Below, one piece after another: positions 1 through 64,000 of a DNA stretch of 64,000 nt. The DNA comes from Flavisolibacter nicotianae (lineage in GTDB: Bacteria > Bacteroidota > Bacteroidia > Chitinophagales > Chitinophagaceae), in assembly GCF_003628535.1 (NCBI RefSeq), contig NZ_RBCI01000001.1, positions 62,001 through 126,000 of the forward strand. Reading direction: 5' to 3'. The notes beneath the pieces are model-generated. The model was not told the DNA's origin. It was given only the letters and a program-made list of their open reading frames with translations, and did no database searches. Each line of letters begins with the position of its first letter. The first letter of the stretch is position 1. A program made the position numbers and the translations under genes.

Positions 1-1369
1 TGTCCATGAGGTCCTTCACGGTTTGACAGGAGTGGATCACGGTGGTATGGTCGCGACCGCCAAAATGCTCACCGATCGTCTTCAGTGAATTTTTAGTAAA
101 GGCCTTCGCCAGGTACATCGTGATCTGCCTGGCCTGGACGATTTCACGCTTTCTTGTTTTTTGCAACAGTTTGTCGTAAGCGACATCGTAGTACTCGCAA
201 ACCATCTTTTGGATGGTTTCGATGGTAATTTCTTTGCTAGCTGTTTTTACAAAATTCCGTAACACTTTTTTCGCGAGGTCTAGATCAATTTCCTTGCGAT
301 TGAGCGAAGATTGTGCCAACAACGAGATCAGTGCGCCTTCCAACTCGCGAATATTGTTGTTGATATTATAAGCAATGTACTTCACCACTTCTTTGGGCAT
401 CTCCAGCCCGTCGTTCTTCATCTTTTGCTCCAAAATCTCGATGCGTGTTTCATAGTCCGGCATCGATATATCGGCACTTAAGCCCCAGCGGAAACGGCTC
501 AGCAAACGCTCCTGTACGCCTTCCAGGTCTTTGGGCGCCTTGTCGGATGTCAGGATCAACTGCTTGCCCGACTGGTGCAGGTGATTGAAAATGGCAAACA
601 AGGCATCCTGCGATTTTTCGGCGCGGCTGAAAAACTGTACATCATCGATGATCAGCACGTCGATCAGTTGATAAAAGTGAATGAAATCGTTGATGGCGTT
701 GTTGCGGCTATGATCCACAAACTGGTTGATGAATTTTTCCGAACTAACGTACAACACTACCTTGTTTGGGTGCTGGCGCTTCACCTCGTTGCCGATGGCC
801 TGTGCGAGGTGGGTTTTGCCCAATCCCACACCGCCGTAAACCACCAGCGGGTTAAAGGAGTTGGCACCCGGTTTTTCGGCCACGGTTTTACCGGCACGGC
901 GGGCCACACGGTTGCAGTCGCCTTCGATATAGGTTTCAAATGTATAATTGGGGTTGAGCTGCGGATCGATGTGCATTTTCTTCAGCCCCGGAATCACAAA
1001 CGGATTTTTGATGGGTGTGTTGATCACCAGCGGGAAGTCCATTTCGTTGTTCACAAACGTCTTATAGGAATGGCCAGCCATGTCCACCGTCAGCGGCTTG
1101 TTGTATTTGTTTCCGCCATCGACCATAATGCGGTATTCGAGCCGTGCATCCTTGCCCAGCTCCCGTTTCAATGTCTTTGCCAACAGGTTCACGTAATGCT
1201 CCTCCAGGTATTCGTAGAAAAACTGGCTTGGCACCTGGATAATGAGAACATTTTCTTTTAAAGCAATCGGCTTGATCGGTTCAAACCATGTCTTAAAATG
1301 CTGCCACTCCACAATATCTTTGATGATTGCAAGACAATTGTTCCAGACCGAGGTTGTTGTTTTCTCCAT
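1..1369 (-). CDS. dnaA: Chromosomal replication initiator DnaA (3' end beyond the window)
   Basis: DnaA is the AAA+ ATPase that binds DnaA boxes at oriC and opens the duplex for replication. About 456 residues are visible from an ATG at 1369, and the last residues run off the left edge. An N-terminal helicase-loading domain comes first. The AAA+ core follows with Walker A GGVGLGKTH near residue 178 and Walker B LIIDDVQF near 240. The C-terminal DNA-binding helix-turn-helix shows the family signature GRDHTTVIHS near 440. No frameshift is seen. The gene points away from purQ, and the gap between them carries DnaA-box-like sites, consistent with autoregulation or a nearby origin. Identity is secure. 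Confidence 0.97.
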   Translation of the reverse strand, partial: MEKTTTSVWNNCLAIIKDIVEWQHFKTWFEPIKPIALKENVLIIQVPSQFFYEYLEEHYVNLLAKTLKRELGKDARLEYRIMVDGGNKYNKPLTVDMAGHSYKTFVNNEMDFPLVINTPIKNPFVIPGLKKMHIDPQLNPNYTFETYIEGDCNRVARRAGKTVAEKPGANSFNPLVVYGGVGLGKTHLAQAIGNEVKRQHPNKVVLYVSSEKFINQFVDHSRNNAINDFIHFYQLIDVLIIDDVQFFSRAEKSQDALFAIFNHLHQSGKQLILTSDKAPKDLEGVQERLLSRFRWGLSADISMPDYETRIEILEQKMKNDGLEMPKEVVKYIAYNINNNIRELEGALISLLAQSSLNRKEIDLDLAKKVLRNFVKTASKEITIETIQKMVCEYYDVAYDKLLQKTRKREIVQARQITMYLAKAFTKNSLKTIGEHFGGRDHTTVIHSCQTVKDLMD

Positions 1370-1413
1370 CTATTTTCGTAGCAGTTTAAAGTGAACAAGA
1401 AAGATCAAAAAGG

Positions 1414-1434
1414 TTTTTCACAAGGTGTGTATAA
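1414..1434. promoter_or_regulatory. Pair of DnaA-box-like sites upstream of dnaA
   Basis: TTTTTCACA at 1414-1422 on the plus strand and TGTGTATAA at 1426-1434 (TTATACACA on the minus strand) both fit the relaxed DnaA box TTWTNCACA. They face each other three bases apart, about 45-65 bases upstream of the dnaA start, beside A/T-rich DNA. Two sites are few for an origin, so autoregulation of dnaA is the modest reading. Confidence 0.45.
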
Positions 1435-1511
1435 ATAAATTTTTTTGAGACAGGAGGACGAATATCAGAAAAAGAAAATCCAAAAAAAAATTTTTAATTC
1501 TGAAAAAAACG

Positions 1512-1531
1512 ACAGGCCTGACAAAGCCTGT
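1512..1531 (-). terminator. Hairpin with minus-strand T run, upstream of dnaA
   Basis: ACAGGC (1512-1517) pairs with GCCTGT (1526-1531) around an 8-base loop. The flanking A run at 1503-1509 gives a T run after the stem on the minus strand, the layout of an intrinsic terminator. It would stop minus-strand transcripts before they enter dnaA. The stem is short, so activity is uncertain. Confidence 0.4.
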
Positions 1532-1674
1532 TTAAACAAATATTTCCCCGGCTGAACTTGCATTTTCTCCTGAAATTTTTAACTTCTTAACACCACGCTT
1601 TTGCCGGTATACGTGAAAAAAAATCGTGCCCCTTACCGGCCTCCTGTTTCGCTTCGCCACGATTGTTTTCAAGC

Positions 1675-1682
1675 TATCTTTG
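1675..1682 (+). promoter_or_regulatory. -7 promoter element of purQ
   Basis: TATCTTTG fits the Bacteroidota -7 consensus TAnnTTTG and ends only five bases before the purQ ATG at 1688, so the transcript would start at or next to the ATG. No clear TTG -33 element lies at the usual 17-23 base spacing, which lowers confidence. Confidence 0.45.
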
Positions 1683-1687
1683 TCTCC

Positions 1688-2365
1688 ATGAAATTTGGTG
1701 TAGTTGTTTTCCCCGGTTCCAATTGCGACAGAGACGTATACGATGCACTGGTACACGACCTCGGCCAGGAATGCGTGATGCTGTGGCACAAAGACGATGA
1801 CCTTTCGCAGTTTACAACCGATGATTGCATTGTGCTGCCCGGTGGCTTTTCGTACGGCGACTATTTGCGCACCGGCGCCATTGCCCGCTTCTCTCCCATC
1901 ATGAAAAGCGTGATCGAGTTTGCACAGAGTGGTGGTAAGGTGCTCGGCATCTGCAACGGATTCCAGATCCTGTGCGAGGCGCACTTACTGCCCGGCGCAC
2001 TGCTGCGCAACCAGGAACAAAAATTCATTTGCCAGAATATTTATGTGAAAGACATGGATGGCGATGTGTTGAAAATTCCGATTGCCCATGGCGAAGGACG
2101 TTACTACGCCGATGAGGCCACCCTCAATGAGCTGGAAACAAACAAACAGGTATTACTATATTATAGCGATGCCGGCGGCAACATTACAGAAGCGGCCAAT
2201 CACAACGGCTCCGTACGCAACATCGCCGGCATCTGCAACAAGGAACGGACTGTCTTTGGCATGATGCCACATCCCGAGCGGGCCTGCTCCGTTGCCCTGG
2301 GTAACACAGACGGACGGACACTGTTTAACAAGTTGTTTTCATTTGTAACAGAACCCAGTCTCTGA
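1688..2365 (+). CDS. purQ: Phosphoribosylformylglycinamidine synthase subunit PurQ
   Basis: PurQ is the glutaminase subunit of FGAM synthase. It releases ammonia from glutamine for the fourth step of purine synthesis, working with PurL and PurS, which are not in this window. The 225-residue protein has the class I amidotransferase nucleophile in GICNGFQ (Cys89) and the rest of the triad in MPHPER (His195, Glu197), with family-typical FPGSNCDRD at the N-terminus. An upstream in-frame extension exists from 1601, but the ATG at 1688 gives the normal family start and lies just behind a TAnnTTTG promoter element. Length is normal for a free-standing PurQ. Confidence 0.96.
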
Positions 2366-2441
2366 CACCGGCTTCCCGCTTCCATTATTAACACATCCGA
2401 AGTGTTTTAAACCGGAAATTTGTACAGCAAACAATTCGTAT

Positions 2442-2897
2442 ATGAAAAAAACGATTCTTTTTTTCACGCTTGCATTTTCCGCAGTTGTTGGATTCGCACA
2501 GGTTGCCAGCCCAGTGAACTGGACGTTTACCAGCAAGAAGGTTTCCGACAATGTGTACGAGGTGCAGATGGTGGCCACCATTCAAAACGGCTGGCACCTG
2601 TACTCGCAGTCGCAGCCGAAAGACGCCATCGCCGTGCCCACAACATTTGAGTTTTCGAAAAACCCCCTTGTGCAGCTTGACGGCAAGGTAAAAGAAGCCG
2701 GCAAGATGGAGCGGTTTACCGATAAAGACCTGGGTGTTTCTGCCAACCAATACAGCAAGCTGGTGGCGTTTTCGCAACGGGTGAAGCTGAAAGGGAAAGC
2801 AAAATCGAACGTCAGTGGCAATGTTACCTATCAAACCTGCGATGACAAAAAATGCCTGCCCCCCAAAACAGTCAACTTCAACATTGCCTTAAAATAA
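2442..2897 (+). CDS. Secreted DsbD alpha-domain-like protein with a redox Cys pair
   Basis: This 151-residue protein starts with a signal peptide (about residues 1-19, ending VGFAQ). The rest resembles the immunoglobulin-like N-terminal (alpha) domain of DsbD, which passes electrons from the membrane domain to periplasmic partners. The diagnostic end region TCDDKKCLPPKTVNF carries two cysteines four residues apart, suited to a redox pair. The gene ends five bases before a DsbD-family gene, so the two are almost certainly co-transcribed. The DsbD homologue's own alpha-like domain has no cysteines, so I infer that this small protein supplies the redox-active copy. Confidence 0.8.
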   Translation: MKKTILFFTLAFSAVVGFAQVASPVNWTFTSKKVSDNVYEVQMVATIQNGWHLYSQSQPKDAIAVPTTFEFSKNPLVQLDGKVKEAGKMERFTDKDLGVSANQYSKLVAFSQRVKLKGKAKSNVSGNVTYQTCDDKKCLPPKTVNFNIALK

Positions 2898-2902
2898 ATT
2901 AG

Positions 2903-4900
2903 ATGCGCTACCTGAACCGAGTTCTTGTTTTTCTGGCCGCATATCTTTTTATGACAACTGCACAGGCTCAAAACCCTGTGCAGTTTCGTTTTACACAGGA
3001 AGCAGCCGGCAAAGACGTTTTGCTTAAAATCAAAGCTGTTGTCCCGAAAGGAAGTGAAATCGTTTCTGTCAAACCCATCTCAGACGAGGCTCCCATCAAT
3101 ACCCAAATCCGGTTTGATTCATCAGCGAAAGTTCAGTTGAAAGACTCTGTAAAAGAATCTGGTTTGCAAAAGCAGGTCACCGAGGCAGACTTCAACAATG
3201 CGCTTGTTACCTACTATTCCGACTCGGTGGAGTGGCAGCAGCGATTGCAGCTACCTGCTGCAGACAGCACCACCGTAAAAGGAACCATCGCCTATTTTGT
3301 CAAAAGCAATGGTGCCTTCAACAGTTATGAAGAACCGTTTGCTGTCAAAATTCACCCATCCGTACAAAGCGCTAAAACGGCAACGATCCAAAGCAAGGAC
3401 GACCTGGAAAGCCGTTCGCTTGGCTATATTTTCCTGATCTCCTTTTTGGGTGGCTTTATTGCCCTGGTTACACCTTGCGTGTTTTCGATGGTACCGGTTA
3501 CCGTTGGCTTTTTCACCAAGCGAAGCAAAAGCCGCGAACAGGGTATTCGCAACGCCATTTATTATTCCGTTTCCATTATTCTGATCTTTACGTTGCTTGG
3601 CTTCCTGGTCACGCTGATTTTTGGCCCAACAGCCTTGAACAAACTTGCCACCAACTGGATAGCCAATCTCCTGTTCTTTCTGATCTTTCTTGTCTTTGGC
3701 ATTTCGTTTCTTGGCGCATTCGATATCCAGTTGCCTTCTTCCTGGCAAACGGCAGCAGACTCCAAAGCCAACACCAGCAACTTCACGGGCATCTTTTTCA
3801 TGGCGCTTACACTGGCACTGGTTTCATTTTCGTGTACGGGGCCTATCATCGGCAACCTGATTGTGCTTGCCTCCAAAGGAAGCTATTTTGGTCCGCTGGT
3901 TGGCATGTTCGGTTTTTCGGTTGCGCTTGCTCTTCCCTTTACATTGTTTGCTCTTTTCCCGCAATGGATCAACAGCTTTGGCAAGGCCGGCGGATGGCTG
4001 AACAGCGTGAAAGTGGCACTTGGCTTCCTGGAACTGGCACTTGCACTGAAATTTTTATCCAATGCCGACCTGGCAAAAGGCTGGCGCTTGCTGGACCGGG
4101 AGATTTTTCTTTCGTTGTGGATCGTGTTGTTTGGCCTGCTGGGCTTCTATATTTTGGGTAAGATCAAATTTCACCACGACAGCGACCTGCCGAAGAACGA
4201 TTTTGAGCAACCGTACGTCAGTATTCCGCGCCTCTTCTTTGCCATCGTTGCTTTTGCCTTTACCGTGTACATGGTTCCGGGTCTTTGGGGCGCACCGCTC
4301 AAGGGAATCAGCGCTTTTCTTCCGCCCTATGGCACGCAGGATTTCAGCAACTCCGGTGGAACAGTGCCGGCCAGCACAAGTGCCGATGGAGAGATCAAAC
4401 CGGCGAAATACGTAAAGGAACTTTCGCCTTACGAACCCGAAGTCGCCAAAAAGGCCGGCCTTGTTACCTTCTATGATTACGACGAAGCGCTTGCCGCGGC
4501 ACGCAAAGCCGGGAAGCCGCTGATGCTCGACTTTACAGGCATCAACTGCATCAATTGCCGCAAGATGGAAGCACAGGTGTGGAGTCAGCCGGAAGTGATG
4601 AAGCGGCTAAAAGAAAATTTTATTATTGCATCGCTTTACACCGATGTGCAGAATATTTACCTGCCGGAAGCCGAAGAATTTGATTCGAAGGAACTGGGCG
4701 AACATGTAAACACCGTTGGTGAAAAGTTTTCGCACCTGGAAGTAAGCCGCTACGGCGTGGCTTCGCAGCCCTTCTATATCTTTCTGGATACGAAAGAACA
4801 AAAACTGGCGCCGGATGGCTATCCTTACGATCCCGATGTACAAAAATTTATTCAGCACCTGGATAATGTCGTTGCTGAATACAAAAAAAGAAAGTCGTAA
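2903..4900 (+). CDS. dsbD: DsbD-family thiol:disulfide interchange protein
   Basis: Inner-membrane reductase that carries electrons from cytoplasmic thioredoxin to the periplasm. The 665-residue protein has a signal peptide ending AQAQ, an alpha-like domain (about 25-150), a membrane domain of about eight helices (about 170-455) and a C-terminal thioredoxin fold with the CxxC pair Cys549-Cys552 in GINCINCRKM. The membrane domain keeps one cysteine in VTPCVFSMVP (Cys192) and one in SFSCTGPIIG (Cys311), the expected redox pair. The alpha-like domain, however, has no cysteine where its partner upstream has two. A strong hairpin terminator follows. Family assignment is firm; the gene symbol is by homology. 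Confidence 0.9.
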   Translation: MRYLNRVLVFLAAYLFMTTAQAQNPVQFRFTQEAAGKDVLLKIKAVVPKGSEIVSVKPISDEAPINTQIRFDSSAKVQLKDSVKESGLQKQVTEADFNNALVTYYSDSVEWQQRLQLPAADSTTVKGTIAYFVKSNGAFNSYEEPFAVKIHPSVQSAKTATIQSKDDLESRSLGYIFLISFLGGFIALVTPCVFSMVPVTVGFFTKRSKSREQGIRNAIYYSVSIILIFTLLGFLVTLIFGPTALNKLATNWIANLLFFLIFLVFGISFLGAFDIQLPSSWQTAADSKANTSNFTGIFFMALTLALVSFSCTGPIIGNLIVLASKGSYFGPLVGMFGFSVALALPFTLFALFPQWINSFGKAGGWLNSVKVALGFLELALALKFLSNADLAKGWRLLDREIFLSLWIVLFGLLGFYILGKIKFHHDSDLPKNDFEQPYVSIPRLFFAIVAFAFTVYMVPGLWGAPLKGISAFLPPYGTQDFSNSGGTVPASTSADGEIKPAKYVKELSPYEPEVAKKAGLVTFYDYDEALAAARKAGKPLMLDFTGINCINCRKMEAQVWSQPEVMKRLKENFIIASLYTDVQNIYLPEAEEFDSKELGEHVNTVGEKFSHLEVSRYGVASQPFYIFLDTKEQKLAPDGYPYDPDVQKFIQHLDNVVAEYKKRKS

Positions 4901-4930
4901 CCGCATGGCTGCCCAATCAAGTCCATGCAA

Positions 4931-4970
4931 TAAAGTAAAAAGGCTGTCGCAGGACAGCCTTTTTACTTTA
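4931..4970. terminator. Bidirectional terminator after dsbD
   Basis: A perfect 18-base-pair inverted repeat (4931-4948 with 4953-4970) around the loop GCAG. The GC-rich core AGGCTGTC/GACAGCCT is flanked by A and T runs on either side, so it can end transcripts on both strands: dsbD from the left and the small minus-strand gene from the right. Confidence 0.85.
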
Positions 4971-4980
4971 TACAGATCGT

Positions 4981-5202
4981 TTAATATTCGTCTTCATTAA
5001 ACATAAAATCTTCCTGCGAAGGATAGTCGGGCCAGATGTCTTCGATGCTCTCGTACACCTCGCCTTCGTCTTCGAGTTCCTGCAGGTTTTCGATCACCTC
5101 GATCGGTGCGCCGGAACGAATGCTATAGTCGATCAGCTCGTCTTTTGTGGCGGGCCAGGGAGCTTCTTCAAGGTAGGATGCTAATTCCAATGTCCAAAAC
5201 AT
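4981..5202 (-). CDS. Small acidic DUF2795-type protein
   Basis: A 73-residue, strongly acidic cytoplasmic protein without signal peptide or membrane segment. It matches a small protein common in Bacteroidota and usually labelled DUF2795. The recognisable part is the helical region around ELASYLEEAPWPATKDELID, followed by an acidic tail ending in FNEDEY. No biochemical function is known to me. It stands alone, divergent from the LolD-like gene and converging on the dsbD terminator. The ATG at 5202 is the only reasonable start. Confidence 0.75.
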   Translation of the reverse strand: MFWTLELASYLEEAPWPATKDELIDYSIRSGAPIEVIENLQELEDEGEVYESIEDIWPDYPSQEDFMFNEDEY

Positions 5203-5380
5203 TTCGCTACAATTTATTGGTTACGAAAAGGTAAAGTATAAATTACTATGCCAATTTAAAGCACTTTGCGCTTTTCAATTTTCCGCAAATGTAGCAGGAT
5301 TCACCAATTTTCCAAACGAAGTTCGCCGAGCAGGAAAAGGCCTTCGTTTTTTGCGGATATTTGGCCTCTTTACAAGTTGT

Positions 5381-6031
5381 ATGCTGACAGCGACCAATAT
5401 TCACAAACGATATGGCACGGTAGACGTTCTGAAAGGCGTAGATGTTACCATCAATAAAGGCGAAGTGGTAAGTATCGTCGGGCCCTCCGGCTCGGGCAAA
5501 TCCACCTTCCTGCACATCCTGGGCACCCTCGACAAACCCGACCAGGGCGAGGTGCACCTGCACCAACAAAATATTACCCGCCTGCAGGGGAACTCGCTTT
5601 CTTCCTTTCGCAACAAGCACATTGGCTTTGTTTTCCAGTTCCATCACCTGCTGCCCGAGTTCTCTGCCCTCGAAAATGTCTGCATTCCCGGCTGGCTGAC
5701 AAAGAAGAACAAAAGCGACGTGAAAAGCAAAGCTGTTTCCCTGCTGAAGACCCTGGGCCTGGGACATCGAATTGAAAACAAGCCGTCACAACTATCCGGC
5801 GGTGAACAGCAACGGGTGGCCGTGGCAAGGGCCCTGATCAACAGTCCGGAAATTGTTTTTGCCGACGAACCCACCGGCAACCTGGATACTGCCAATGCAA
5901 AAGAGCTTCACCAGTTATTTTTCGAATTGCGTCGCCAGTTCCAGCAAACATTCCTGATCGTTACACACAACGAAGAACTGGCGCAGCTAAGCGATCGTGT
6001 GTTGCACATGAAAGACGGGAAGATCGTCTGA
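5381..6031 (+). CDS. LolD-like ABC transporter ATP-binding protein
   Basis: This 216-residue ATPase belongs to the LolD/MacB/FtsE branch that drives FtsX-type permeases, for example in lipoprotein release. It has Walker A GPSGSGKST (34-42), signature LSGGEQQR (138-145), and Walker B with catalytic Glu in VFADEPT (about 159-165), followed by the NLD D-loop and a conserved switch His in THNEE. Open reading continues upstream to 5351, but the ATG at 5381 (MLTATNIHKRYG) is the family-like start. No permease is adjacent; an FtsX-type permease is encoded at 44628-45893, but pairing across that distance is only speculation. Confidence 0.88.
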   Translation: MLTATNIHKRYGTVDVLKGVDVTINKGEVVSIVGPSGSGKSTFLHILGTLDKPDQGEVHLHQQNITRLQGNSLSSFRNKHIGFVFQFHHLLPEFSALENVCIPGWLTKKNKSDVKSKAVSLLKTLGLGHRIENKPSQLSGGEQQRVAVARALINSPEIVFADEPTGNLDTANAKELHQLFFELRRQFQQTFLIVTHNEELAQLSDRVLHMKDGKIV

Positions 6032-6127
6032 ATTGTGAGGAAGTGGTTTTGGGAACAAAGGAGATACGGGCTACATTCCAGCCTCTCCAGGTCGTCCGAC
6101 GCATCCCAAAAATCACGGTTCCGACAG

Positions 6128-6135
6128 TACCTTTG
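6128..6135 (+). promoter_or_regulatory. -7 promoter element of ubiE/menG
   Basis: TACCTTTG is a full match to TAnnTTTG and ends six bases before the ATG at 6142, implying a leaderless or nearly leaderless transcript. A matching TTG at -33 is not evident. Confidence 0.45.
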
Positions 6136-6141
6136 CAACCC

Positions 6142-6888
6142 ATGACAGATTTTCCACACGACAGCATCAAACCTTTTTCGGAAGAAGGCCCTAAGAAAGT
6201 ACAGGTCAGCGAAATGTTCGACCGCATTGCCCCCCGCTACGATTTCATGAATCGCTTCCTGAGTGCCGGTATAGACCGTAGCTGGCGCAAAAAAGCCATC
6301 CGGTATTTTACCAAAGACCAACCCCGGATCATCCTGGACGTGGCGACCGGAACCGGTGATATGGCCATCCAGGCCAACCGGATGTTGGCGCCTGAAAAAA
6401 TAATTGGCATTGATATTTCTACTAAAATGCTGGCGATCGGACGAGAAAAGATCAGCAAGGAAGGCCTAAACGAAAAGATCGAACTGGTGAGCGGCGACGG
6501 CGAAACAATAAACTTTCCCGATGCAACGTTTGATGGCGTGATGGTTGCCTTTGGTGTTCGCAATTTCGAAAACCTGGACCAGGGGCTTCGGGAGATCTTA
6601 CGGGTAATGAAACCGGGTGCGCAACTGGTGGTGCTGGAATTCAGCAAACCCCGCATACCGGGAATCAAAACGTTGTACAACTTCTACATGGGCGTTGTGG
6701 CACCGCAACTGGCAAAGTTGTTCAACCAGAATAAACAGGCTTACCAGTATTTGAATGAGTCAGCCAAAGCATTTCCGGATCGCCAGTTATTTGTGGACAT
6801 CCTGAACAAAACCGGGTTTTCCAATACCTATTATCAATCGCTAAGCTTAGGAATATGTTGTATTTACAGTGCAAGAAAAAGAGCCTGA
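6142..6888 (+). CDS. ubiE: Demethylmenaquinone methyltransferase UbiE/MenG
   Basis: SAM-dependent methyltransferase for the last step of menaquinone synthesis, converting demethylmenaquinone to menaquinone, the quinone reduced by complex I encoded later in this window. The 248-residue protein has the family N-terminus with VSEMFDRIAPRYDFMN, SAM-binding motif I DVATGTGD (66-73) and the typical VAFGVRNFENL and VLEFSKPR segments. The ATG at 6142 is preferred over longer frames because it starts at the usual place and follows a TACCTTTG promoter element. Its last 34 bases overlap the start of porT, suggesting translational coupling. Confidence 0.95.
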   Translation: MTDFPHDSIKPFSEEGPKKVQVSEMFDRIAPRYDFMNRFLSAGIDRSWRKKAIRYFTKDQPRIILDVATGTGDMAIQANRMLAPEKIIGIDISTKMLAIGREKISKEGLNEKIELVSGDGETINFPDATFDGVMVAFGVRNFENLDQGLREILRVMKPGAQLVVLEFSKPRIPGIKTLYNFYMGVVAPQLAKLFNQNKQAYQYLNESAKAFPDRQLFVDILNKTGFSNTYYQSLSLGICCIYSARKRA

Positions 6889-7586
6889 AAAAAATTGCTT
6901 TCCTTGGTGCCCTGCTGGCTTCCTTTTCCACGTTTGCGCAACAGCAACTGAACATGGAGGAACACGATCAGAAACCCTATTTTTTCGGGATTTCGCTGGG
7001 CTTTAACCGTTCGGGTTTCCGAACCGACCTGCACCCCAATTACCTGTTGCAGGATAGCATCCTGACGGCCCAATCCGTTCCTTCCATTGGATTCAACCTG
7101 GGTCTTTCGGCGACGGTTCGCCTAAGCCCGCGATTTGAATTACGGGCCAACCCCCAACTCATGTTCATGGACCGGAGCATCCAGTACACTCTTCGCTACC
7201 CCGACAAGTTGGACAATGCGTACGTCATTGACAAAAAAGTGGAGTCGGTCATTGTCAGTGCCCCACTGCAGCTTCGCTTCCTGTCGGACCGGATCGGGAA
7301 CTTTCGTGTGTACATGATGGGTGGCGGCAAGCTCGATTATGACCTGGCATCGAATGCGCAATCCAGAAACGCAGAAGACATGATCCGCATCCGCAAGTAC
7401 GACTACGGCATTGAAGGCGGGATTGGGTTCAAGTTCTATTATCCCAGCTTCATCCTGGCACCCGAGATTAAAATCAGCAACGGCTTTCGTGACATGCATG
7501 GCAGGACTCCCAAACTCAATTATTCCAACGTACTGGACAAGATTAATTCCCGCATGATCGTTTTTACCCTCAACCTGGAAGGATAG
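6855..7586 (+). CDS. porT: PorT/SprT-like outer membrane protein (type IX secretion)
   Basis: The 243-residue protein has a signal peptide ending TFAQQ, then a small beta-barrel with alternating hydrophobic strands and aromatic-rich turns, ending in the barrel-like VFTLNLEG. PorT (SprT in Flavobacterium) is needed for type IX secretion, and in Bacteroidota it is typically encoded beside ubiE, as here, which is the main support for the name. It starts inside the ubiE coding region (34-base overlap), so the pair is surely one transcript. Other type IX genes in the window (PorP/SprF and sorting-domain cargo) fit. A generic barrel of the PorT family without this role is the alternative. Confidence 0.8.
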   Translation: MLYLQCKKKSLKKIAFLGALLASFSTFAQQQLNMEEHDQKPYFFGISLGFNRSGFRTDLHPNYLLQDSILTAQSVPSIGFNLGLSATVRLSPRFELRANPQLMFMDRSIQYTLRYPDKLDNAYVIDKKVESVIVSAPLQLRFLSDRIGNFRVYMMGGGKLDYDLASNAQSRNAEDMIRIRKYDYGIEGGIGFKFYYPSFILAPEIKISNGFRDMHGRTPKLNYSNVLDKINSRMIVFTLNLEG

Positions 7587-7742
7587 TAACCTTTTAAAAA
7601 TGAGCATAAGGTATTGAGCAGGCAGTGCGCAGTTGGCAGTCGGATCTCCGCTACAGCTTATTACGGACTTCTGATCACCTACTTGCTTTTATTCGGGCTA
7701 ATTAGTTTAATCCTATTCGGTTCTTCTACGAAAAGACGTCAT

Positions 7743-7772
7743 TGCTGGCTCTCAAGGCCAGCATTTTTTTTT
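7743..7772 (+). terminator. Intrinsic terminator of ubiE-porT
   Basis: TGCTGGC (7743-7749) pairs with GCCAGCA (7757-7763) around a 7-base loop and is followed by nine T residues (7764-7772). Classic Rho-independent layout for plus-strand transcripts. Confidence 0.88.
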
Positions 7773-7800
7773 GCACGATCGCGAATGAATAGCATCAGCC

Positions 7801-7833
7801 CAAAAAGAAAGACACGCCAGTAGCATGTCTTTC
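7801..7833 (-). terminator. Terminator of the Wzi/RemB-like gene
   Basis: GAAAGACA (7807-7814) pairs with TGTCTTTC (7826-7833). On the minus strand the stem is followed by a T run (complement of 7802-7806), placing a terminator about 50 bases after the stop of the minus-strand gene. Confidence 0.7.
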
Positions 7834-7880
7834 CGTGATCGTATCAACCAAATTTTTTATTCATCAACCATGCCTGTTTG

Positions 7881-9614
7881 CTAAAATTCAAACTCCCGCC
7901 GGTGCATGTTCCAGCGAACCCCAATGTTCAACACCGTTGTATTTTTTGAAGGCATAGTTCCATAAGCATTCTGCTTGCGCACAACCGCATTGGCTTCGAG
8001 AAACAGGTTGGGCCTGACCTGGTAAGAAAGCAGCAACGACGCATAGGCAACTTTAGCCAGTGCGCCCGACCCTACTTCAAAGCCATAGTCGCTAGTGCGA
8101 TAGGGAAAACCGTAGGGAAGAAAAATATTGGAGCCATAACTGACCCTTCCCGTATCGCGGCCCTGTTTGTAAAAAAAGGCTTTGGCCTGCAACAGCCATT
8201 TGGGAGCAAACTGGTAACGCAGGCCCGCCAGCACCTCGTTGAAATTGGCGCCCAGCGGATGGGCCAGCGGCAGATTATCATGGGTCCAGTTCGCAACCGA
8301 ATCGCTGTGTGAATAGGTGAACGGACGCACCCGGTTCAGTTCAACCTGCAGGTCCAGGTTGTCGATGCCAAAGGCATCAATGTATTTTGCACCCATCTGG
8401 AAAGCAAACTTGTTGCCCCACCATTTTTTCCGCAATTCCGATAGTTTGAATTCATCCAGCAATAACTGTCCATAGAGCTGAACATGATGGGCCAGGTTGG
8501 CTTTGGCATCGAGACCCACCAGGGCATTGTCCGAACTCCCGTTTTGCTGTTCGGCAGACCGGTAAAAAATCACCGGGTTCAGGTAAGAAAAATCAAAGTG
8601 CTCGGGGCGGCCAAAAACGATTCCTTCAAACAGGCCAATGTTCAGCCACTTGGTTATGGAAGCATCCAAGTGATGAATGGCCGCGTATTTTTTCACCAGG
8701 TAATGGTCGCCGCCACGAAGGTGTGCATTCGTCAGCTCCATGAAAATATTCTGGTAGTTCAACTTCCAGATGCGTGTATTCAGTCGCAGGAACAAAGCGT
8801 TGTTGGCAAAATCGCTCAGGAACAAACTGCGGTAACCGCTGCCGATAAAGTTTTTGTCGTATCCAAACGAAACATCAATATACTTGGTAGCATTGACAGT
8901 GATCGTACCACGGGCATCAAAATAATCGAGTCCCGTCCCTTTGAATTCTTTGTAATACCCGGCACCCGGCACAGCCTGCCGCTCGATCACGTAAGACTGC
9001 ACATATTTCGGGTCCCGTTCCTGGTTATCGGTCACGTAAGCCGAAAACCCGACTTTGTTGGCAATGTACCCCCGCAATGTGATCCCGCGGGTATTGAGGA
9101 ACAGATGCTCGGTGCTGTTTTGCTCCTTCCCTACCGTGTATTGGAAGACCGGGTTGACGACCAGGAAAAAATCTTTGGCGTTTACTTCCAGTGCATTGGC
9201 CGGCGTCTTGTAAAACACATTCAGGATTGGCTTCTTGCTCTGAAACTTGCGAGTGGAGAATTCGCTGTTTTTCTGCAGGGCCAGTTCGGCATTGTACAGG
9301 TCCACCCTTGTAAGACGGCTGCCAACAAGGTTCGTGGCTTGCACAGCGTTGTCCGCTATTGGCGAGATTTCGCCCGCAGATTGGACCGCCCGTCCTGCGT
9401 CGGCGTATTTTTCAATCACAGGAATGAATTGTCTGCGGCTGTAGGGTTTTGTTTTTGAAAAATTCAAAATCGAATCGGTGCCGGCCTTGATCTCCATCCT
9501 CTCCAGCAGGATGTTTTCGGCCGCACCCTGGGGCAGGTACGTTGTTGTTTGCGAAAAGGAAACAAAAGGAAAACACAGAACCGAAAGCACAACGAGGGTT
9601 TGTTTATATTGCAT
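7881..9614 (-). CDS. Outer membrane beta-barrel protein, Wzi/RemB-like
   Basis: A 577-residue exported protein with a signal peptide ending VSFSQ. The long mature part is rich in aromatic residues and alternating strands and ends in F (RREFEF), as in outer membrane barrels. The overall pattern, a short N-terminal soluble part followed by a large barrel, resembles the capsule assembly Wzi family and the RemB protein linked to gliding in Flavobacterium. That assignment rests on general resemblance, not on a decisive motif. It is a single-gene unit, divergent from pyrC with only 26 bases between start codons, so the two promoters must overlap the opposite coding regions. Confidence 0.6.
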   Translation of the reverse strand: MQYKQTLVVLSVLCFPFVSFSQTTTYLPQGAAENILLERMEIKAGTDSILNFSKTKPYSRRQFIPVIEKYADAGRAVQSAGEISPIADNAVQATNLVGSRLTRVDLYNAELALQKNSEFSTRKFQSKKPILNVFYKTPANALEVNAKDFFLVVNPVFQYTVGKEQNSTEHLFLNTRGITLRGYIANKVGFSAYVTDNQERDPKYVQSYVIERQAVPGAGYYKEFKGTGLDYFDARGTITVNATKYIDVSFGYDKNFIGSGYRSLFLSDFANNALFLRLNTRIWKLNYQNIFMELTNAHLRGGDHYLVKKYAAIHHLDASITKWLNIGLFEGIVFGRPEHFDFSYLNPVIFYRSAEQQNGSSDNALVGLDAKANLAHHVQLYGQLLLDEFKLSELRKKWWGNKFAFQMGAKYIDAFGIDNLDLQVELNRVRPFTYSHSDSVANWTHDNLPLAHPLGANFNEVLAGLRYQFAPKWLLQAKAFFYKQGRDTGRVSYGSNIFLPYGFPYRTSDYGFEVGSGALAKVAYASLLLSYQVRPNLFLEANAVVRKQNAYGTMPSKNTTVLNIGVRWNMHRREFEF

Positions 9615-9640
9615 GCAGCAGGCGATTTAAATAAAAAGTG

Positions 9641-10978
9641 ATGCAAAAATACCTGATTAAGAACATTCAGATTGTCAACGAAAACAACATTCAAACAGGT
9701 GATGTGCTGGTAAGTGGCGAACGGATCGAAAAAATTGCCCCGCAGATCTCCAATGTCAATGCCCGGGAGATCAATGGTGAAGGAAAATTCCTGCTGCCCG
9801 GGGCCATCGACGACCAGGTGCACTTCCGCGAACCGGGGCTGACGCACAAGGCAACGATTTTTACCGAGTCCAGGGCCGCGGTCGCAGGCGGTGTTACCTC
9901 GTTCATGGAAATGCCCAACACGGTGCCGGCTGCACTGACACAAGACCTGCTCGAAGAAAAATACAGTACAGCGGCGGCCACCTCGCTGGCCAACTATTCC
10001 TTCTTTATGGGCACCGCCAACGACAATGCCGACGAAGTGCTGCGCACCAACGAGAAAAAACGCGAGGTCTGCGGTGTCAAAATTTTCATGGGTTCCTCCA
10101 CCGGGAATTTGCTGGTGGATAATTATATGTCACTCGACAGGATTTTTCGCGAAAGCGAAGTGCTTATCGCCACACATTGCGAAGAGGAAAGCATGATCCG
10201 GGAAAATTACCAGCGGCTGAAAGCATCCAAGGGCGAACTGGAGCCATCCGACCATCCTATCATCCGGGATGAGGAGGCTTGTTTTGAATCGTCGTTCAAG
10301 GCCGTGCAACTGGCAAAAAAACACAACACCCGCCTCCATATCCTGCACATTTCCACCGAAAGGGAGTTGCAGCTTTTCACCAACATGCTGCCGCTGCAGG
10401 ACAAACGCATCACCGCCGAAGTGTGTGTGCATCACCTGCATTTCACGTCCGACGATTATGCCAGCCTTGGCTACCGAATCAAGTGCAACCCGGCGATCAA
10501 GGCGCCGCACAACCGCGAAGCCTTGTGGAAGGCCTTGCTCGACGACCGGCTTGATGTTATTGCCACCGACCATGCACCGCACCTGTTGAGCGAAAAAACA
10601 CCGCCCTACGAACATGCCCACGCCGGCCTGCCACTGGTGCAGCATTCCCTCTTGCTGATGCTCTATTATCACAAGCAGGGAAAAATTTCGTTGGAAAAAA
10701 TTGCGCAGAAAATGAGTCACGCAGTAGCCGATTGTTTCCACATCAGCGACAGGGGCTATGTACGGGAAGGCGCCTATGCCGACCTGGTGATTGCGGACCT
10801 GCATGAAACGACAACCGTTCGCGAGGAAAACATTCTTTACAAATGCGGCTGGAGCCCGCTGGAGGGCACCACGCTTCCCGCCTCTATCACGCATACGTTT
10901 GTAAATGGCGCATTGGTTTATGAAAAAGGAAGGATAATTGACTCTCAGTTAGGAAAGCGGCTTTTGTTTAATCGCTAA
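9641..10978 (+). CDS. pyrC: Dihydroorotase (class I type)
   Basis: Amidohydrolase that interconverts carbamoyl-aspartate and dihydroorotate in pyrimidine synthesis. The 445-residue protein shows a metal-site motif read as DDQVHFREPG (57-66), the lysine of GVKIFMGSSTGN that would be carboxylated to bridge the metals, and the catalytic Asp in ATDHAPH. The first motif is odd: most class I enzymes have HxH, but here the first His is Gln59, leaving only His61. I recall this Gln form in other Bacteroidota dihydroorotases, so activity is still likely. The ATG at 9641 is used; a GTG one codon upstream is less likely. Confidence 0.92.
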   Translation: MQKYLIKNIQIVNENNIQTGDVLVSGERIEKIAPQISNVNAREINGEGKFLLPGAIDDQVHFREPGLTHKATIFTESRAAVAGGVTSFMEMPNTVPAALTQDLLEEKYSTAAATSLANYSFFMGTANDNADEVLRTNEKKREVCGVKIFMGSSTGNLLVDNYMSLDRIFRESEVLIATHCEEESMIRENYQRLKASKGELEPSDHPIIRDEEACFESSFKAVQLAKKHNTRLHILHISTERELQLFTNMLPLQDKRITAEVCVHHLHFTSDDYASLGYRIKCNPAIKAPHNREALWKALLDDRLDVIATDHAPHLLSEKTPPYEHAHAGLPLVQHSLLLMLYYHKQGKISLEKIAQKMSHAVADCFHISDRGYVREGAYADLVIADLHETTTVREENILYKCGWSPLEGTTLPASITHTFVNGALVYEKGRIIDSQLGKRLLFNR

Positions 10979-11027
10979 CGGCGAAGCGTGTATAGTGCAA
11001 AGGGAAACCTTCAATAATCAATCGGCA

Positions 11028-12344
11028 ATGCAGATCGACAAAATCACCTTTAACGACATTTCGATTTTCCACCCGGAAGAGGAATCATCCATCTTTCACA
11101 AGCTGAACTTCACCCGGACCGTGGGTGGCAAGGAATGGCTGCGTCGTTTTTTTTCCGAACCGCACAATGACCTGAAGCGGATCCTTGGCACGCAACACAT
11201 CATCAAAACCCTTTTGGAACACCTCGACGACTGGCCGCAGGACATCACCAACGGTACCATCCTGATGGTGGACAAATTCCTCGACTACAACCTCGACCCC
11301 ATTCCGCCAAGCATTAATTCGTTTAACGCTTATTCATACAAACTCCTGCACAATGCCGATTACGCGATGGTGAAATATTCGGTTAAGCATTTTGCCGATT
11401 TCATGCGCGGATTGCAAGCGATCATCCAGCTTTTCGACACCCGGGAACTTCCCGCCTACCTTGCTTTTTATCTCGACCGGATGAAGAAACTGTTGCAGGA
11501 AAAACCCCTGCAACAACTAAGCGCTACCCGCAGCGATGAAAAATTTTCGCCGCAGCAAAATCTTTACTTCGGCTATCACCTGCGGGTGCATTTTAAAACC
11601 GAATTGCTGGAACTGATCGACATTTACAGCCGTCTCGAAGCCTGGTGGTCTATGGCTATGGCCGTCAAAACTTACGATCTTCATTTCCCGCAATTCGTGG
11701 AGCAGGACGAACCTTATCTGAAAGCCGAAGGCCTTTATCACCTTCTTCTGCAAAAACCCGTCGCCTACGACCTGGTGATGCATCCCAATGAAAACTTCAT
11801 TTTTTTAACTGGTGCCAACATGGCCGGCAAGAGCACCCTGATCAAGTCGGTGGGATCGTCGGTATTCCTGGCGCACATGGGCATGGGCGTTCCTGCGAAG
11901 AGCATGGAACTTTCTCTTTTCGACGGCTTGCTTACCAACATCAACGTCGCCGACAACATTGCCAAAGGCGAAAGCTATTTTTTTAATGAAGTGCAACGAA
12001 TCAAGAACACGATCTATAAAATCAACGACGGCCGCAAATGGCTGGTGTTGATCGATGAATTGTTCAAAGGCACCAATGTGCAGGATGCGATGAAATGTTC
12101 GCTCACGGTGATCAAGGGACTTATCAAGATCAAAAACTCGCTGTTCATTCTCTCCACACATCTCTACGAAATTGGCGAGGAACTGAAGCAATATCCCAAC
12201 ATTGCATTCAAGTATTTTGAAACAACCGTCTCGGAAGACCAGCTTTCATTCAGCTACCAGTTAAAAGACGGCATCAGCAACGACAGGATCGGTTATGTGA
12301 TTTTGCGGCGGGAAAAAGTGGTGGAGATGCTGGAGAAATTATAA
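11028..12344 (+). CDS. Small MutS-family ATPase lacking the mismatch-recognition domain
   Basis: A 438-residue MutS-family protein with only the lever/clamp region and the C-terminal ABC-type ATPase. Walker A is TGANMAGKST (about 261-270), the MutS form, and Walker B is LVLIDELFKGTN, followed by a conserved His in LSTHLYE. The N-terminal mismatch-recognition domain of true MutS and the Smr nuclease of MutS2 are both absent. Its role is therefore unlikely to be classical mismatch repair; recombination control is possible but unproven. The ATG at 11028 is chosen over a GTG at 10995. It follows pyrC by about 50 bases on the same strand. Confidence 0.85.
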   Translation: MQIDKITFNDISIFHPEEESSIFHKLNFTRTVGGKEWLRRFFSEPHNDLKRILGTQHIIKTLLEHLDDWPQDITNGTILMVDKFLDYNLDPIPPSINSFNAYSYKLLHNADYAMVKYSVKHFADFMRGLQAIIQLFDTRELPAYLAFYLDRMKKLLQEKPLQQLSATRSDEKFSPQQNLYFGYHLRVHFKTELLELIDIYSRLEAWWSMAMAVKTYDLHFPQFVEQDEPYLKAEGLYHLLLQKPVAYDLVMHPNENFIFLTGANMAGKSTLIKSVGSSVFLAHMGMGVPAKSMELSLFDGLLTNINVADNIAKGESYFFNEVQRIKNTIYKINDGRKWLVLIDELFKGTNVQDAMKCSLTVIKGLIKIKNSLFILSTHLYEIGEELKQYPNIAFKYFETTVSEDQLSFSYQLKDGISNDRIGYVILRREKVVEMLEKL

Positions 12345-12394
12345 GCTCGCACAATGTCCCGGATTGGCTTATTTTGAATGTTCATTTTGACTCT

Positions 12395-13966
12395 ATGCAA
12401 AAAGGTTTGCTTGTCCTCCTTTTATTTCTGACCACTTGCCTGAATGCCCAGGATATTGATGTACAGCATTACACATTCCGACTGGAACTATCCGACTCCG
12501 GTTCAGCCATCAGGGGAAATGCAACGGTTGAATTCAAAGCCCTGCACAACCTCACATCCGTCACACTGGATCTGACAGGCCGGAACGGTGCAACAGGCAT
12601 GGAGGTGACAGGCATTTACCAGGCAGAAAGAAACGACAAACGCCTTTCTTTTTCTAATGTGAACGACCAGTTGATCATCTCGCTTGCCGACACCATAAAA
12701 AAGGGAGCAACGGAAAAGCTGACCATCGCGTATTGGGGCCTGCCCGACGATGGGCTGATCATCGCAAAGAACAAATTTGGAGAGCGGACATTTTTTGCCG
12801 ACAACTGGCCCAACCGTGCCCACCACTGGATCCCCTGCGTTGACCGTCCCGACGACAAAGCTTCGTTTGAGTTTTTCGTAACGGCGCCATCGCATTACAG
12901 CGTGATCTCGAACGGAGAGAAGGTGGAAGAAAAAGAGCTTGGCCGCGGACGCAAGCTGACGCATTGGAAAGTAAACATTGCCCTGCCCACAAAAGTCATG
13001 GTGATCGGCGTAGCCCGCTTTGCGGTGAAAACCTTCGACGACAGTCCGCCCAACCTGCCCGTGAGTGCCTGGGTGTATCCACAAGATAGCACCAAAGGAT
13101 TTTACGATTATGCATTGGCGACAGAAATCCTTCGGTTCTTCTCCGGCTATATTGCCCCCTTTCCTTATAACAAGCTCGCCAATGTACAGTCGACGACGAT
13201 TTTTGGCGGTATGGAAAATGCTTCCTGCATTTTTTACGACGAGCACTCCGTTACCGGTAACCGCGACTCCGAAGACCTTCTGGCCCACGAAATTGCGCAC
13301 CAGTGGTTTGGCGACATGGCTTCCGAAAAATCATTTGCCCATCTGTGGCTAAGCGAAGGTTTTGCCACATACTTCACCGACCTGTATTTCGAAAAAAAGT
13401 ACGGTCAGGAAGCGGTGGTTGCACGGCTGAAAAAAGAACGCGGCGAGGCAGTTGAATTTGCACGCCATTCAGCCAGTCCCGTAGTTGACTCGACGGCCAA
13501 CCTGATGTCGCTCCTCAATGCCAACAGCTATCAAAAAGGTGCCTGGGTGCTGCACATGCTGCGCAACGAGGTTGGCGACTCTTTATTTCAGCAAATCATC
13601 CGCAGCTATTACCAGCAATACAAAGGCGGCAATGCCGACACAAGGGATTTTGAAGCCGTAGCGGAAAAGGTTTCCGGTAAAGATCTCTCGTCCTTTTTTG
13701 CACAATGGCTCTATCGTCCCGGCATTCCGCAACTGGCGGTGACGAAATACAACGTGAGGGGTGCGCTGGTTGTGCAGGTCACACAAAAGCAAAAAGCCCT
13801 CTATACCTTTCCAATCGAAATTTTAGTTGAAGGTGAAAACGGGAAAAAGCAACGCTACCGGGAATTGGTTGCAACCGCAAAAAGCAGTTTTCAATACCGG
13901 CCCGGGTTTGCGGTTAAAAAAGTCACGATTGATCCCGATTGCAAGCTTTTATATGCGGCCTACTGA
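12395..13966 (+). CDS. Secreted M1-family zinc aminopeptidase
   Basis: Exported metallopeptidase removing N-terminal residues from peptides. The 523-residue protein starts with a signal peptide (MQKGLL to LNAQ), then the beta-rich N-terminal domain and a thermolysin-like catalytic domain. The zinc site is HEIAHQWFGD (His298, His302, catalytic Glu299) with the third ligand Glu321 in WLSEGFATY, the exact HEXXH-X18-E spacing of family M1. A substrate-binding GGMEN motif lies about 30 residues before the zinc site. The ATG at 12395 is used because it opens the signal peptide. It is shorter than PepN-type enzymes, lacking the long C-terminal helical domain. Confidence 0.93.
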   Translation: MQKGLLVLLLFLTTCLNAQDIDVQHYTFRLELSDSGSAIRGNATVEFKALHNLTSVTLDLTGRNGATGMEVTGIYQAERNDKRLSFSNVNDQLIISLADTIKKGATEKLTIAYWGLPDDGLIIAKNKFGERTFFADNWPNRAHHWIPCVDRPDDKASFEFFVTAPSHYSVISNGEKVEEKELGRGRKLTHWKVNIALPTKVMVIGVARFAVKTFDDSPPNLPVSAWVYPQDSTKGFYDYALATEILRFFSGYIAPFPYNKLANVQSTTIFGGMENASCIFYDEHSVTGNRDSEDLLAHEIAHQWFGDMASEKSFAHLWLSEGFATYFTDLYFEKKYGQEAVVARLKKERGEAVEFARHSASPVVDSTANLMSLLNANSYQKGAWVLHMLRNEVGDSLFQQIIRSYYQQYKGGNADTRDFEAVAEKVSGKDLSSFFAQWLYRPGIPQLAVTKYNVRGALVVQVTQKQKALYTFPIEILVEGENGKKQRYRELVATAKSSFQYRPGFAVKKVTIDPDCKLLYAAY

Positions 13967-13985
13967 ACCCGGTTTGCAAAATAAA

Positions 13986-14008
13986 AGCCGCTGAAAATTT
14001 CAGCGGCT
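13986..14008. terminator. Bidirectional terminator between the peptidase and pdhC
   Basis: AGCCGCTG (13986-13993) pairs with CAGCGGCT (14001-14008), extended by AAA/TTT inside the loop. It lies between two convergent genes. Flanking A and T tracts are modest, so strength is uncertain. Confidence 0.65.
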
Positions 14009-14041
14009 AAACCTTTTCACGTTTCACATTTGACGTTTCAC

Positions 14042-15706
14042 CTATACCAGCATCGTCACCGGGTTCTCCAGGTATTTCTTGAACGTTTGCAGGAAGCCGG
14101 CACCGACGGCACCGTCCACGCTGCGGTGGTCACAGCTCAGGGTTACTTTCATGACGTTGCGTACACCAAAGCCATCGCCTTTGCGCACCACTTCTTCTTT
14201 GATGCGACCAACAGCCATGATGGCACTGTCGGGTGGGTTGATGATGGCCGTGAATTCATCAATATCCATCATCCCCAGGTTGGAAATGGTGAACGTATTT
14301 CCGGTGAATTCGTTCGGTTGTAATTTTTTGTTCCGGGCCTTGCCAGCCAGTTCTTTTGTTTCGGCAGCGATCTGGCTCAGTGTTTTTTGATCGGCAAAGC
14401 GGATCACCGGCACGATCAAACCATCTTCAATGGCAACAGCCACACCAACGTGCACGTGCTGGTAAGTACGAATGAAATCGCCCATCCACGAGCTGTTGAC
14501 GGCGGGGTGCTTGCGCAGGGCCATGGCCACGGCTTTCACCACCATATCGTTGAACGAGATTTTTACATCACTCACTTCGTTCATTTGCGTGCGGGCCTGC
14601 ATGGCATTGTCCATCACAATTTCCATGGTCAGGTAGAAATGCGGCGCACTGAATTTGCTTTCGCCAAGGCGCTTCGCAATCACTTTCCGCATTTGCGAAA
14701 CATTGGTATCAGAATAGCCTTCCTGCCCGGAAACAACCGGTTGCGCTGCGGCCTGCGGCTGTGCGCTAGCGGCTATCGGCTGACTGGCGGCCGCCTGCTG
14801 CGGCTTGAAGTTATCGATGTCGGCTTTGGTGATTCGTCCGCCATCTCCGCTGCCCTGTACCTGGCGCAGGTCAATGCCTTTTTCCTGGGCCATTTTCTTT
14901 GCCAGCGGCGACGCTTTGATGCGGCCGTTTTCGGCTTGCGGCTCGGCGCTTTGCGCCTGGGGCTGGGTTTCGCTTTGTTGCGGCGCTTCTGCTTTTGCGC
15001 TTTGCGGCGTTGCGCCCCCGCCACCTTTTGCGGCAGCAACAATGGCGTCCACGTCTACTTTACCCGGCTCTCCGATAATGCAAAGCAGATCGTTCACGGC
15101 AATCTTTTCGCCCTGTTTGGCTCCCTGGTATAAAAGCTTTCCATTCTTGTAGCTTTCCAGTTCCATGGTCGCCTTATCGGTTTCAATATCGGCCAGCAAT
15201 TCGCCTTTCTTCACATCATCACCCACCTGCTTGTGCCAACCGGCGATTACACCTTCTGTCATTGTATCGCTGAGACGGGGCATCAGCACGACTTCCTCCA
15301 TCTTGGAAAGATCAAGAGAAGGAGAAGATGGAGATGCAGGTTGGGGTTGGGGCTGGGGCTGAGACTGCGGTTGAGAAGGTTGCGGCTGTGCGGCGTCCTG
15401 CGCCTTCGGAACAGCCGTTTGCGTAGCGGCTTTGCCGCCACCCGAAACATATTGTGAAATATCTTCTCCCGGTGCACCAACAATGGCCAGGAGGTCATCG
15501 ACATTAATTTTTGCTCCCTTTTCTCCACCAATGTGCAGGAGCGTGCCTTCCTTGTAGCTTTCGAGCTCCATGGTGGCCTTGTCGGTTTCTATTTCAGCAA
15601 GCAAATCACCTTTCTTTACAGAATCACCTACCTTTTTATGCCAGGCTGCAATCACCCCTTCGGTCATCGTATCACTCAGGCGGGGCATTAAAATCACTTC
15701 GGCCAT
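14042..15706 (-). CDS. pdhC: Pyruvate dehydrogenase E2, dihydrolipoamide acetyltransferase
   Basis: Core subunit of the pyruvate dehydrogenase complex, moving acetyl groups from E1 to CoA. The 554-residue protein has two N-terminal lipoyl domains (about 2-80 and 138-215), each with the lipoylated Lys in ETDKATMELES (Lys43 and Lys178), joined by a Gln/Pro/Ser-rich flexible linker. A peripheral subunit-binding domain (262-300) follows, then the catalytic domain (about 330-554) with the active-site motif DHRSVDG (His527, Asp531). The ATG at 15706 starts the first lipoyl domain; longer frames add sequence unlike the family. E1 and E3 genes are not adjacent. Confidence 0.95.
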   Translation of the reverse strand: MAEVILMPRLSDTMTEGVIAAWHKKVGDSVKKGDLLAEIETDKATMELESYKEGTLLHIGGEKGAKINVDDLLAIVGAPGEDISQYVSGGGKAATQTAVPKAQDAAQPQPSQPQSQPQPQPQPASPSSPSLDLSKMEEVVLMPRLSDTMTEGVIAGWHKQVGDDVKKGELLADIETDKATMELESYKNGKLLYQGAKQGEKIAVNDLLCIIGEPGKVDVDAIVAAAKGGGGATPQSAKAEAPQQSETQPQAQSAEPQAENGRIKASPLAKKMAQEKGIDLRQVQGSGDGGRITKADIDNFKPQQAAASQPIAASAQPQAAAQPVVSGQEGYSDTNVSQMRKVIAKRLGESKFSAPHFYLTMEIVMDNAMQARTQMNEVSDVKISFNDMVVKAVAMALRKHPAVNSSWMGDFIRTYQHVHVGVAVAIEDGLIVPVIRFADQKTLSQIAAETKELAGKARNKKLQPNEFTGNTFTISNLGMMDIDEFTAIINPPDSAIMAVGRIKEEVVRKGDGFGVRNVMKVTLSCDHRSVDGAVGAGFLQTFKKYLENPVTMLV

Positions 15707-15947
15707 TGTGTGTTTTTGTTTGAGGGCCGAAATTAAAGGAAAACAGGGAAAAATGCGTTTTACCCCGAAGTTTAGCCCAGAAAACCCCGGCACGTCCTGC
15801 AAGAGAGTCAGGGCTTTTACGATTATCATCCGCGGAAGGACTGCGGCAGTACCGGAAACCCTCTTCCCAGGCTTGCACGGGCAACGCCTCCGGGGGCGAT
15901 GGCCGGGGTTTTACTTTCTGATTTTTCTTTGTAGTTTCAGGCTGTTT

Positions 15948-16355
15948 ATGAAATACGGTTTTTTTTTACTACCTGTTTTCTTTCTGCTTTTGGGATGTGC
16001 AAAGACTGTCGAGAAGGCCAAGGAAAACGCTGTCCTCAGTGCAATGACGGATGGCCAGTGGCGGATGACACGGTTCGACAGGGCCGGGCATGACCTGACA
16101 ACCAATTTTGCCCCCTACCGCTTCCAATTCCAAAAAGACAATACGGTTCAGGCAATCAACAATGGCATTCCGGAACGAACAGGAACCTGGTCGGCCGACC
16201 CAATCGCACAAACCATCACTTCCTTCTTTGCAAATGCAGGTGAACCGGTTTCGCTGTTGAACGGAACCTGGAAAGTCACCAACAACAGTTGGACGTTTGT
16301 AGAAGCCACACAAACAGTTAACGGTGAAGCACTGAAACTTCGGATAGATAAATAA
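15948..16355 (+). CDS. Small lipoprotein, lipocalin-like
   Basis: A 135-residue predicted lipoprotein: a hydrophobic signal ends in the lipobox LLLGC with Cys17 as the lipid-anchored residue. The mature domain, with the WRMTRFDRAGHDLT start and repeated short strands ending in KLRID, looks like the lipocalin-like small lipoproteins common in Bacteroidota. No catalytic motif is visible and its ligand is unknown. The ATG at 15948 starts the lipoprotein signal; the open frame upstream belongs to the antisense of pdhC. It lies between pdhC and the large PKD gene with no clear operon partner. Confidence 0.7.
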   Translation: MKYGFFLLPVFFLLLGCAKTVEKAKENAVLSAMTDGQWRMTRFDRAGHDLTTNFAPYRFQFQKDNTVQAINNGIPERTGTWSADPIAQTITSFFANAGEPVSLLNGTWKVTNNSWTFVEATQTVNGEALKLRIDK

Positions 16356-16369
16356 AGAAAGGACATTTA

Positions 16370-16489
16370 ACCAGGCCTGGTAGACCGAAACGCCGAAGAA
16401 AGTTGTGGTGCAAAAATTCCCGGGAATGATTTTTGTTAGGACTTCTCGACCGTACATGTAAAACGAACCCACGCTTTACTGCAAAGCGT
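16370..16489. promoter_or_regulatory. Three dyad symmetries upstream of the PKD gene
   Basis: Within 120 bases there are two perfect 12-base palindromes, ACCAGGCCTGGT (16370-16381) and ATTCCCGGGAAT (16416-16427), and a hairpin ACGCTTT-actgc-AAAGCGT (16471-16489) ending 14 bases before the start of the PKD gene. They could be operators, a terminator for the lipoprotein gene or leader RNA structure. No T run follows any of them. Confidence 0.4.
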
Positions 16490-16503
16490 ATAACGAGAAT
16501 TTG

Positions 16504-19500
16504 ATGCTGAGATTTTTATTCCTAACCTATGTGTGTATTTGGCTCACCAATGTTGCCGAAGCGCAGGCACCATCACCGTCATTTACCGCTTCCGCCACTT
16601 CGGGATGTTCCCCGCTGGTTGTGAGTTTTACCGATCAATCGGGTGGCAAGCCGACAGCATGGGTTTGGGATTTTGGCAACGGCGCTTCGTCAACACTTCA
16701 AAACCCGTCGACGACTTACTTCCAACCGGGCACTTATACCGTAACATTGAAGGTCACCAACGCCAATGGCTCTACGACGCTGACACAGGCCAATTACATT
16801 ACCGTTTTCGATAAGCCAGAAGCCAGTTTTGCCGCCAGCGATTCCGTGGGCTGCTTTCCGTTTCCCGTGCAGTTTACCGACCTTTCCAAAGCCAGCGCCG
16901 GAACCACCAACACCGCCTGGACCTGGGACCTTGGCGACGGCACACAATCCAACGAGCAAAATCCCCAAAGAACGTATTTATATAGTGGTTCGTATTCGAT
17001 TTCCCTCAAGGTCACCAACGACAAAGGCTGCTGGAGCACGGCAACGAAGCTGGCTTATATCAAAATACCAGGCGGCGCCAAAGCCGACTTCACTGCACAG
17101 AAATCCACAGCATGCCGCCTTCCCATTACGGTGAATTTTACCAATGCCTCCAGCGGTTCAGGAGTCTTGCGTTACACCTGGGATTTCGGTGACGGCACCA
17201 CAGCCAGCGACATCAATCCATCGCATACCTATACGCAGCAAGGTGTCTACACGGTTACGCTGATCACCCAAAACAGCAGTGGCTGCAGCGATACGATGCG
17301 AAAAGAAAACCTGCTGACGCTGGGGAACACCACCAGCAGTTTTACGGCGCCGGACCCGGTTTGCACGAACAACAACATCAGTTTTACCAATACGTCTTCC
17401 GACTCGGCCCTGTCGGTAAAATGGGATTTTGGCGACGGCACGACGTCAACGGCTGTCAGCCCTGTAAAATCGTTTGCCTCGCCAGGCATGTACACGGTCA
17501 AACTCGTTCAAAACTTCAGCGCCTGCACCGATTCGGCGACAAAAAACATCCAGGTGGTAGCGAACGCCACGGCCGCATTCACCTCTGCTAAAACGGAAAG
17601 TTGCCAGGCACCCTTGACGGTTTCGTTTCAAAACAAATCATCCAACGCGGTAAGCTACCGCTGGGACTTTGGCGATGGCAGCAGCTCTACCGACATTTCG
17701 CCAACACATACGTATACAGGCTATGGCTCCTATACCGTGACGCTGCTGGCCAGCAATGCGGCCGGCTGCACCGATAGTGTGCGGATGCCGGATTATGTAA
17801 AACTGGCCAAGCCTTCCATCAGTTTTAACGGCCTACCTGCCAAAGGCTGCGCCCCCTTTACCCATACGTTCAGCGCAACGATCAATTCTTCCGACCCAGT
17901 CGTTTCGTACTTGTGGAATTTTGGTGAAGGCACAACATCAACCGAGGCTTCTCCCACGTTTACTTATACCGAACAGGGAATTTATACCGTAAGCCTGACC
18001 GTCACAACAGCGAGCGGCTGCAAAGAAACGTATTCACTGGCCGAAGCCCTGACGCTGGGCCAAAAGCCGGTGGTCAATTTCAGTCGCGTGCCCGATGAGT
18101 TTTGTGCCTTCCAGGAAGTCTTTTTCAGCACCTATGCCAGCGATCCCACCTCGTGGAACTGGGACTTTGGCGATGGCGGACACTCCACCAACCCCAACCC
18201 GCTTTACCAGTACAACGACACCGGCACCTTCACGGTACATGTGATCGTGGAAAGACAGGGCTGCGCCGACACGCTTTTATTTCCCCAGCAAATCCGGATC
18301 AAGCCGCCCATTGCCCGTTTTAGCTATACAACCGATTGTAATTACAAACCGCTGTGCACGTTCAAAGACGAGTCGCTGGGTGCAACCTACTGGCAGTGGA
18401 AATTTGGTGACGGCGAGATTTCCTACGAACAAAACCCGGTTCATATTTATCCCAAAGACGGCACCTATACCGTTCAATTGCTTGCCGGAACGTCCTCTTG
18501 TTATCACATTACCACCAAAGTGGTTCATGTTACATCAAGCGTCAAACCGGACTTCACCATTTCACCGGCCTCCGTGTGCAAAGGCGGCACGGTTTCGTTT
18601 GCGGCTGATCTAAGCGACTCGGCCAATATTGTCCGGTATGCGTGGGATTACGGAAACGGCAACCCGATTGACTCTGGTACCACGGCCAGCACAGTGTATA
18701 CGAAATCGGGATACTACACGGTAAGCATGATCATCACCGATATCAATGGCTGCGTGGACACCGTGGCAAAGCCAAACGCGGTTAAAATCAACGGCCCCAC
18801 CGCCATGTTCCGGCTGGCCAATCTGGTTAATTGCCGGGGATCGAATGTGACCCTTACCGATGCTTCGACTGGCGACGGGCAAAGTAAAATCGTCCGCTGG
18901 CAGTGGAATCTTGGTGATGGCACTGTAATCGACACCACCACACCAGGCCCGGTGCGTCACTTGTATTCTACCATCGATTCGTTCAGCATCCGCCTGCTGG
19001 TTACCGATACGGCCGGATGCACCGACCAGACTGCGCTTCCGCTGCTGGTGAAAAAAGAAGGCATCATTGCAGATTTTGTTGCGGCCGACACGATCACTTG
19101 CCCGGGTTCGAAAATTTCGTTTTCGAATTTGTCCAAAGTTCCTGCTGCCTACACCAGTCGCTGGAGTTTTGGCGACGGCAGCAGTGCTGTTGATCAGAAC
19201 CCCGTCATAGCCTACAAGACCGATGGCGTTTACACGGTCAAGCTCACGATCAACGATGGCAATGGCTGTACCGATTCGCTGAGCCGCAACGCCTACATTA
19301 CGGTCAAAAGCCCGCAGGCTTCCTTTTCCGTAAGCAACACTGCCAGTTCCTGTTTACCGTTCAAGGTTCAGTACACCAACACGTCAAGCAATTACATTCA
19401 GCAGGTGTGGGACCTGAATGGGGGCACCAGCACGGCGCCCAATCCGACCCAGTATTACACCGAACCGGGCGTTTACAAAACCACGCTGGTTGTAACAAGT

Positions 19501-20835
19501 CCCGGCGGCTGCACAGACACGGCTGCAAAAAATATTACCGTGTACAATGCGGCCGATGCGAAACTAAACTACCTGCCGCTGAACGGCTGCAAACCCCTGA
19601 ACGTCGACCTGCAGGCACACAGCCCTCAAAAAATGAGTTACGTGTGGGACTATGGCGATGGCACCATCGTGAGCAGCGATGACACACTTTCCCGCCATAC
19701 CTACCTGTCGTTTGGCGATTTTATTCCTAAAGTCATTATGCGGGATACGGCGGGATGCGTGATACCCGTGACCGGCACCGAAACGATCCGGATCAAAGGC
19801 GCGACGGCCAAATTCGGAATGGACAGGCAACTCCTATGCGACAGTGGCATGGTGCAGTTTATCGATTCTACCACCTTCAACAATCCGATTACATCTTATA
19901 CCTGGAATTTCGGCGATGGTGCAACATCGTCTGCAACAGCGCCTTCGCACCTGTTTGCTCAACCGGGCAGCTACACGGTTTCGCTCAGTGTAGTAACCCA
20001 GAACAACTGTGTGGATACCTTCCGCTTCTATCCCCTCAAAGTGGTAGCCTCGCCATCGATCGTGATCGGTGGCGACTCGGTGGTCTGTGTCGGCGAAGGC
20101 ATGGCGCACCTGGGGCTGTATTCCCGCCCCGACACATCGCTGGTGAAGTGGACATGGCAGTTCCCCAACGGCCGAAGCTCCGCCCTTCAAATGCCACCCC
20201 GCCAGGTCTACAGAACGGCGGGAAACTTTACCGTTCAGGCCATGGCAATCAACAGCAGCGGTTGCCAGGCAATGACAACGCGGAACATTCTCGTCAACCC
20301 CCTGCCTTCGGTTACGCTCCCCTCGGTGATCACGACCAAACAGGCATCGCCTGTGCTGATCCCTGCCGTTTACTCGGATGTGATGCAATCGTACCAGTGG
20401 AACCTGCCGGAAGGCCTGAGCTGTACCACCTGCCCGCAACCCATGGCCGCACCGAAGCTGAATACCAAATACAACGTGACGTTTGTGGACAGGAACGGCT
20501 GCCGCAATACCGGCGAAGTGCAGGTGATCGTGTTGTGCAACAACGACAATGTTTTTGTCCCCAACACCTTCTCCCCCAACGGCGATGGCAGCAACGACGT
20601 GTTTTATGTGCGGGGCAAAGGCCTGAGCCGGGTCAAGACCCTGCGGATTTTCAACCGCTGGGGACAAGTGGTGTTTGAAAGAACTAACTTTAGCGTGAAC
20701 GACCCTTCCATGGGATGGAACGGCACCTTCAAGGGCATCAAGTCCGAACCGGGTGTGTATGTTTACCAGGTGGAAATCTTTTGCGACAATAGCCAGGTGA
20801 TTACATTTGAAGGGAATGTGGCGCTGATCCGGTAA
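16504..20835 (+). CDS. Giant PKD-repeat surface protein with type B (gliding-associated) sorting domain
   Basis: A 1443-residue secreted protein: signal peptide ending AEAQ, then about fifteen tandem PKD-like domains, each marked by a WDFGDG-type motif (variants WDLGDG, WNFGEG, WKFGDG, WDYGNG) and a following YTV strand. The last 90 or so residues, from VFVPNTFSPNGDGSND to the end, form the gliding motility-associated C-terminal domain that directs type IX secretion (type B sorting). Such proteins are surface adhesins or matrix components; the ligand is unknown. The downstream PorP/SprF gene is the usual outer membrane partner for type B cargo. The ATG at 16504 is used rather than the TTG one codon upstream. 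Confidence 0.93.
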   Translation: MLRFLFLTYVCIWLTNVAEAQAPSPSFTASATSGCSPLVVSFTDQSGGKPTAWVWDFGNGASSTLQNPSTTYFQPGTYTVTLKVTNANGSTTLTQANYITVFDKPEASFAASDSVGCFPFPVQFTDLSKASAGTTNTAWTWDLGDGTQSNEQNPQRTYLYSGSYSISLKVTNDKGCWSTATKLAYIKIPGGAKADFTAQKSTACRLPITVNFTNASSGSGVLRYTWDFGDGTTASDINPSHTYTQQGVYTVTLITQNSSGCSDTMRKENLLTLGNTTSSFTAPDPVCTNNNISFTNTSSDSALSVKWDFGDGTTSTAVSPVKSFASPGMYTVKLVQNFSACTDSATKNIQVVANATAAFTSAKTESCQAPLTVSFQNKSSNAVSYRWDFGDGSSSTDISPTHTYTGYGSYTVTLLASNAAGCTDSVRMPDYVKLAKPSISFNGLPAKGCAPFTHTFSATINSSDPVVSYLWNFGEGTTSTEASPTFTYTEQGIYTVSLTVTTASGCKETYSLAEALTLGQKPVVNFSRVPDEFCAFQEVFFSTYASDPTSWNWDFGDGGHSTNPNPLYQYNDTGTFTVHVIVERQGCADTLLFPQQIRIKPPIARFSYTTDCNYKPLCTFKDESLGATYWQWKFGDGEISYEQNPVHIYPKDGTYTVQLLAGTSSCYHITTKVVHVTSSVKPDFTISPASVCKGGTVSFAADLSDSANIVRYAWDYGNGNPIDSGTTASTVYTKSGYYTVSMIITDINGCVDTVAKPNAVKINGPTAMFRLANLVNCRGSNVTLTDASTGDGQSKIVRWQWNLGDGTVIDTTTPGPVRHLYSTIDSFSIRLLVTDTAGCTDQTALPLLVKKEGIIADFVAADTITCPGSKISFSNLSKVPAAYTSRWSFGDGSSAVDQNPVIAYKTDGVYTVKLTINDGNGCTDSLSRNAYITVKSPQASFSVSNTASSCLPFKVQYTNTSSNYIQQVWDLNGGTSTAPNPTQYYTEPGVYKTTLVVTSPGGCTDTAAKNITVYNAADAKLNYLPLNGCKPLNVDLQAHSPQKMSYVWDYGDGTIVSSDDTLSRHTYLSFGDFIPKVIMRDTAGCVIPVTGTETIRIKGATAKFGMDRQLLCDSGMVQFIDSTTFNNPITSYTWNFGDGATSSATAPSHLFAQPGSYTVSLSVVTQNNCVDTFRFYPLKVVASPSIVIGGDSVVCVGEGMAHLGLYSRPDTSLVKWTWQFPNGRSSALQMPPRQVYRTAGNFTVQAMAINSSGCQAMTTRNILVNPLPSVTLPSVITTKQASPVLIPAVYSDVMQSYQWNLPEGLSCTTCPQPMAAPKLNTKYNVTFVDRNGCRNTGEVQVIVLCNNDNVFVPNTFSPNGDGSNDVFYVRGKGLSRVKTLRIFNRWGQVVFERTNFSVNDPSMGWNGTFKGIKSEPGVYVYQVEIFCDNSQVITFEGNVALIR

Positions 20836-20978
20836 ACGGGAAACGCCAGGCCCCATCGCGTAAGTAGCTCTCCAATATCAACGAAAATCCTGTAAAAGTC
20901 CTGCCCTGAATTCCTATGAGCAGCCGTAAACAACAATGAAACAGAAGTTGACAAAACTTCTGCAGAAACACCAACTTG

Positions 20979-22010
20979 ATGGCCATGAAATATTTGCGTG
21001 CAACCGGTTTACGTCTTCTCGCCCTTATTTGCTGCGTGCAGCTTTCGGCGGCTTGCTTTTCGCAGGACATCCATTTTTCGCAGTTTTTCGAAGCGCCACT
21101 CTTGCGCAACCCCTCGCTGGCCGGCATTTTCTCCGGCGACATCCGGGTGCAGATGGTGTATCGCGACCAATGGAACAGCGTGACAACGGCCTACAAGACA
21201 GCTTCGGTCAACGGCGAATATAAAATGCCGGTTGGCAAGGGAAATGATTTTGTAACGGCCGGCCTCCAGTTGCTGCAGGATCGTGCCGGCGCCGTATCGT
21301 GGGTGACGACACATGTGTTGCCGGCGTTGAATTACCATAAATCGCTGAGTGAAGAAAGAACCAAATACCTGTCGGTTGGCTTTATGGGCGGTTGGGTGCA
21401 GAACCGGTTCGACCGGAGCCGCATGACCACCAACACCATGTACGACGGAAACGGCGATGGCGAAACCTTTTTACAACCCAAATACAGTTACTGGGATGCA
21501 TCAGCCGGCATGAGCTACAATGCGCAATTGAATGCCAACCCCGAAAACAATTTTTACGTCGGCGTTGCCTACCACCATTTCAACAAACCCAAAAACTCGG
21601 TGTACAAAGACCCCTCGGTGGAACTATCGCCGAAGGCAGACATTTCAGCGGGCATCCGGTTTGCCGTGGCCGATGCGAGTTACATTACCATCCAGGCCAA
21701 CCAGTCTTTCCAGGGAGGCTATAAAGAAAGTATTGTAGGCGCCTTGTATGGCGTGAAGCTGGGCGACGACCTGGACAACCCGAAATACACCCTGCATGGC
21801 GGCGCTTTTTTCCGGGTGAACGATGCGCTGATCCCGGTGCTCAAAATGGATTACAACCCGTTTTCGTTTTCGGTGAGTTACGACGTCAACATTTCGCAAC
21901 TGCGGTCGTCTTCTTACGGTCGCGGAGGATTTGAACTGGGCCTTTCGTATGTTGGTTTTACCGACCGCGATAACTCAACGCTGAACGCGGTAGTGTGCCC
22001 GAAATTTTAA
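20979..22010 (+). CDS. PorP/SprF family type IX secretion membrane protein
   Basis: A 343-residue outer membrane barrel protein of the PorP/SprF family, which accompanies type B cargo and helps its export or surface attachment. It has a signal peptide ending AACFSQ followed by the family hallmark DIHFSQFFEAPLLRNPSLAG. Other typical segments are YRDQWNSV and a C-terminal run of strands ending in ELGLSYVGF. It is 143 bases behind the PKD protein on the same strand, a very common Bacteroidota pair. Start choice is uncertain between ATG at 20979 and ATG at 20985; both keep the signal peptide. Confidence 0.92.
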   Translation: MAMKYLRATGLRLLALICCVQLSAACFSQDIHFSQFFEAPLLRNPSLAGIFSGDIRVQMVYRDQWNSVTTAYKTASVNGEYKMPVGKGNDFVTAGLQLLQDRAGAVSWVTTHVLPALNYHKSLSEERTKYLSVGFMGGWVQNRFDRSRMTTNTMYDGNGDGETFLQPKYSYWDASAGMSYNAQLNANPENNFYVGVAYHHFNKPKNSVYKDPSVELSPKADISAGIRFAVADASYITIQANQSFQGGYKESIVGALYGVKLGDDLDNPKYTLHGGAFFRVNDALIPVLKMDYNPFSFSVSYDVNISQLRSSSYGRGGFELGLSYVGFTDRDNSTLNAVVCPKF

Positions 22011-22025
22011 TAGCAGATGGCAGAA

Positions 22026-22129
22026 GACGGATGACAGCACCTTTCCGTCATTTGTTCTTCCTGATCGATCGCCTGTTTAATATTCATCCTTACCAGGTGC
22101 CTCATCTAACTTAGGGGCTGTCATCCGTC
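22026..22129. repeat. 13-bp inverted repeat in a convergent gap
   Basis: GACGGATGACAGC (22026-22038) is repeated perfectly inverted at 22117-22129 with 78 bases between. The gap lies between the convergent porP/sprF-like gene and katA. It resembles the other word-built inverted repeats in this window rather than a compact terminator. Confidence 0.6.
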
Positions 22130-22152
22130 AGCGTTACGCCATCATCGATTCA

Positions 22153-23766
22153 CTAATACGGCTTTGCTTCCTGCGAAACTTCTCTTGCCTGCTGCACACC
22201 TTCTTCGGTTTGGGTAGCGCCGGAAGGAGCACCCACTTCACCGGCATTTTTCTGTTTGCTTTTCAAGCCTTCAGCCACGCGGCGGCCGTAATCGGCATCG
22301 GCTTTGGTGAAGTTCTCGATCATTTTATCCTGGATGATTTTGTTGGCATTGGCCAGGGTATTCACCAGGTTGCTGATCAGTTCATCGCGTTCCCAATCTT
22401 CGAAATTGCGGTAGGTTTCTCCGGCCTGTTTAAAATCGTTTTTGCGATCGATTTTTTGGCGAACCAGTCTTGCATTGTACAGCGGTTCGTAATCCTTCCC
22501 GGCTTTCGGCGCTTCCTTTAATCCGCCAAGGCTTGACGGCTCGTAGTTGACGTGCGGGTTCACTCCCGGAACAAGGTCCTGGTGATAGGCCATCTGGCCG
22601 TCGCGTTGGTTGGTGGCTACTTTGCAACGCGGTGCATTGATGGGCAATTGCAAATAATTGGTGCCAATCCGGTACCGCTGCGTATCAGAGTACGAGAAGG
22701 TTCTTCCCTGCAGCATTTTGTCATCGGAGAAATCCAATCCGTCCACCAGCACACCGGTGCCGAAGGCTGCCAGTTCCACTTCGGCAAAATAGTTGACCGG
22801 GTTCCGGTTCAGGGTCATTTTACCCACCGGCAACCAGGGGAACTGGTCTTTTGGCCATAGCTTGGTATCGTCCAGCGGATCAAAGTCCAGTTCGGGATGA
22901 TCGTGGTCTTCCATGATCTGCACCAACAATTCCCACTGCGGGTAGTCGCCTCTTTCAATGGCCTCGTACAGGTCCTGCGTGGCGTGGTTGAAATTCTTGG
23001 CCTGGATTTCCGCCGCTTGTTCCTGCGTCAAATTTTTGATTCCCTGCAACGGTTCCCAATGATATTTCACCAGCACAGCTACTCCGTCTTTATTGACCCA
23101 TTTGTACGTGTTCACACCGGAGCCCTGCATCTGGCGGTAGTTGGCCGGGATGCCCCAGGGCGAAAACAGGAAGGTGGCCATGTGCGTGGATTCGGGTGTA
23201 TTGCTGATGAAATCAAAAATGCGTTCGCCGCTTTGGATGTTGGTTACCGGGTCGGGCTTTTGCGAGTGAATCAGGTCAGGGAATTTCAACGCATCCCGGA
23301 TGAAAAATATTTTCAGGTTGTTGCCCACCAGGTCCCAGTTGCCATCCTCGGTATAAAACTTCACTGCAAAACCGCGGGGATCCCGCAGGGTTTCCGGTGA
23401 GTGGCCGCCGTGTCCAACCGTGGAAAAACGCACAAATACCGGCGTTTGTTTTCCTTTTTCCTGGAACAATTTCGCACGGGTGTATTTCGAAATGGGCTCG
23501 CCGCCAACGGTGCCGTAGGCTTCAAACACGCCGTGGGCGCCGGCTCCCCTTGCATGCACAACACGCTCCGGGACCCGCTCCCGGTCGAAGTGCGACATTT
23601 TTTCCAGGAACTGGTAGTTCTCGAGCGTTGCCGGCCCCCGGTTGCCGACGGTGCGCAAATTCTGGTTATCGGTAACAGGATGCCCCTGCCGGGTGGTCAG
23701 GAAAGCAGGTTCCTGGCCCTGGCCGTTGCCTTGTTTGCCGTTGCCGTTGTTTTGTTCTGTGATCAT
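22153..23766 (-). CDS. katA: Monofunctional haem catalase
   Basis: Converts hydrogen peroxide to water and oxygen in the cytoplasm. The 537-residue protein is a small-subunit, clade-type KatA: catalytic His71 in [12 protein letters not shown], the distal Asn in WDLVGNN (149/150), and the proximal haem ligand Tyr359 preceded by Arg355 in [11 protein letters not shown]. The [14 protein letters not shown] segment is typical of KatA enzymes of this class. There is no signal peptide; the N-terminus is Gly/Gln/Asn-rich. The gene is divergent from oxyR across 162 bases, so peroxide induction through OxyR is the obvious inference. Confidence 0.97.
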
Positions 23767-23879
23767 AAAATTTCGTTTGAATGGTTAACGAAAAAAGGTT
23801 TTGTTCCGCAGCCACGCTGCCTCGATAAATCTACCGAAGTGCAATTGCTTGCATGCTGACAAAAGTCACCGAATAAACG

Positions 23880-23925
23880 TATAGACAAAAACAAATCTTT
23901 CTATACTTTTATTGATATTATCTAT
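23880..23925. promoter_or_regulatory. Candidate OxyR binding region in the katA-oxyR gap
   Basis: ATTGATATTATCTAT (23911-23925) matches the OxyR half-site ATAGntnnnanCTAT at all but one defined position. Further ATAG/CTAT words occur at 23881-23884 and 23901-23904, though their spacing is not the ideal one. The best half-site ends three bases before the oxyR ATG, which would suit autorepression; katA lies on the other side. Confidence 0.5.
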
Positions 23926-23928
23926 GAG

Positions 23929-24867
23929 ATGAACTTGCAGCAACTCGAATACATTGTAGCCGTCGACACGCACCGTCACTTTGAAAAGGCGGCCGAGCAG
24001 TGCTTTGTCACACAGGCCACCCTGAGTATGATGATCAAAAAGCTGGAGCAGGAACTCGACGTGATCCTCTTCGATCGCAGCAAGCAGCCTGTTGTACCCA
24101 CCGAAACAGGCAAGGCCATCATCGAACAGGCCCGGGTGATTTTAAAAGAAACGCAACAACTGAAACTGCTTTCCAAAGAGGCCAAGTCGGGCATTGCAGG
24201 CGAACTGCGGATCGGCGTCATTCCGACCGTGGCTCCCTACCTGCTGCCGCTTTTCCTCACGGCGTTTTTGAAAAAATTCCCCGCGGTCAAGCTAAAGATT
24301 GTTGAACAAACCACCGAGCATTTGCTGCGTCTCCTGTCTACGGACAAACTGGACGTGGCGATCATGGCCACGCCGCTGTCGGAAAAAGGATTTTTGGAAA
24401 CACACCTGTTTTACGAGGAGTTCAAAGTATATGTGGCAGAAACCAACCGGAGCCTGAAAAAGAAATACATCCTTGCCGAAGACATCGACATCAACAAGCT
24501 GTGGCTCCTGGAAGAAGGCCACTGCCTGCGGTCGCAGGTATTGAACCTTTGCGAAATCCAGAAACAGCAGGCCATCGTGCATCATCTCGACTACGAAACG
24601 GGCAGTATCGAAAGCCTGCTGAAGATCACCGAAATGAACGGGGGCATTACCATCGTACCGGAACTGGCCACGATCCATTTTGAGAAGAAAGTCAAAGAAA
24701 AACTGCGGCATTTCAAGCCGCCGGTACCGGTGCGGGAAATCAGCCTTGTTACCTACCGGCATTTTGTAAAAAAAGGATTGCTGCACGTGCTGGAAAAATC
24801 CATTGTGCAGGCAGTGAAGGCGTATCTTCCTCAAAAAGAAGAAACCGACGTGATTGCCGCTTCCTAG
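23929..24867 (+). CDS. oxyR: Peroxide-sensing LysR-type regulator OxyR
   Basis: A 312-residue LysR-type transcription factor that senses hydrogen peroxide through a disulfide. The N-terminal winged helix-turn-helix (about 1-60) has FEKAAEQCFVTQATLS, and the C-terminal sensor domain contains EGHCLRSQVLNLC. These cysteines fall at residues 199 and 208, the same numbers as the redox pair of Escherichia coli OxyR. Its position divergent from katA and upstream of a peroxiredoxin supports the name. The ATG at 23929 gives the normal start, immediately behind a candidate OxyR site. Confidence is high because both sensing cysteines are present. Confidence 0.95.
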   Translation: MNLQQLEYIVAVDTHRHFEKAAEQCFVTQATLSMMIKKLEQELDVILFDRSKQPVVPTETGKAIIEQARVILKETQQLKLLSKEAKSGIAGELRIGVIPTVAPYLLPLFLTAFLKKFPAVKLKIVEQTTEHLLRLLSTDKLDVAIMATPLSEKGFLETHLFYEEFKVYVAETNRSLKKKYILAEDIDINKLWLLEEGHCLRSQVLNLCEIQKQQAIVHHLDYETGSIESLLKITEMNGGITIVPELATIHFEKKVKEKLRHFKPPVPVREISLVTYRHFVKKGLLHVLEKSIVQAVKAYLPQKEETDVIAAS

Positions 24868-24926
24868 CTTTGGTTTACTTCTTTCAACCATTTTCCTGAA
24901 CAACTGTTCGTACAAAAAACAACAAC

Positions 24927-25400
24927 ATGCAGATAGAAATCGGTCAACCCGCGCCAGGCTTCACCCTGTACAACACCGAGAAACAGCCGGTCACGCTTTC
25001 GGAACAAAAAGGCAGCAATGTGCTCCTGCTCTTTTTCCCGCTGGCCTTCACTTCCGTTTGTACGGCCGAACTTTGTTCGGTACGGGATAATTTTAAACTT
25101 TACGAAAGCCTGCAGGCAGTGCCCATAGGCATCTCCGTGGATTCGTTGTACACGTTGAAAAAATTCAAAGAAGAGCAAGCACTGAATTTTGATTTGCTCA
25201 GCGACTTTAACAAAGAAGTCTCCGCAGCTTACGGCTCCCTGTACGGGCAGTGGGGATTTGGCATGCGGGGCGTTTCCAAGCGGTCGGCTTTTATCATTGA
25301 TAAAAACGGAGTCGTGCAGTATGCGGAGGTATTGGAGAATGCTGGCGAGCAACCCGACTTTGCCGCCATCCGCGAAAAGCTGGCGGCCTTAACGTTGTAG
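24927..25400 (+). CDS. Peroxiredoxin (AhpC/TSA superfamily)
   Basis: A 157-residue thiol peroxidase reducing hydrogen peroxide or organic peroxides. The active site is PLAFTSVCTAELCSVRD: Cys45 is the peroxidatic residue and Cys50, five residues on, could serve as resolving cysteine as in PrxQ/BCP enzymes. Overall sequence also resembles AhpE-type enzymes, so the subclass is open. It lies 59 bases downstream of oxyR on the same strand, and a TAGCTTTG element overlaps the oxyR stop codon (24865-24872), so it may have its own promoter as well. No signal peptide: cytoplasmic. Confidence 0.9.
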   Translation: MQIEIGQPAPGFTLYNTEKQPVTLSEQKGSNVLLLFFPLAFTSVCTAELCSVRDNFKLYESLQAVPIGISVDSLYTLKKFKEEQALNFDLLSDFNKEVSAAYGSLYGQWGFGMRGVSKRSAFIIDKNGVVQYAEVLENAGEQPDFAAIREKLAALTL

Positions 25401-25495
25401 TTTACATTTTATTGCCATTTTTCGGCAAGACCTTTGTATTTTCCTATTCTTGGAGTATACTTGTACTCCGATCACAAATCCTAAAAAGCCAGTAT

Positions 25496-25837
25496 TTGAA
25501 GAAATTTTTACTTATACTGTCCCTGTTTGCAGGGACACTCGCGACAAAAGCACAAAACAAGCCCCTCCCCCTTTCGGGCATGCAGGCTTCTATTGTGCGA
25601 TTTTTCCCCAATCCGGCATCCTCTTCGATCAGTTTTGATTTTCAAAAAGATTACGAGCAGGGCTATTCTATCCAGATTTTCAATGCCATCCTCGGCCGGA
25701 AAATGTTTGAACTAACCAACATGCCGGAACGCATGAGTGTGAACCTTGCCGATTTCAGCCGTGGGATTTATATCTACCAGCTCCGCGACCGCAGTGGCCG
25801 CATGGTGGAATCAGGAAAGTTCCAGGTAGCGAAATAA
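25496..25837 (+). CDS. Tiny secreted protein consisting of a type A sorting domain
   Basis: Starting at TTG 25496, this 113-residue protein has a signal peptide (KKFLLILSLF to TKAQ) and then almost nothing but a type IX secretion type A C-terminal sorting domain: RFFPNPASSSISFDF, a middle strand, SRGIYIYQL and GKFQVAK at the end. Normally this domain is a tail on a larger cargo. No ATG exists at a sensible place; the frame runs open upstream to 25412 but without signal-like sequence. A hairpin GGAGTA/TACTCC (25452-25469) precedes it. It could be a free-standing cargo, a decoy or a remnant of a lost longer gene. Confidence 0.7.
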   Translation: MKKFLLILSLFAGTLATKAQNKPLPLSGMQASIVRFFPNPASSSISFDFQKDYEQGYSIQIFNAILGRKMFELTNMPERMSVNLADFSRGIYIYQLRDRSGRMVESGKFQVAK

Positions 25838-25842
25838 TTGTC

Positions 25843-25964
25843 TCTGAACCGGGATTTGAGAGACGCATCGGATAAAAGGATATAAAATCATTTAAAAAAA
25901 GAAAGTCGTTCTTTAACAGAGCGACTTTTTTTTATCCCATAAATCCCATTCATCCCGGTTCAGA
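25843..25964. repeat. 13-bp inverted repeat flanking a terminator
   Basis: TCTGAACCGGGAT (25843-25855) recurs inverted as ATCCCGGTTCAGA (25952-25964), 96 bases apart, with the terminator at 25902-25933 inside. The right arm is part of a reiterated ATCCCAT/ATCCCATT/ATCCCGG phrase and overlaps the last codons of the rRNA methyltransferase. Confidence 0.7.
25902..25933 (+). terminator. Terminator after the sorting-domain gene
   Basis: AAAGTCGTTCT (25902-25912) pairs with AGAGCGACTTT (25918-25928) with one G:T wobble, followed by T residues to 25933. An A run before the stem lets it work on the minus strand as well, for the converging rRNA methyltransferase gene. Confidence 0.82.
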
Positions 25965-27135
25965 CAACCTGCACAATCAAAAATTTCAGGTAATTGGTAT
26001 TCTCCATGTTCCAGATAATGGGGTGGTCGGACGACTGGGCCTGGAAGGTGACCTGCCGCAGTTTGCGACGGGCATCTTTGGCGGCCATGTCGATGATCTG
26101 AAGAAAAAGTTCGGGCTGCACAAGGTTGGTGCAACTCGATGTAACCAGGAATCCGCCCGGCTTCACCAGCTTCATCCCGCGAAGATTGATCTCTTTATAC
26201 CCGGTGATCGCTTTCTGAATAGTGGCGCGGCTCTTGGTAAAAGCCGGCGGATCGAGCATGACCACGTCATAACGCCGGCCCTCTTCCTTTCCCCATTGCT
26301 TCAGCACGTCAAAAGCATTGGCGGTTTCAAACTTCACGATGTGTTGCAACCCGTTTAGTTCCGCATTTCGGTTGGCCTGGGCCACGGCATTTTCAGAAAT
26401 ATCGATGCCTAAAACTGATTTGGCACCGTAATGCGCCGCGTGGATCTCAAACGTGCCGGTATACGTAAAGGCACCCAATACGTCGGCTCCTTTGACAATG
26501 TGTTGAATGGCCCGACGGTTGTCCTGCTGGTCCAGGAAATAGCCGGTCTTCTGGCCGTTCTCCAGGTCCACATGGAACTTTAAGCCATTTTCGTTAATGA
26601 TGATTTTGGGATCGAAAGGTTCTGACAAAACGCCTTTTTGCTGCGGCAGGCCTTCCAGTTCCCGTACCGGCACATCGTTGCGTTCGTAAATGCCTTTGGG
26701 CTTGAAAACAGTCTGCAGGGCTTTTACCAGCGCCGGTTTCCATACGTCGATACCCAGTGCCAGGGTTTGAATAACGAAATAGTCGTTGAACTTGTCAATA
26801 ATCAACTGCGGCAGGCCATCGGCTTCGCCAAATACCAGGCGGCAGTTTTCTTCATAACCGATCTGTTTTTTATAGGCCCAGCATTCCCGGATCTTCTCCA
26901 GGAAATAGGCTTCGTTGATCTCGGTCTTTTTGTCCCAGGTCAGCAGCCGCACCATGATCTGCGACTGCGGGTTGAAATAGCCTTTGCCCACAAATTTCCC
27001 GTCGTGAAAATAAACCTCCACAATGCTGCCGGCTTCGGGGCTTCCCTCCACTTTTTCCACTTCGTTGGCAAAAATCCAGGGGTGGCCGCCTGCTATCCGT
27101 TGGGCGATCTTCCGCTTCAGGTGAACTTTCTTCAT
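25960..27135 (-). CDS. RlmI-type 23S rRNA (cytosine-5)-methyltransferase
   Basis: A 391-residue SAM-dependent methyltransferase of the RlmI/YccW family. The N-terminal PUA RNA-binding domain (about 1-75) starts with KRKIAQRIAGGHPWIFANEV. A linker with FGEADGLPQLIIDKF follows, then the Rossmann-type domain with FTYTGTFEIHAA, VLGIDIS and the catalytic region LDPPAFTKS. These match enzymes that methylate a cytosine in 23S rRNA; the exact target base cannot be told from sequence. The gene converges on the sorting-domain gene and is divergent from grpE, with a word-repeat palindrome in the shared upstream region. Confidence 0.88.
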   Translation of the reverse strand: MKKVHLKRKIAQRIAGGHPWIFANEVEKVEGSPEAGSIVEVYFHDGKFVGKGYFNPQSQIMVRLLTWDKKTEINEAYFLEKIRECWAYKKQIGYEENCRLVFGEADGLPQLIIDKFNDYFVIQTLALGIDVWKPALVKALQTVFKPKGIYERNDVPVRELEGLPQQKGVLSEPFDPKIIINENGLKFHVDLENGQKTGYFLDQQDNRRAIQHIVKGADVLGAFTYTGTFEIHAAHYGAKSVLGIDISENAVAQANRNAELNGLQHIVKFETANAFDVLKQWGKEEGRRYDVVMLDPPAFTKSRATIQKAITGYKEINLRGMKLVKPGGFLVTSSCTNLVQPELFLQIIDMAAKDARRKLRQVTFQAQSSDHPIIWNMENTNYLKFLIVQVV

Positions 27136-27146
27136 GGGCGCAAGCT

Positions 27147-27239
27147 ACTAATTTGAACATGTGAAAATGCGAAAATGTCGGTTAAGGCGCTCCGTGTCCT
27201 GCATTTTCGAATTTTCATATTAACACATTTTCAAATTAA
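27147..27239. repeat. Family B word-repeat palindrome between rlmI-like gene and grpE
   Basis: An imperfect palindrome about 90 bases long: AATTTGAACATGTGAAAATG then GCGAAAATG on the left is matched by CATTTTCGAATTTTCATA and ACACATTTTCAAATT on the right. The words GAAAATG/CATTTTC are shared with 57891-57966 and 59855-59932. This copy lies between two divergent start codons, upstream of the grpE promoter. Confidence 0.72.
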
Positions 27240-27265
27240 AAGACATTTTGTCCTTTTCGTAGGCA

Positions 27266-27293
27266 TTGGCAACGTTCTTGAAACCTACCTTTG
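27266..27293 (+). promoter_or_regulatory. grpE promoter
   Basis: TTG (27266-27268), 17-base spacer, TACCTTTG (27286-27293): a full Bacteroidota housekeeping-type promoter. The transcript would start near 27300, about 13 bases before the grpE ATG. Confidence 0.7.
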
Positions 27294-27312
27294 CACTTCA
27301 ATTTTTTCGACC

Positions 27313-27876
27313 ATGAATAAACCAGAAATGCAGGACAAGAGCATGGAAACAGAAAACAACGGATTCAACATCAATGCCGATGAAAACGTGGACGGTAACC
27401 AGCATTTGAACGAACCTGTTGCGGAAGAATCCGAAACAGAAACGCTGAAAGAACAAATTGCGCAATTGAACGACAAATACCTGCGGCAGGCTGCCGAATT
27501 CGATAACTTCCGCCGCCGCACGGCCAAGGAAAGAGTGGAACTGATCCAAACGGCGAGCAAAGACCTGATCAAAGATCTGTTGGACGTACTGGACGACAGC
27601 AACAGGGCTCAGGAGCAACTGGAAAAAACAGATGACATTGCCCAAATCAAAGAAGGGGTAAACCTGGTTTTTAATAAATTTCGCAATACGCTGACGGCAA
27701 AAGGCCTGAAGCCGATGGATGCTGTGGGCACAGAATTCGACCCCGATCTGCACGATGCGGTGACGGAGATCGATGCCGGTGAAGACATGAAAGGCAAAGT
27801 CGTGGCCGAAGTGCAGAAAGGCTATTACCTGCAGGATAAAATCATTCGCCACGCCAAAGTGGTAGTGGGCCGGTGA
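27313..27876 (+). CDS. grpE: Nucleotide exchange factor GrpE
   Basis: GrpE releases ADP from DnaK, completing the chaperone cycle with DnaJ, encoded next. The 187-residue protein has an acidic disordered N-terminus, a long coiled coil (about 40-95) with LRQAAEFDNFRRR, and a C-terminal beta domain with the GrpE signature around VAEVQKGYYLQDKIIRHAKV. The ATG at 27313 gives the normal start; the open frame upstream to 27175 runs through the promoter. grpE and dnaJ form a two-gene heat shock unit, and dnaK is not here. A housekeeping-type promoter precedes it. Confidence 0.96.
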   Translation: MNKPEMQDKSMETENNGFNINADENVDGNQHLNEPVAEESETETLKEQIAQLNDKYLRQAAEFDNFRRRTAKERVELIQTASKDLIKDLLDVLDDSNRAQEQLEKTDDIAQIKEGVNLVFNKFRNTLTAKGLKPMDAVGTEFDPDLHDAVTEIDAGEDMKGKVVAEVQKGYYLQDKIIRHAKVVVGR

Positions 27877-27961
27877 AGGAATCAGAAAGCCCAAGGCTTT
27901 CAAACCATAAAAAATTTCTTTAAAAAAAAGCCGTAAGGTGAACCGGCAACGGGATACTAAT

Positions 27962-28008
27962 GACGCTCTCGTGGCGTCGCATACACCAGGTTCGGCACGA
28001 GGCCGAAC
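27962..28008 (+). promoter_or_regulatory. Two consecutive hairpins before dnaJ
   Basis: GACGC-tctcgtg-GCGTC (27962-27978) and GTTCGGC-acgag-GCCGAAC (27990-28008) stand in the 153-base gap between grpE and dnaJ, the second ending 21 bases before the dnaJ ATG. No T run follows. They could control mRNA processing or temperature-dependent translation of dnaJ; this is inference from structure alone. Confidence 0.5.
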
Positions 28009-28029
28009 GACTAAAGAGGAAACAACAAC

Positions 28030-29187
28030 ATGTCGAAAAGAGACTATTATGAGATACTAGGTGTCAGCAAAGGCGCAGCGGCGGATGAGATCAAAAAAGC
28101 TTACCGCAAAGTGGCCATGCAGTATCACCCCGACCGCAACCCGGGAGACAAATCGGCCGAGGAAAAATTCAAGGAAGCGGCTGAGGCCTACGAAGTGCTG
28201 AGCGACACCGATAAGCGTTCGCAGTACGACCGGTTTGGGCATGCCGGCGTTAGCGGCAACGGCCGTGCCGGCCATGGCAATATGGAAGACATCTTCAGCC
28301 AGTTTGGCGACATCTTTGGCGAAGACATTTTCGGTTCTTTTTTTGGCGGTGGCGGTGGTGGCCGGCGCAGCGGCGGAGGCCAGCGTGCCCGCGGGGTTCG
28401 CGGCAGCAACCTGCGCATCAAACTGAAGCTGACGTATGAAGAAATTGCCAAAGGCGTTACCAAGAACATCAAGGTGAAGAAATACGTTCCCTGCACCACG
28501 TGCAGCGGCAGCGGTGCCAAGGATAAAAGCAGCGTACAAACCTGCGGAACCTGTGGCGGAAGCGGCCAGGTACGGCGGGTAACCAACACCTTCCTGGGTC
28601 AAATGCAAACCGTAACCACCTGCCCGACCTGTAATGGCGAAGGCAGCACCATCACGGCAAAATGCGGAAGCTGTAAAGGCGAAGGACGGGTGTATGGCGA
28701 AGAAACCGTCAACATCGACATCCCGGCCGGCGTACAGGAAGGCATGCAGCTCAATATCAGCGGACGCGGAAATGCCGGCGAACGCGGTGGCTCGCCCGGC
28801 GACCTCATTATCCTGATCGAGGAAGAGGCGCACAAGGAACTGCAGCGGGAAGGATTGAACGTAGTATACGAACTGCACATTTCGTTTCCGGATGCCGTTT
28901 TCGGAACCCAACTGGAAGTGCCCACCATCGATGGACGGGCCAAGATCAAGATCCCGCCGGGCACGCAAAGCGGCAAGATCTTCCGCCTGAAAGGCAAGGG
29001 CTTCCCTGCTGTAAACAGCTACGAAAAAGGCGACCAACTGGTGCATGTGAATGTGTGGACGCCGCAGCATGTGTCGTCGGAGGAAAAGTCTACCCTGGAA
29101 AAGCTGGCGAATTCGCCCAACTTCAAACCGGCGCCGGACAAAAGCGAAAAATCATTCTTCGATAAAATGCGGGAAATGTTCTCGTAA
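28030..29187 (+). CDS. dnaJ: Chaperone DnaJ
   Basis: Class A J-protein that delivers clients to DnaK and stimulates its ATPase. The 385-residue protein has the J domain (1-70) with HPD at 33-35, a Gly/Phe-rich linker with long glycine runs (about 75-125), and four zinc-finger motifs CxxCxGxG starting at Cys155, Cys172, Cys198 and Cys212. The C-terminal client-binding domains follow, with RGNAGERGG and [16 protein letters not shown]. It lies downstream of grpE with two hairpins in the spacer and is followed by a very strong terminator. All domains are intact. Confidence 0.98.
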
Positions 29188-29205
29188 CGTATGACCGCAC
29201 CGAAC

Positions 29206-29253
29206 AAAACGGAAACCGGAAGCAACCCTTAGTCTTCCGGTTTCCGTTTTTTT
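29206..29253. terminator. 17-bp bidirectional terminator overlapping a coding end
   Basis: A perfect 17-base-pair stem (29206-29222 with 29234-29250) around an 11-base loop, ending in a T run to 29253. It terminates dnaJ on the plus strand. The right arm encodes the last residues (KKRKPE) of the minus-strand VWA protein, whose stop codon is in the loop, so the same structure ends that gene too. Confidence 0.9.
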
Positions 29254-30980
29254 GTGCCGTAAATTTTTTTGGCCAGCTCTACCAGCCGCAGAAATTCCAC
29301 CTGTGAAAAATTATTCGGATTTACGGCCGGCCGGGCAATGGTCAGCACGTCGTTCCAGGAAGTGTTCTTGACATAAGGAGAACTGCGCAACAACGACCCG
29401 AAAAGCACCACAGCCGCGGCAAACCTGTCGGAAGGGGCAAGCTCGGCGAATGGCGTGTAGGTCAATGCAGGGCGGTCAGCCAACTCGTTTTCCACGTGCA
29501 GGTCCGGATGCTTGTATTGCAACGTAAAATCCACCGGGCTGACGACACCTTCCTTTACACTTTGTGCAGGTACAATCTCGAAGGCGGCAAGCATAGAATA
29601 GCCCGGGCCGATCTCTCCTCCCAGCAGCGTGGCGGCAGAATCACTGAGAGCACTCACCTTGTTATCGAAACCGATCACCCGGTATTCTTTCACATAGGCA
29701 GGATTGAAATGAACCGTCAGCGATGCATCGTCTGCCACGGTGTGCAGGGTTTGCAAAAATTCTTTCAGCAGCACTTTTTCCATTTCAATATAGCTGTCTA
29801 GATAAGCAAAGTTCCCGTTGCCCCGCTGCGCCAGCGACTGAATCTTCGAGTCTTTATAATTGCCCATTCCCACCCCCAGGCAGGTCAGGTACACACCGTC
29901 TTTGCGTTCCTTATCGATCATTTCTTCCAACTCTTCTTCCCGCTTGATTCCGACGTTGAAATCACCGTCAGTTGCCAGGATCACACGGTTGTTTCCACCC
30001 TGGATAAAATGTGCCCGTGCAAGGCTATAGGCCAGCTTGATGCCCGACTCACCCGGCGTAGAACCACCCGGCTCCAGGTTGTCGATGGTGTTCAGAATTT
30101 TTGTTTTTTCGGCGCCGCTGGTGGGGAAAAGGGCCACGCCAACCGAACCTCCGTACACCACGATGGAAACCGTATCGATGGGCCGCAGGTGCGACACAAG
30201 CGCTTTGAACCCGCTTTTCAGGAGCGGGAGGCGGTTGGGAAAATCCATGGAGCCCGAAATATCGATGAGAAAAACCAGGTGACTCTGCGGTACCAAATCC
30301 AGGTCGATCTTTTTCGAATTGACCTGCGCAAACAGGAGTGCATTGTTCCGGTTCCAGGGGCAGGCGGTCAACGTGGCGTCGATGCCAAAGGTCGCACCAT
30401 CCTTGGGCTCGCTGTAATAGAGGTTGAAATAATTGAGCATTTCCTCGATCCGCACGGCGTCCGGCGGCACTTCAGAAGAAAGCGAAAGAAAACGGCGGAT
30501 GTTGCTGTACGAGGCCCTGTCAACATTCAGGGTAATGGCGGTTGACGGCCTTTCGGCTGCGCTGACAAAATCATTTTCCACCAGGGCTGCATAGGTTTCG
30601 TTGCCGGTCGCGTGGAGGGAAAGCTGCTCTTTCGGCACATTTTGCACCAGCGAAGATAGTTTGGCGGCTACCGTTGTTTTTTCCTGCGGTGCCTGCCTTA
30701 GAATGATTTCGTTGAAAACATCGGCGCGGATCTCCCGCTTCTCCTTTTCGTATCCTTCGCGGAGAAGGGTAAGCGTATCGGTTTTCCCCGGCGTCGGGAT
30801 ACCAAAACCGCCATCTTTTCCGCTGTGATACAAATACCCGCTGCTTTGCAATTGCATGGTGACATTTTGCAGCGGCGTGCCGCCCTCGTCTTTCACCACC
30901 CCCTTGATATAGTACGGTTGTGCAAACGGAAACAAAGGACCCAACAGCAGCAATACGACGATATGAATAGTGCCCTTCAA
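29229..30980 (-). CDS. Exported von Willebrand factor A domain protein (YfbK-like)
   Basis: A 583-residue protein: signal peptide ending PFAQ, a carboxypeptidase-regulatory-like beta domain (about 23-95, GVVKDEGGTPLQNVTM), then the YfbK-type N-terminal region and a VWA domain with the metal-ion site DISGS (240-244) and downstream threonine/aspartate motifs (LATDGDFN). The C-terminal part matches the extra domain of YfbK proteins. Role unknown; VWA domains bind partners through a divalent metal. Translation starts at TTG 30980, since no ATG precedes the signal peptide and a TACCTTTTG element lies just upstream. The coding end is built into a terminator stem. Confidence 0.85.
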   Translation of the reverse strand: MKGTIHIVVLLLLGPLFPFAQPYYIKGVVKDEGGTPLQNVTMQLQSSGYLYHSGKDGGFGIPTPGKTDTLTLLREGYEKEKREIRADVFNEIILRQAPQEKTTVAAKLSSLVQNVPKEQLSLHATGNETYAALVENDFVSAAERPSTAITLNVDRASYSNIRRFLSLSSEVPPDAVRIEEMLNYFNLYYSEPKDGATFGIDATLTACPWNRNNALLFAQVNSKKIDLDLVPQSHLVFLIDISGSMDFPNRLPLLKSGFKALVSHLRPIDTVSIVVYGGSVGVALFPTSGAEKTKILNTIDNLEPGGSTPGESGIKLAYSLARAHFIQGGNNRVILATDGDFNVGIKREEELEEMIDKERKDGVYLTCLGVGMGNYKDSKIQSLAQRGNGNFAYLDSYIEMEKVLLKEFLQTLHTVADDASLTVHFNPAYVKEYRVIGFDNKVSALSDSAATLLGGEIGPGYSMLAAFEIVPAQSVKEGVVSPVDFTLQYKHPDLHVENELADRPALTYTPFAELAPSDRFAAAVVLFGSLLRSSPYVKNTSWNDVLTIARPAVNPNNFSQVEFLRLVELAKKIYGTKKRKPED

Positions 30981-30994
30981 TACAGTTAAACTGC

Positions 30995-31026
30995 CAAAAG
31001 GTACAAAACAAAAAGCGCCGTATCAA
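30995..31026 (-). promoter_or_regulatory. Promoter of the VWA gene
   Basis: On the minus strand TTG (31026-31024), a 20-base spacer and TACCTTTTG (31003-30995) resemble the -33/-7 pair, with one extra T in the -7 box. The -33 overlaps the hpt stop codon, so the VWA gene may be transcribed apart from hpt. Confidence 0.45.
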
Positions 31027-31565
31027 ACATCCGGCGCCAGTTGGTAGATTTCTTTGAGGTTGCGGCCCAGGCCATCGTAATCGAGACCATAACCCACAAC
31101 GAATTTATCCGGAATTTCAAAGCCCACGTGGGCAAGCGAGAGTGGGAATTTAGTAGCTTCCGACTTGTGCAGCAACGTTACAATGGCAAAAGAGCGGGGC
31201 TGCTGGTGATGAAGCTGGGGTAAAAACTCGTGTAGCGTTTTGCCGGTATCCACGATGTCTTCCAGGATGACCACATCGCGGTCGTACAAATCCTGGTCGA
31301 GACCGATAGCGGTGATCACCTGCCCAGTGGATTTGGTACCGCGGTATGAAGCCAGCTTGATAAAACAAATCTCCGACTCAACGGTGAGGTGCTTGAAAAT
31401 GTCCGAAGCAAACATAAACGAGCCGTTCAGGATGGCAATAAAGAGAGGACGCCGGCCGGCATATTCCCGGTTAAGGGCATCGGCCAGTTCCCGCACTTTC
31501 TGCTGGATGGTTTCTTCGGATAAATAAATCGTAAAGGATTTATCGTGCAGTGTTACAATCGACAT
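31023..31565 (-). CDS. hpt: Hypoxanthine phosphoribosyltransferase
   Basis: Purine salvage enzyme joining hypoxanthine or guanine to PRPP. The 180-residue protein has the PRPP-binding signature VVILEDIVDTGKT (98-110), the SYRGTKSTG flexible-loop motif and the base-contacting KFVVGYGLDYDGLGRNL segment near the C-terminus. The ATG at 31565 follows directly on the stop codon of the glucosaminidase gene with no spacer, so translation of the two is likely coupled. The VWA gene starts 42 bases downstream. Length and motifs are normal for the family. Confidence 0.96.
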   Translation of the reverse strand: MSIVTLHDKSFTIYLSEETIQQKVRELADALNREYAGRRPLFIAILNGSFMFASDIFKHLTVESEICFIKLASYRGTKSTGQVITAIGLDQDLYDRDVVILEDIVDTGKTLHEFLPQLHHQQPRSFAIVTLLHKSEATKFPLSLAHVGFEIPDKFVVGYGLDYDGLGRNLKEIYQLAPDV

Positions 31566-32777
31566 TTAGCGGGTTTTATTGATCTTGATTTGCTGTCCGA
31601 TCTTCAGGTCGGTGGTCTCCATTTCGTTCCATTTCTTCACTTCATCTACACCCACTTCGTATTTCCGAGCAATGCTGTATACCGTGTCTTTGGGTTGCAC
31701 CACGTGCATAATGGCCAGCGATGCTTTGGGTGCTTCTTTCGCTGTATAGGAGGATTCGGTTGAAACCGTTGTTGCCTGTACCCGCTCACCGGCCAGCCGG
31801 GGCATCGCAGGCGCCTTGTCTCTCAGGTACAGCTTTTCCCCTGCCAGTACCTGTACGTTGGCTGTAAGAAAATTGTAACGGAGCAGGCTTTCCAGGCGGA
31901 TGCCTTCGGCCTGTGCTATCTGGTAAAGGGTTTCGCCGGCGGCCACAATGTGCGTGTCGTTTGCACCGGTTTTGCGTTTGCGCTGCAGGAAAAGCAGGCC
32001 ATCCTCACGGGCGACATCCCCGTCCTGCAGGTCGTTGAACTCGAGCAGGCGGCCCAGGGAAATATTTTGTTCGGTGGCAACTTTCAGGTAAGACGTGCCT
32101 TTGGTAATGAAAATTACTTTGGTTTCATTGATGGTGAATACGCCAGCCGGGTAGTTATGTTTCACCGCCGGCACCTCGCTGTTCTTCGCCGTCACGGCAC
32201 GCGGCTGTTCGGTTGAAGCTTTTGTCCAGGCCGGATCGTTTTCGTTGCGTTCTTTCTTGCCCAGAACAATCAGTGTATAATCCTGCAGGTTGTAGTCTTG
32301 AATCAGTTTGATCAGGATTTGCGGGTATTTCGGGTTGGTGGCATAACCCGCTTTTTTCAACCCGAAAGCCCAGGCCTCGTAATCGGTTGGGTCCAGCTTG
32401 AACAGGGCTGCATAAAAAGGGCGGTTGCGCAAAAAATCCGAATGGTCTTTGTAGGAAACAAACGGATCATCGTATTTGCGGAAACACTCGCCTTTAGCAT
32501 CATCGTCGTGGTAAACTTTTTCACCATCCCATTCGGTTTTGCACTTGATGCCAAAATGGTTGTTGGATTTCAATACCAGGTCACTTGTACCGGCACCGGT
32601 TTCATGAATGCCCTGGGCCAGCGTAATGGCAGCCGGCACACCCGTGCGTGCCATCTCGGCCATCGCGATGTCTTTGAATTGAGCGATGTACGCTTCGATC
32701 TGCGCCCTGGATTGCGCAAACAGGGAGGAGCTGCATGTAGCAGCGAGGAGGAGCAGTGCCACTCGCAGTTTTTTCAT
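31566..32777 (-). CDS. Secreted glucosaminidase with LysM domains
   Basis: A 403-residue exported peptidoglycan hydrolase. After a signal peptide ending SLFAQ, a GH73-type N-acetylglucosaminidase domain spans about residues 23-165, with the catalytic Glu probably in AQGIHETGAGTSDL and a YATNPKYPQ motif near its end. A linker follows, then LysM-type peptidoglycan-binding repeats (about 220-320 with HIVAAGETLYQIAQAEGI, and 355-403 with HVVQPKDTVYSIARKY). It probably cuts glycan chains during wall growth or separation. Its stop codon abuts the hpt start. Pairing with hpt has no obvious metabolic meaning. Confidence 0.9.
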   Translation of the reverse strand: MKKLRVALLLLAATCSSSLFAQSRAQIEAYIAQFKDIAMAEMARTGVPAAITLAQGIHETGAGTSDLVLKSNNHFGIKCKTEWDGEKVYHDDDAKGECFRKYDDPFVSYKDHSDFLRNRPFYAALFKLDPTDYEAWAFGLKKAGYATNPKYPQILIKLIQDYNLQDYTLIVLGKKERNENDPAWTKASTEQPRAVTAKNSEVPAVKHNYPAGVFTINETKVIFITKGTSYLKVATEQNISLGRLLEFNDLQDGDVAREDGLLFLQRKRKTGANDTHIVAAGETLYQIAQAEGIRLESLLRYNFLTANVQVLAGEKLYLRDKAPAMPRLAGERVQATTVSTESSYTAKEAPKASLAIMHVVQPKDTVYSIARKYEVGVDEVKKWNEMETTDLKIGQQIKINKTR

Positions 32778-32881
32778 GGATGTGTTTTCTTCTTATGGTT
32801 AAACAATGAACAGGTCAAAAGCAGAAACGATGTTGCTTATGTAAGAAACGCGTTTCCCAATTGACGTCTTTCGTTTGACGT

Positions 32882-33523
32882 TTAGGGCAGCTTTCGTATC
32901 AGGTACAGTCCGTCGCGCAGGGGAAGCATCACCATTTCCACATCGGTTCTTGCCTTGACCATTTTGTTGAAAGCCTCGATGGCCTTTGCATTTTTCCCCC
33001 TGACCGGCGTTTCCAGCACCTGACCATGAAAGAGCACATTGTCCGCTAAAATAAAACCGTTTGGTTTTACGAGCGGGAAAACTCGTTGAAAATAGTTGCT
33101 GTAATTCTCCTTGTCGGCATCAATAAAAACCAAATCCCACTGTTCGTCCAGTTCACCGACGATATCCAACGCATGACCGATATGTAAAATTATCTTTTCC
33201 TTATCATTACTTCGGTCAAAATAGCTTTTAGCCCTGGCGGCATCCTCGTCGCGGAGTTCGATCGTGTGCAACTGCCCGTCGGGCTGCAGGCCCTTTGCGA
33301 GGCAGAGAGCACTGTAACCAGTAAAGGTGCCGATCTCCAATATCCGTCGCGGCCGGATCATGCAACTCACCATCTCCAAAAACTTTCCCTGCAGGTGCCC
33401 GCTCAGCATGTGCGCATGCTGGTGATGCGTGTACGTATACTCCGCTACTTCATGCAGCAGCGCATCTTCAGGTGATGTGTAGTTTTCTGAATAGGCCTGC
33501 GCCTGTGGAAGTACGATGTCCAT
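32882..33523 (-). CDS. SAM-dependent O-methyltransferase (CCoAOMT family)
   Basis: A 213-residue class I methyltransferase similar to caffeoyl-CoA and catechol O-methyltransferases. The SAM site reads ILEIGTFTGYSALCLAKGL, followed by an acidic strand end (HTIELRDEDAARA), the metal-binding VFIDADKENYSNYF and LADNVLFHGQV. The natural substrate is not known; many bacterial members act on small phenolics. Its ATG overlaps the TAA of the upstream symporter gene by one base (TAATG), so the two are translationally coupled, though a functional link is not evident. No signal peptide is seen. Confidence 0.9.
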   Translation of the reverse strand: MDIVLPQAQAYSENYTSPEDALLHEVAEYTYTHHQHAHMLSGHLQGKFLEMVSCMIRPRRILEIGTFTGYSALCLAKGLQPDGQLHTIELRDEDAARAKSYFDRSNDKEKIILHIGHALDIVGELDEQWDLVFIDADKENYSNYFQRVFPLVKPNGFILADNVLFHGQVLETPVRGKNAKAIEAFNKMVKARTDVEMVMLPLRDGLYLIRKLP

Positions 33524-35049
33524 TATTGTTTTTCAACTTCAAAACTACGGTCGCTTTGATTCTCTTTTGCCAGCAATTGTTTGTCCGTTGGTTTTGAAAC
33601 CAGCAGCAAACCCAAAAACACCAAAAGCCCATTGATGATGATGAGTTCCAGCCCGATCTCGAACTTGCCAAACAACTCCTTTTGAAACTTATCGAGGAAA
33701 AAGCACAGCAGCGGGGCCGTAAGGGCAATGTAGGGAACAGCCTTATCATTCACACGGCGATTGGTGAGAATGCCGAATGAAAACAGCCCCAGCAAAGGTC
33801 CATAGGTATACCCGGCCACTTTCAGGATCACACCGATCATACTGGGATTGTTGATCACTTTAAACATCAGCACAAACAGGAGAAAGACACCGGCAAACAC
33901 AAGGTGAACGGTTTTGCGCACTTTGTTTTTCTGTTTATCGGTCCAGTCGCTTCTCCGTTTTAGTCCAAGAATGTCGATGCAAAACGAGGAAGTCAGCGCG
34001 GTGATGGCCCCGTCGGCACTGGGGAAAAGCGCCGAGATGAGCGCAATGATAAAAATAACGGAAATGATCGCCGGGATGCCGGTGCCGAGTGCAATGGTTG
34101 GAAAGATGCGGTCGGGCCTGGCAGTGATGCCGTTTTGCGAAGCGTAAAGGTAGAGCAGCCCACCGAGGAACAGAAACAGCAGCACCACCAATGCCTGGAT
34201 GATGCCAAAGGTCAGCACGTTTTTCTGCGAGTCTTTCAACGTACGGACGCTGATGTTTTTCTGCATCATCTCCTGGTCCATGCCCGTCATCGTGATCGTA
34301 ATAAAGGCCCCGGCCAGCAATTGCTTCAAGAAGAACAGGCTGCTGTTGGGGTCGGCAATGAACATGCGGGTGAATTGTGCCTGCTTCAACTGGTTAACGC
34401 CTTCGCCAAATCCGATGTTGAGGGTTTTCAAAATGTAGATCACGCAAATCACTAGACCGATCAGCATGCAACTGGTTTGCAGCATGTCGGTCCACACGAT
34501 GGTTTTCACACCCCCTTCGTACGTATACAAAAGGATCATCAGCAGGATCACCAGCGTTGTCACCCAAAATGGTACGCCAAACGACGAAAGGATCGTATCC
34601 TGCAAAATGGCAACCACCAGGTACAGGCGGGCAGTGGCACCCAGTGTGCGGGACAGGATGAAAAACCCCGACCCGGTTTTGTACGAATAAAAGCCCATGC
34701 GGTTGCTCAGGTAATTGTAGATCGACGTCAGGTTGAGGCGATAGTAAAGCGGCAGCAGCACATACGCAATCACCACGTAGCCCAGTACATAGCCAATCAC
34801 CACCTGGAAATACGTAAACCCTTCGAAGCCGCCGCCGGCAAAGGGCTTGCCCACCGCACCCGGCACACTCACGAAGGTGACGCCGCTCAGCGAAGTACCA
34901 ATCATACCAAATGCCACCACCATCCAGTTGGAACTCTTGTTGCCGATGAAGAATGATTCGTTATTGGCGTTGCGGGAGGTAAAATAAGCGACCAACAGCA
35001 GCAAGGCAAAATACCCAATCACAAACGAAAACAGCAAAGCTGGCGACAT
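33523..35049 (-). CDS. Sodium:solute symporter (SSS family)
   Basis: A 508-residue inner membrane transporter with about thirteen hydrophobic helices. The segment SLSGVTFVSVPGAVG in the second helix region and TMTGMDQEMMQKN are typical of the SSS family (sodium-driven uptake of sugars, amino acids, vitamins or sialic acid). The substrate cannot be read from sequence. The charged C-terminal tail is cytoplasmic. It is the first gene of a two-gene unit with the O-methyltransferase, overlapping it by one base, and is divergent from the LOG-family gene. Confidence 0.92.
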   Translation of the reverse strand: MSPALLFSFVIGYFALLLLVAYFTSRNANNESFFIGNKSSNWMVVAFGMIGTSLSGVTFVSVPGAVGKPFAGGGFEGFTYFQVVIGYVLGYVVIAYVLLPLYYRLNLTSIYNYLSNRMGFYSYKTGSGFFILSRTLGATARLYLVVAILQDTILSSFGVPFWVTTLVILLMILLYTYEGGVKTIVWTDMLQTSCMLIGLVICVIYILKTLNIGFGEGVNQLKQAQFTRMFIADPNSSLFFLKQLLAGAFITITMTGMDQEMMQKNISVRTLKDSQKNVLTFGIIQALVVLLFLFLGGLLYLYASQNGITARPDRIFPTIALGTGIPAIISVIFIIALISALFPSADGAITALTSSFCIDILGLKRRSDWTDKQKNKVRKTVHLVFAGVFLLFVLMFKVINNPSMIGVILKVAGYTYGPLLGLFSFGILTNRRVNDKAVPYIALTAPLLCFFLDKFQKELFGKFEIGLELIIINGLLVFLGLLLVSKPTDKQLLAKENQSDRSFEVEKQ

Positions 35050-35094
35050 AGATTATTTTTTTGTAAACCACCCGTTTCAAATGGGTCCGTTTTT

Positions 35095-35124
35095 TTGAAG
35101 ATCGGAAAAATTGTTTTCCATTTG
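35095..35124 (+). promoter_or_regulatory. Promoter of the LOG-family gene
   Basis: TTG (35095-35097), 19-base spacer, TCCATTTG (35117-35124), one mismatch from TAnnTTTG. The predicted start is about 15 bases before the ATG at 35146. Confidence 0.5.
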
Positions 35125-35145
35125 CGGCACAAAATACGAAGCGTG

Positions 35146-35679
35146 ATGATTAAGAAACTGGCAATTTTCTGTGGCAGCAAAACGGGCAGGAATGAATTGT
35201 TCGAACAGGACGCAGTGGCACTGGCCGGAATTTTAGCACAGGAAAAGATTGAACTGATCTACGGAGGAGGCAAAAGCGGGCTGATGGGAGTCGTGGCTGA
35301 TACGGTGATGAAAAGCGGCGGCATCGTGCGTGGCGTTATTCCGCAGGTGCTGGTCGAATGGGAACACCAGCACGATGCGATCAGCGAGTTGTTTGTGGTG
35401 GAGGACATGCATGTGCGCAAACGCAAGCTCTATGAACTGTGCGATGGCGCTGTCATTCTCCCCGGCGGGTTCGGAACGCTGGACGAACTTTTTGAGATCC
35501 TGACCTGGAACCAGCTTGCCATTCACGATAAAAAAATCTTTATCCTGAACACGGGCGGCTTTTACAACCACCTGTTTGCGCACATGCAAACGATGAGCGA
35601 AGAAGGTTTCCTCTATGGAAAACTGGAGGAAAAACTGATTCTGCTAAATACCCCTTCAGACCTGCTGCAACATTTGTAA
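35146..35679 (+). CDS. LOG-family protein (TIGR00730, nucleotide-sugar hydrolase fold)
   Basis: A 177-residue Rossmann-fold protein of the LOG family, once called lysine decarboxylase-like. The diagnostic motif is PGGFGTLDE, preceded by GGGKSGLMGVVAD. Characterised members cleave nucleoside 5'-monophosphates to free base and ribose phosphate, including cytokinin activation in plants; a bacterial role in nucleotide salvage is likely. The ATG at 35146 is chosen because it begins MIKKLAIFCGSKTG, the typical N-terminus, and has a promoter 20 bases upstream. It converges on treZ with only about 20 bases between stop codons. Confidence 0.9.
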   Translation: MIKKLAIFCGSKTGRNELFEQDAVALAGILAQEKIELIYGGGKSGLMGVVADTVMKSGGIVRGVIPQVLVEWEHQHDAISELFVVEDMHVRKRKLYELCDGAVILPGGFGTLDELFEILTWNQLAIHDKKIFILNTGGFYNHLFAHMQTMSEEGFLYGKLEEKLILLNTPSDLLQHL

Positions 35680-35700
35680 AAACGCAGCGCAAAAAAGGTG

Positions 35701-37554
35701 CTAGGAAGACAACACTTCGTACACAAGAACAGACCATGGCTCAAGGGAAATCGTTTCGCCTGGCTGCAGGGTTTCTGGTCCGGCTGTATGACCAGCTTCC
35801 TGCAACTGCCACGACGCATCTCTTGAGTCGAGTTTTTTTACCGCCGTTTGCAATGTAATTGGCAGGGCGTACAAAAGTGGTTTGGCAGAAAGATTGAACA
35901 AACAAAAAAGGTTTTCGGTGCCGGCCACGCTTTGCCGTTGCAAAACAAATCCCCGCTCTTCCAACACATCGACCGCAACGCTGTCCTTGTTGAAATTTTT
36001 CAGTGCAGGATGTTCCCGTCGCAATTTCAGCAAGGCCGCATACCACTGCAGCACCACGCGGTGGTGTCCTTTGGCCCGTTCCTCCCACCGCAGTTTGGAG
36101 TCGTTGAATGTTTGCTCCGCCTGTGGATCGGGTGGCTCGGTGGTAAATCCATAGTCTTTGAATTCTTCTTTCCGCCCCTTGCGGACTGCTTTTACCAGGT
36201 CGGGATCGGAATGCGAGACAAAATAAAAAAACGGGCTGTCGTCGGCATATTCCTCTCCCATGAACAACAGGGGAATATAGGGCGAAAGAAGGATCGCGGC
36301 GGCGGCCAGCTTCACCCGTTCACCATCCACCAGCATGCACAAACGCTCACCGTTCACCCGGTTGCCTACCTGGTCGTGATTTTGGTTGAACACAACAAAT
36401 TTCTCCCCCGGAACGCCGGCTGAAGACGCACCATGTTTGCGCTTGCGAAATTTGACCCACTCACCGCTGTGTACAAAACCATCCTTGTAGGCCTTGGCCA
36501 CCTGTGGCAGTGAGCCAAAATCATAATAGCGGTCCTTGTCCTCTTCGTTCAGCAACACATACAGGGCATGGTGGAAATCATCGAGCCATTGCGCCGAGAA
36601 ACCGTAACCGCCGTCCGCCGGATCTTTTACCACCCGAGGGCTGTTCAGGTCACTTTCTGCTATCAGGTGAAACGGACGACCTAGCTCAATTTCTTTTTCC
36701 CTGATCTTCTGGTGCACCAGTTCCCAAAAATGGACGGCGCCGTTGTCGTAAACCGCGTGGATAGCATCGCAACGAAGGCCATCGAGATGAAACTGTTCGA
36801 ACCAGTAAACGGCATTGCCGGCAAAATATGCCCTTACCCCGTCGCTCCATTCGCCGTCAAAGTTGATGGCATCACCCCAGGGTGTGCAGTAACGGTTGGT
36901 GAAATAGGGACCGAACGATGAAAAATAATTTCCTTCCGGGCCCAGGTGGTTGTACACGACATCAAGAAAAACCGCAATGCCTTTTTGATGACAGGCATCC
37001 ACCAGTTTTTTTAATCCATCCGGACCGCCGTAAGAGTGTTGCACCGCATAGGGAAACACGCCGTCATACCCCCAGTTACGGCATCCGGGAAACTGCGCCA
37101 CCGGCATCAGTTCCAGTGCATTGATGCCAAGTGCTTTTAATTCGTCGAGCCTTGGTATCATCGCCTCAAATGTTCCCTCGGTTGTAAAGGTGCCCACATG
37201 CACTTCGTAAAGAACAAGATCTTCCATCGGCAGGCCTTGCCAGTCCGCGTCGTGCCAGGCAAAGGCCGCATGATCCACAACTTGCGAAGGACCGTGTACG
37301 CCGTCGGGCTGAAAACCGGAAGCCAGATCGGGAAAATCTCCTTCGTCATCAGGACGAAAAAAGTAACGGGCATCCGGTGGCAGGTCCGTAACCGAGACTC
37401 GCCAATAGCCCTGCTCGTCTTTTGTCATTGCCTGGTTCTCATCGGTTGGATAGACGAGATGAAGAATCATGCTTTCCTTAAGCGGTGCCCACACGGTAAA
37501 ATCGGTGCGGTTATCTTTTCTTACAGAAAAAAGCGGTGGCGTTGTTTCGTTCAC
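35701..37554 (-). CDS. treZ: Malto-oligosyltrehalose trehalohydrolase TreZ (GH13)
   Basis: Releases trehalose from maltooligosyl-trehalose, the second step of the TreY-TreZ route from glycogen. The 617-residue protein has an N-terminal beta domain (about 1-95, FTVWAPLKESM), a GH13 barrel with catalytic Asp263 (HLDGLRCDAIH), Glu300 (HLIAESDLNSP) and Asp394 (NQNHDQVGNR), and a C-terminal beta domain. The start is uncertain: a GTG at 37554 is used, while the frame extends to a TTG at 37584; no ATG is available. TreY is not in the window, so the substrate may be supplied by a gene elsewhere. An alpha-glucosidase lies just upstream. Confidence 0.87.
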   Translation of the reverse strand: MNETTPPLFSVRKDNRTDFTVWAPLKESMILHLVYPTDENQAMTKDEQGYWRVSVTDLPPDARYFFRPDDEGDFPDLASGFQPDGVHGPSQVVDHAAFAWHDADWQGLPMEDLVLYEVHVGTFTTEGTFEAMIPRLDELKALGINALELMPVAQFPGCRNWGYDGVFPYAVQHSYGGPDGLKKLVDACHQKGIAVFLDVVYNHLGPEGNYFSSFGPYFTNRYCTPWGDAINFDGEWSDGVRAYFAGNAVYWFEQFHLDGLRCDAIHAVYDNGAVHFWELVHQKIREKEIELGRPFHLIAESDLNSPRVVKDPADGGYGFSAQWLDDFHHALYVLLNEEDKDRYYDFGSLPQVAKAYKDGFVHSGEWVKFRKRKHGASSAGVPGEKFVVFNQNHDQVGNRVNGERLCMLVDGERVKLAAAAILLSPYIPLLFMGEEYADDSPFFYFVSHSDPDLVKAVRKGRKEEFKDYGFTTEPPDPQAEQTFNDSKLRWEERAKGHHRVVLQWYAALLKLRREHPALKNFNKDSVAVDVLEERGFVLQRQSVAGTENLFCLFNLSAKPLLYALPITLQTAVKKLDSRDASWQLQEAGHTAGPETLQPGETISLEPWSVLVYEVLSS

Positions 37555-37662
37555 AAACAGGGTTATTTTAAAAATATCCGTCAAAAAATTCTCCCGGAGA
37601 TATCATCTTGAAATGACATTTCCTGTTGCACGTGCTGCCGATCATTTTCAAGGCCCGGCGTA

Positions 37663-39267
37663 TCATGTGTCGAGAGCGACAATAATCCCCTCGTCACCAC
37701 CGAGATTGATCCGTTCGGATACGACTGTCCCTTCCAGTTCCATAGACGTGGACAAAACAACTGTTCCACTGACGTGACGGTGCTGGATATGCAGGTAACA
37801 AGGCCGGTGGCTCATGTTTAACACCACTAAAAACGATTTGGCAGAAGGTGCTTCGCGAATAAAGGCCATGGCCTGGTGATCTGCATAAACCGGGCTGAAC
37901 GTACCTGTCATCAGTGCAGGTTCGCCCTGGCGGAGTTCAATGAGTCGCCGGTAAAGCGCCAGATGCGAGTAAGGATCGTCTTTCTGCTTTTCCACGTTCG
38001 TACGTTTAAAGGCTGCGTTTAGCCGAAGCCAGGGCCTTGCTGTAGAGAAGCCAGCCCAATCGCTCCTGTCCCACTGCATGGGTGTTCGCGACGGATCGCG
38101 ACTGAGATTCTTGTCGGGCATGTTCAGCCCCTGCGGATCCTGCACTTCGTTGGGTGGAATTGGAACATCGACCATCCCGATTTCATCGCCGTAATAAATC
38201 GTCGGCGTGCCGCGCAGTGTCAGCAAAAGCATGGCGGCAATTTTCGACTGCTGAAGGCCGACACGGCTGGTAATCCGGGGCTGGTCGTGGTTACCCAAAA
38301 CCCAGTTGGGCCAGGCACCGGCGGGCAATGCACCTTCGTATTCGGCAATTGCCCCCGCGATAAGCAAAGGTTCCCACGGAATGTTCAACAGCATGAAATT
38401 AAAGGGCAGGTGGGCGCCATTGTTTTGCGGACCGTAATACGTGATCAGTTTGTGAATGGGCAGGTAAATCTCGCCAATCATCATCCTGTCGCTGTACCCG
38501 TCGAGCACCCGGCGCATTTGCTGAACGATATCGTGTACTTCGGGTTGATCCGTGGAGTAAACCGGGAACAGTTTCTCGTAGGTTGCCTGGTGCGACTGGT
38601 AAGATGGGTTGATTGGATTATCGCGAAACTGGCCATCCTTGATCATATGCCACATTACATCCACCCGGAAACCATCCACGCCTTTATCCAGCCAAAATTT
38701 CATCACGTCGAACATGGCTTTTTGGACCTCCGGATTGCGCCAGTTCAGGTCGGGCTGCTCTTTGAGAAAAGCATGGTAGTAATACTGACCTGTCGCCTCA
38801 TCCCACTCCCAGCCGCTGCCGCCAAAAACAGACAGCCAGTTGTTGGGCGGAGTACCGTCGTCACAGGCATCTTTCCAAATGTACCAGTCACGTTTGGGAT
38901 TGTCGCGGGAAGAACGGGATTCTAAAAACCAGGGGTGCTGATCGGAGGTGTGATTCGGCACAAGATCCAAAATCAGTTTCATGCCCCGTGCATGCACCTG
39001 CCGGAGCAATTCGTCGAAATCCGGCATCGAACCAAAGATGGGATGAATGCCTGTATAGTCGGCGATGTCGTATCCAAAATCGGCCATAGGCGAAGGATAG
39101 ATGGGCGATATCCAGATACCGTCGACGCCCAGCCACTGCAGGTAATCCAGCCGCTGCAGGATGCCCTTTAAATCGCCAATGCCATCTGCATTGCTATCCT
39201 GAAACGAACGGGGGTAAATCTGGTAGAGAATGCCTGTCTGCCACCAGGGATATGTTTGTTTTTCCAC
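37663..39267 (-). CDS. GH13 alpha-glucosidase
   Basis: A 534-residue cytoplasmic alpha-glucosidase or oligo-1,6-glucosidase of GH13. It has the (beta/alpha)8 barrel from GILYQIYPRSFQD, with nucleophile Asp203 (GVDGFRVDV), acid/base Glu266 (MMIGEIYLP) and transition-state Asp328 (GNHDQPR), and a small C-terminal beta domain. Substrate is probably a short malto- or isomalto-oligosaccharide, or trehalose-related sugar. Translation begins at GTG 39267; no ATG lies nearby. treZ begins about 110 bases downstream on the same strand, suggesting shared use in glycogen or trehalose turnover. Confidence 0.88.
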   Translation of the reverse strand: MEKQTYPWWQTGILYQIYPRSFQDSNADGIGDLKGILQRLDYLQWLGVDGIWISPIYPSPMADFGYDIADYTGIHPIFGSMPDFDELLRQVHARGMKLILDLVPNHTSDQHPWFLESRSSRDNPKRDWYIWKDACDDGTPPNNWLSVFGGSGWEWDEATGQYYYHAFLKEQPDLNWRNPEVQKAMFDVMKFWLDKGVDGFRVDVMWHMIKDGQFRDNPINPSYQSHQATYEKLFPVYSTDQPEVHDIVQQMRRVLDGYSDRMMIGEIYLPIHKLITYYGPQNNGAHLPFNFMLLNIPWEPLLIAGAIAEYEGALPAGAWPNWVLGNHDQPRITSRVGLQQSKIAAMLLLTLRGTPTIYYGDEIGMVDVPIPPNEVQDPQGLNMPDKNLSRDPSRTPMQWDRSDWAGFSTARPWLRLNAAFKRTNVEKQKDDPYSHLALYRRLIELRQGEPALMTGTFSPVYADHQAMAFIREAPSAKSFLVVLNMSHRPCYLHIQHRHVSGTVVLSTSMELEGTVVSERINLGGDEGIIVALDT

Positions 39268-39299
39268 GATGTTTTTGTCTTAGTTGTGTGAACGAACGG

Positions 39300-39320
39300 A
39301 TGTCTTGTCAATGAAGACAT
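39300..39320. repeat. Hairpin upstream of the alpha-glucosidase
   Basis: ATGTCTT (39300-39306) and AAGACAT (39314-39320) form a perfect 7-base-pair stem 33 bases before the GTG start of the alpha-glucosidase. It could be an operator or an mRNA leader structure. The rest of 39268-39444 shows no gene. Confidence 0.4.
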
Positions 39321-39444
39321 ACCTGCATGCTTCCGTAAAATTTATGCCAAGCCAAAGCGGTCACGGCACCTGGCGGGATTGCCGGTTTGTGCAAACAGGA
39401 TCGCCGAAGAGATGGAAATATTGGGAAAAGACCAGATCAGCGAT

Positions 39445-39687
39445 TTACAGTTTACTTTCTCTCTTTGTCGTATCGTCTGCTTCGGCCTGATCGTTTGCAT
39501 CGGGCAGGTCTTCGATATTACCCGCTTCTCGCAGGTAGGTTTCTGCCTCTTTGCCCAAAAGTTGTGATCTCCCGGGAGACGCAAAATTGTTTTCCTGCGG
39601 TGAAGGATTGCTGGCATTCCCGGTAGGAGCCGAAAGATTGTTCTCGTTTTGATTCGCCGGGGAATTATTGGTTTGCTCTGCGGGCAT
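39445..39687 (-). CDS. Hypothetical small polar protein
   Basis: An 80-residue, highly hydrophilic protein from an ATG at 39687. The first half is rich in Asn, Pro, Ser and Gln (low complexity), and the second half is an acidic helix-prone stretch, LLGKEAETYLREAGNIEDLPD, broken here only by its length limit, ending in a charged tail. There is no signal peptide, membrane segment or known domain. It lies between mnmE and the alpha-glucosidase on the same strand. I cannot assign a function; coding is supported by composition and by the second half looking like a conserved small-protein motif. Confidence 0.5.
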   Translation of the reverse strand: MPAEQTNNSPANQNENNLSAPTGNASNPSPQENNFASPGRSQLLGKEAETYLREAGNIEDLPDANDQAEADDTTKRESKL

Positions 39688-39781
39688 AGCACTGCGTTTG
39701 GTAAATGCCGGTAAATTCTATGCCATCAATCGACATCCAGGCAAACTACCTTGTGGTTTGCCTTCGCCTCTGTGAAAAAGA

Positions 39782-41167
39782 TTATTTTCCGATACAAAAC
39801 TTACTGAACACGTAATCCAGCAAGTCGTCGTTCGACACCTCGCCGGTGATCAAACCCAGGTAGTGCAGGCAACGCCGGATATCCAGTGCGAGCAAATCAC
39901 CCGGAATATTGTTCACCAGGCCTTCCGCAACATCGGTCAAAGACGTGTAGACCTCCTGCAGTGCATGGTAATGCCGGGCATTGGTAACGATCACACTTTC
40001 GTTTTTTACTTTATCGTGCAACACGGTATCCACCATTCGTTCTTTCAATACTTCGAGGTGCAAACCCGATCTGGCGGAGACAAACAGGATACCGGCCACG
40101 TGAAGGAATTTTTGCCGCACGTCCGCTTCATCCAGCAGGTCCACTTTATTGGCCACCAGCAACGGGTGAATGGCCTGTGCCTGCATGTCGGCCACGGTCT
40201 TCTCCAATTCAGCCGGCGGGGTTTCGTTGACATCGAACAGGTAGAGCACCACATCCGCCTGTTTCATTTTTTCAAGGCTTCGTTCGATGCCAACTGATTC
40301 GATGACATCAGCGGCGTGGGCACGGATACCGGCCGTATCAATCAAACGGAACAGAATTCCATCAATATTGATCACTTCCTCGATCGTGTCTCTCGTCGTG
40401 CCGGGTATTTCGCTGACGATTGCTCTTTCTTCATTCAGCAAGGCATTCAGCAAGGTCGATTTACCAGCGTTGGGTTTTCCAATGATGGCAACACTTACAC
40501 CGTTTTTGATCACGTTGCCCAACTGGAATGATTGCAGCAAAAGCTGCGTATGGTTCCGTGCATTGTGCACAAGGTTTCGCAACTGTGAGCGATCAGCAAA
40601 CTCGACGTCTTCCTGCGAAAAATCCAGCTCCAGTTCAATTAATGCCGAAAACCGGACCAGTTGTTCACGCAGCTCTTTCAGCGAATGCGAAAAGCCTCCG
40701 CGAATATTGTTCAACGCCGTCCGGTGCGAGGCTTCCGTATTGCTGGCAATCAGATCGGCAACGGCTTCTGCCTGGGTAAGATCCAGCTTTCCATTCAGGA
40801 ATGCACGCTGGGTAAATTCGCCGGGCTTGGCCAGCCGTGCACCGGTTTGCAGGCAGGCCTGGATGACCTGCTGGTGGATAAACGGCGAGCCGTGGCAACT
40901 GATCTCCACGATGTCTTCGCCGGTATACGAGCGGGGCGATTTGTAGAGCGAAACCACCACTTCGTCCAGTGTTTGTTCCTGGCTGCGCAGGTAACCCACA
41001 TGCAGGGTATGCGAGGGTTGTGCGTGCAGGTCTTTCGAGGGGAACAGCGCATTCACCACGTCGATTGCCTTGTTGCCGCTCAGACGAATGATTCCCAAAG
41101 CGCCAATGCCTGGCGGCGTAGCCAGGGCTACAATCGTATCGTCCCATCCGGAAAGGTGTAAACTCAT
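39782..41167 (-). CDS. mnmE: tRNA modification GTPase MnmE (TrmE)
   Basis: With MnmG, MnmE makes the 5-carboxymethylaminomethyl group on wobble uridine 34 of certain tRNAs. The 461-residue protein has the N-terminal tetrahydrofolate-binding domain (from DTIVALATPPGIGALGIIRLSG), a helical domain, the inserted G domain with G1 GKPNAGKST, G3 DTAGI and G4 NKVD, and the obligatory C-terminal CIGK with the catalytic cysteine. The ATG at 41167 is used; an in-frame longer start lies inside the promoter. A TACTTTTG element ends four bases before this ATG. Monocistronic. Confidence 0.97.
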   Translation of the reverse strand: MSLHLSGWDDTIVALATPPGIGALGIIRLSGNKAIDVVNALFPSKDLHAQPSHTLHVGYLRSQEQTLDEVVVSLYKSPRSYTGEDIVEISCHGSPFIHQQVIQACLQTGARLAKPGEFTQRAFLNGKLDLTQAEAVADLIASNTEASHRTALNNIRGGFSHSLKELREQLVRFSALIELELDFSQEDVEFADRSQLRNLVHNARNHTQLLLQSFQLGNVIKNGVSVAIIGKPNAGKSTLLNALLNEERAIVSEIPGTTRDTIEEVINIDGILFRLIDTAGIRAHAADVIESVGIERSLEKMKQADVVLYLFDVNETPPAELEKTVADMQAQAIHPLLVANKVDLLDEADVRQKFLHVAGILFVSARSGLHLEVLKERMVDTVLHDKVKNESVIVTNARHYHALQEVYTSLTDVAEGLVNNIPGDLLALDIRRCLHYLGLITGEVSNDDLLDYVFSKFCIGK

Positions 41168-41171
41168 GGGC

Positions 41172-41199
41172 CAAAAGTAAGAAAGGACAGAGAGACCAA
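41172..41199 (-). promoter_or_regulatory. mnmE promoter, nearly leaderless
   Basis: On the minus strand TTG (41199-41197), a 17-base spacer and TACTTTTG (41179-41172) match the Bacteroidota promoter. The -7 box ends only four bases before the ATG at 41167, implying a leaderless transcript. Confidence 0.65.
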
Positions 41200-41294
41200 C
41201 GGGCAACAAGCAATGGACAAATGATTAAGGACACCGCATGAACAAAGCTTTTCTTACAATGCAACAATCCATTTGGTTGCCGTTTGCCAATAAA

Positions 41295-41319
41295 AAACCC
41301 CCGCCGGAGGCAGGGGTTT
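41295..41319 (-). terminator. Terminator of the exb-tonB operon
   Basis: AAACCCC and GCC on the left pair with GGC and GGGGTTT on the right with one mismatch and a 3-base loop. On the minus strand a T run (complement of 41292-41297) follows. It lies just after the tonB stop at 41340. Confidence 0.75.
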
Positions 41320-41339
41320 CGTCATTCGTATGAAAAAGC

Positions 41340-42173
41340 TTATTGTTCCTGGATTACAAATGTAATTGGCTGTGTGTGGTAGGAACGCACCTTGCGGCCG
41401 TTCTGCTCACCCGGGCTCCATTTCGGACCCCTCTTTACCACTTCTACGGCACCTTGTGCCAGACCGCTACCCGGATCGTTCAGGGCTCTTACATCGGTGA
41501 TGCTACCGTCTTTTTCCACGAGGAAGCGAACGTTAACGGTATAGGTACCGGGGTTCATGCCAGATGACGCAGCATCTTCAATGTAACGCTGCAATTGGCT
41601 TTCCAGGTGACGGCGCCATTGCGCCACGTTCACGCTGGCTTCGATTTCCACCTTTTCAAATACCTTGTTCTCGTCTTCCACGGGTTTGGTTTCAACCACC
41701 TGCGTACCCTTGTCCACTACCGGGGGCGCATTCAACAGACCTTCGTCTTTCGCACCTTCCTGGCTTTTCTCGGCTACCTGCACCTCCTCCAGTTTCTCAA
41801 TCGGCGGAATTTCTTCCTGCCTTACTTCTTCGTCTTTCTTGATCACCGGTGGTGTAAACTTCGCCGTTTCCAGTTGCGGTGGCGGTGGAGCTTTTGGTGG
41901 CGGTGGTGGTGGCGGTGGTGGCGGCGGTGCTTCTTCCTGGATGTTTTGCACCACAACATCACGCACTTCTACCGTATCGTCTTTCTTCGAAGCCAGCGCA
42001 CTCGACAGAAATGAAGCCAATACGATAGCCAACCCAATACCAGCAGTAATCACAAGCGCCAGTGTAATGCGCTTATTGTACTTTCTTCGCAACTCGTAGG
42101 CACCGTAATCTTTGTTCCGGTCCTCGAAAAGCAAATCCAGCAGATCGGCCTGTAAAATTTTATTTGCTTCCAT
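41340..42173 (-). CDS. tonB: Energy transducer TonB
   Basis: TonB links the proton motive force, harvested by ExbB-ExbD, to outer membrane receptors. The 277-residue protein has a cytoplasmic N-terminus (EANKILQADLLDLLFEDRNK), one membrane helix (about 37-58), a proline-rich periplasmic linker with a run of eleven prolines (83-93), a Glu/Val-rich stretch, and the C-terminal TonB domain (about 190-277). The ATG at 42173 gives the N-terminus usual in this phylum; the frame runs 15 codons further upstream. It is the last gene of the exbB-exbD-exbD-tonB operon, with a hairpin in the spacer before it. Confidence 0.95.
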   Translation of the reverse strand: MEANKILQADLLDLLFEDRNKDYGAYELRRKYNKRITLALVITAGIGLAIVLASFLSSALASKKDDTVEVRDVVVQNIQEEAPPPPPPPPPPPKAPPPPQLETAKFTPPVIKKDEEVRQEEIPPIEKLEEVQVAEKSQEGAKDEGLLNAPPVVDKGTQVVETKPVEDENKVFEKVEIEASVNVAQWRRHLESQLQRYIEDAASSGMNPGTYTVNVRFLVEKDGSITDVRALNDPGSGLAQGAVEVVKRGPKWSPGEQNGRKVRSYHTQPITFVIQEQ

Positions 42174-42207
42174 TTTTTCGTTGTTTGTAATTAGATGCGA
42201 CTTACTG

Positions 42208-42227
42208 ACAGTTTCCACAAAAACTGT
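42208..42227 (-). repeat. Hairpin between exbD and tonB
   Basis: ACAGTTT (42208-42214) and AAACTGT (42221-42227) form a perfect 7-base-pair stem with a 6-base loop in the 61-base spacer. No T run follows, so it is more likely to tune mRNA stability or tonB expression than to terminate. Confidence 0.5.
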
Positions 42228-42234
42228 TCAATTT

Positions 42235-42819
42235 TTACTTGACCCCATTGCGTTGTTCGGTCAGTGTAATCGCTTGTTTTTCGGGTTCGGAAATATCAAC
42301 AAGGGCGAAACGCTTGATGTTGTTGATGGTCATTTCATCCAGGATGTCCACCGTGTTTTTATAGGTGGCTTCCGCGTTTGGCTTGATCACCACAACCATG
42401 TCCTTGTCGGCCGAATCCTTTGCGTAACCGAGGCTTCTGCCCAACTGCATGACATCGGTTCTTTTCTTTTGAATGACGTTCCGAATGTCAGCATAGGTGG
42501 TGCTCATGAAATTTGAACCATCCGGCTTCAACTGTCCCTCGTAATAATAAACCCCATTGCTCTTTCCCATCAGGATGGTCAGGGCACCCGATTCTTTTAC
42601 TTCGGTTTGGTTTTCCGGATTCTTTTCATCCTTCGGCATAATCAGGCGCATCGTGGTTGGTGTGCTCATCGTCGCTGTAAAGATGAAGAACGTAATAAGC
42701 AGGAAACCAAGGTCCACCATGGGTGTCATGTCAACACGGGTAGAAAGCTTTTTGGCTTTTTTCACCCCAGGCCCTTTCTTATGGCCACTATCGCCACCGC
42801 CGCTATCTATTGATGCCAT
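42235..42819 (-). CDS. exbD: ExbD/TolR family protein (second copy in operon)
   Basis: Component of the proton-driven ExbB-ExbD motor. The 194-residue protein has a basic cytoplasmic N-terminus, one membrane helix (about 34-52) with the proton-carrying Asp36 in DMTPMVDLGFLL, and a periplasmic domain. It lies 19 bases downstream of another ExbD gene and upstream of tonB. Two different ExbD proteins per operon is the usual Bacteroidota arrangement; they may form a mixed dimer inside the ExbB pentamer. Confidence 0.95.
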   Translation of the reverse strand: MASIDSGGGDSGHKKGPGVKKAKKLSTRVDMTPMVDLGFLLITFFIFTATMSTPTTMRLIMPKDEKNPENQTEVKESGALTILMGKSNGVYYYEGQLKPDGSNFMSTTYADIRNVIQKKRTDVMQLGRSLGYAKDSADKDMVVVIKPNAEATYKNTVDILDEMTINNIKRFALVDISEPEKQAITLTEQRNGVK

Positions 42820-42838
42820 ATAAACTTGTTTTTAGGTG

Positions 42839-43510
42839 TTAAGATTGATCTTCTTTGCCGCCGGCTTCACGGATCTTGTACAATTCGCTTCCCACCGGAA
42901 CGCCTCTCGGATCGGTGATCAGCTTGTATTTAAAGATCTGGTTGAAACGCAGCGCATCAATGACTCCTTTGAACTCAGGATACTTGGCGTTGTTATCGCC
43001 TTTGATCATGATGTCGACCGGGTGTCCCTGGAATGTCTGGCTAACGGCGCTCATCCAGCGGGAAAGCTCGTTATTGGCCGAATCGACAGGGATGCCTTTT
43101 TGCTTTACCTTATCCCATTCGTTAATGGGAAGAGCGAACAGGGCTTTCAATTCGTTCAACGGTGATCCCACCATTGAATTTTTGACAAACTTGTTCATCT
43201 CGTTATCGGAAAGTCCCAGTTTAGCATCGTTATTGAGCCGGCTGATAAAGTCCTTCTTCAAATTTTCATCTTCTTTCTTTGGAAGGTTCACACTCAGGTA
43301 AACCTTACCCGAAGAGTCAAACTGGATCATGATCGCATCTTTTTCTTCCAGCTTTTGCGAAGAAACAGACTTTGGCGTTGTGATCTTCAGTGGCTCCGGT
43401 GGTTTGAACTTGGTTGCCATGATAAAAAAAGACAGGATCAGGAAGGCGACGTCCACAAAGGGCGTCATATCCGTATCCGTGCTTTTTCTTGGCATTTTTA
43501 CACTTGGCAT
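42839..43510 (-). CDS. exbD: ExbD/TolR family protein (first copy in operon)
   Basis: A 223-residue ExbD homologue, distinct in sequence from the next one. It has a short N-terminus, one membrane helix (about 17-33) with the key Asp20 in DMTPFVDVAFLIL, and a longer periplasmic domain than usual, containing an extra helical stretch (about 85-150) before the closing strand region. It sits between exbB and the second exbD. The longer periplasmic part may bind peptidoglycan or a partner, but that is inference. Start at ATG 43510. Confidence 0.94.
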   Translation of the reverse strand: MPSVKMPRKSTDTDMTPFVDVAFLILSFFIMATKFKPPEPLKITTPKSVSSQKLEEKDAIMIQFDSSGKVYLSVNLPKKEDENLKKDFISRLNNDAKLGLSDNEMNKFVKNSMVGSPLNELKALFALPINEWDKVKQKGIPVDSANNELSRWMSAVSQTFQGHPVDIMIKGDNNAKYPEFKGVIDALRFNQIFKYKLITDPRGVPVGSELYKIREAGGKEDQS

Positions 43511-43569
43511 ATCTGAATATTTTGTATTGAGAGAAAAAAGGTTTGTTTATTCCACAAACAGGTCACTTC

Positions 43570-44433
43570 TTATTTGTATAAAGAAGCAAAAGACTGTGTT
43601 AAAGTGAAACCGCTTTCGTCAATACCATAAGTGATGCTGTCAATTCTTGTTGTGAAGACGTTGTACATGATCAGGGCCAGGGCCGATGTACCGATACCCA
43701 GGGCTGTGTTGTACAGGGCCTCGGAGATACCAACGGCCAGTTCGCCGGAGTTACCGCCACCACCTTCAGCACCAAGGGCAGAGAACGAACGGATCATACC
43801 CATTACCGTACCCAACAGGGCAACGAGGGTACCCACAGAGGTAATTGTCGACAGGAACACCAGGTTCTTTTGCAGCATGGGCAGTTCAAGTGCTGTTGCT
43901 TCTTCCACTTCCTGCTGGATAGAAGCCACTTTTTGCTCCAGGTTGAACTCGGTATTGGTTGTCATCTCTTTGTAACGACGCAAACCAGCCTTCATTACAT
44001 TGGCTACAGAGCCGCGTTGCTTGTCGCACTCAGCCAGGGCAGCATCGATGTTGCGGTTGGCCAGGTGATACTGTACTCTGCGGATGAAATCAGAAATATT
44101 TCCTTTGCCGAGTGCCTTACTGATCGTGAGGAAACGCTCAATGGAAAATGTAATTACCATCAACAACATACCAATCAGAAGGGGAACGATGATACCACCT
44201 TCATAGATACCGTTCAAGGCGCCTTTGGGTCCTTTGTGACGAGGCCAAAAACCGCCAGCAGGATCGGGTGCGCTAAAACCGGCAGGGTTACCCAGAATGA
44301 AACGCCAGATCAAATAACCGGCAATGAGACAAATAATCGGCGCCAGCCAGGAGATTGCATTGCTTGATTTCTTCGCTTGAACGGATGTTGTCGCCTTCAC
44401 TGTTGATGTTGCAGTCGGTCTAGACTCTGCCAT
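43570..44433 (-). CDS. exbB: ExbB/TolQ/MotA proton channel protein
   Basis: Membrane channel of the motor that powers TonB. The 287-residue protein has an N-terminal cytoplasmic tail, a first helix (28-47), a second (79-97), a long cytoplasmic domain and two C-terminal helices (191-213 and 238-260) with the small-residue and Thr-rich faces typical of the family (STITSVGTLVALLGTVMGM, LYNTALGIGTSALAL). It carries one helix more than E. coli ExbB, as is common here. The ATG at 44433 is used. First gene of the operon; a promoter-like element lies upstream at 44564-44591. Confidence 0.95.
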   Translation of the reverse strand: MAESRPTATSTVKATTSVQAKKSSNAISWLAPIICLIAGYLIWRFILGNPAGFSAPDPAGGFWPRHKGPKGALNGIYEGGIIVPLLIGMLLMVITFSIERFLTISKALGKGNISDFIRRVQYHLANRNIDAALAECDKQRGSVANVMKAGLRRYKEMTTNTEFNLEQKVASIQQEVEEATALELPMLQKNLVFLSTITSVGTLVALLGTVMGMIRSFSALGAEGGGGNSGELAVGISEALYNTALGIGTSALALIMYNVFTTRIDSITYGIDESGFTLTQSFASLYK

Positions 44434-44563
44434 GATTGTAAATTTTAGTTTTTGAAATTTTAAGAAAATATTGCGTTGTTGAATGCACAATTCTACTGAA
44501 AAAAATGAATTGATTGTTTACCCCGTTTTATTTTTTTATCTCCGAGCGGTTTCTTCCGGTAAT

Positions 44564-44591
44564 CAAAGGTTGCTAAAGTTAAGAAGTTCAA
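44564..44591 (-). promoter_or_regulatory. Candidate exbB operon promoter
   Basis: On the minus strand TTG (44591-44589), a 17-base spacer and AACCTTTG (44571-44564), one mismatch from TAnnTTTG. It would give a leader of about 125 bases. The rest of the 194-base gap is A/T-rich without a gene. Confidence 0.45.
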
Positions 44592-44627
44592 CAGTAAAAT
44601 GCTTTTTTCTCTGCTAAAAATTCCGGC

Positions 44628-45893
44628 TTATTCATAGCGCAGAGCCTCGATGGGGTTTAGGTTTCCGGCTTTTACTGCGGGGTATATTCCTGCTGCAAAT
44701 CCAACCCCTGAACAAAGAGCTATTCCATAAACGATCCAGTTCCAGGGAATCACAAAACGGGTTTGCAACAACACGCCAAATAAATTGCCCAGTGCAATGC
44801 CGGCACCTACGCCAATTAATGCCCCAACTAAACTGATCATCAATGCCTCCGTTAAAAACTGCCAGCGGATGCTGCTCTTCTTTGCCCCGATGGCTTTCAA
44901 CAGCCCCACTTCTTTGGTTCGCTCCGCAACGGCCACCAGCATAATATTCATAAGCCCAATGGCTGCGCCGGTTAATGTTATCAGTCCAATTAATGTAACA
45001 GCCGCCGTCAGGTAACGTAAGCTGTTGATGGCTTTTTCGGCAATGCTATTGCTTCGTTCCAGCACAAAATTGGCCTCCTCGGTTACGGCCAGTTGGCGTA
45101 CGGAGCGAAACAATCCTTCGGCTTCCCCCATCGCTTCTTCCACCCTTGTTACCTGCGGTGCCTTGATTCCAATGGAAAAAGAGCCATGCGAAAAGTTGCG
45201 CACGAGGTTTTTATACGGAACAATGACAATGTTGTCACGGCTAAAACCAAAAATGGCACCACGGCTTTTCAAGACGGCAATGACCCGGTACGGAACGCTT
45301 TGCACACGGACTTCATGTCCCACAGCGGCATCGACATTCGCTCCATACAATTTCGTTGCCACATCATATCCCAGTAAACACACACCGGCCCCTGCGCCTT
45401 CTTCCTGCCGCGTAAAATTCCGGCCAACTGCAATTTCATTCCCGTTCAGGATAAGATAATTCCCGTCGCCGCCAAAAACAGAAACGGTTGGATTGGTTTG
45501 CTTTGAAGAAGAGGCAACACTGTATACATTTCCGGCAGCACACGAAAAACCCACCAGCGCAGGATACGAAAACTGTTCACGGAAGGCTTCGGCCTGCTGC
45601 ATGGTAATGGGCAAACCAAGGTTTGATTTTTTCTCCTGCCTGTCTCCTTTTCGTCGCACCTGCATTTCGCGTCTCCCGATGCGAAAGCCTCTTTCTTTTG
45701 AACGGATGGTAAACCCGTTGGCACCCATGGTGGAAAAACTCTCGGTCAGTTTTTGATTCATCGCCTCGATGGCCGTGATGATGCCCACCAAGGCCGTAAT
45801 TCCTAACGCAATGATGGCAATGGTGATGGCGCTTCGAAGCTTGTTGCTGCGAATGGTGCGCAGGGAAAGCGAAAAAATATCGACCGGCTTCAT
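44628..45893 (-). CDS. ABC transporter permease, MacB/FtsX type
   Basis: A 421-residue permease with the MacB layout: one N-terminal helix (about 20-42, ITIAIIALGITALVGIIT), a periplasmic domain (about 45-280) and three C-terminal helices around GAAIGLMNIMLVAVAERTKEV-type sequence, ending PIEALRYE. Such permeases work with LolD/MacB-type ATPases to export lipoproteins, peptides or drugs. No ATPase is adjacent. It follows the nuo operon on the same strand, but a terminator lies between, so it is probably its own unit. Substrate unknown. Confidence 0.9.
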   Translation of the reverse strand: MKPVDIFSLSLRTIRSNKLRSAITIAIIALGITALVGIITAIEAMNQKLTESFSTMGANGFTIRSKERGFRIGRREMQVRRKGDRQEKKSNLGLPITMQQAEAFREQFSYPALVGFSCAAGNVYSVASSSKQTNPTVSVFGGDGNYLILNGNEIAVGRNFTRQEEGAGAGVCLLGYDVATKLYGANVDAAVGHEVRVQSVPYRVIAVLKSRGAIFGFSRDNIVIVPYKNLVRNFSHGSFSIGIKAPQVTRVEEAMGEAEGLFRSVRQLAVTEEANFVLERSNSIAEKAINSLRYLTAAVTLIGLITLTGAAIGLMNIMLVAVAERTKEVGLLKAIGAKKSSIRWQFLTEALMISLVGALIGVGAGIALGNLFGVLLQTRFVIPWNWIVYGIALCSGVGFAAGIYPAVKAGNLNPIEALRYE

Positions 45894-45902
45894 GCTGTCC
45901 GA

Positions 45903-46056
45903 AGATAAGTTAGTGACAAGTAGTAATGAGCAAGTGGACTTTTATGCATTCTTTTCTCCTAAAACAAAAACCTCCTGAACATTCAGGAGGTTTATTTATT
46001 GCAAAGATTATTTGAATAAAATGGCTACTTGCTACTCGCTACTTACGACTCGCTGT
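45903..46056. repeat. Word-repeat inverted pair around the nuo terminator
   Basis: GACAAGTAGTAATGAGCAAGT near 45913-45933, here only described by its words AGTAG and GCAAGT, is mirrored by ACTTGCTACTCGCTACTTA near 46025-46043. The two arms enclose the terminator at 45968-45993. The pattern of reiterated AGTAGCAAGT-like words parallels the other spacer palindromes in the window. Confidence 0.55.
45968..45993 (-). terminator. Terminator of the nuo operon
   Basis: AAACCTCCTGAA (45968-45979) pairs perfectly with TTCAGGAGGTTT (45982-45993). On the minus strand a T-rich run (complement of 45961-45970) follows. It stands about 65 bases after the nuoN stop. Confidence 0.83.
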
Positions 46057-46058
46057 TC

Positions 46059-47426
46059 TTAAAAATACAGCCAGTACAGCAACAGGTTTGGATACACGCC
46101 CAGGATGATCGTAACGGCAGCAACCGCAACCAGCGTGATTTTAAAACCCGCGGAAATGTTGACGACCGTTGCATTGCCTTCTTTAAAATACATGGCCTGG
46201 ATGAGTCGGAAATAATAGTAAACCGAAACGGCTGCCATCAGTACGGCAAAGACAGCCAACCACACGTTGCCCACGGACACGGTTGCTTTAAGCATATAAA
46301 ACTTGGAAAGAAACCCGGCGGTCAGCGGGATACCGGCCAGCGACAGCAGGAAGACCACCAGCGTAGCGGCAATCAGGGGCTGCTGTTTGGCAAAGCCGTT
46401 GAAACCGTCGAAGGTGTAGTCACGCATCTTTGCCAGCACGGCAAAAATTCCGATGGTGGCCAGTGAATAGGCAGCCGCGTAAAGCAGCAAGCCTTCTCTG
46501 GCTTCTGCCGTTAACGTATACACGGCGAGCATCATAAAGCCTGCCTGTGCGATCGACGAATAGGCCAGCATGCGCTTGACGCTTTGCTGAAATACCGCGG
46601 TAATATTCCCGATAAATAACGTAGCGGCAACGACAATGGCAGCCACCAGTTTCCATTCGGTACCGATCTCGCGGAAGGCATCGGAGAAAAGGCGCATGAA
46701 GGCAATAAAGCCGGCTGCTTTTACAACGGTTGCCATGTAAGAGGTAAACACGGTTGGTGTACCGTCATACACATCCGGCGTCCAGAAATGAAAGGGCGCA
46801 GCCGATACTTTAAACGAAAGCGAAAACAGGAGCAGCATCAGTCCTGTGATTAATAAAACAGGAGCCTTGCCGGCTGTTATGCCCATGGTGACCGTGCTGA
46901 ACGTGCCGGTCGCACCATATACCAGGGCAATTCCCATCAGCATGATGCCGGTGGAAAAAGAGCCCATCAAAAAATATTTCAGCGAAGCTTCGTTGCTTTT
47001 CAGGTTGCGCTTGTCGCTTCCGGCAAGAATGTACAGCGGGATAGACATGATCTCGATCCCCAGGAACAGCATCAGCAACGACTGGAAGGCGGCAGAAATG
47101 ATGACACCACTCAGGATGAAAAAAATCAGCGCAAAATATTCGGCGTAATCCGACCCGACCCGCTCCATGTCTTTCGCGGAAAGAAGCGAATACACCCAGG
47201 TGCACACCGATGCGATCAACGAAAAAAGCAGGGCAAAATGATCAAACGACAACATGCCCCTGGTGTCGACGTGAAAAAAGCTGACACCTCTTAACTCCAG
47301 GACAGTGGCCACCACCACCAGAAAGAACAGGACCTGCGCCAGTGTTCGGACAGCGCCGCGGCCCAGCGCAAAACTGCTGAACATCATGAGCACACCCGAA
47401 AGAGCCGAAAGAATGATTGCGTTCAT
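46059..47426 (-). CDS. nuoN: NADH-quinone oxidoreductase subunit N
   Basis: One of the three antiporter-like proton-pumping subunits of complex I. The 455-residue protein has about fourteen helices, with the conserved helix-5 Glu region LLMLFLGIEIMSIPLYIL and the discontinuous-helix Lys regions around SFKVSAAPFHFWTPDVY and KRMLAYSSIAQAG. Last gene of the operon; its ATG lies two bases from the nuoM stop, so translation is coupled. Followed by the operon terminator. Confidence 0.96.
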   Translation of the reverse strand: MNAIILSALSGVLMMFSSFALGRGAVRTLAQVLFFLVVVATVLELRGVSFFHVDTRGMLSFDHFALLFSLIASVCTWVYSLLSAKDMERVGSDYAEYFALIFFILSGVIISAAFQSLLMLFLGIEIMSIPLYILAGSDKRNLKSNEASLKYFLMGSFSTGIMLMGIALVYGATGTFSTVTMGITAGKAPVLLITGLMLLLFSLSFKVSAAPFHFWTPDVYDGTPTVFTSYMATVVKAAGFIAFMRLFSDAFREIGTEWKLVAAIVVAATLFIGNITAVFQQSVKRMLAYSSIAQAGFMMLAVYTLTAEAREGLLLYAAAYSLATIGIFAVLAKMRDYTFDGFNGFAKQQPLIAATLVVFLLSLAGIPLTAGFLSKFYMLKATVSVGNVWLAVFAVLMAAVSVYYYFRLIQAMYFKEGNATVVNISAGFKITLVAVAAVTIILGVYPNLLLYWLYF

Positions 47427-47427
47427 A

Positions 47428-48913
47428 TTATTGACCCAAGGCTTGCGAAATCGCCTTTGTTGAATTGTTTATAATCGTTTGAGAATAGTCGCTGGTAACG
47501 TTCAACAGCGGCTGCGGATACACGCCGAGCACAAAGATGATGACCACCAGGGCCGCCAGAGCCAGCTTTTCATTCAGGCGAATGTCCACGGCATTGGCCG
47601 TCCGTTCGTTCACCGGGCCGAAAAACACTTTCTGCACCATCGTCAGCGTATAGACGGCAGCAAGGATAATACTTAACAGGGCCAACACGGTAAACACAAA
47701 ATTGTACTTGCTGTAAGCAGAGGTAAACAGCCCGGCAAACATCATGAACTCCCCGACAAAGGCATTCGTCAAGGGCAGCGAAATATTAGCGAGGGCCATG
47801 ATCACGAGCAGGGTGGCCAACGCCGGCGCCTTGGCGGCAATACCGCCCAGTTCAGAAAGCTTGCGGGTACCGAATTGCCGCTCGATCATTTCCACCACGA
47901 TCCACAGGCCAATGATGTTGATGCCGTGGTTGAACATCTGCATCATTACGCCCTGCAGGGCCAATTGTGTTTCGGAGAAAATGGCCAGCGCCATAATACC
48001 GATGTGGGCAATGGACGAATAGGCGATCAGCCGCTTCAGGTCGTTTTGCTGGATCGCCAAAATCGACGCATAGATAATCCCGATAACAGCGAGTGTGGAC
48101 ACCACGTCTCCCCAGGCATAGGCCGCCGTGGAAACAATGGGCAGCACCCAGCGGATCACGCCATACACACCCATTTTCACCATCAGTCCACTCAACACCA
48201 TTGTTACAGCCGTAGGTGATTGTTCGTAAGTATCGGGCTGCCAGGTGTGGAAAGGAAAGATGGGCATTTTCACGGCAAAGGCTGCAAACAGGAGCCAGAA
48301 AACAAGGGTCTGGTTCCAGCTTTTTGATGCAGACAGGGCGTAGAACGACTGAATGGAAAACGAATGATCGGGTGTTTGAAAATAGAGATACAACAAACCG
48401 ACCAGGCATCAGCACGGAGCCGGTAAAAGTGTAAATGAAAAACTTGAACGTCACCGGAATTCTTCTTTCGCCACCCCAGCCGGAACAAAGAAAATACACA
48501 GGGATCAGCGCCAGTTCCCAGAAGAAGTAAAACACCAGGGCATCCATGGAGGTAAAGACCCCCATCAAACCAGCCTGTGTCAACAGCATCAGGGCAAAAA
48601 AGTTATTGGGTTTGCTGTACGACGTGCGCCAGGTGGAAACAAAAATCACCGGGTACGAGATCGCCGTTAACAGGCAAAGAATCTTCGCCATGCCATCCAG
48701 CTTCAGGGAGAAGGTAGAGTTCAGGCCTCCCAACCACGGCGTGGAAAATTGCAGGGCGTCTTCGGCTTTTATAAAGCGGGTTCCCAGAACTGCGATCACC
48801 AGCGTTACCAGGGAAACCACGAGTGCCAGGATGCGAACGCCTTTCTCTTCCTTGATAAAAAAGGAGAGCAAGCCGCCGATCAATGGAACCAAAAAGAGAG
48901 ATAAAACGATCAT
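47428..48913 (-). CDS. nuoM: NADH-quinone oxidoreductase subunit M, with apparent 1-base insertion
   Basis: Antiporter-like proton-pumping subunit of complex I. Two frames together give a full NuoM of about 494 residues. The first (from ATG 48913) reads MIVLSLFLVPLIGG to FTGSVLM; the second continues LVGLLYLYFQTPDHSF and runs to SQALGQ, including KMPIFPFHTWQPDTY and KRLIAYSSIAHIGIM. The switch is at an extra base, one G of the pair 48405-48406 on the plus strand (minus strand ATGCCTGG instead of ATGCTGG). Removing it restores the whole frame. As every other nuo gene is intact, a sequencing error is likely; a true mutation would disable complex I. Confidence 0.9.
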
Positions 48914-48990
48914 ATCAAAGTCAAAATTCAAAAGCCGATTGGCAAAAGGATCTTCGCTGCTCCGGCTTTTTACTTTTTAATTTTTACTTT
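48914..48990. repeat. Family A word-repeat palindrome, nuoL-nuoM junction
   Basis: Read on the minus strand, it begins at the nuoL stop codon with TAAAAATTAAAAAGTAAAAA and GCCGG, and closes with CCGGCT-like and TTTTGAATTTTGACTTTGAT right before the nuoM ATG. The left arm AGTCAAAATT/AAAAGCCG pairs imperfectly with CGGCTTTT/TACTTTTTAA. It shares words with 56461-56535 and 59195-59277. Confidence 0.72.
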
Positions 48991-50903
48991 CTTAAGAAGA
49001 ACTGCAGCACAAACAACAGCACCATGCTGATCACCATTAGCAGCACGTAATTTCCAACCTGGCCGCTTTGCAACCAGCGCATCTGGCGTCCGCCGTAATT
49101 CACGGCCTTGCCCACCCCGTTCACCAGCGCATCGATGGTGCCTCTTTCAATGACAGTGTTGACAAAGGCGCCCAGTTTGTTCAGCGGCTTTACAATGATG
49201 GCGTCGTAGATCTCATCCACGTACCATTTGTTCTCGAGTGCCCTGGCAAGCGGCGTTTTGCGTTCTTCCCTGTAGCTGCGATAGCGCATCCAGGCAATGA
49301 TGATCGCGACAACGGCAATCACGGTGGTAAGGATCACCAGGATCCATTCTGTCGAATGCTCAACCTGTATTTCTTTGGAGGCCACAACGGGACTCAGGTA
49401 ATCAGCCAATTTTTCACCGCCGTGCATGAATAATTCCGGGATGCCGACAAAACCGCCAACGATGGACAGGACAGCCAGGATGATCAGTGGAATGGTCATG
49501 GCTGCCGGGCTTTCGTGAATGTGATGCGCCTGCTCCTCTGTTCCCCTGAAGCTTCCGCCAAACGTGATGAAAAGCAAACGGAACATATAAAAAGCCGTCA
49601 TCGCAGCCGTGAGCAAACCAACGGCATATAAAACTTTGTTGGAGGCAAACGCACTTAACAGAATGGCATCTTTGGAAAAGAAGCCGGCAAACGGTGCAAT
49701 GCCGGCAATGGCCAAACAGCCGATCAGGAAGGTTGTATAGGTAACCGGCAGTTTTTTACGCAGGCCGCCCATGTAACGAATGTCCTGTTGTCCGCCAACG
49801 GCATGAATGACAGAGCCGGAACCCAGGAACAACAGGGCCTTGAAGAAGGCATGCGTCATCACATGGAAAACGGCAGCGACATAAGCGCCGGTCCCCAAGG
49901 CCAGGAACATATAGCCTAACTGGCTGACAGTAGAATAAGCCAGCACTTTTTTAATATCATTCTGCCGCAGGGCAATGGTGGCTGCCAGGAAAGCCGTGGC
50001 CACACCGATAATCGCAATCACATTCAGGGTCAAAGGGGCTGCCGAGAACAAAAGATTGCTGCGAGCAATCATATAGATACCGGCTGTTACCATCGTGGCG
50101 GCGTGGATCAGTGCCGAAACCGGCGTAGGACCAGCCATCGCATCGGGAAGCCAGGTATAAAGAGGGATTTGGGCACTCTTACCCGTGGCACCCAGGAAAA
50201 GCAGCAAGGTAATTCCAACAATGTCGCCGGTGCTCAGCCGGTCAATCACTCCCGGAGTCAGCACATAGCTGTAATCGACCGAACCCAGTTTGGCAATCAG
50301 CCAGAACACGGCCAGCAGAAAGCCCAGGTCACCAATGCGGTTCATCACAAAGGCTTTTTTTGCCGCCTTGGTGTAGTCCACATTTTTAAACCAGTAACCG
50401 ATGAGCAGGTACGAACAAAGACCCACACCTTCCCAACCGATGAACATGATAACAAAGTTGGCACCCATCACCAGCAACAGCATCGAAAACACAAACAGGT
50501 TGAGATAGGCAAAATAGCGTCCGAAGTGATCCTGCTTTTCCTCGTGCATGTAGGCAGTCGAATACAGGTGAATCAGAAAGCCGACACCGGTAATGATCAA
50601 AAGGAACAAGGTCGAAAGCTGGTCGATCTGGAAGGCGAACGGAATGCGCAGCGCCCCTACTTTGATAAAATCGTAATAATGAAGAACCGGGTTACCCAGG
50701 ATTCTGGCACTGGAAGAAATGACTTTTTCGCCGGTAAACTTTCCCAGGTTCAGAAACGCGTAAACGCTGATGGCAAACGAACCGAGGATGACGCCGCTGC
50801 CGATAATGCCGATCAGTGTTTTTGACAAATATTTTCTGCCCAGACCATTGATCAAAAATCCCAGGAATGGAAGGAGCGGAATGAGTAGAATTAAGTTCTT
50901 CAT
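48984..50903 (-). CDS. nuoL: NADH-quinone oxidoreductase subunit L
   Basis: Largest antiporter-like subunit of complex I. The 639-residue protein has the proton-pumping core (FIGWEGVGLCSYLLIGYW, KSAQIPLYTWLPDAMAGPTP and KKVLAYSTVSQLGYM motifs) and a C-terminal extension with a long lateral helix region and a last membrane helix. The ATG at 50903 (MKNLILLIPLLP) is the family-like start. Flanked on both sides by word-repeat spacers (48914-48990 and 50911-50990). Confidence 0.97.
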   Translation of the reverse strand: MKNLILLIPLLPFLGFLINGLGRKYLSKTLIGIIGSGVILGSFAISVYAFLNLGKFTGEKVISSSARILGNPVLHYYDFIKVGALRIPFAFQIDQLSTLFLLIITGVGFLIHLYSTAYMHEEKQDHFGRYFAYLNLFVFSMLLLVMGANFVIMFIGWEGVGLCSYLLIGYWFKNVDYTKAAKKAFVMNRIGDLGFLLAVFWLIAKLGSVDYSYVLTPGVIDRLSTGDIVGITLLLFLGATGKSAQIPLYTWLPDAMAGPTPVSALIHAATMVTAGIYMIARSNLLFSAAPLTLNVIAIIGVATAFLAATIALRQNDIKKVLAYSTVSQLGYMFLALGTGAYVAAVFHVMTHAFFKALLFLGSGSVIHAVGGQQDIRYMGGLRKKLPVTYTTFLIGCLAIAGIAPFAGFFSKDAILLSAFASNKVLYAVGLLTAAMTAFYMFRLLFITFGGSFRGTEEQAHHIHESPAAMTIPLIILAVLSIVGGFVGIPELFMHGGEKLADYLSPVVASKEIQVEHSTEWILVILTTVIAVVAIIIAWMRYRSYREERKTPLARALENKWYVDEIYDAIIVKPLNKLGAFVNTVIERGTIDALVNGVGKAVNYGGRQMRWLQSGQVGNYVLLMVISMVLLFVLQFFLRK

Positions 50904-50910
50904 GTTTTTA

Positions 50911-50990
50911 TAAAGCTGCAAGCCTTAAGCTACGAGCTGCAAGCAAATACCGGATGGCTTGTAGCTTGCGGCTGATAGCTTGCCGCTTCC
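50911..50990. repeat. Family C word-repeat palindrome, nuoK-nuoL junction
   Basis: The left arm contains AAGCTGCAAGCCTTAAGCTA then GAGCTGCAAGC; the right arm contains GGCTTGTAGCTTGCGGCTGA then TAGCTTGCCGCTT. The arms are imperfect inverted copies of the word AAGCTGCAAGC. It fills the whole spacer between the nuoK stop and the nuoL start. Related sequence at 53598-53632 and 55013-55096. Confidence 0.7.
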
Positions 50991-51319
50991 TAGTGTTTTA
51001 GTCTGTTTAAAAAGTTCACATCAACCGAATGTGTATTGCGGAAAAGCATCACGATAATAGCCAGGCCCACGCTCACTTCGGCGGCGGCCACCACCATGAT
51101 GAAGAACACGAACAACTGGCCTTCGCTGCCGGCTGTTGCGCTGGTCGCTGCATTGGCCAGGTGGTGCATTTTGGAAAACGCCACCAGCAACAGGTTGACA
51201 GAGTTCAGCATCAGCTCAATACACATAAATATGATGATGGCATTGCGACGCGTCAGCACGCCAACAATCCCGATAACAAACAGGGCGATTGAAAGAAAGA
51301 TGTAGTACTTGATATCCAT
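50990..51319 (-). CDS. nuoK: NADH-quinone oxidoreductase subunit K
   Basis: Small membrane subunit of complex I in the proton path. The 109-residue protein has three helices, with the conserved membrane Glu residues in [13 protein letters not shown] and [14 protein letters not shown]. Start ATG 51319, 16 bases after the nuoJ stop. Length is normal. Confidence 0.96.
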
Positions 51320-51335
51320 AAAAAAATATAACCTC

Positions 51336-51917
51336 TTACCTGTTCAGGAAAGCGGACGGCTCGTTTTGATGAAACTCTGTTTTCACAACTTCAGCATCGG
51401 CGATCTCGTCTTCCACCCGCTTTTTTTCGCGTTTACCAATCACCACGGCGCCAACCATGGCACTCAAAAACAAAATGCTGGCAATCTCAAACGGTACGAC
51501 GTACTCTTTGAAAAGCACATTGCCCAGGTTTTGAATCAACCCGATATTGCCACTTCCCAACTCCGTCATCCTGGTTTCGGTGTTGCGCAGCGCAGCCACC
51601 AGTACCAGCAGCAAACAGCCGCCGGCAACAGCACCGGCCAGTTTGAGCCATTTGTTCTTTTGCGGCTCGGTGTCTTTACTTAGGTTCATCAGCATAATCA
51701 CAAACAGGAACAGCACCATGATGGCGCCTGCATAGACGATGATGTTGACGATGGCAAGAAACTGCGCATTCAGTAAAAGATAATGACCGGAAATGGTGAA
51801 GAAGGTCACAATGAGCCAAAGCACACTGTAGACAGGGTTCTTGCTTGTAATGACCATCAGGGCACTAAACAGTGCGATGGCGGCCAGTGCCCAGAACAGA
51901 ATTTGTGTTATACCCAT
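51336..51917 (-). CDS. nuoJ: NADH-quinone oxidoreductase subunit J
   Basis: Membrane subunit of complex I next to NuoK. The 193-residue protein has five helices; the third, [20 protein letters not shown], carries the family signature [12 protein letters not shown] and a pi-bulge region. A charged C-terminal tail follows. Start ATG 51917, 15 bases after the nuoI stop. Confidence 0.96.
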
Positions 51918-51932
51918 GCAGTCGGTTCTAAA

Positions 51933-52481
51933 TTATTTAATGCCTGTTCCAATCGTACCCTTCGCTTTTTCATATCCCTCAGGATCGGTTAGCGGATTGG
52001 GGATCAGCAGATCGTCTTTTTTGTAAATAAATCCTTTGCGACCATAGTTGGCAGGCGCAAATGTTTTTGTCAGGTAGATGGCGTCTTTGGGACAGGCCTC
52101 TTCGCACAACCCGCAGAAGATGCAGCGCAGCATGTTAATCTCGTATTTGGCGGCATATTTTTCTTCGCGGAACAGGTGTTCTTCACCGGGCTGCCGCTCG
52201 GCCGCCTCCATGGTGATGGCTTCTGCCGGGCAGGCCACCGCACACAGCCCGCAGGCGGTACAGCGCTCACGGCCTTCTTCGTCGCGGTTCAGGATATGAA
52301 GTCCGCGGAAGACATCCGAAAAAGGACGTTTTTCTTCCGGGTAACTGACAGTGGGCTTCTTTTTAAACAGGTGCGAAAACGTGATACCCATGCCCTTGAA
52401 GATGGCAGGCAGGTACAGTTTTTCCGCCAGCGTCATCGGCTTGCGCTCCACCTGTTTTTTTCTATTTGTTAATGCTTGCAT
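51933..52481 (-). CDS. nuoI: NADH-quinone oxidoreductase subunit I
   Basis: Peripheral-arm subunit of complex I carrying clusters N6a and N6b on the electron path to quinone. The 182-residue protein has two 4Fe-4S motifs, CTACGLCAVACP and CIFCGLCEEACP, after an amphipathic N-terminal region. It has a longer N-terminus and tail than E. coli NuoI but no missing ligand. Start ATG 52481. Confidence 0.97.
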   Translation of the reverse strand: MQALTNRKKQVERKPMTLAEKLYLPAIFKGMGITFSHLFKKKPTVSYPEEKRPFSDVFRGLHILNRDEEGRERCTACGLCAVACPAEAITMEAAERQPGEEHLFREEKYAAKYEINMLRCIFCGLCEEACPKDAIYLTKTFAPANYGRKGFIYKKDDLLIPNPLTDPEGYEKAKGTIGTGIK

Positions 52482-52552
52482 CGCTGTTCCTCTTCTTCGT
52501 TTAACGGCCGCAAAATTAGCCGTTCTACACGATCCTTTGTTTAAAAATTGAT

Positions 52553-53596
52553 TTATTTATTCAGCAACAAAACCACCACGGCCGTGATCAGCATGTTTAC
52601 CAAAGCCAGTGGCAGCAAGCCTTTCCAGCCCAGGTTCATCAGCTGGTCGTAGCGGAAACGCGGGATGGTCCAGCGGATCCACATGAACAGGAAGATGAAT
52701 GCAAAAGCCTTCGCCATCAGCGCCGCAAAGCCAAGCAGGCCTACCCACCAATGCGGTCCCCAGGCCGCTTCGTTCACAAACGGGATATCGTAACCGCCAA
52801 AGAACAACGTTGACATCACCACGCCGCTGATGAACATGTTGATGTATTCGGCAAACAGGTAAAAGCCCAGTTTCATGGACGAATACTCCTGGTGGTAACC
52901 AAAGTTCAATTCGTTCTCCGCTTCCGGAAGGTCGAACGGCGTACGGTTACATTCGGCCAGCGCACACACGAAAAAGATCAAAAAGCCCAACGGCTGGTAA
53001 ATGATGTTCCATCCGTGCTGAACCTGGTGCGTAACGATGGTGCTCATGCGCAGGTCACCCACCAGCATCAGCACCGCGATCAGCGAAAGACCCATGGCCA
53101 GCTCGTACGAGATCATCTGCGAAGCACCGCGGATAGCGGCGATCAGCGAAAACTTGTTGTTCGACGCCCAGCCCCCGATCATGATCCCGTATACACCCAA
53201 ACTCACCACGCCAAAAATGTAAAGAACCCCAATGTTGATGTCGGCAATCTGCAGCGGCACCTGGCGGCCGGCTACGTCGATGGTCCATCCCCAGGGAATG
53301 ACGGCACTGGTCATGGTTGCCGTAATCATGGCCAGCAAAGGTCCCATGATGAATAGCGTTTTGGAAGAGGTCAACGGAATGATCTCTTCCTTCATGAACA
53401 ACTTCACACCATCGGCCAGCGGTTGCAGCAAGCCGAAAGGACCTGCACGGTTGGGGCCTCTCCGGTCCTGCAAAAACGCCGCGATCTTTCGTTCCGCATA
53501 GGTGCTGTACATGGCCACGATCAGTGCCGTGGTCACGATCACCGCGATCAGGATAAATTTTTCAATAATGATGAACCAATCAATTTGTAGTAACAT
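52553..53596 (-). CDS. nuoH: NADH-quinone oxidoreductase subunit H
   Basis: Membrane subunit forming the quinone chamber of complex I. The 347-residue protein has eight helices with the conserved segments YAERKIAAFLQDRRGPNRAG and ECNRTPFDLPEAENEL, whose acidic residues couple quinone reduction to proton pumping. Start ATG 53596. The spacer to nuoG upstream is unusually long (240 bases) and carries a hairpin, a family C word repeat and a purine-rich tract. Confidence 0.97.
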   Translation of the reverse strand: MLLQIDWFIIIEKFILIAVIVTTALIVAMYSTYAERKIAAFLQDRRGPNRAGPFGLLQPLADGVKLFMKEEIIPLTSSKTLFIMGPLLAMITATMTSAVIPWGWTIDVAGRQVPLQIADINIGVLYIFGVVSLGVYGIMIGGWASNNKFSLIAAIRGASQMISYELAMGLSLIAVLMLVGDLRMSTIVTHQVQHGWNIIYQPLGFLIFFVCALAECNRTPFDLPEAENELNFGYHQEYSSMKLGFYLFAEYINMFISGVVMSTLFFGGYDIPFVNEAAWGPHWWVGLLGFAALMAKAFAFIFLFMWIRWTIPRFRYDQLMNLGWKGLLPLALVNMLITAVVVLLLNK

Positions 53597-53597
53597 A

Positions 53598-53632
53598 GCT
53601 ATCAGCTGTTAGCCGCAAGCTGCAAGCAGGTC
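53598..53632. repeat. Family C word-repeat half-element upstream of nuoH
   Basis: AGCTATCAGCTGTTAGCCGC followed by AAGCTGCAAGC. It matches one arm of the family C elements at 50911-50990 and 55013-55096; I do not see the second arm here. It ends directly at the nuoH start. Confidence 0.55.
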
Positions 53633-53758
53633 GCTTTTCACTTGAAGCATTTTTTTGTTTGTCAACACTCGTTCTCTTATCAACTTCCGTTGCGTCGCAC
53701 TCTTGTACGTTCAGTAATTCTATTCAACACGCTTTCGCTCTTCCTCTATTTTTCATCG

Positions 53759-53777
53759 GACACGCCAGGAGCGTGTC
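53759..53777 (-). repeat. Hairpin between nuoG and nuoH
   Basis: GACACGC (53759-53765) and GCGTGTC (53771-53777) form a perfect 7-base-pair stem with loop CAGGA. On the minus strand it stands in the long nuoG-nuoH spacer after a purine-rich stretch (53787-53835). No T run, so processing or attenuation is more likely than termination. Confidence 0.5.
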
Positions 53778-53836
53778 TTTACATATGCGTTCTCTCCTTC
53801 CTTCTTCTGTTCCTTGTTCGTCTGTTCTGCTGTTCT

Positions 53837-55006
53837 TTACGGGGTATTCGGATTTGTCGAATCCGTTCCCGCCACGTTTCTCCCCTTGCCTTCCTTCACA
53901 TCCGTCACGTTCGTTCCCACGGCTTTTGGATTGCCGTTGAAAGTAGCGTTGGTTGCCGGTCCGTTAATCACGTTCAGGTCGACCATGTTCACATCACTCA
54001 CCGCGTGAATATCGAGCAGTATCCTCGCCGCATGCCCGTGCATCACTTCCGTTAAGAATTCTTGCGGTTTTTCTATTTTCTCGTAGTGACCGGCATTGAT
54101 CACCGAGTGCCTGTCCAACCGTGTCGGGCCTTCGATCACCCAGTCACTCACCTGCTTTTTCTCAAAGCGGCATTCGTTACAGATCCATTCTTCCACTTCG
54201 CCAAACTGGTCTTTTCGGGCCGTCACACGCAGCACGTCGTCGCCACGCATCCACAGCCGTACTTTACCCTTACAGTGCGGGCAGTCGCGGTGGGCATCCA
54301 CCGGCTTGGTAAACCACACGCGGTTTTTGAAGCGGAAGGTCCGGTCGGTCAGCGCACCCACGGGGCAAACGTCGATCACGTTGCCGATCATAGGGCTTTC
54401 CAACGATTTTTGAATGTAGGTTGCGATCTGCGCATGATCGCCTCGATCCAGCACGCCATGCTCCCGGTTACCCGCTACCTGGTTAGCCGTGTGTACACAG
54501 CGGTAGCAAAGAATGCAACGGGTCATGTGCAACTGGATGTACGGACCGATATCGATGCGCTCGAAGGTCCGGCGCTTGAACTCGTAGCGGGTGGCCTCCG
54601 CACCGTGCTCGTAGCTCAGGTCCTGCAGGTCGCACTCACCAGCCTGGTCACACACCGGGCAATCGAGCGGATGGTTCAAAAGGAGGAATTCCACCACGCC
54701 TTTCCGTGCTTCCAGTACGGCCGGATTGGTAATGTTCTCGACAATCATGCCGTCCATCACCGCCGTGCGGCAACTGGCCACCAGCTTGGGCATCGGACGG
54801 GGATCGGCGGTAGAACCGGCCGCCACTCTTACCAGACAGGTACGGCAATAACCACCGGTGTTTTGCAGCTTGCTGTAATAACACATTGTTGGCGGCACAA
54901 TGTCGCCACCGATCTTGCGGGCCGCCATCAGGATGGTGGTACCGGGCTCCACTTCCACAGTGATGTTATCGATAGTAACCTTCAATAATTTTTTTTCTTC
55001 AGCCAT
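53837..55006 (-). CDS. nuoG: NADH-quinone oxidoreductase subunit G, short form
   Basis: Iron-sulfur subunit of the NADH arm of complex I. The 389-residue protein has the N-terminal 2Fe-2S domain (Cys42, Cys54, Cys57, Cys79), the His-Cys3 site in NHPLDCPVCDQAGECDLQ (His112, Cys116, Cys119, Cys125) and a 4Fe-4S site (Cys164, Cys167, Cys170 and a Cys in VIDVCPVGAL). It ends soon after a further CPHC...CNEC region, lacking the large molybdopterin-fold domain of the roughly 900-residue E. coli NuoG. Short NuoG is usual in Bacteroidota as far as I know. The last 40 or so residues are low-complexity (Asn, Thr, Gly) and look unconserved. Confidence 0.92.
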   Translation of the reverse strand: MAEEKKLLKVTIDNITVEVEPGTTILMAARKIGGDIVPPTMCYYSKLQNTGGYCRTCLVRVAAGSTADPRPMPKLVASCRTAVMDGMIVENITNPAVLEARKGVVEFLLLNHPLDCPVCDQAGECDLQDLSYEHGAEATRYEFKRRTFERIDIGPYIQLHMTRCILCYRCVHTANQVAGNREHGVLDRGDHAQIATYIQKSLESPMIGNVIDVCPVGALTDRTFRFKNRVWFTKPVDAHRDCPHCKGKVRLWMRGDDVLRVTARKDQFGEVEEWICNECRFEKKQVSDWVIEGPTRLDRHSVINAGHYEKIEKPQEFLTEVMHGHAARILLDIHAVSDVNMVDLNVINGPATNATFNGNPKAVGTNVTDVKEGKGRNVAGTDSTNPNTP

Positions 55007-55012
55007 AATGAG

Positions 55013-55096
55013 AATAAGCTTTTAGCTATTAGCTCCAAGCTGCAAGCTTTACCACGTCTCTCCTGGCTTGTCGCCAGAAGCTTGTGGCTTGCAGCG
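55013..55096. repeat. Family C word-repeat palindrome, nuoF-nuoG junction
   Basis: The left arm has AAGCTTTTAGCTATTAGCTC then CAAGCTGCAAGCTT; the right arm has AGAAGCTTGTGGCTTGCAGC. A compact inner hairpin CTGGC-ttgtc-GCCAG spans 55063-55077. Same word family as 50911-50990. Confidence 0.7.
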
Positions 55097-55104
55097 TTTT
55101 TCAA

Positions 55105-56460
55105 TCACGGTGTTGCCGCTACTTCGATCGGGTCGGCATAATGCGCCAGTCCAAAGTTTCTTTGTAATGCTTCATCGGGGTTGGTCACGTGCCATTCAAA
55201 CTCATCGCGGAAGTGACGAATGGCCGCTGCCACCGGCCAGGCTGCCGCATCGCCCAACGGGCAAATGGTGTTGCCCTCAATCTTGCTCTGGATATCCCAA
55301 AGCAGATCGATATCGCTCATCTTGCCCCTTCCGTTCTCGATGTTGGTCAGGATCTTTTCCATCCAACCCGTACCCTCGCGGCAGGGCGAACACTGCCCGC
55401 AGCTTTCGTGGCGGTAGAAACGGGCCAGCGACATGGTATGACGCACCACGCACTGGTCTTCGTCCATCACGATAAAACCACCCGAACCCATCATCGAACC
55501 GGTTGGGAAACCGCCATCAGCCAGGCTTTCGTAGGTCATCATCCGCGGCTCACCTTTGGCTGTTTTCAGCAGGAGATTGGCCGGCAGGATGGGAACAGAC
55601 GAACCGCCCGGGATACAGGCTTTCAGTCTCTTTCCGTTGGGAATACCACCGCAATATTCATCGCTGTAGATGAATTCTTCCACGGAGATGGTCATATCAA
55701 TCTCGTAAATACCGGGCTTGTTGATGTTGCCGCAGGCAGAAATCAGCTTGGTACCGGTAGACCGGCCCACGCCAATTTTTGCATACTCCTCGCCACCGAT
55801 GTTCATGATAGGAACAATAGCAGCCAGGGTCTCCACATTATTCACTACAGTTGGGCAGCCGTACAAACCTTTGACGGCCGGGAACGGCGGCTTGATACGG
55901 GGATTGCCACGCTTGCCCTCAAGCGACTCGAGCAACGCCGTTTCTTCACCGCAGATATAGGCACCGGCGCCACGCTGCACATAGATCTCACAGTCAAAGC
56001 CGGTGTTCAGGATATTTTTCCCAAGGAACCCTGCTGCCTTTGCTTCGGCAATAGCCTGCTCCAGGATGTCCACGATCCAGGCGTACTCGCCACGGATGTA
56101 GATGTAGGTGCGGTTGGAACCAAGCGCAAACGAAGAAACGATCAGGCCTTCGATCAGCAGGTGCGGGATGAATTCCATCAGGTAACGGTCTTTGAAGGTT
56201 CCCGGTTCGGATTCATCGGCATTGCACACGAGGTAACGAGGAACGCCTTCCGGCTTGGCCAGGAAGCTCCACTTCATACCTGTCGGGAACCCGGCACCAC
56301 CGCGGCCACGCAGGCCGCTTTTCTTCACCTCTTCCACGATATCGGCAGGGGCCATTTTAAAAGCCTTTTCCACGGCGGCATAACCACCGTTTTGCCGATA
56401 CACATCATACAACCTGATGTTCTCGATATGTGCGTTTTCTAATAATAATTTTCTACCCAT
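55105..56460 (-). CDS. nuoF: NADH-quinone oxidoreductase subunit F
   Basis: NADH-binding flavoprotein subunit of complex I. The 451-residue protein has the FMN/NADH site GLRGRGGAGFPTG, the GAYICGEETALLESLEG segment, and the 4Fe-4S N3 ligands in ESCGQCSPCREGTGW. All expected motifs are intact. Start ATG 56460. It follows a VOC-fold gene rather than nuoE, with a family A word repeat in the spacer. Confidence 0.97.
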   Translation of the reverse strand: MGRKLLLENAHIENIRLYDVYRQNGGYAAVEKAFKMAPADIVEEVKKSGLRGRGGAGFPTGMKWSFLAKPEGVPRYLVCNADESEPGTFKDRYLMEFIPHLLIEGLIVSSFALGSNRTYIYIRGEYAWIVDILEQAIAEAKAAGFLGKNILNTGFDCEIYVQRGAGAYICGEETALLESLEGKRGNPRIKPPFPAVKGLYGCPTVVNNVETLAAIVPIMNIGGEEYAKIGVGRSTGTKLISACGNINKPGIYEIDMTISVEEFIYSDEYCGGIPNGKRLKACIPGGSSVPILPANLLLKTAKGEPRMMTYESLADGGFPTGSMMGSGGFIVMDEDQCVVRHTMSLARFYRHESCGQCSPCREGTGWMEKILTNIENGRGKMSDIDLLWDIQSKIEGNTICPLGDAAAWPVAAAIRHFRDEFEWHVTNPDEALQRNFGLAHYADPIEVAATP

Positions 56461-56535
56461 TTATTCAAGTCAAAATTCAAACGTCAAAAAGGCATTTCCC
56501 CGTTTTGACGTTTTACTTTTTTAATTTTTACTTCT
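56461..56535. repeat. Family A word-repeat palindrome, VOC gene-nuoF junction
   Basis: On the minus strand it begins at the stop codon of the VOC gene with TAAAAATTAAAAAAGTAAAA then CGTCAAAAC, and ends with TTTTTGACGTTTGAATTTTG then ACTTGAATAA before the nuoF ATG. CGTCAAAA and TTTTGACG are the clear pairing core. Confidence 0.75.
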
Positions 56536-56935
56536 TCGGCTTGTCGTAGTTGAACATCCACTTGACACCGTACTGGTCTTGCAGCATGCCAAACGTGGCG
56601 CCCCAGAACGTATCCTGCAAAGGCATGGTCACTTTTCCGCCGTCGCTCAGGGCAGCAAAAGCCGATTGAATACTCCCGGAGTCTTTAAAGTCCAGGCTCA
56701 GGCTGACAATACCCGAATCGCTGGCGTCGACCGGACCGTCGGAAGCCATGAACAAAACATTGCCGTCCTTGACAAAATGCGTATGCATGACGTTGTCCGG
56801 ATCCATTCCCATCGGGTTTTCCGGTGCATCCGCATAACGGGAAATAGGGCCTGTTTCGCCACCCAGGGCTTTGCCGTAAAATTTCAACGCTTCTTCGCAG
56901 TTGCCTTTAAAAATGATGTAAGGAATGATTTGCAT
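56528..56935 (-). CDS. VOC-fold (glyoxalase/PhnB-like) protein inside the nuo operon
   Basis: A 135-residue protein of the PhnB/DUF1428-like branch of the vicinal oxygen chelate fold: IIPYIIFKGNCEEALKFYGKAL at the start is shown here only by its length of about 22 residues, and GATFGMLQDQYGVKWMFNY marks the end. These proteins often lack a known substrate; some act in glyoxalase- or resistance-type chemistry. It is on the nuo strand, 9 bases after the NTF2-like gene and before nuoF, so it is co-transcribed with complex I. A functional tie to complex I is not established. Confidence 0.85.
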   Translation of the reverse strand: MQIIPYIIFKGNCEEALKFYGKALGGETGPISRYADAPENPMGMDPDNVMHTHFVKDGNVLFMASDGPVDASDSGIVSLSLDFKDSGSIQSAFAALSDGGKVTMPLQDTFWGATFGMLQDQYGVKWMFNYDKPKK

Positions 56936-56944
56936 ATGCTGGTT

Positions 56945-57385
56945 TTATTTGTCTGATAGAGAAACTGCCTGTCTGCCCATCAACCGCCACTTGCCTTTCT
57001 CCTTCACCCACACAAGCATCATTGAAAAATTCAACGGCGTGGTGCTGCCGTCTGCTTTGTTTTCTTTTGCCCTGAACAGGTGCCGGACGATAGCTGCATC
57101 ATCCTCCACCAGGACCTGCACATTGCTGACGGCCGTGTCGCTGTAGGTTGATCTGTTTTTACTGATCCCATTGATTGCCTGCTCCCTTGTTTGCAGGTTC
57201 CCGTGCGAATGGCCGTAGGTTGCTTTCCTGGCAAACAAATCGTCCAACACCGCACTGTCTTTCGTGCCAAACACGGTGTGGCTTAAAAGATAGGTCCGAT
57301 CAATCAGCGTCTTTTCGTCTTTTGACTGGGCCAGGCAACTCGCTGCCGCAACCAGGAAACACATTGCAAAACAAAGGGTCTTCAT
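56945..57385 (-). CDS. Exported NTF2-like protein inside the nuo operon
   Basis: A 146-residue protein with a signal peptide (MKTLCFAMCFLVAAASCLAQ) and an NTF2-like (SnoaL/DUF4440) fold: a helical first half with LDDLFARKATYGHSHG and a final set of strands with VWVKEKGKWRLMGRQAV. Such domains bind small ligands or act as small enzymes; none is known here. Its ATG overlaps the nuoE stop (TAATG), so it is translationally coupled to a complex I subunit. The signal could alternatively be a lipoprotein signal, since a Cys lies near residue 17. Confidence 0.82.
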   Translation of the reverse strand: MKTLCFAMCFLVAAASCLAQSKDEKTLIDRTYLLSHTVFGTKDSAVLDDLFARKATYGHSHGNLQTREQAINGISKNRSTYSDTAVSNVQVLVEDDAAIVRHLFRAKENKADGSTTPLNFSMMLVWVKEKGKWRLMGRQAVSLSDK

Positions 57386-57882
57386 TAGTTATTTGTTGCT
57401 GCAGTACGCCTGCATTCGTCAATGATCTGGTCGACCTTTTCTTTCGTCAGGTGCTCTTTGTAGTGTTTGCCCATCTGCATCATTGGCGCATAGCCGCAGG
57501 CACCCAGGCATTCCACCGTTTTCAGCGTGAACAGGCCGTCGGCCGTTGTCTCGCCTACCTTGATGTTCAGCTTTTCCCTGATGTAATCGATGATGCCATC
57601 GCTGCCGTTCAGCATACAAGGACCTGTCTGGCACACTTCAAAAAGATAGCGGCCAACAGGCTTCAGGTTATACATGCTGTAAAACGTTGCAACCTCATAC
57701 ACTTCGATGGGTGTGAGTTGCAGGAGGCCTGCCACGTAATCCATGGCTTCCGCACTCAGCCAGCCGCCGTTCTCTTCCTGCGCAATGTGCAAAACAGGGA
57801 TCAGCGCACTTTTCTGTTTCCCTTCCGGGTACCGTGCAACAATCTCCTGAACCTTTTTTAGTTTTTCTTCTGAAAAATTCAT
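57385..57882 (-). CDS. nuoE: NADH-quinone oxidoreductase subunit E
   Basis: Thioredoxin-fold subunit of complex I holding the 2Fe-2S cluster N1a. The 165-residue protein has the four ligands Cys84 and Cys89 (VCQTGPCMLNG) and Cys125 and Cys129 (CLGACGYAP). Start ATG 57882. It is the first gene of the NADH module; its stop overlaps the start of an unrelated NTF2-like gene. A family B word repeat separates it from nuoD. Confidence 0.97.
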   Translation of the reverse strand: MNFSEEKLKKVQEIVARYPEGKQKSALIPVLHIAQEENGGWLSAEAMDYVAGLLQLTPIEVYEVATFYSMYNLKPVGRYLFEVCQTGPCMLNGSDGIIDYIREKLNIKVGETTADGLFTLKTVECLGACGYAPMMQMGKHYKEHLTKEKVDQIIDECRRTAATNN

Positions 57883-57890
57883 TTCTCTAA

Positions 57891-57966
57891 TTCGAAAATT
57901 TGAAAATTAGCAAATGTGAAAATGAGCTTTGTCCAAAGCATTTTCACATTTTCATATTTGCACATT
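57891..57966. repeat. Family B word-repeat palindrome, nuoD-nuoE junction
   Basis: AAATGTGAAAATG (57912-57924) pairs perfectly with CATTTTCACATTT (57939-57951), and CTTTG (57927-57931) with CAAAG (57934-57938), leaving a 2-base bulge and loop TC: an 18-base-pair hairpin. Outside it lie TTCGAAAATTTGAAAATTAG and TTCATATTTGCACATTA, more copies of the same words. Confidence 0.8.
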
Positions 57967-59194
57967 ATCCATCCATCTCCCCTGCAATCAGGTTGAGCGA
58001 AGACATCACGATGATGGCATCACTCAGCATGCTTCCTTTTACCAGTTCTTCGTAGGCCTGGTAATAAATAAAGCACGGACGGCGGATGTGGAGCCGGTAC
58101 GGGCTGCGGCCACCATCGCTGATCAGGTAATAACCCAATTCGCCGTTGGCCCCCTCCACCGCGTGATATACTTCACCGGGTGGCATTTCCACTTCTCCCA
58201 TAATGATTTTAAAGTGATAAATGAGCGCCTCCATTTTGGTGTACACGTCTTTCTTTTCGGGCAGGTAATACTCCGGAACATCCGCATGGTAAATGTCAGC
58301 CTCCGCACCTTTGAATTCCTGCACCTTGCGATAGGCCTGCTCGATAATTTTCAGCGACTCCCACATTTCTTCCTGGCGAACGATGAAGCGATCATAACAA
58401 TCGCCTGTAGAGCCCACCGGAATGACGAAGTCAAAATCCTCGTAACTGCTGTACGGCGTGTGAACCCGTACGTCATAATCCACACCGGCGGCCCGAAGAT
58501 TGGGACCGGTAAATCCATAGTTCAGGGCCCTTTCGGCACTGATGGGACCTGCACCGATGGTACGCTCCATGAAGATGCGGTTGCGCAAAAACAGGTTTTC
58601 GAATTCCTTCAATGCTTTTGGATATTCGGCCAAAAACTTCTCCAGCTTTTCGAAAGCGATGCTATTGAAATTCCGTTCAAAGCCGCCAATGCGCCCAATG
58701 TTTGTTGTCAAACGGGCACCGCAAACCTGTTCCCAGATTTCATAAATGAGCTCACGGTATTGCATCAGGTACAAAAAGCCCGTGTACGCCCCGGCATCCA
58801 CCCCAACGATCGAATTGCAGATCAGGTGATCGGCAATGCGTGCCAGCTCCATGATGATGACGCGGAGATAATCGACCCGCTTGGGCGTCTGAATGCCCAG
58901 CAATTTTTCGCAGGTCAGGTGCCAGCCAATGTTGTTGATCGGCGACGAGCAATAGTTCAACCGGTCGGTGAGGGGCGTGATCTGGTACAGTGGCCGGCGC
59001 TCGGCAATTTTTTCGATGGCCCTGTGCACATACCCGATCGTTTGCTCGGCGGAAACAATGCGTTCGCCATCCAGCTCCAGGATATTCTGGAACACGCCAT
59101 GCGTTGCGGGATGGGTGGGACCAAGGTTAATCCTCGTGGTGGTTGTTTCGATACTTCCTTCCGGAAGCGTGATATGTTTTTCTGTCGTAGACAT
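57965..59194 (-). CDS. nuoD: NADH-quinone oxidoreductase subunit D
   Basis: 49-kDa-type subunit lining the quinone site of complex I. The 409-residue protein has INLGPTHPATHGVF with the quinone-site His, GYVHRAIEKIAE, YCSSPINNIGW and the C-terminal RRPCFIYYQA region. It is not fused to NuoC, unlike in E. coli. The ATG at 59194 is preferred over a longer frame that runs into the upstream word repeat. Confidence 0.97.
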   Translation of the reverse strand: MSTTEKHITLPEGSIETTTTRINLGPTHPATHGVFQNILELDGERIVSAEQTIGYVHRAIEKIAERRPLYQITPLTDRLNYCSSPINNIGWHLTCEKLLGIQTPKRVDYLRVIIMELARIADHLICNSIVGVDAGAYTGFLYLMQYRELIYEIWEQVCGARLTTNIGRIGGFERNFNSIAFEKLEKFLAEYPKALKEFENLFLRNRIFMERTIGAGPISAERALNYGFTGPNLRAAGVDYDVRVHTPYSSYEDFDFVIPVGSTGDCYDRFIVRQEEMWESLKIIEQAYRKVQEFKGAEADIYHADVPEYYLPEKKDVYTKMEALIYHFKIIMGEVEMPPGEVYHAVEGANGELGYYLISDGGRSPYRLHIRRPCFIYYQAYEELVKGSMLSDAIIVMSSLNLIAGEMDG

Positions 59195-59277
59195 TTCTAT
59201 GTCGAAATTCAAAAGTCAAAATGAAAAACGAACTTCTCTGCTTTTGACTTTTTAGTTTTTAATTTTTACTTCTTACG
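59195..59277. repeat. Family A word-repeat palindrome, nuoC-nuoD junction
   Basis: On the minus strand, directly after the nuoC stop, GAAGTAAAAATTAAAAACTA and AAAAGTCAAAAGC lead into a loop, then TTTTGACTTTTGAATTTCGA right before the nuoD ATG. AGTCAAAA and TTTTGACT form the core stem. Same words as 48914-48990 and 56461-56535. Confidence 0.75.
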
Positions 59278-59851
59278 GATTTTTGGCTTCAGCCGGGATG
59301 GTCATCGGTGAGCCATCAGGGTGACGGTTACCAAAGTCAAAGCTTCCGCCCCGTCCGAACATCTCATCATCTTTATCAAGGCGGGTCTGGTCTTCCAGTG
59401 GGTATTCTTTCCGCAGCGGGAAATAATCCATCTCGTCCACGTTTTGAATCCGCTTCAAATTCGGGTGCCCAACAAAGTTGACACCATAGAAATCATAGGC
59501 TTCTCTTTCCAGCCAGTTGGCGGCTTCAAAAATCTTTGTGACACTGGCAACATCCGGCTTTTCAATGGGTGTAAACACCTTGAAGCGGATACGGCAGTTT
59601 TCCACCAGGTTGTGCAGGTGATAAACAACGGCGATCTCACGACCCTTGTAGGCAGGATAATGAACCGCTGTCAGGTCCGTCAAAAACTGGAAACCCAATT
59701 GCGGGTCATCGTATAAAGTCTGCATCACCTTCAGGTTCAGCTCGGGCTTTGTTTCGAATGTAAGCATGCCATGCGGCTCTTCGAAACTGTACACATCCTC
59801 ACCAAACATTGCCTGCAGCCGTTGTTTTATGAAATCGTTGCTTAAAGCCAT
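59273..59851 (-). CDS. nuoC: NADH-quinone oxidoreductase subunit C
   Basis: 30-kDa-type peripheral-arm subunit of complex I. The 192-residue protein has the family motif ANWLEREAYDFYGVNFVGHP and the closing FPLRKEYPLE segment. A short tail extends beyond the usual end. Start ATG 59851. Separate from nuoD, with a family A spacer between them and a family B spacer upstream. Confidence 0.96.
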   Translation of the reverse strand: MALSNDFIKQRLQAMFGEDVYSFEEPHGMLTFETKPELNLKVMQTLYDDPQLGFQFLTDLTAVHYPAYKGREIAVVYHLHNLVENCRIRFKVFTPIEKPDVASVTKIFEAANWLEREAYDFYGVNFVGHPNLKRIQNVDEMDYFPLRKEYPLEDQTRLDKDDEMFGRGGSFDFGNRHPDGSPMTIPAEAKNP

Positions 59852-59854
59852 CTT

Positions 59855-59932
59855 TCAATTTGAAAATTTGAAAATTTGAAAATTCGGAAATGCCCTGGTT
59901 GCACATTTGCCTATTTTCAAATTTGCACATTA
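59855..59932. repeat. Family B word-repeat palindrome, nuoB-nuoC junction
   Basis: Three tandem copies of TTTGAAAA (about 59859-59883) on the left; ATTTTCAAATTTGCACATTA on the right. AAATTTGAAAAT (59872-59883) pairs perfectly with ATTTTCAAATTT (59913-59924). Words shared with 57891-57966 and 27147-27239. Confidence 0.78.
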
Positions 59933-60514
59933 CTGTATTCCGTAACTCTCTAACAATTTTTGGTAGTGCTCGCTGCTTCGTCTCCGCAGGCTTTCCTTCC
60001 CTACCAGGTCCTGTACTTTCATAAAGCCATCGAGGATGGCTTCCGGCCTGGGCGGACAGCCCGGCACATACACATCAACAGGGATCACCTGGTCCACACC
60101 CTGCAACACGCTATAGGTGTCGAAAATCCCGCCGCTGGAGGCACAGGCGCCAATCGCCATCACCCACCGGGGCTCCGCCATTTGCAAATACACCTGCTTT
60201 ACCACCGGAGCCATTTTTTTGGAAATCAGCCCGATCACCATCAGCAGGTCGCATTGCCGTGGGGAGAATCCCACCCTTTCGGCACCAAACCTTGCCAGGT
60301 CGTAGTGTGAAGCCATGGTAGCCATGAATTCGATCCCGCAGCACTTGGTGGCAAAGGGAAGCGGCCAAAGAGAATTTTTTCTTGCCAGCCCAACCACGTC
60401 ACTCAGCTTGGTGGCAAAAAAGCCTTCACCCTGGTAGCCATCCGGCATATCCACGATGCTGATGTCTTTTTCTAAAGGCTTTTCTTTGATATTAAACGAA
60501 ACTGGACGAGCCAT
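59930..60514 (-). CDS. nuoB: NADH-quinone oxidoreductase subunit B
   Basis: Subunit carrying the last cluster, N2, that passes electrons to quinone. The 194-residue protein has the unusual tandem ligands Cys58-Cys59 in [11 protein letters not shown], a third Cys in GACASSGG and the fourth in [11 protein letters not shown]. Start ATG 60514. All ligands intact. Confidence 0.97.
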
Positions 60515-60515
60515 A

Positions 60516-60604
60516 ACGATTTAAGATTTAAAATTTACTATTTAATATTTCCATCCCACAACGGCCGCTTTCACCTATTAAATATTCAATCTGCAATATG
60601 CGAT
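60516..60604. repeat. A/T-rich word repeat between nuoA and nuoB
   Basis: The spacer has ACGATTTAAGATTTAAAATT then TACTATTTAATATTT, and later CTATTAAATATTCAATCTGC. The ATTTAA/TTAAAT words recur with weak dyad symmetry. It looks like a fourth member type of the spacer elements, but the signal is less clear than in families A to C. Confidence 0.5.
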
Positions 60605-60608
60605 TCTC

Positions 60609-61019
60609 TTAGTCTTCCCAATTCAATGCCCCTTTCTTGATAATGTAGATAAATCCACAAAGAAAGAACGCAACAAACATCAACACGGCCCAAAATCCAC
60701 TCCAACCCAGGCCTTTGAAGTTGACGGCATAAGGATAAAAGAAAATGATTTCCACGTCGAACAGGACAAACAGGATGGCTACCAGGAAATACTTGATGGC
60801 AACCGGCTGCCGGGCTTCACCGTGGTTTTCAATACCGGATGCAAAGGTTTGCAGCTTGTCAGTTGTTTTGCGCTTGGGACCTAACAGGTGAGTCACCACC
60901 AGCAGGGTGCCGATCATGCCAAAGGCAAAAATGAACTGGAAAGCGATTGGAAGCCAACTGCCGGCACTGTTTACATCCGATACGGTTTTACTGAGGTCTG
61001 ATTGGAGTAGGTAAAACAT
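60609..61019 (-). CDS. nuoA: NADH-quinone oxidoreductase subunit A
   Basis: Small membrane subunit of complex I near the quinone site. The 136-residue protein has three helices with the conserved GIENHGEARQPVAIKYFLVAILFVLFDVEIIF region, of which FDVEIIFFYPYA is diagnostic. The ATG at 61019 is used; the frame runs 14 codons upstream through the promoter. First gene of the nuo operon. Confidence 0.96.
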   Translation of the reverse strand: MFYLLQSDLSKTVSDVNSAGSWLPIAFQFIFAFGMIGTLLVVTHLLGPKRKTTDKLQTFASGIENHGEARQPVAIKYFLVAILFVLFDVEIIFFYPYAVNFKGLGWSGFWAVLMFVAFFLCGFIYIIKKGALNWED

Positions 61020-61038
61020 AGTTTTCCAAAATGGCAGG

Positions 61039-61071
61039 CAAAAATAAGCCGAGATATGCAATAACCGGCAA
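61039..61071 (-). promoter_or_regulatory. nuo operon promoter
   Basis: On the minus strand TTG (61071-61069), a 22-base spacer and TATTTTTG (61046-61039) fit the Bacteroidota promoter. Predicted start near 61032, about 12 bases before the nuoA ATG. Confidence 0.6.
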
Positions 61072-61100
61072 CAATTTCAAGAGGTTGCTTTAAAAGAAAA

Positions 61101-61118
61101 GCCCCCGTTTCCGGGGGC
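61101..61118 (-). terminator. Terminator of the TPR gene
   Basis: GCCCCCG (61101-61107) pairs with CGGGGGC (61112-61118). On the minus strand a T-rich run (complement of 61090-61100) follows. It separates the TPR gene from the nuo promoter. Confidence 0.8.
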
Positions 61119-61139
61119 CATCCAAAGCGATTTGCCTGC

Positions 61140-62840
61140 TTATCCTTTTGATTTTGATTTGACCTTCCCTCCTGCGGCTTCGGTCTTTGTTTTTGTCTTC
61201 GAATCGGCTGCCCGTGGCGTTTTTCCCGATTGCGACAGCACCTTCTGGATATTCAACAGGTTATCATTTGCCGGGTCAAATGCCAGTCCGCGGGTTACAT
61301 AACCCAGCGCAGCATCCCGGTCCTGCTTGATATTGGTGTTGTACACGGCCAGCGACGTTGCGGCCCTGACACCCTGGCTCTTAAAGCGCTCTTTGTTGCC
61401 TTCTGCCACCGTAAGAACTTTTTCCCACATCGGTATAGCCAGGCCCTGTTGCATATTGGTATCGATCGCTGTGCGGGACAAAGCGCTCCAGTAATAACCG
61501 TGGATGCTGTCCGGAACGGCGGCAGAGTAAGCCTGCGCCACGCTGTCGGCTTTTTGATAGTTGCCCCCCAGGTAGAGCGGAACGGCGATATAGCTGATCA
61601 ACTCGTCATTGGAAGCGCGGCCCTGTCCCTGACGCAATTGGTAAGAGATCAGGCGCAATTCACCTTCAAGCAATTTGTTGTTGTTGGCTTTTGCATTTTC
61701 AATGGCATCGTTCAGGGTTTCGAGCTGACGCGACAACACACTGTCTTTTTTAATCGCAGCGGCAATATCATCGCGGATCAGGGCCGGATTGCCCCTTCCG
61801 CAAGCGGTTGCATGCAGGATATAATCGGCACCGATGATGTCTTCTTCCGGTGCTTTCTGCAAATACAGGTTCGAGTTGGTGCAGGCGCTGGCTGTGTCTT
61901 TTGCCCCCAGGTAACTATAAGCCAAAAGGCGGTATACACGGGGACGTGGATTTTGCGAGCCGCTCACAATCTTGCTGGCAGAGGCAATGGCGGCGGTAAA
62001 ATTGTTTTGTACAAACGCGGTTTGCGCTGTGAGATATTCGTTTTCAACGGTCGGGTCGGCCACGGCCTTGAACTTCTCGGCAAACGACGCAGCGGAAGCA
62101 AAATCTTTCTTGTACAGCAGATTATAGTAGTAAAGGTCAAAGAATGCCGGTGCAAACTTCGGATCAGCCGCAACAGCACTGTTCAGGTTTTCCGTTACCG
62201 CATCCCAGTTGCGCTGCGACTGGTAAAGCGATGCAATGCGATACAAGGCGGGTGCATAGTTGCCGGCTTTTCGGTAGGCTTGCACGGCATCACCGCCCTG
62301 GTGCTTCTTCCGGTAGGCATTGCCCAGTGCAACAAAAATATCGGGGTTCGTCGGTGCCTGCTGTGCAGCTTCGTTCAATTTGGCAATGGCATAATCCAGG
62401 TCACCCTGTTTTTTCTGATCGGAGTAAGCCTGTATATTGGCACGGGCAACAGCGGTAAGGATCGCCACATCGCTACCTTTTTTTCCTTTGCTGGCAGCAA
62501 GGGCGGCGTCAAACAACTGGCGGGCCTCAGCGGCTTTACCATCCAGCAGGTTGATTTGTCCCATTCCCACCATGATCCAGGGCGCATTGCCGTTCGCCGC
62601 CAGTGTCTTTTGATACAAGGCCCTGGCACCATTCACATCATCCTGTGCCAACAGTGTTTGACCCAACCAATACACAGCTTCCAGGTTATTGGGATTGGAA
62701 GCGGTAAGTTTTTCAAATACCTGCCGGGCACTTTGGTACCTTTCTGCATTCAGGTGCGCTATTCCTTCCTGCACGGATTGCGCCATTGCATGTAGAGAGA
62801 ACAATGCAGCAAAGAATAAAAGGATCGCAGACTTCTTCAT
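61140..62840 (-). CDS. Exported tetratricopeptide repeat protein
   Basis: A 566-residue protein with a signal peptide ending AMAQ and many TPR-like helix pairs: AYWLGQTLLAQ-type and IFVALGNAYRKK-type repeats run through residues 25-520. The last 20 residues are a Lys/Ser/Thr-rich basic tail. TPR arrays are protein-binding scaffolds; this one is periplasmic or surface-facing. It lies 65 bases downstream of a PstS-like lipoprotein gene on the same strand. I recall this pair near ExbB-ExbD-TonB clusters in related genomes, which suggests an envelope energy role, but that is inference. Confidence 0.85.
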   Translation of the reverse strand: MKKSAILLFFAALFSLHAMAQSVQEGIAHLNAERYQSARQVFEKLTASNPNNLEAVYWLGQTLLAQDDVNGARALYQKTLAANGNAPWIMVGMGQINLLDGKAAEARQLFDAALAASKGKKGSDVAILTAVARANIQAYSDQKKQGDLDYAIAKLNEAAQQAPTNPDIFVALGNAYRKKHQGGDAVQAYRKAGNYAPALYRIASLYQSQRNWDAVTENLNSAVAADPKFAPAFFDLYYYNLLYKKDFASAASFAEKFKAVADPTVENEYLTAQTAFVQNNFTAAIASASKIVSGSQNPRPRVYRLLAYSYLGAKDTASACTNSNLYLQKAPEEDIIGADYILHATACGRGNPALIRDDIAAAIKKDSVLSRQLETLNDAIENAKANNNKLLEGELRLISYQLRQGQGRASNDELISYIAVPLYLGGNYQKADSVAQAYSAAVPDSIHGYYWSALSRTAIDTNMQQGLAIPMWEKVLTVAEGNKERFKSQGVRAATSLAVYNTNIKQDRDAALGYVTRGLAFDPANDNLLNIQKVLSQSGKTPRAADSKTKTKTEAAGGKVKSKSKG

Positions 62841-62905
62841 TTTTTTCTTTTTTTCTTTTAAGAGTTGAAATTATTCTGTTTCGCTTAATCACTGGTTGTT
62901 AAAGT

Positions 62906-63817
62906 TCACTGCGTTTGCGCATCCCGCATATAAAAGGGTCGCAACGCGGGGAACAGGTATGCCCGCCTGAAAATTAATTGACCGCGGTCGTTTCGCAAAA
63001 AATTCGCAAAGCTCCCGGCCAGTCCCTGTTCTTTCTCTTTCAACACGTATACCAAACTTCTGATCAGCGGGTAGGTTCTTGTGTAAATCAGGTATTGCAC
63101 CGGTAAAACAAAGCCGCCTACGCTGTCGGTACTTTCCATTCGTGCCAGCCGCACTTTTTTCAAAAGGTTTAATTGGGCCGTATCGTCGGCATTGCCGACC
63201 CATTCTATCCCGACAAATCCCACCGCATTAGGAGTGCGGGCCACATAATCGATCACCTCTTTGCTGTTGGGCGCTGCCGATACATTTTTCCCAAGCGGTT
63301 CGCCGCGAAGCACCGAATCAAGCATAAACCGCACCGTACTGGTTGCTTTCAGGCCGTCGAGTACTGGAATTAAGTTTTTCTTAGACTTTCCCGTCAGCAG
63401 GTTGCGCACGTCGCCAAGGGTAAACATCGAGTCGGCCGATTGCGGGTGAACGAGTACTGCAATGGCATCGTAAGCAACTGTTGAATAGTCGGTTGCCACA
63501 TTCAGCGAGTCGGCAATCAGCCTTTTTTCCTTTTGCGAGTAGGGCCTTGTGGCAATCACCATCTCAATCGAGTCGACCAGGAAATCCCGCAAACAATCGG
63601 CTTCGGGCTTGTACTGCACCACTACATTGGCCTTGGGATAATCGCCCCGGAACACCTGCAGTTCCGCTTCCAGAACGGGCTTAAAACTTTCGTCGCAACT
63701 GATATAAACCGTACCACTGTCGAAGCGGCTGCGTGCCGGCAGCCCGGTATGATTGCTGCAATGCGAGAATGACAGAAAACCCAAAACAGCCAGTACCAGT
63801 CGACCTGTCCACTTCAT
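62906..63817 (-). CDS. PstS-like substrate-binding lipoprotein
   Basis: A 303-residue lipoprotein (lipobox FSHC, Cys20) with a periplasmic binding-protein fold of the PstS type: GTVYISCDESFKPVLEAELQ at the start, VAYDAIAVLVHPQ and a final VLKEKEQGLAGSFANFL segment. No phosphate ABC permease or ATPase is adjacent, so it may not serve classical phosphate uptake. Its ATG overlaps the stop of the small membrane protein upstream (ATGA). The next gene downstream is a TPR protein. Confidence 0.85.
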   Translation of the reverse strand: MKWTGRLVLAVLGFLSFSHCSNHTGLPARSRFDSGTVYISCDESFKPVLEAELQVFRGDYPKANVVVQYKPEADCLRDFLVDSIEMVIATRPYSQKEKRLIADSLNVATDYSTVAYDAIAVLVHPQSADSMFTLGDVRNLLTGKSKKNLIPVLDGLKATSTVRFMLDSVLRGEPLGKNVSAAPNSKEVIDYVARTPNAVGFVGIEWVGNADDTAQLNLLKKVRLARMESTDSVGGFVLPVQYLIYTRTYPLIRSLVYVLKEKEQGLAGSFANFLRNDRGQLIFRRAYLFPALRPFYMRDAQTQ

Positions 63818-63999
63818 CGATAATAATCCTTTTTATAACCCCGGTAAATGCGCCAGCCGCCATACACTACAAAGAGCAAACCAATCAGGTAATCGATGCT
63901 CGATGGTTCCCTGTTCAACAACTTCCAGCCCAGTTTTTCATAAATCAAAAAATACACCCCCAACAGCAAAAACACTGTTCCCATGGTATAATCGACCAC
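63814..63999 (-). CDS. Small two-helix membrane protein (possibly cut by the right edge)
   Basis: About 61 residues are visible from a GTG at 63999; the true start may lie beyond the window. Two hydrophobic helices (about 6-20 and 39-53) flank a short loop with WKLLNREPSSIDYLIG, and the C-terminus is basic and aromatic (YRGYKKDYYR). No known domain. The stop overlaps the start of the PstS-like gene by four bases, so the two are translationally coupled. Confidence 0.65.
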   Translation of the reverse strand: MVDYTMGTVFLLLGVYFLIYEKLGWKLLNREPSSIDYLIGLLFVVYGGWRIYRGYKKDYYR

Positions 64000-64000
64000 G

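Follow-up and report, generated by a model that had tools for sequence, protein, structure and literature searches.

What are the palindromes that lie between the genes of the nuo operon in Flavisolibacter nicotianae, and are they signals of the operon or inserts in it? The preliminary description of the window (the whole 64,000-nucleotide stretch of DNA that was analyzed) had reported one architecture at three junctions, with words kept and loops differing. All of this was recovered on the minus strand: at nuoL-nuoM (positions 48914 to 48991), at the junction of the VOC gene with nuoF (56464 to 56531) and at nuoC-nuoD (59200 to 59272), A-rich and T-rich arms made of AAAAGTC/AAAATTC-like heptads (family A) enclose loops that are unrelated to each other. 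The nuoL-nuoM copy has the apex CCG/CGG, and the copy before nuoF carries the variant AAACGTC in both arms. The claim that the A-rich arm starts at or near the upstream stop codon also proved correct, since the TAA stop of nuoL and of the VOC gene is supplied by the arm word AAG-TAA-AAATT itself, the nuoL stop codon lying within the 5' arm, and the TAA of nuoC ends 1 nt upstream of AAGTAAAAATT; the T-rich arms end at most about 10 nt from the likely next ATG. Complementary terminal arms are present in the window copies, weakly in that of nuoC-nuoD. The DNA-folding z-scores were -2.1, -4.9 and -0.5, respectively, and the last copy folds no better than dinucleotide shuffles, 59 of 200 of which fold as well. 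An Rfam scan of the window returned no family at its gathering score.

Two further word families occupy the same position in the operon, again on the minus strand. Family B (AAGCTGC/AAGCTAC heptads) forms a hairpin at nuoK-nuoL (50905 to 50990; z -1.7), was recognized by word match upstream of nuoH at nuoG-nuoH (53597 to 53640), and has heptad arms with a longer loop at nuoF-nuoG (55005 to 55105), where IVP or GxxExxY genes sit in relatives. IVP/S23p (PF05635) is an Avd-like four-helix-bundle protein known from 23S rRNA intervening sequences (IVS), while GxxExxY elements, whose arms have a period of 8 to 10 and other words, were kept separate from IVP elements. Family C consists of octads (GAAAATTT/AATGTG) and forms hairpins at nuoD-nuoE (57883 to 57966; z -3.5) and nuoB-nuoC (59855 to 59929; z -2.9).

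The three window copies are three of many such hairpins. A genome scan for word excess, which the preliminary description had proposed as a check, found AAAAGTCAAAATTCAAAAGTCAAA with at most 3 mismatches 19 times in the 6.09-Mb genome (G000; other G numbers denote the genomes compared) in comparison to 0 when read backwards, the purely A-rich variant being weakly enriched (13 versus 7); the reversed-word control also rings in some genomes (17 control versus 9 in G256). In six genomes, this one and the Chitinophagaceae relatives sampled, stems were present in 124 of 672 spacers, 55 of them periodic, in comparison to stems in 3 shuffled and 4 coding controls; the words that make up the hairpin arms are 7 or 8 nt long and degenerate, and many vocabularies occur. 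Hairpins are scarce in divergent spacers (4 of 176), and a recount of hairpin position placed 99 of 105 within 24 nt.

Arms of the heptad or octad kind flank 54 of the 64 IVP loci examined in comparison to 29 of 327 control ORFs; they are missing at 10 loci, the best-scoring IVP of F. nicotianae among them. At nuoF-nuoG in three congeners (G013, G008 and G016), family A arms enclose an IVP ORF or its remnant, the gene being open in one, apparently frameshifted in another and reduced by internal deletion in G016, an intermediate in decay. Across 80 named nuo loci, family A arms surround 6 of the 7 IVP ORFs. No IVP ORF lies inside the three family A window copies, and family A arms are absent from all 17 IVP loci in F. 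nicotianae, so it is on relatives that the link between family A and IVP rests. An identical arm of 28 nt is common to a hairpin and an IVP element once in G025 and once in G000, where the 5' arm of the family C hairpin at nuoD-nuoE (57939 to 57966) equals the IVP-element arm at G000:C1:858830.

IVP, with up to 18 matches per genome, was found in 62 of 66 genomes with at least 5 A words in comparison to 129 of 178 other genomes; G072, G123, G254 and G131 (60% complete) have at least 5 A words and no IVP match, and G015 has 16 IVP matches and zero A words. Periodic hairpins were found in 0 of 149 spacers sampled in two IVP-less genomes in comparison to 55 of 672, a comparison uncorrected for kinship; one of the two is the congener G005, with 82 of these spacers. 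In general, these results suggest that the three palindromes are probably ORF-less, MITE-like relatives of IVS-type elements, belonging to one large class of inserted hairpins.

The preliminary description had left two options, a mobile or self-copying spacer or an mRNA stability/processing signal, and the orthologous junctions bear on both. That close relatives should carry the element was found to hold in congener G003 at nuoL-nuoM, with a differing loop, and at the VOC gene-nuoF junction, where the loop again differs and three pairs have changed on both sides, and failed at many junctions, the hairpin being often missing in relatives. A hairpin under selection in the mRNA because it stabilizes the transcript, guides its processing or insulates neighboring genes of the operon, a REP-like use, would agree with the placement behind stop codons, with the depletion in divergent spacers, and with the two-sided changes that keep pairing (19 in comparison to 11 changes that break it). 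Such a signal is nevertheless unlikely, since arm mismatches show no G.U excess on the transcribed strand (90 G.U-type in comparison to 114 A.C-type), orthologous junctions are frequently without the hairpin, the periodic form is absent from the 82 spacers sampled in G005, and both the period and the association with IVP genes would be left unexplained. The mobile option is supported: copies are dispersed, orthologous junctions have gained elements or exchanged one for another, arms are shared within genomes, and relatives have gene-bearing versions with the same arms. Bidirectional transcription terminators are a far less credible source still: the first arm is A-rich and the second T-rich, and true terminator-like stems do occur in convergent spacers (e.g., at window position 4897), but the copies sit within the nuo operon, they lack a G+C-rich stem with a U run behind it, T runs are missing from many vocabularies, and IVP-less genomes keep ordinary stems (17 of 149 spacers) while losing the periodic ones.

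Another possibility is that no mobile element is involved and that heptamer microsatellites grew by slippage and were made palindromic by template switching during replication, which is consistent with the long AAAAGTC runs in G020 and G025, with both arms changing together, and with heptamer repeats being common in bacteria (PMC4692102, PMC4679880). We consider this improbable, because arms flank IVP genes, periodic hairpins are absent from the IVP-less genomes sampled, arms of at least 20 nt are shared within genomes (6 distinct pairs in 466 in comparison to 1 in 2016), and the element at nuoI-nuoJ, found in G012 only, was gained in one step. No new insertion, shared loop or target duplication was seen, the last on inspection of empty and filled nuoI-nuoJ spacers. 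Copying of the whole element including its loop was rejected, as loops are not shared between copies.

Under the reading of these hairpins as IVS-type inserts, the elements lie inside transcripts, immediately 3' of stop codons and seldom in divergent (promoter) spacers, and each terminal inverted arm is an array of 3 to 5 degenerate words, 7 or 8 nt in length. Fuller members carry the IVP/S23p gene between arms of the same kind. Gene-bearing copies decay by internal deletion, the arms outlasting the gene, and IVP supplied in trans may spread or maintain the hairpins. Within a genus, junctions acquire elements or exchange one for another, which leaves orthologous junctions with different word dialects. 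We infer that the process acts at the DNA level, as the arms change together and their mismatches lack a G.U signature. A wider and more tentative reading is that the hairpins might represent a class of mobile DNA that encodes neither a transposase nor a reverse transcriptase. In place of a fixed end sequence, such DNA would have interchangeable arrays of 7- or 8-nt words at its ends, and it would owe its spread to an Avd-like four-helix-bundle protein recognizing the hairpin form and not the sequence; the 23S rRNA IVS would be its rRNA-dwelling branch. IVP is, to our knowledge, no known recombinase or transposase. If IVS are one branch of a many-copy family behind stop codons in ordinary operons, mobility would become testable in cultivable Bacteroidota, a large share of the palindromes in the spacers of these genomes would be accounted for, and the question would be how an element keeps the length of its word but not the word.

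The preliminary description knew of no named element of this form, which held for the exact form, as none of the matches listed from open-licence PMC papers described IVP elements with heptad arms in the spacers of operons; a named near relative does exist, namely the 23S rRNA IVS with an S23p/IVP gene. The IVS of Coxiella burnetii is described with a 28-bp stem, an optional, decaying four-helix-bundle ORF and tandem GACAGAT heptamers directly before that ORF (PMC4990558), and gene-less IVS exist (PMC2672173). The present elements are similarly small, with complementary terminal arms, heptamers and an optional, decaying four-helix-bundle ORF, full-length members with the same arms and an S23p/IVP ORF being found in relatives. 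Unlike IVS in the 23S rRNA gene, they follow stop codons in the gaps between protein genes, in the window between nuo genes, and occur in many copies and vocabularies. No function or mode of spread of IVS elements and S23p/IVP proteins is agreed according to the account in PMC4990558.

The analogy with REP/BIME elements, also drawn in the preliminary description, stands for location, both being small extragenic palindromes in many copies near gene 3' ends, and fails for the associated genes. If a RAYT (TnpA_Y1) had moved the hairpins as REPIN-like repeats, one candidate would be the Bacteroidetes subclass 2.6, whose flanks are reported to have atypical secondary structures (PMC6006769), and PF01797 was found in 42 of 58 relatives with 3 matches in this genome. 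This origin is very unlikely: none of six RAYT loci (the ORF being unplaced at one) has period-7/8 arms scoring at least 14, loci L244-L246 carry CCCTACGGGAC-type palindromes instead, RAYT counts correlate weakly with A words (rho 0.24, p 0.067), and G008 (84% complete) has 29 A words and no RAYT match. REP, BIME and REPIN elements differ further in that the present arms are arrays of 7- or 8-nt words and the loops are not shared.

Sets of TAACTGA heptamers in Beggiatoaceae, cyanobacteria and some Bacteroidetes (PMC4679880) are likewise intergenic 7-nt repeats, some adjoining stop codons, but they are direct repeats of one word, as described there without paired arms or a link to IVP. PF05635 resembles Avd of diversity-generating retroelements (PMC10053308), which share an Avd-like protein with the present elements and differ in the reverse transcriptase. 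Copying driven by such an enzyme was rejected, as no PF00078 match was obtained in 8 of 14 genomes searched, G000 included, and no reverse transcriptase was detectable in 7 of 11 IVP-bearing genomes tested; by reasoning, the adenines of the AAAAGTC words, which stay constant, also speak against adenine mutagenesis of the retroelement kind. In comparison to MITEs, the ends vary in sequence, no target duplication was seen and the gene is no known transposase; like MITEs, gene-less copies with terminal inverted repeats occur alongside gene-bearing copies, and the repeats are common to both, as in the 28-nt arms of G000 (family C) and G025 and in the family A arms around IVP ORFs in relatives.

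At three junctions of the nuo operon, the palindrome layout claimed by the preliminary description proved to be real, with arms and a loop at nuoL-nuoM (48914-48991), VOC-nuoF (56464-56531) and nuoC-nuoD (59200-59272), all on the minus strand; an A-rich arm of AAGTAAAAATTAAAAAGTA/CAAAA words (family A) is followed in all three copies by the loop and a T-rich, TTTTGACTTTTGAATTTTGACTT-like arm. The stop codons of nuoL and of the VOC gene are the TAA within the word AAG-TAA-AAATT, and that of nuoC lies 1 nt ahead of a family A word. The same position is taken in the window by AAGCTGC-like heptads at nuoK-nuoL, nuoF-nuoG and ahead of nuoH, and by GAAAATTT-like octads at nuoD-nuoE and nuoB-nuoC. 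The DNA-folding z was -2.1, -4.9 and -0.5 for the nuoL-nuoM, VOC-nuoF and nuoC-nuoD copies, respectively, the last copy thus folding no better than its own shuffles. The nuoM gene is split near 48396 into overlapping frames (window 47428-48931; ORFs 47428-48396 and 47852-48931), by either a frameshift or an assembly error.

Family A words also exceed chance: AAAAGTCAAAATTCAAAAGTCAAA, allowing at most 3 mismatches, gave 19 matches in the whole genome (G000) in comparison to 0 for the reversed word. The search found a match in 29 of 58 genomes, with 317 in G025; the reversed-word control also matched in some genomes (G016, 26 against 74), and an A-only word, with 13 matches versus 7 for its control, is poor evidence. 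In a word-independent scan of spacers of 40-260 bp (1.66 Mb of stretches, six genomes), stems scoring at least 15 were found in 124 of 672 spacers, in comparison to 3 for shuffled spacers and 4 for same-length coding pieces, and 55 of the 124 had arms of period 7 or 8. Arm self-similarity, calculated over the 75 stems in 673 spacers of the window and 80 named nuo loci, peaked at lags 7, 8 and 14 with 0.47, 0.47 and 0.43, in comparison to 0.35, 0.34 and 0.32 after shuffling.

The arm words comprise AAAAGTC, AGCTNNN, TTTGAAAA, AATTAGCT, GGTGAGT, GTTGATC, GTTGTTA, AATTAAT, ACGTGAA, GGACAAC and others, that is, many vocabularies in one hairpin form. Across one genus the nuoK-nuoL words are CAAGCT in G000, TGAGCT in G006 and G014, TCAGCT in G003, TTAGCT in G012 and family A in G016; at nuoF-nuoG the word sets differ between the close relatives G006 and G014. 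In 13 genomes of the genus, nuoI and nuoJ are separated by 7-16 nt; G012 has a 69-nt spacer containing a GGACAAC hairpin. A comparison of 71 hairpins found arms sharing at least 20 nt in 8 of 466 same-genome pairs (two of the 8 being one window element entered twice) versus 1 of 2016 between-genome pairs, and loops share at most 8 nt in the 23 listed pairs whose arms share at least 16 nt. Eleven orthologous comparisons, based on short alignments, some across unlike word families, gave 153 unchanged paired sites and 52 one-side changes, while two-sided changes kept a Watson-Crick pair in 19 cases and lost it in 11. At nuoB-nuoC, G006 and G014 have whole heptads swapped (CGTGAGC to TATGAGC, TTTGAGC to TGCGAGC) around a nearly identical loop, block-wise differences not readily ascribed to single point mutations.

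Among the 105 periodic hairpins in co-directional spacers, 64 of which come from nuo loci so that one operon is over-represented, 99 started at most 24 nt from the stop codon, counted from its first base (median 6), and the next start lay at a median distance of 17. With genes called by a simple longest-ORF rule, periodic hairpins occupied 105 of 1154 spacers between co-directional genes, 12 of 153 between convergent genes and 4 of 176 between divergent genes, the divergent class being poorer than the rest (p 0.001). If selection acted on mRNA pairing, arm mismatches should tilt to G.U on the transcribed strand; no such tilt was observed (90 G.U-type versus 114 A.C-type, p 0.11), which argues against the mRNA-signal half of the earlier interpretation. 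Its mobile-element half fared better: insertion and turnover of hairpins are well supported by their distribution, and from the evidence below we infer that the S23p four-helix-bundle protein of 23S rRNA intervening sequences (IVP, PF05635) may be the agent of spread.

A gene-bearing form was found at nuoF-nuoG of three congeners, where family A arms enclose an open four-helix-bundle ORF in G013 (TIGR02436, E 1e-22; closest solved structure 2rld, E 3e-14), the same gene, apparently frameshifted, in G008, and a remnant in G016 with most of the gene gone and both arms kept. The 80 named nuo loci contain seven IVP ORFs, and family A-like arms flank six, including that of Sediminibacterium goheungense DSM 28323 (L056). 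PF05635 matched in 48 of 58 genomes, with 17 matches in G000 and at most 18 per genome; the 14 control genomes had none. We collected 64 IVP loci: 30 from the PF05635 search, 14 more from G000 (two low-scoring loci among its 17 were left out) and 20 picked from five genomes. With 200-nt flanks, inverted arms scored at least 14 in 54 of 64 and at least 18 in 40, with a period, where clear, of 7 in 28 loci and 8 in 9. Control ORFs of similar length, a set that may still include IVP genes, gave 29 and 8 of 327 with 180-nt flanks; at this flank length, and with ORFs placed less precisely, 19 of 30 IVP loci qualified. The window nuoD-nuoE hairpin (57939-57966) has a 28-nt arm identical to that of an IVP element at G000:C1:858830, and in G025 a hairpin and an IVP element likewise have a 28-nt identical arm in common; hairpin-IVP arm sharing of at least 12 nt was found in 9 of 450 same-genome pairs and 10 of 2177 pairs from different genomes. 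Counting against the IVP reading, family A arms were found at 0 of the 17 IVP loci of G000.

Periodic hairpins were present in 55 of 672 spacers of six IVP-bearing genomes and in 0 of 149 spacers of IVP-less G005 (same genus) and G034, 200 kb each (p 1.6e-5); stems regardless of period persisted (124 of 672 versus 17 of 149). Over 58 genomes, family A word counts correlated with IVP counts (rho 0.52, p 3e-5) and less with those of RAYT, the REP-associated transposase (rho 0.24, p 0.067). Among 244 genomes of the family, an IVP match occurred in 62 of 66 with at least 5 A words versus 129 of the remaining 178 (p 2e-4), and in 25 of 25 with at least 20; these counts are raw, with reversed-word matches included, and 33 IVP-less genomes were scored by absence from the list of positives. 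All these statistics ignore kinship among genomes. Exceptions are G072, G123, G131 and G254, with A words and no IVP match, and G015, with 16 IVP matches and 0 A words. RAYT-linked, REPIN-like repeats as the source of heptad hairpins are disfavoured, as 0 of 6 RAYT loci had period 7 or 8 arms scoring at least 14 (one ORF unplaceable), and L244-L246 carry flanking CCCTACGGGAC-type palindromes, with L243 similar.

The intervening sequence in the 23S rRNA of Coxiella measures 428 nt, with a 28-bp terminal stem, a decaying S23p ORF and tandem GACAGAT heptamers directly ahead of it (PMC4990558), an anatomy which is the same as that of the spacer elements although its site, rRNA, differs. In our best reading, the window palindromes form a single word-family within a group of gene-less hairpins that are allied to these IVS/IVP elements; a search of mainly open-access literature turned up no account of IVP elements with heptad arms in the spacers of operons. 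PF05635 is resembled by Avd of diversity-generating retroelements (PMC10053308). Reverse transcriptase (PF00078) was undetected in IVP-bearing G000, G012, G016, G020, G032, G065 and G147 (7 of 11 searched) and in IVP-less G034. Rfam gave no match in the 64-kb window.

A parallel element type at the same operon junction is the GxxExxY gene (TIGR04256; PDDEXK_3) inside CGCAAAGG-like arms of period 8-10 (11 of 12 matches in 11 named loci, 15 of 24 elsewhere), often at nuoF-nuoG; nuoF-nuoG spacers with this gene and CGCAAAGG-type arms include L014, L026, L038, L049, L061, L062, L079, L089, L092 and others. Spacers of about 700 bp occur at nuoF-nuoG in G007 and G012 and at nuoH-nuoI in G007, G010 and G012, and their ORFs, judged from translations, look like nucleotidyltransferase/HEPN-type pairs. 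A repeated spacer motif, GTACAAGNGTGCGACGCAAC, lies at 53689-53700 (minus strand) of the window and in 20 of 416 loci, some overlapping (L026, L028, L029, L043, L049, L054, L062, L070, L145, L146, L192, L201-L203, L206, L207 and others); its core GTGCGACGCAAC has a single window occurrence, versus 0.02 expected. Other spacers contain long inverted repeats whose ends are of the ACCTAAGTTCCCC...CCCCTGTCCCCC type, namely in L014 (from 8462), at nuoL-nuoM of G012 and in L073 (from 19304).
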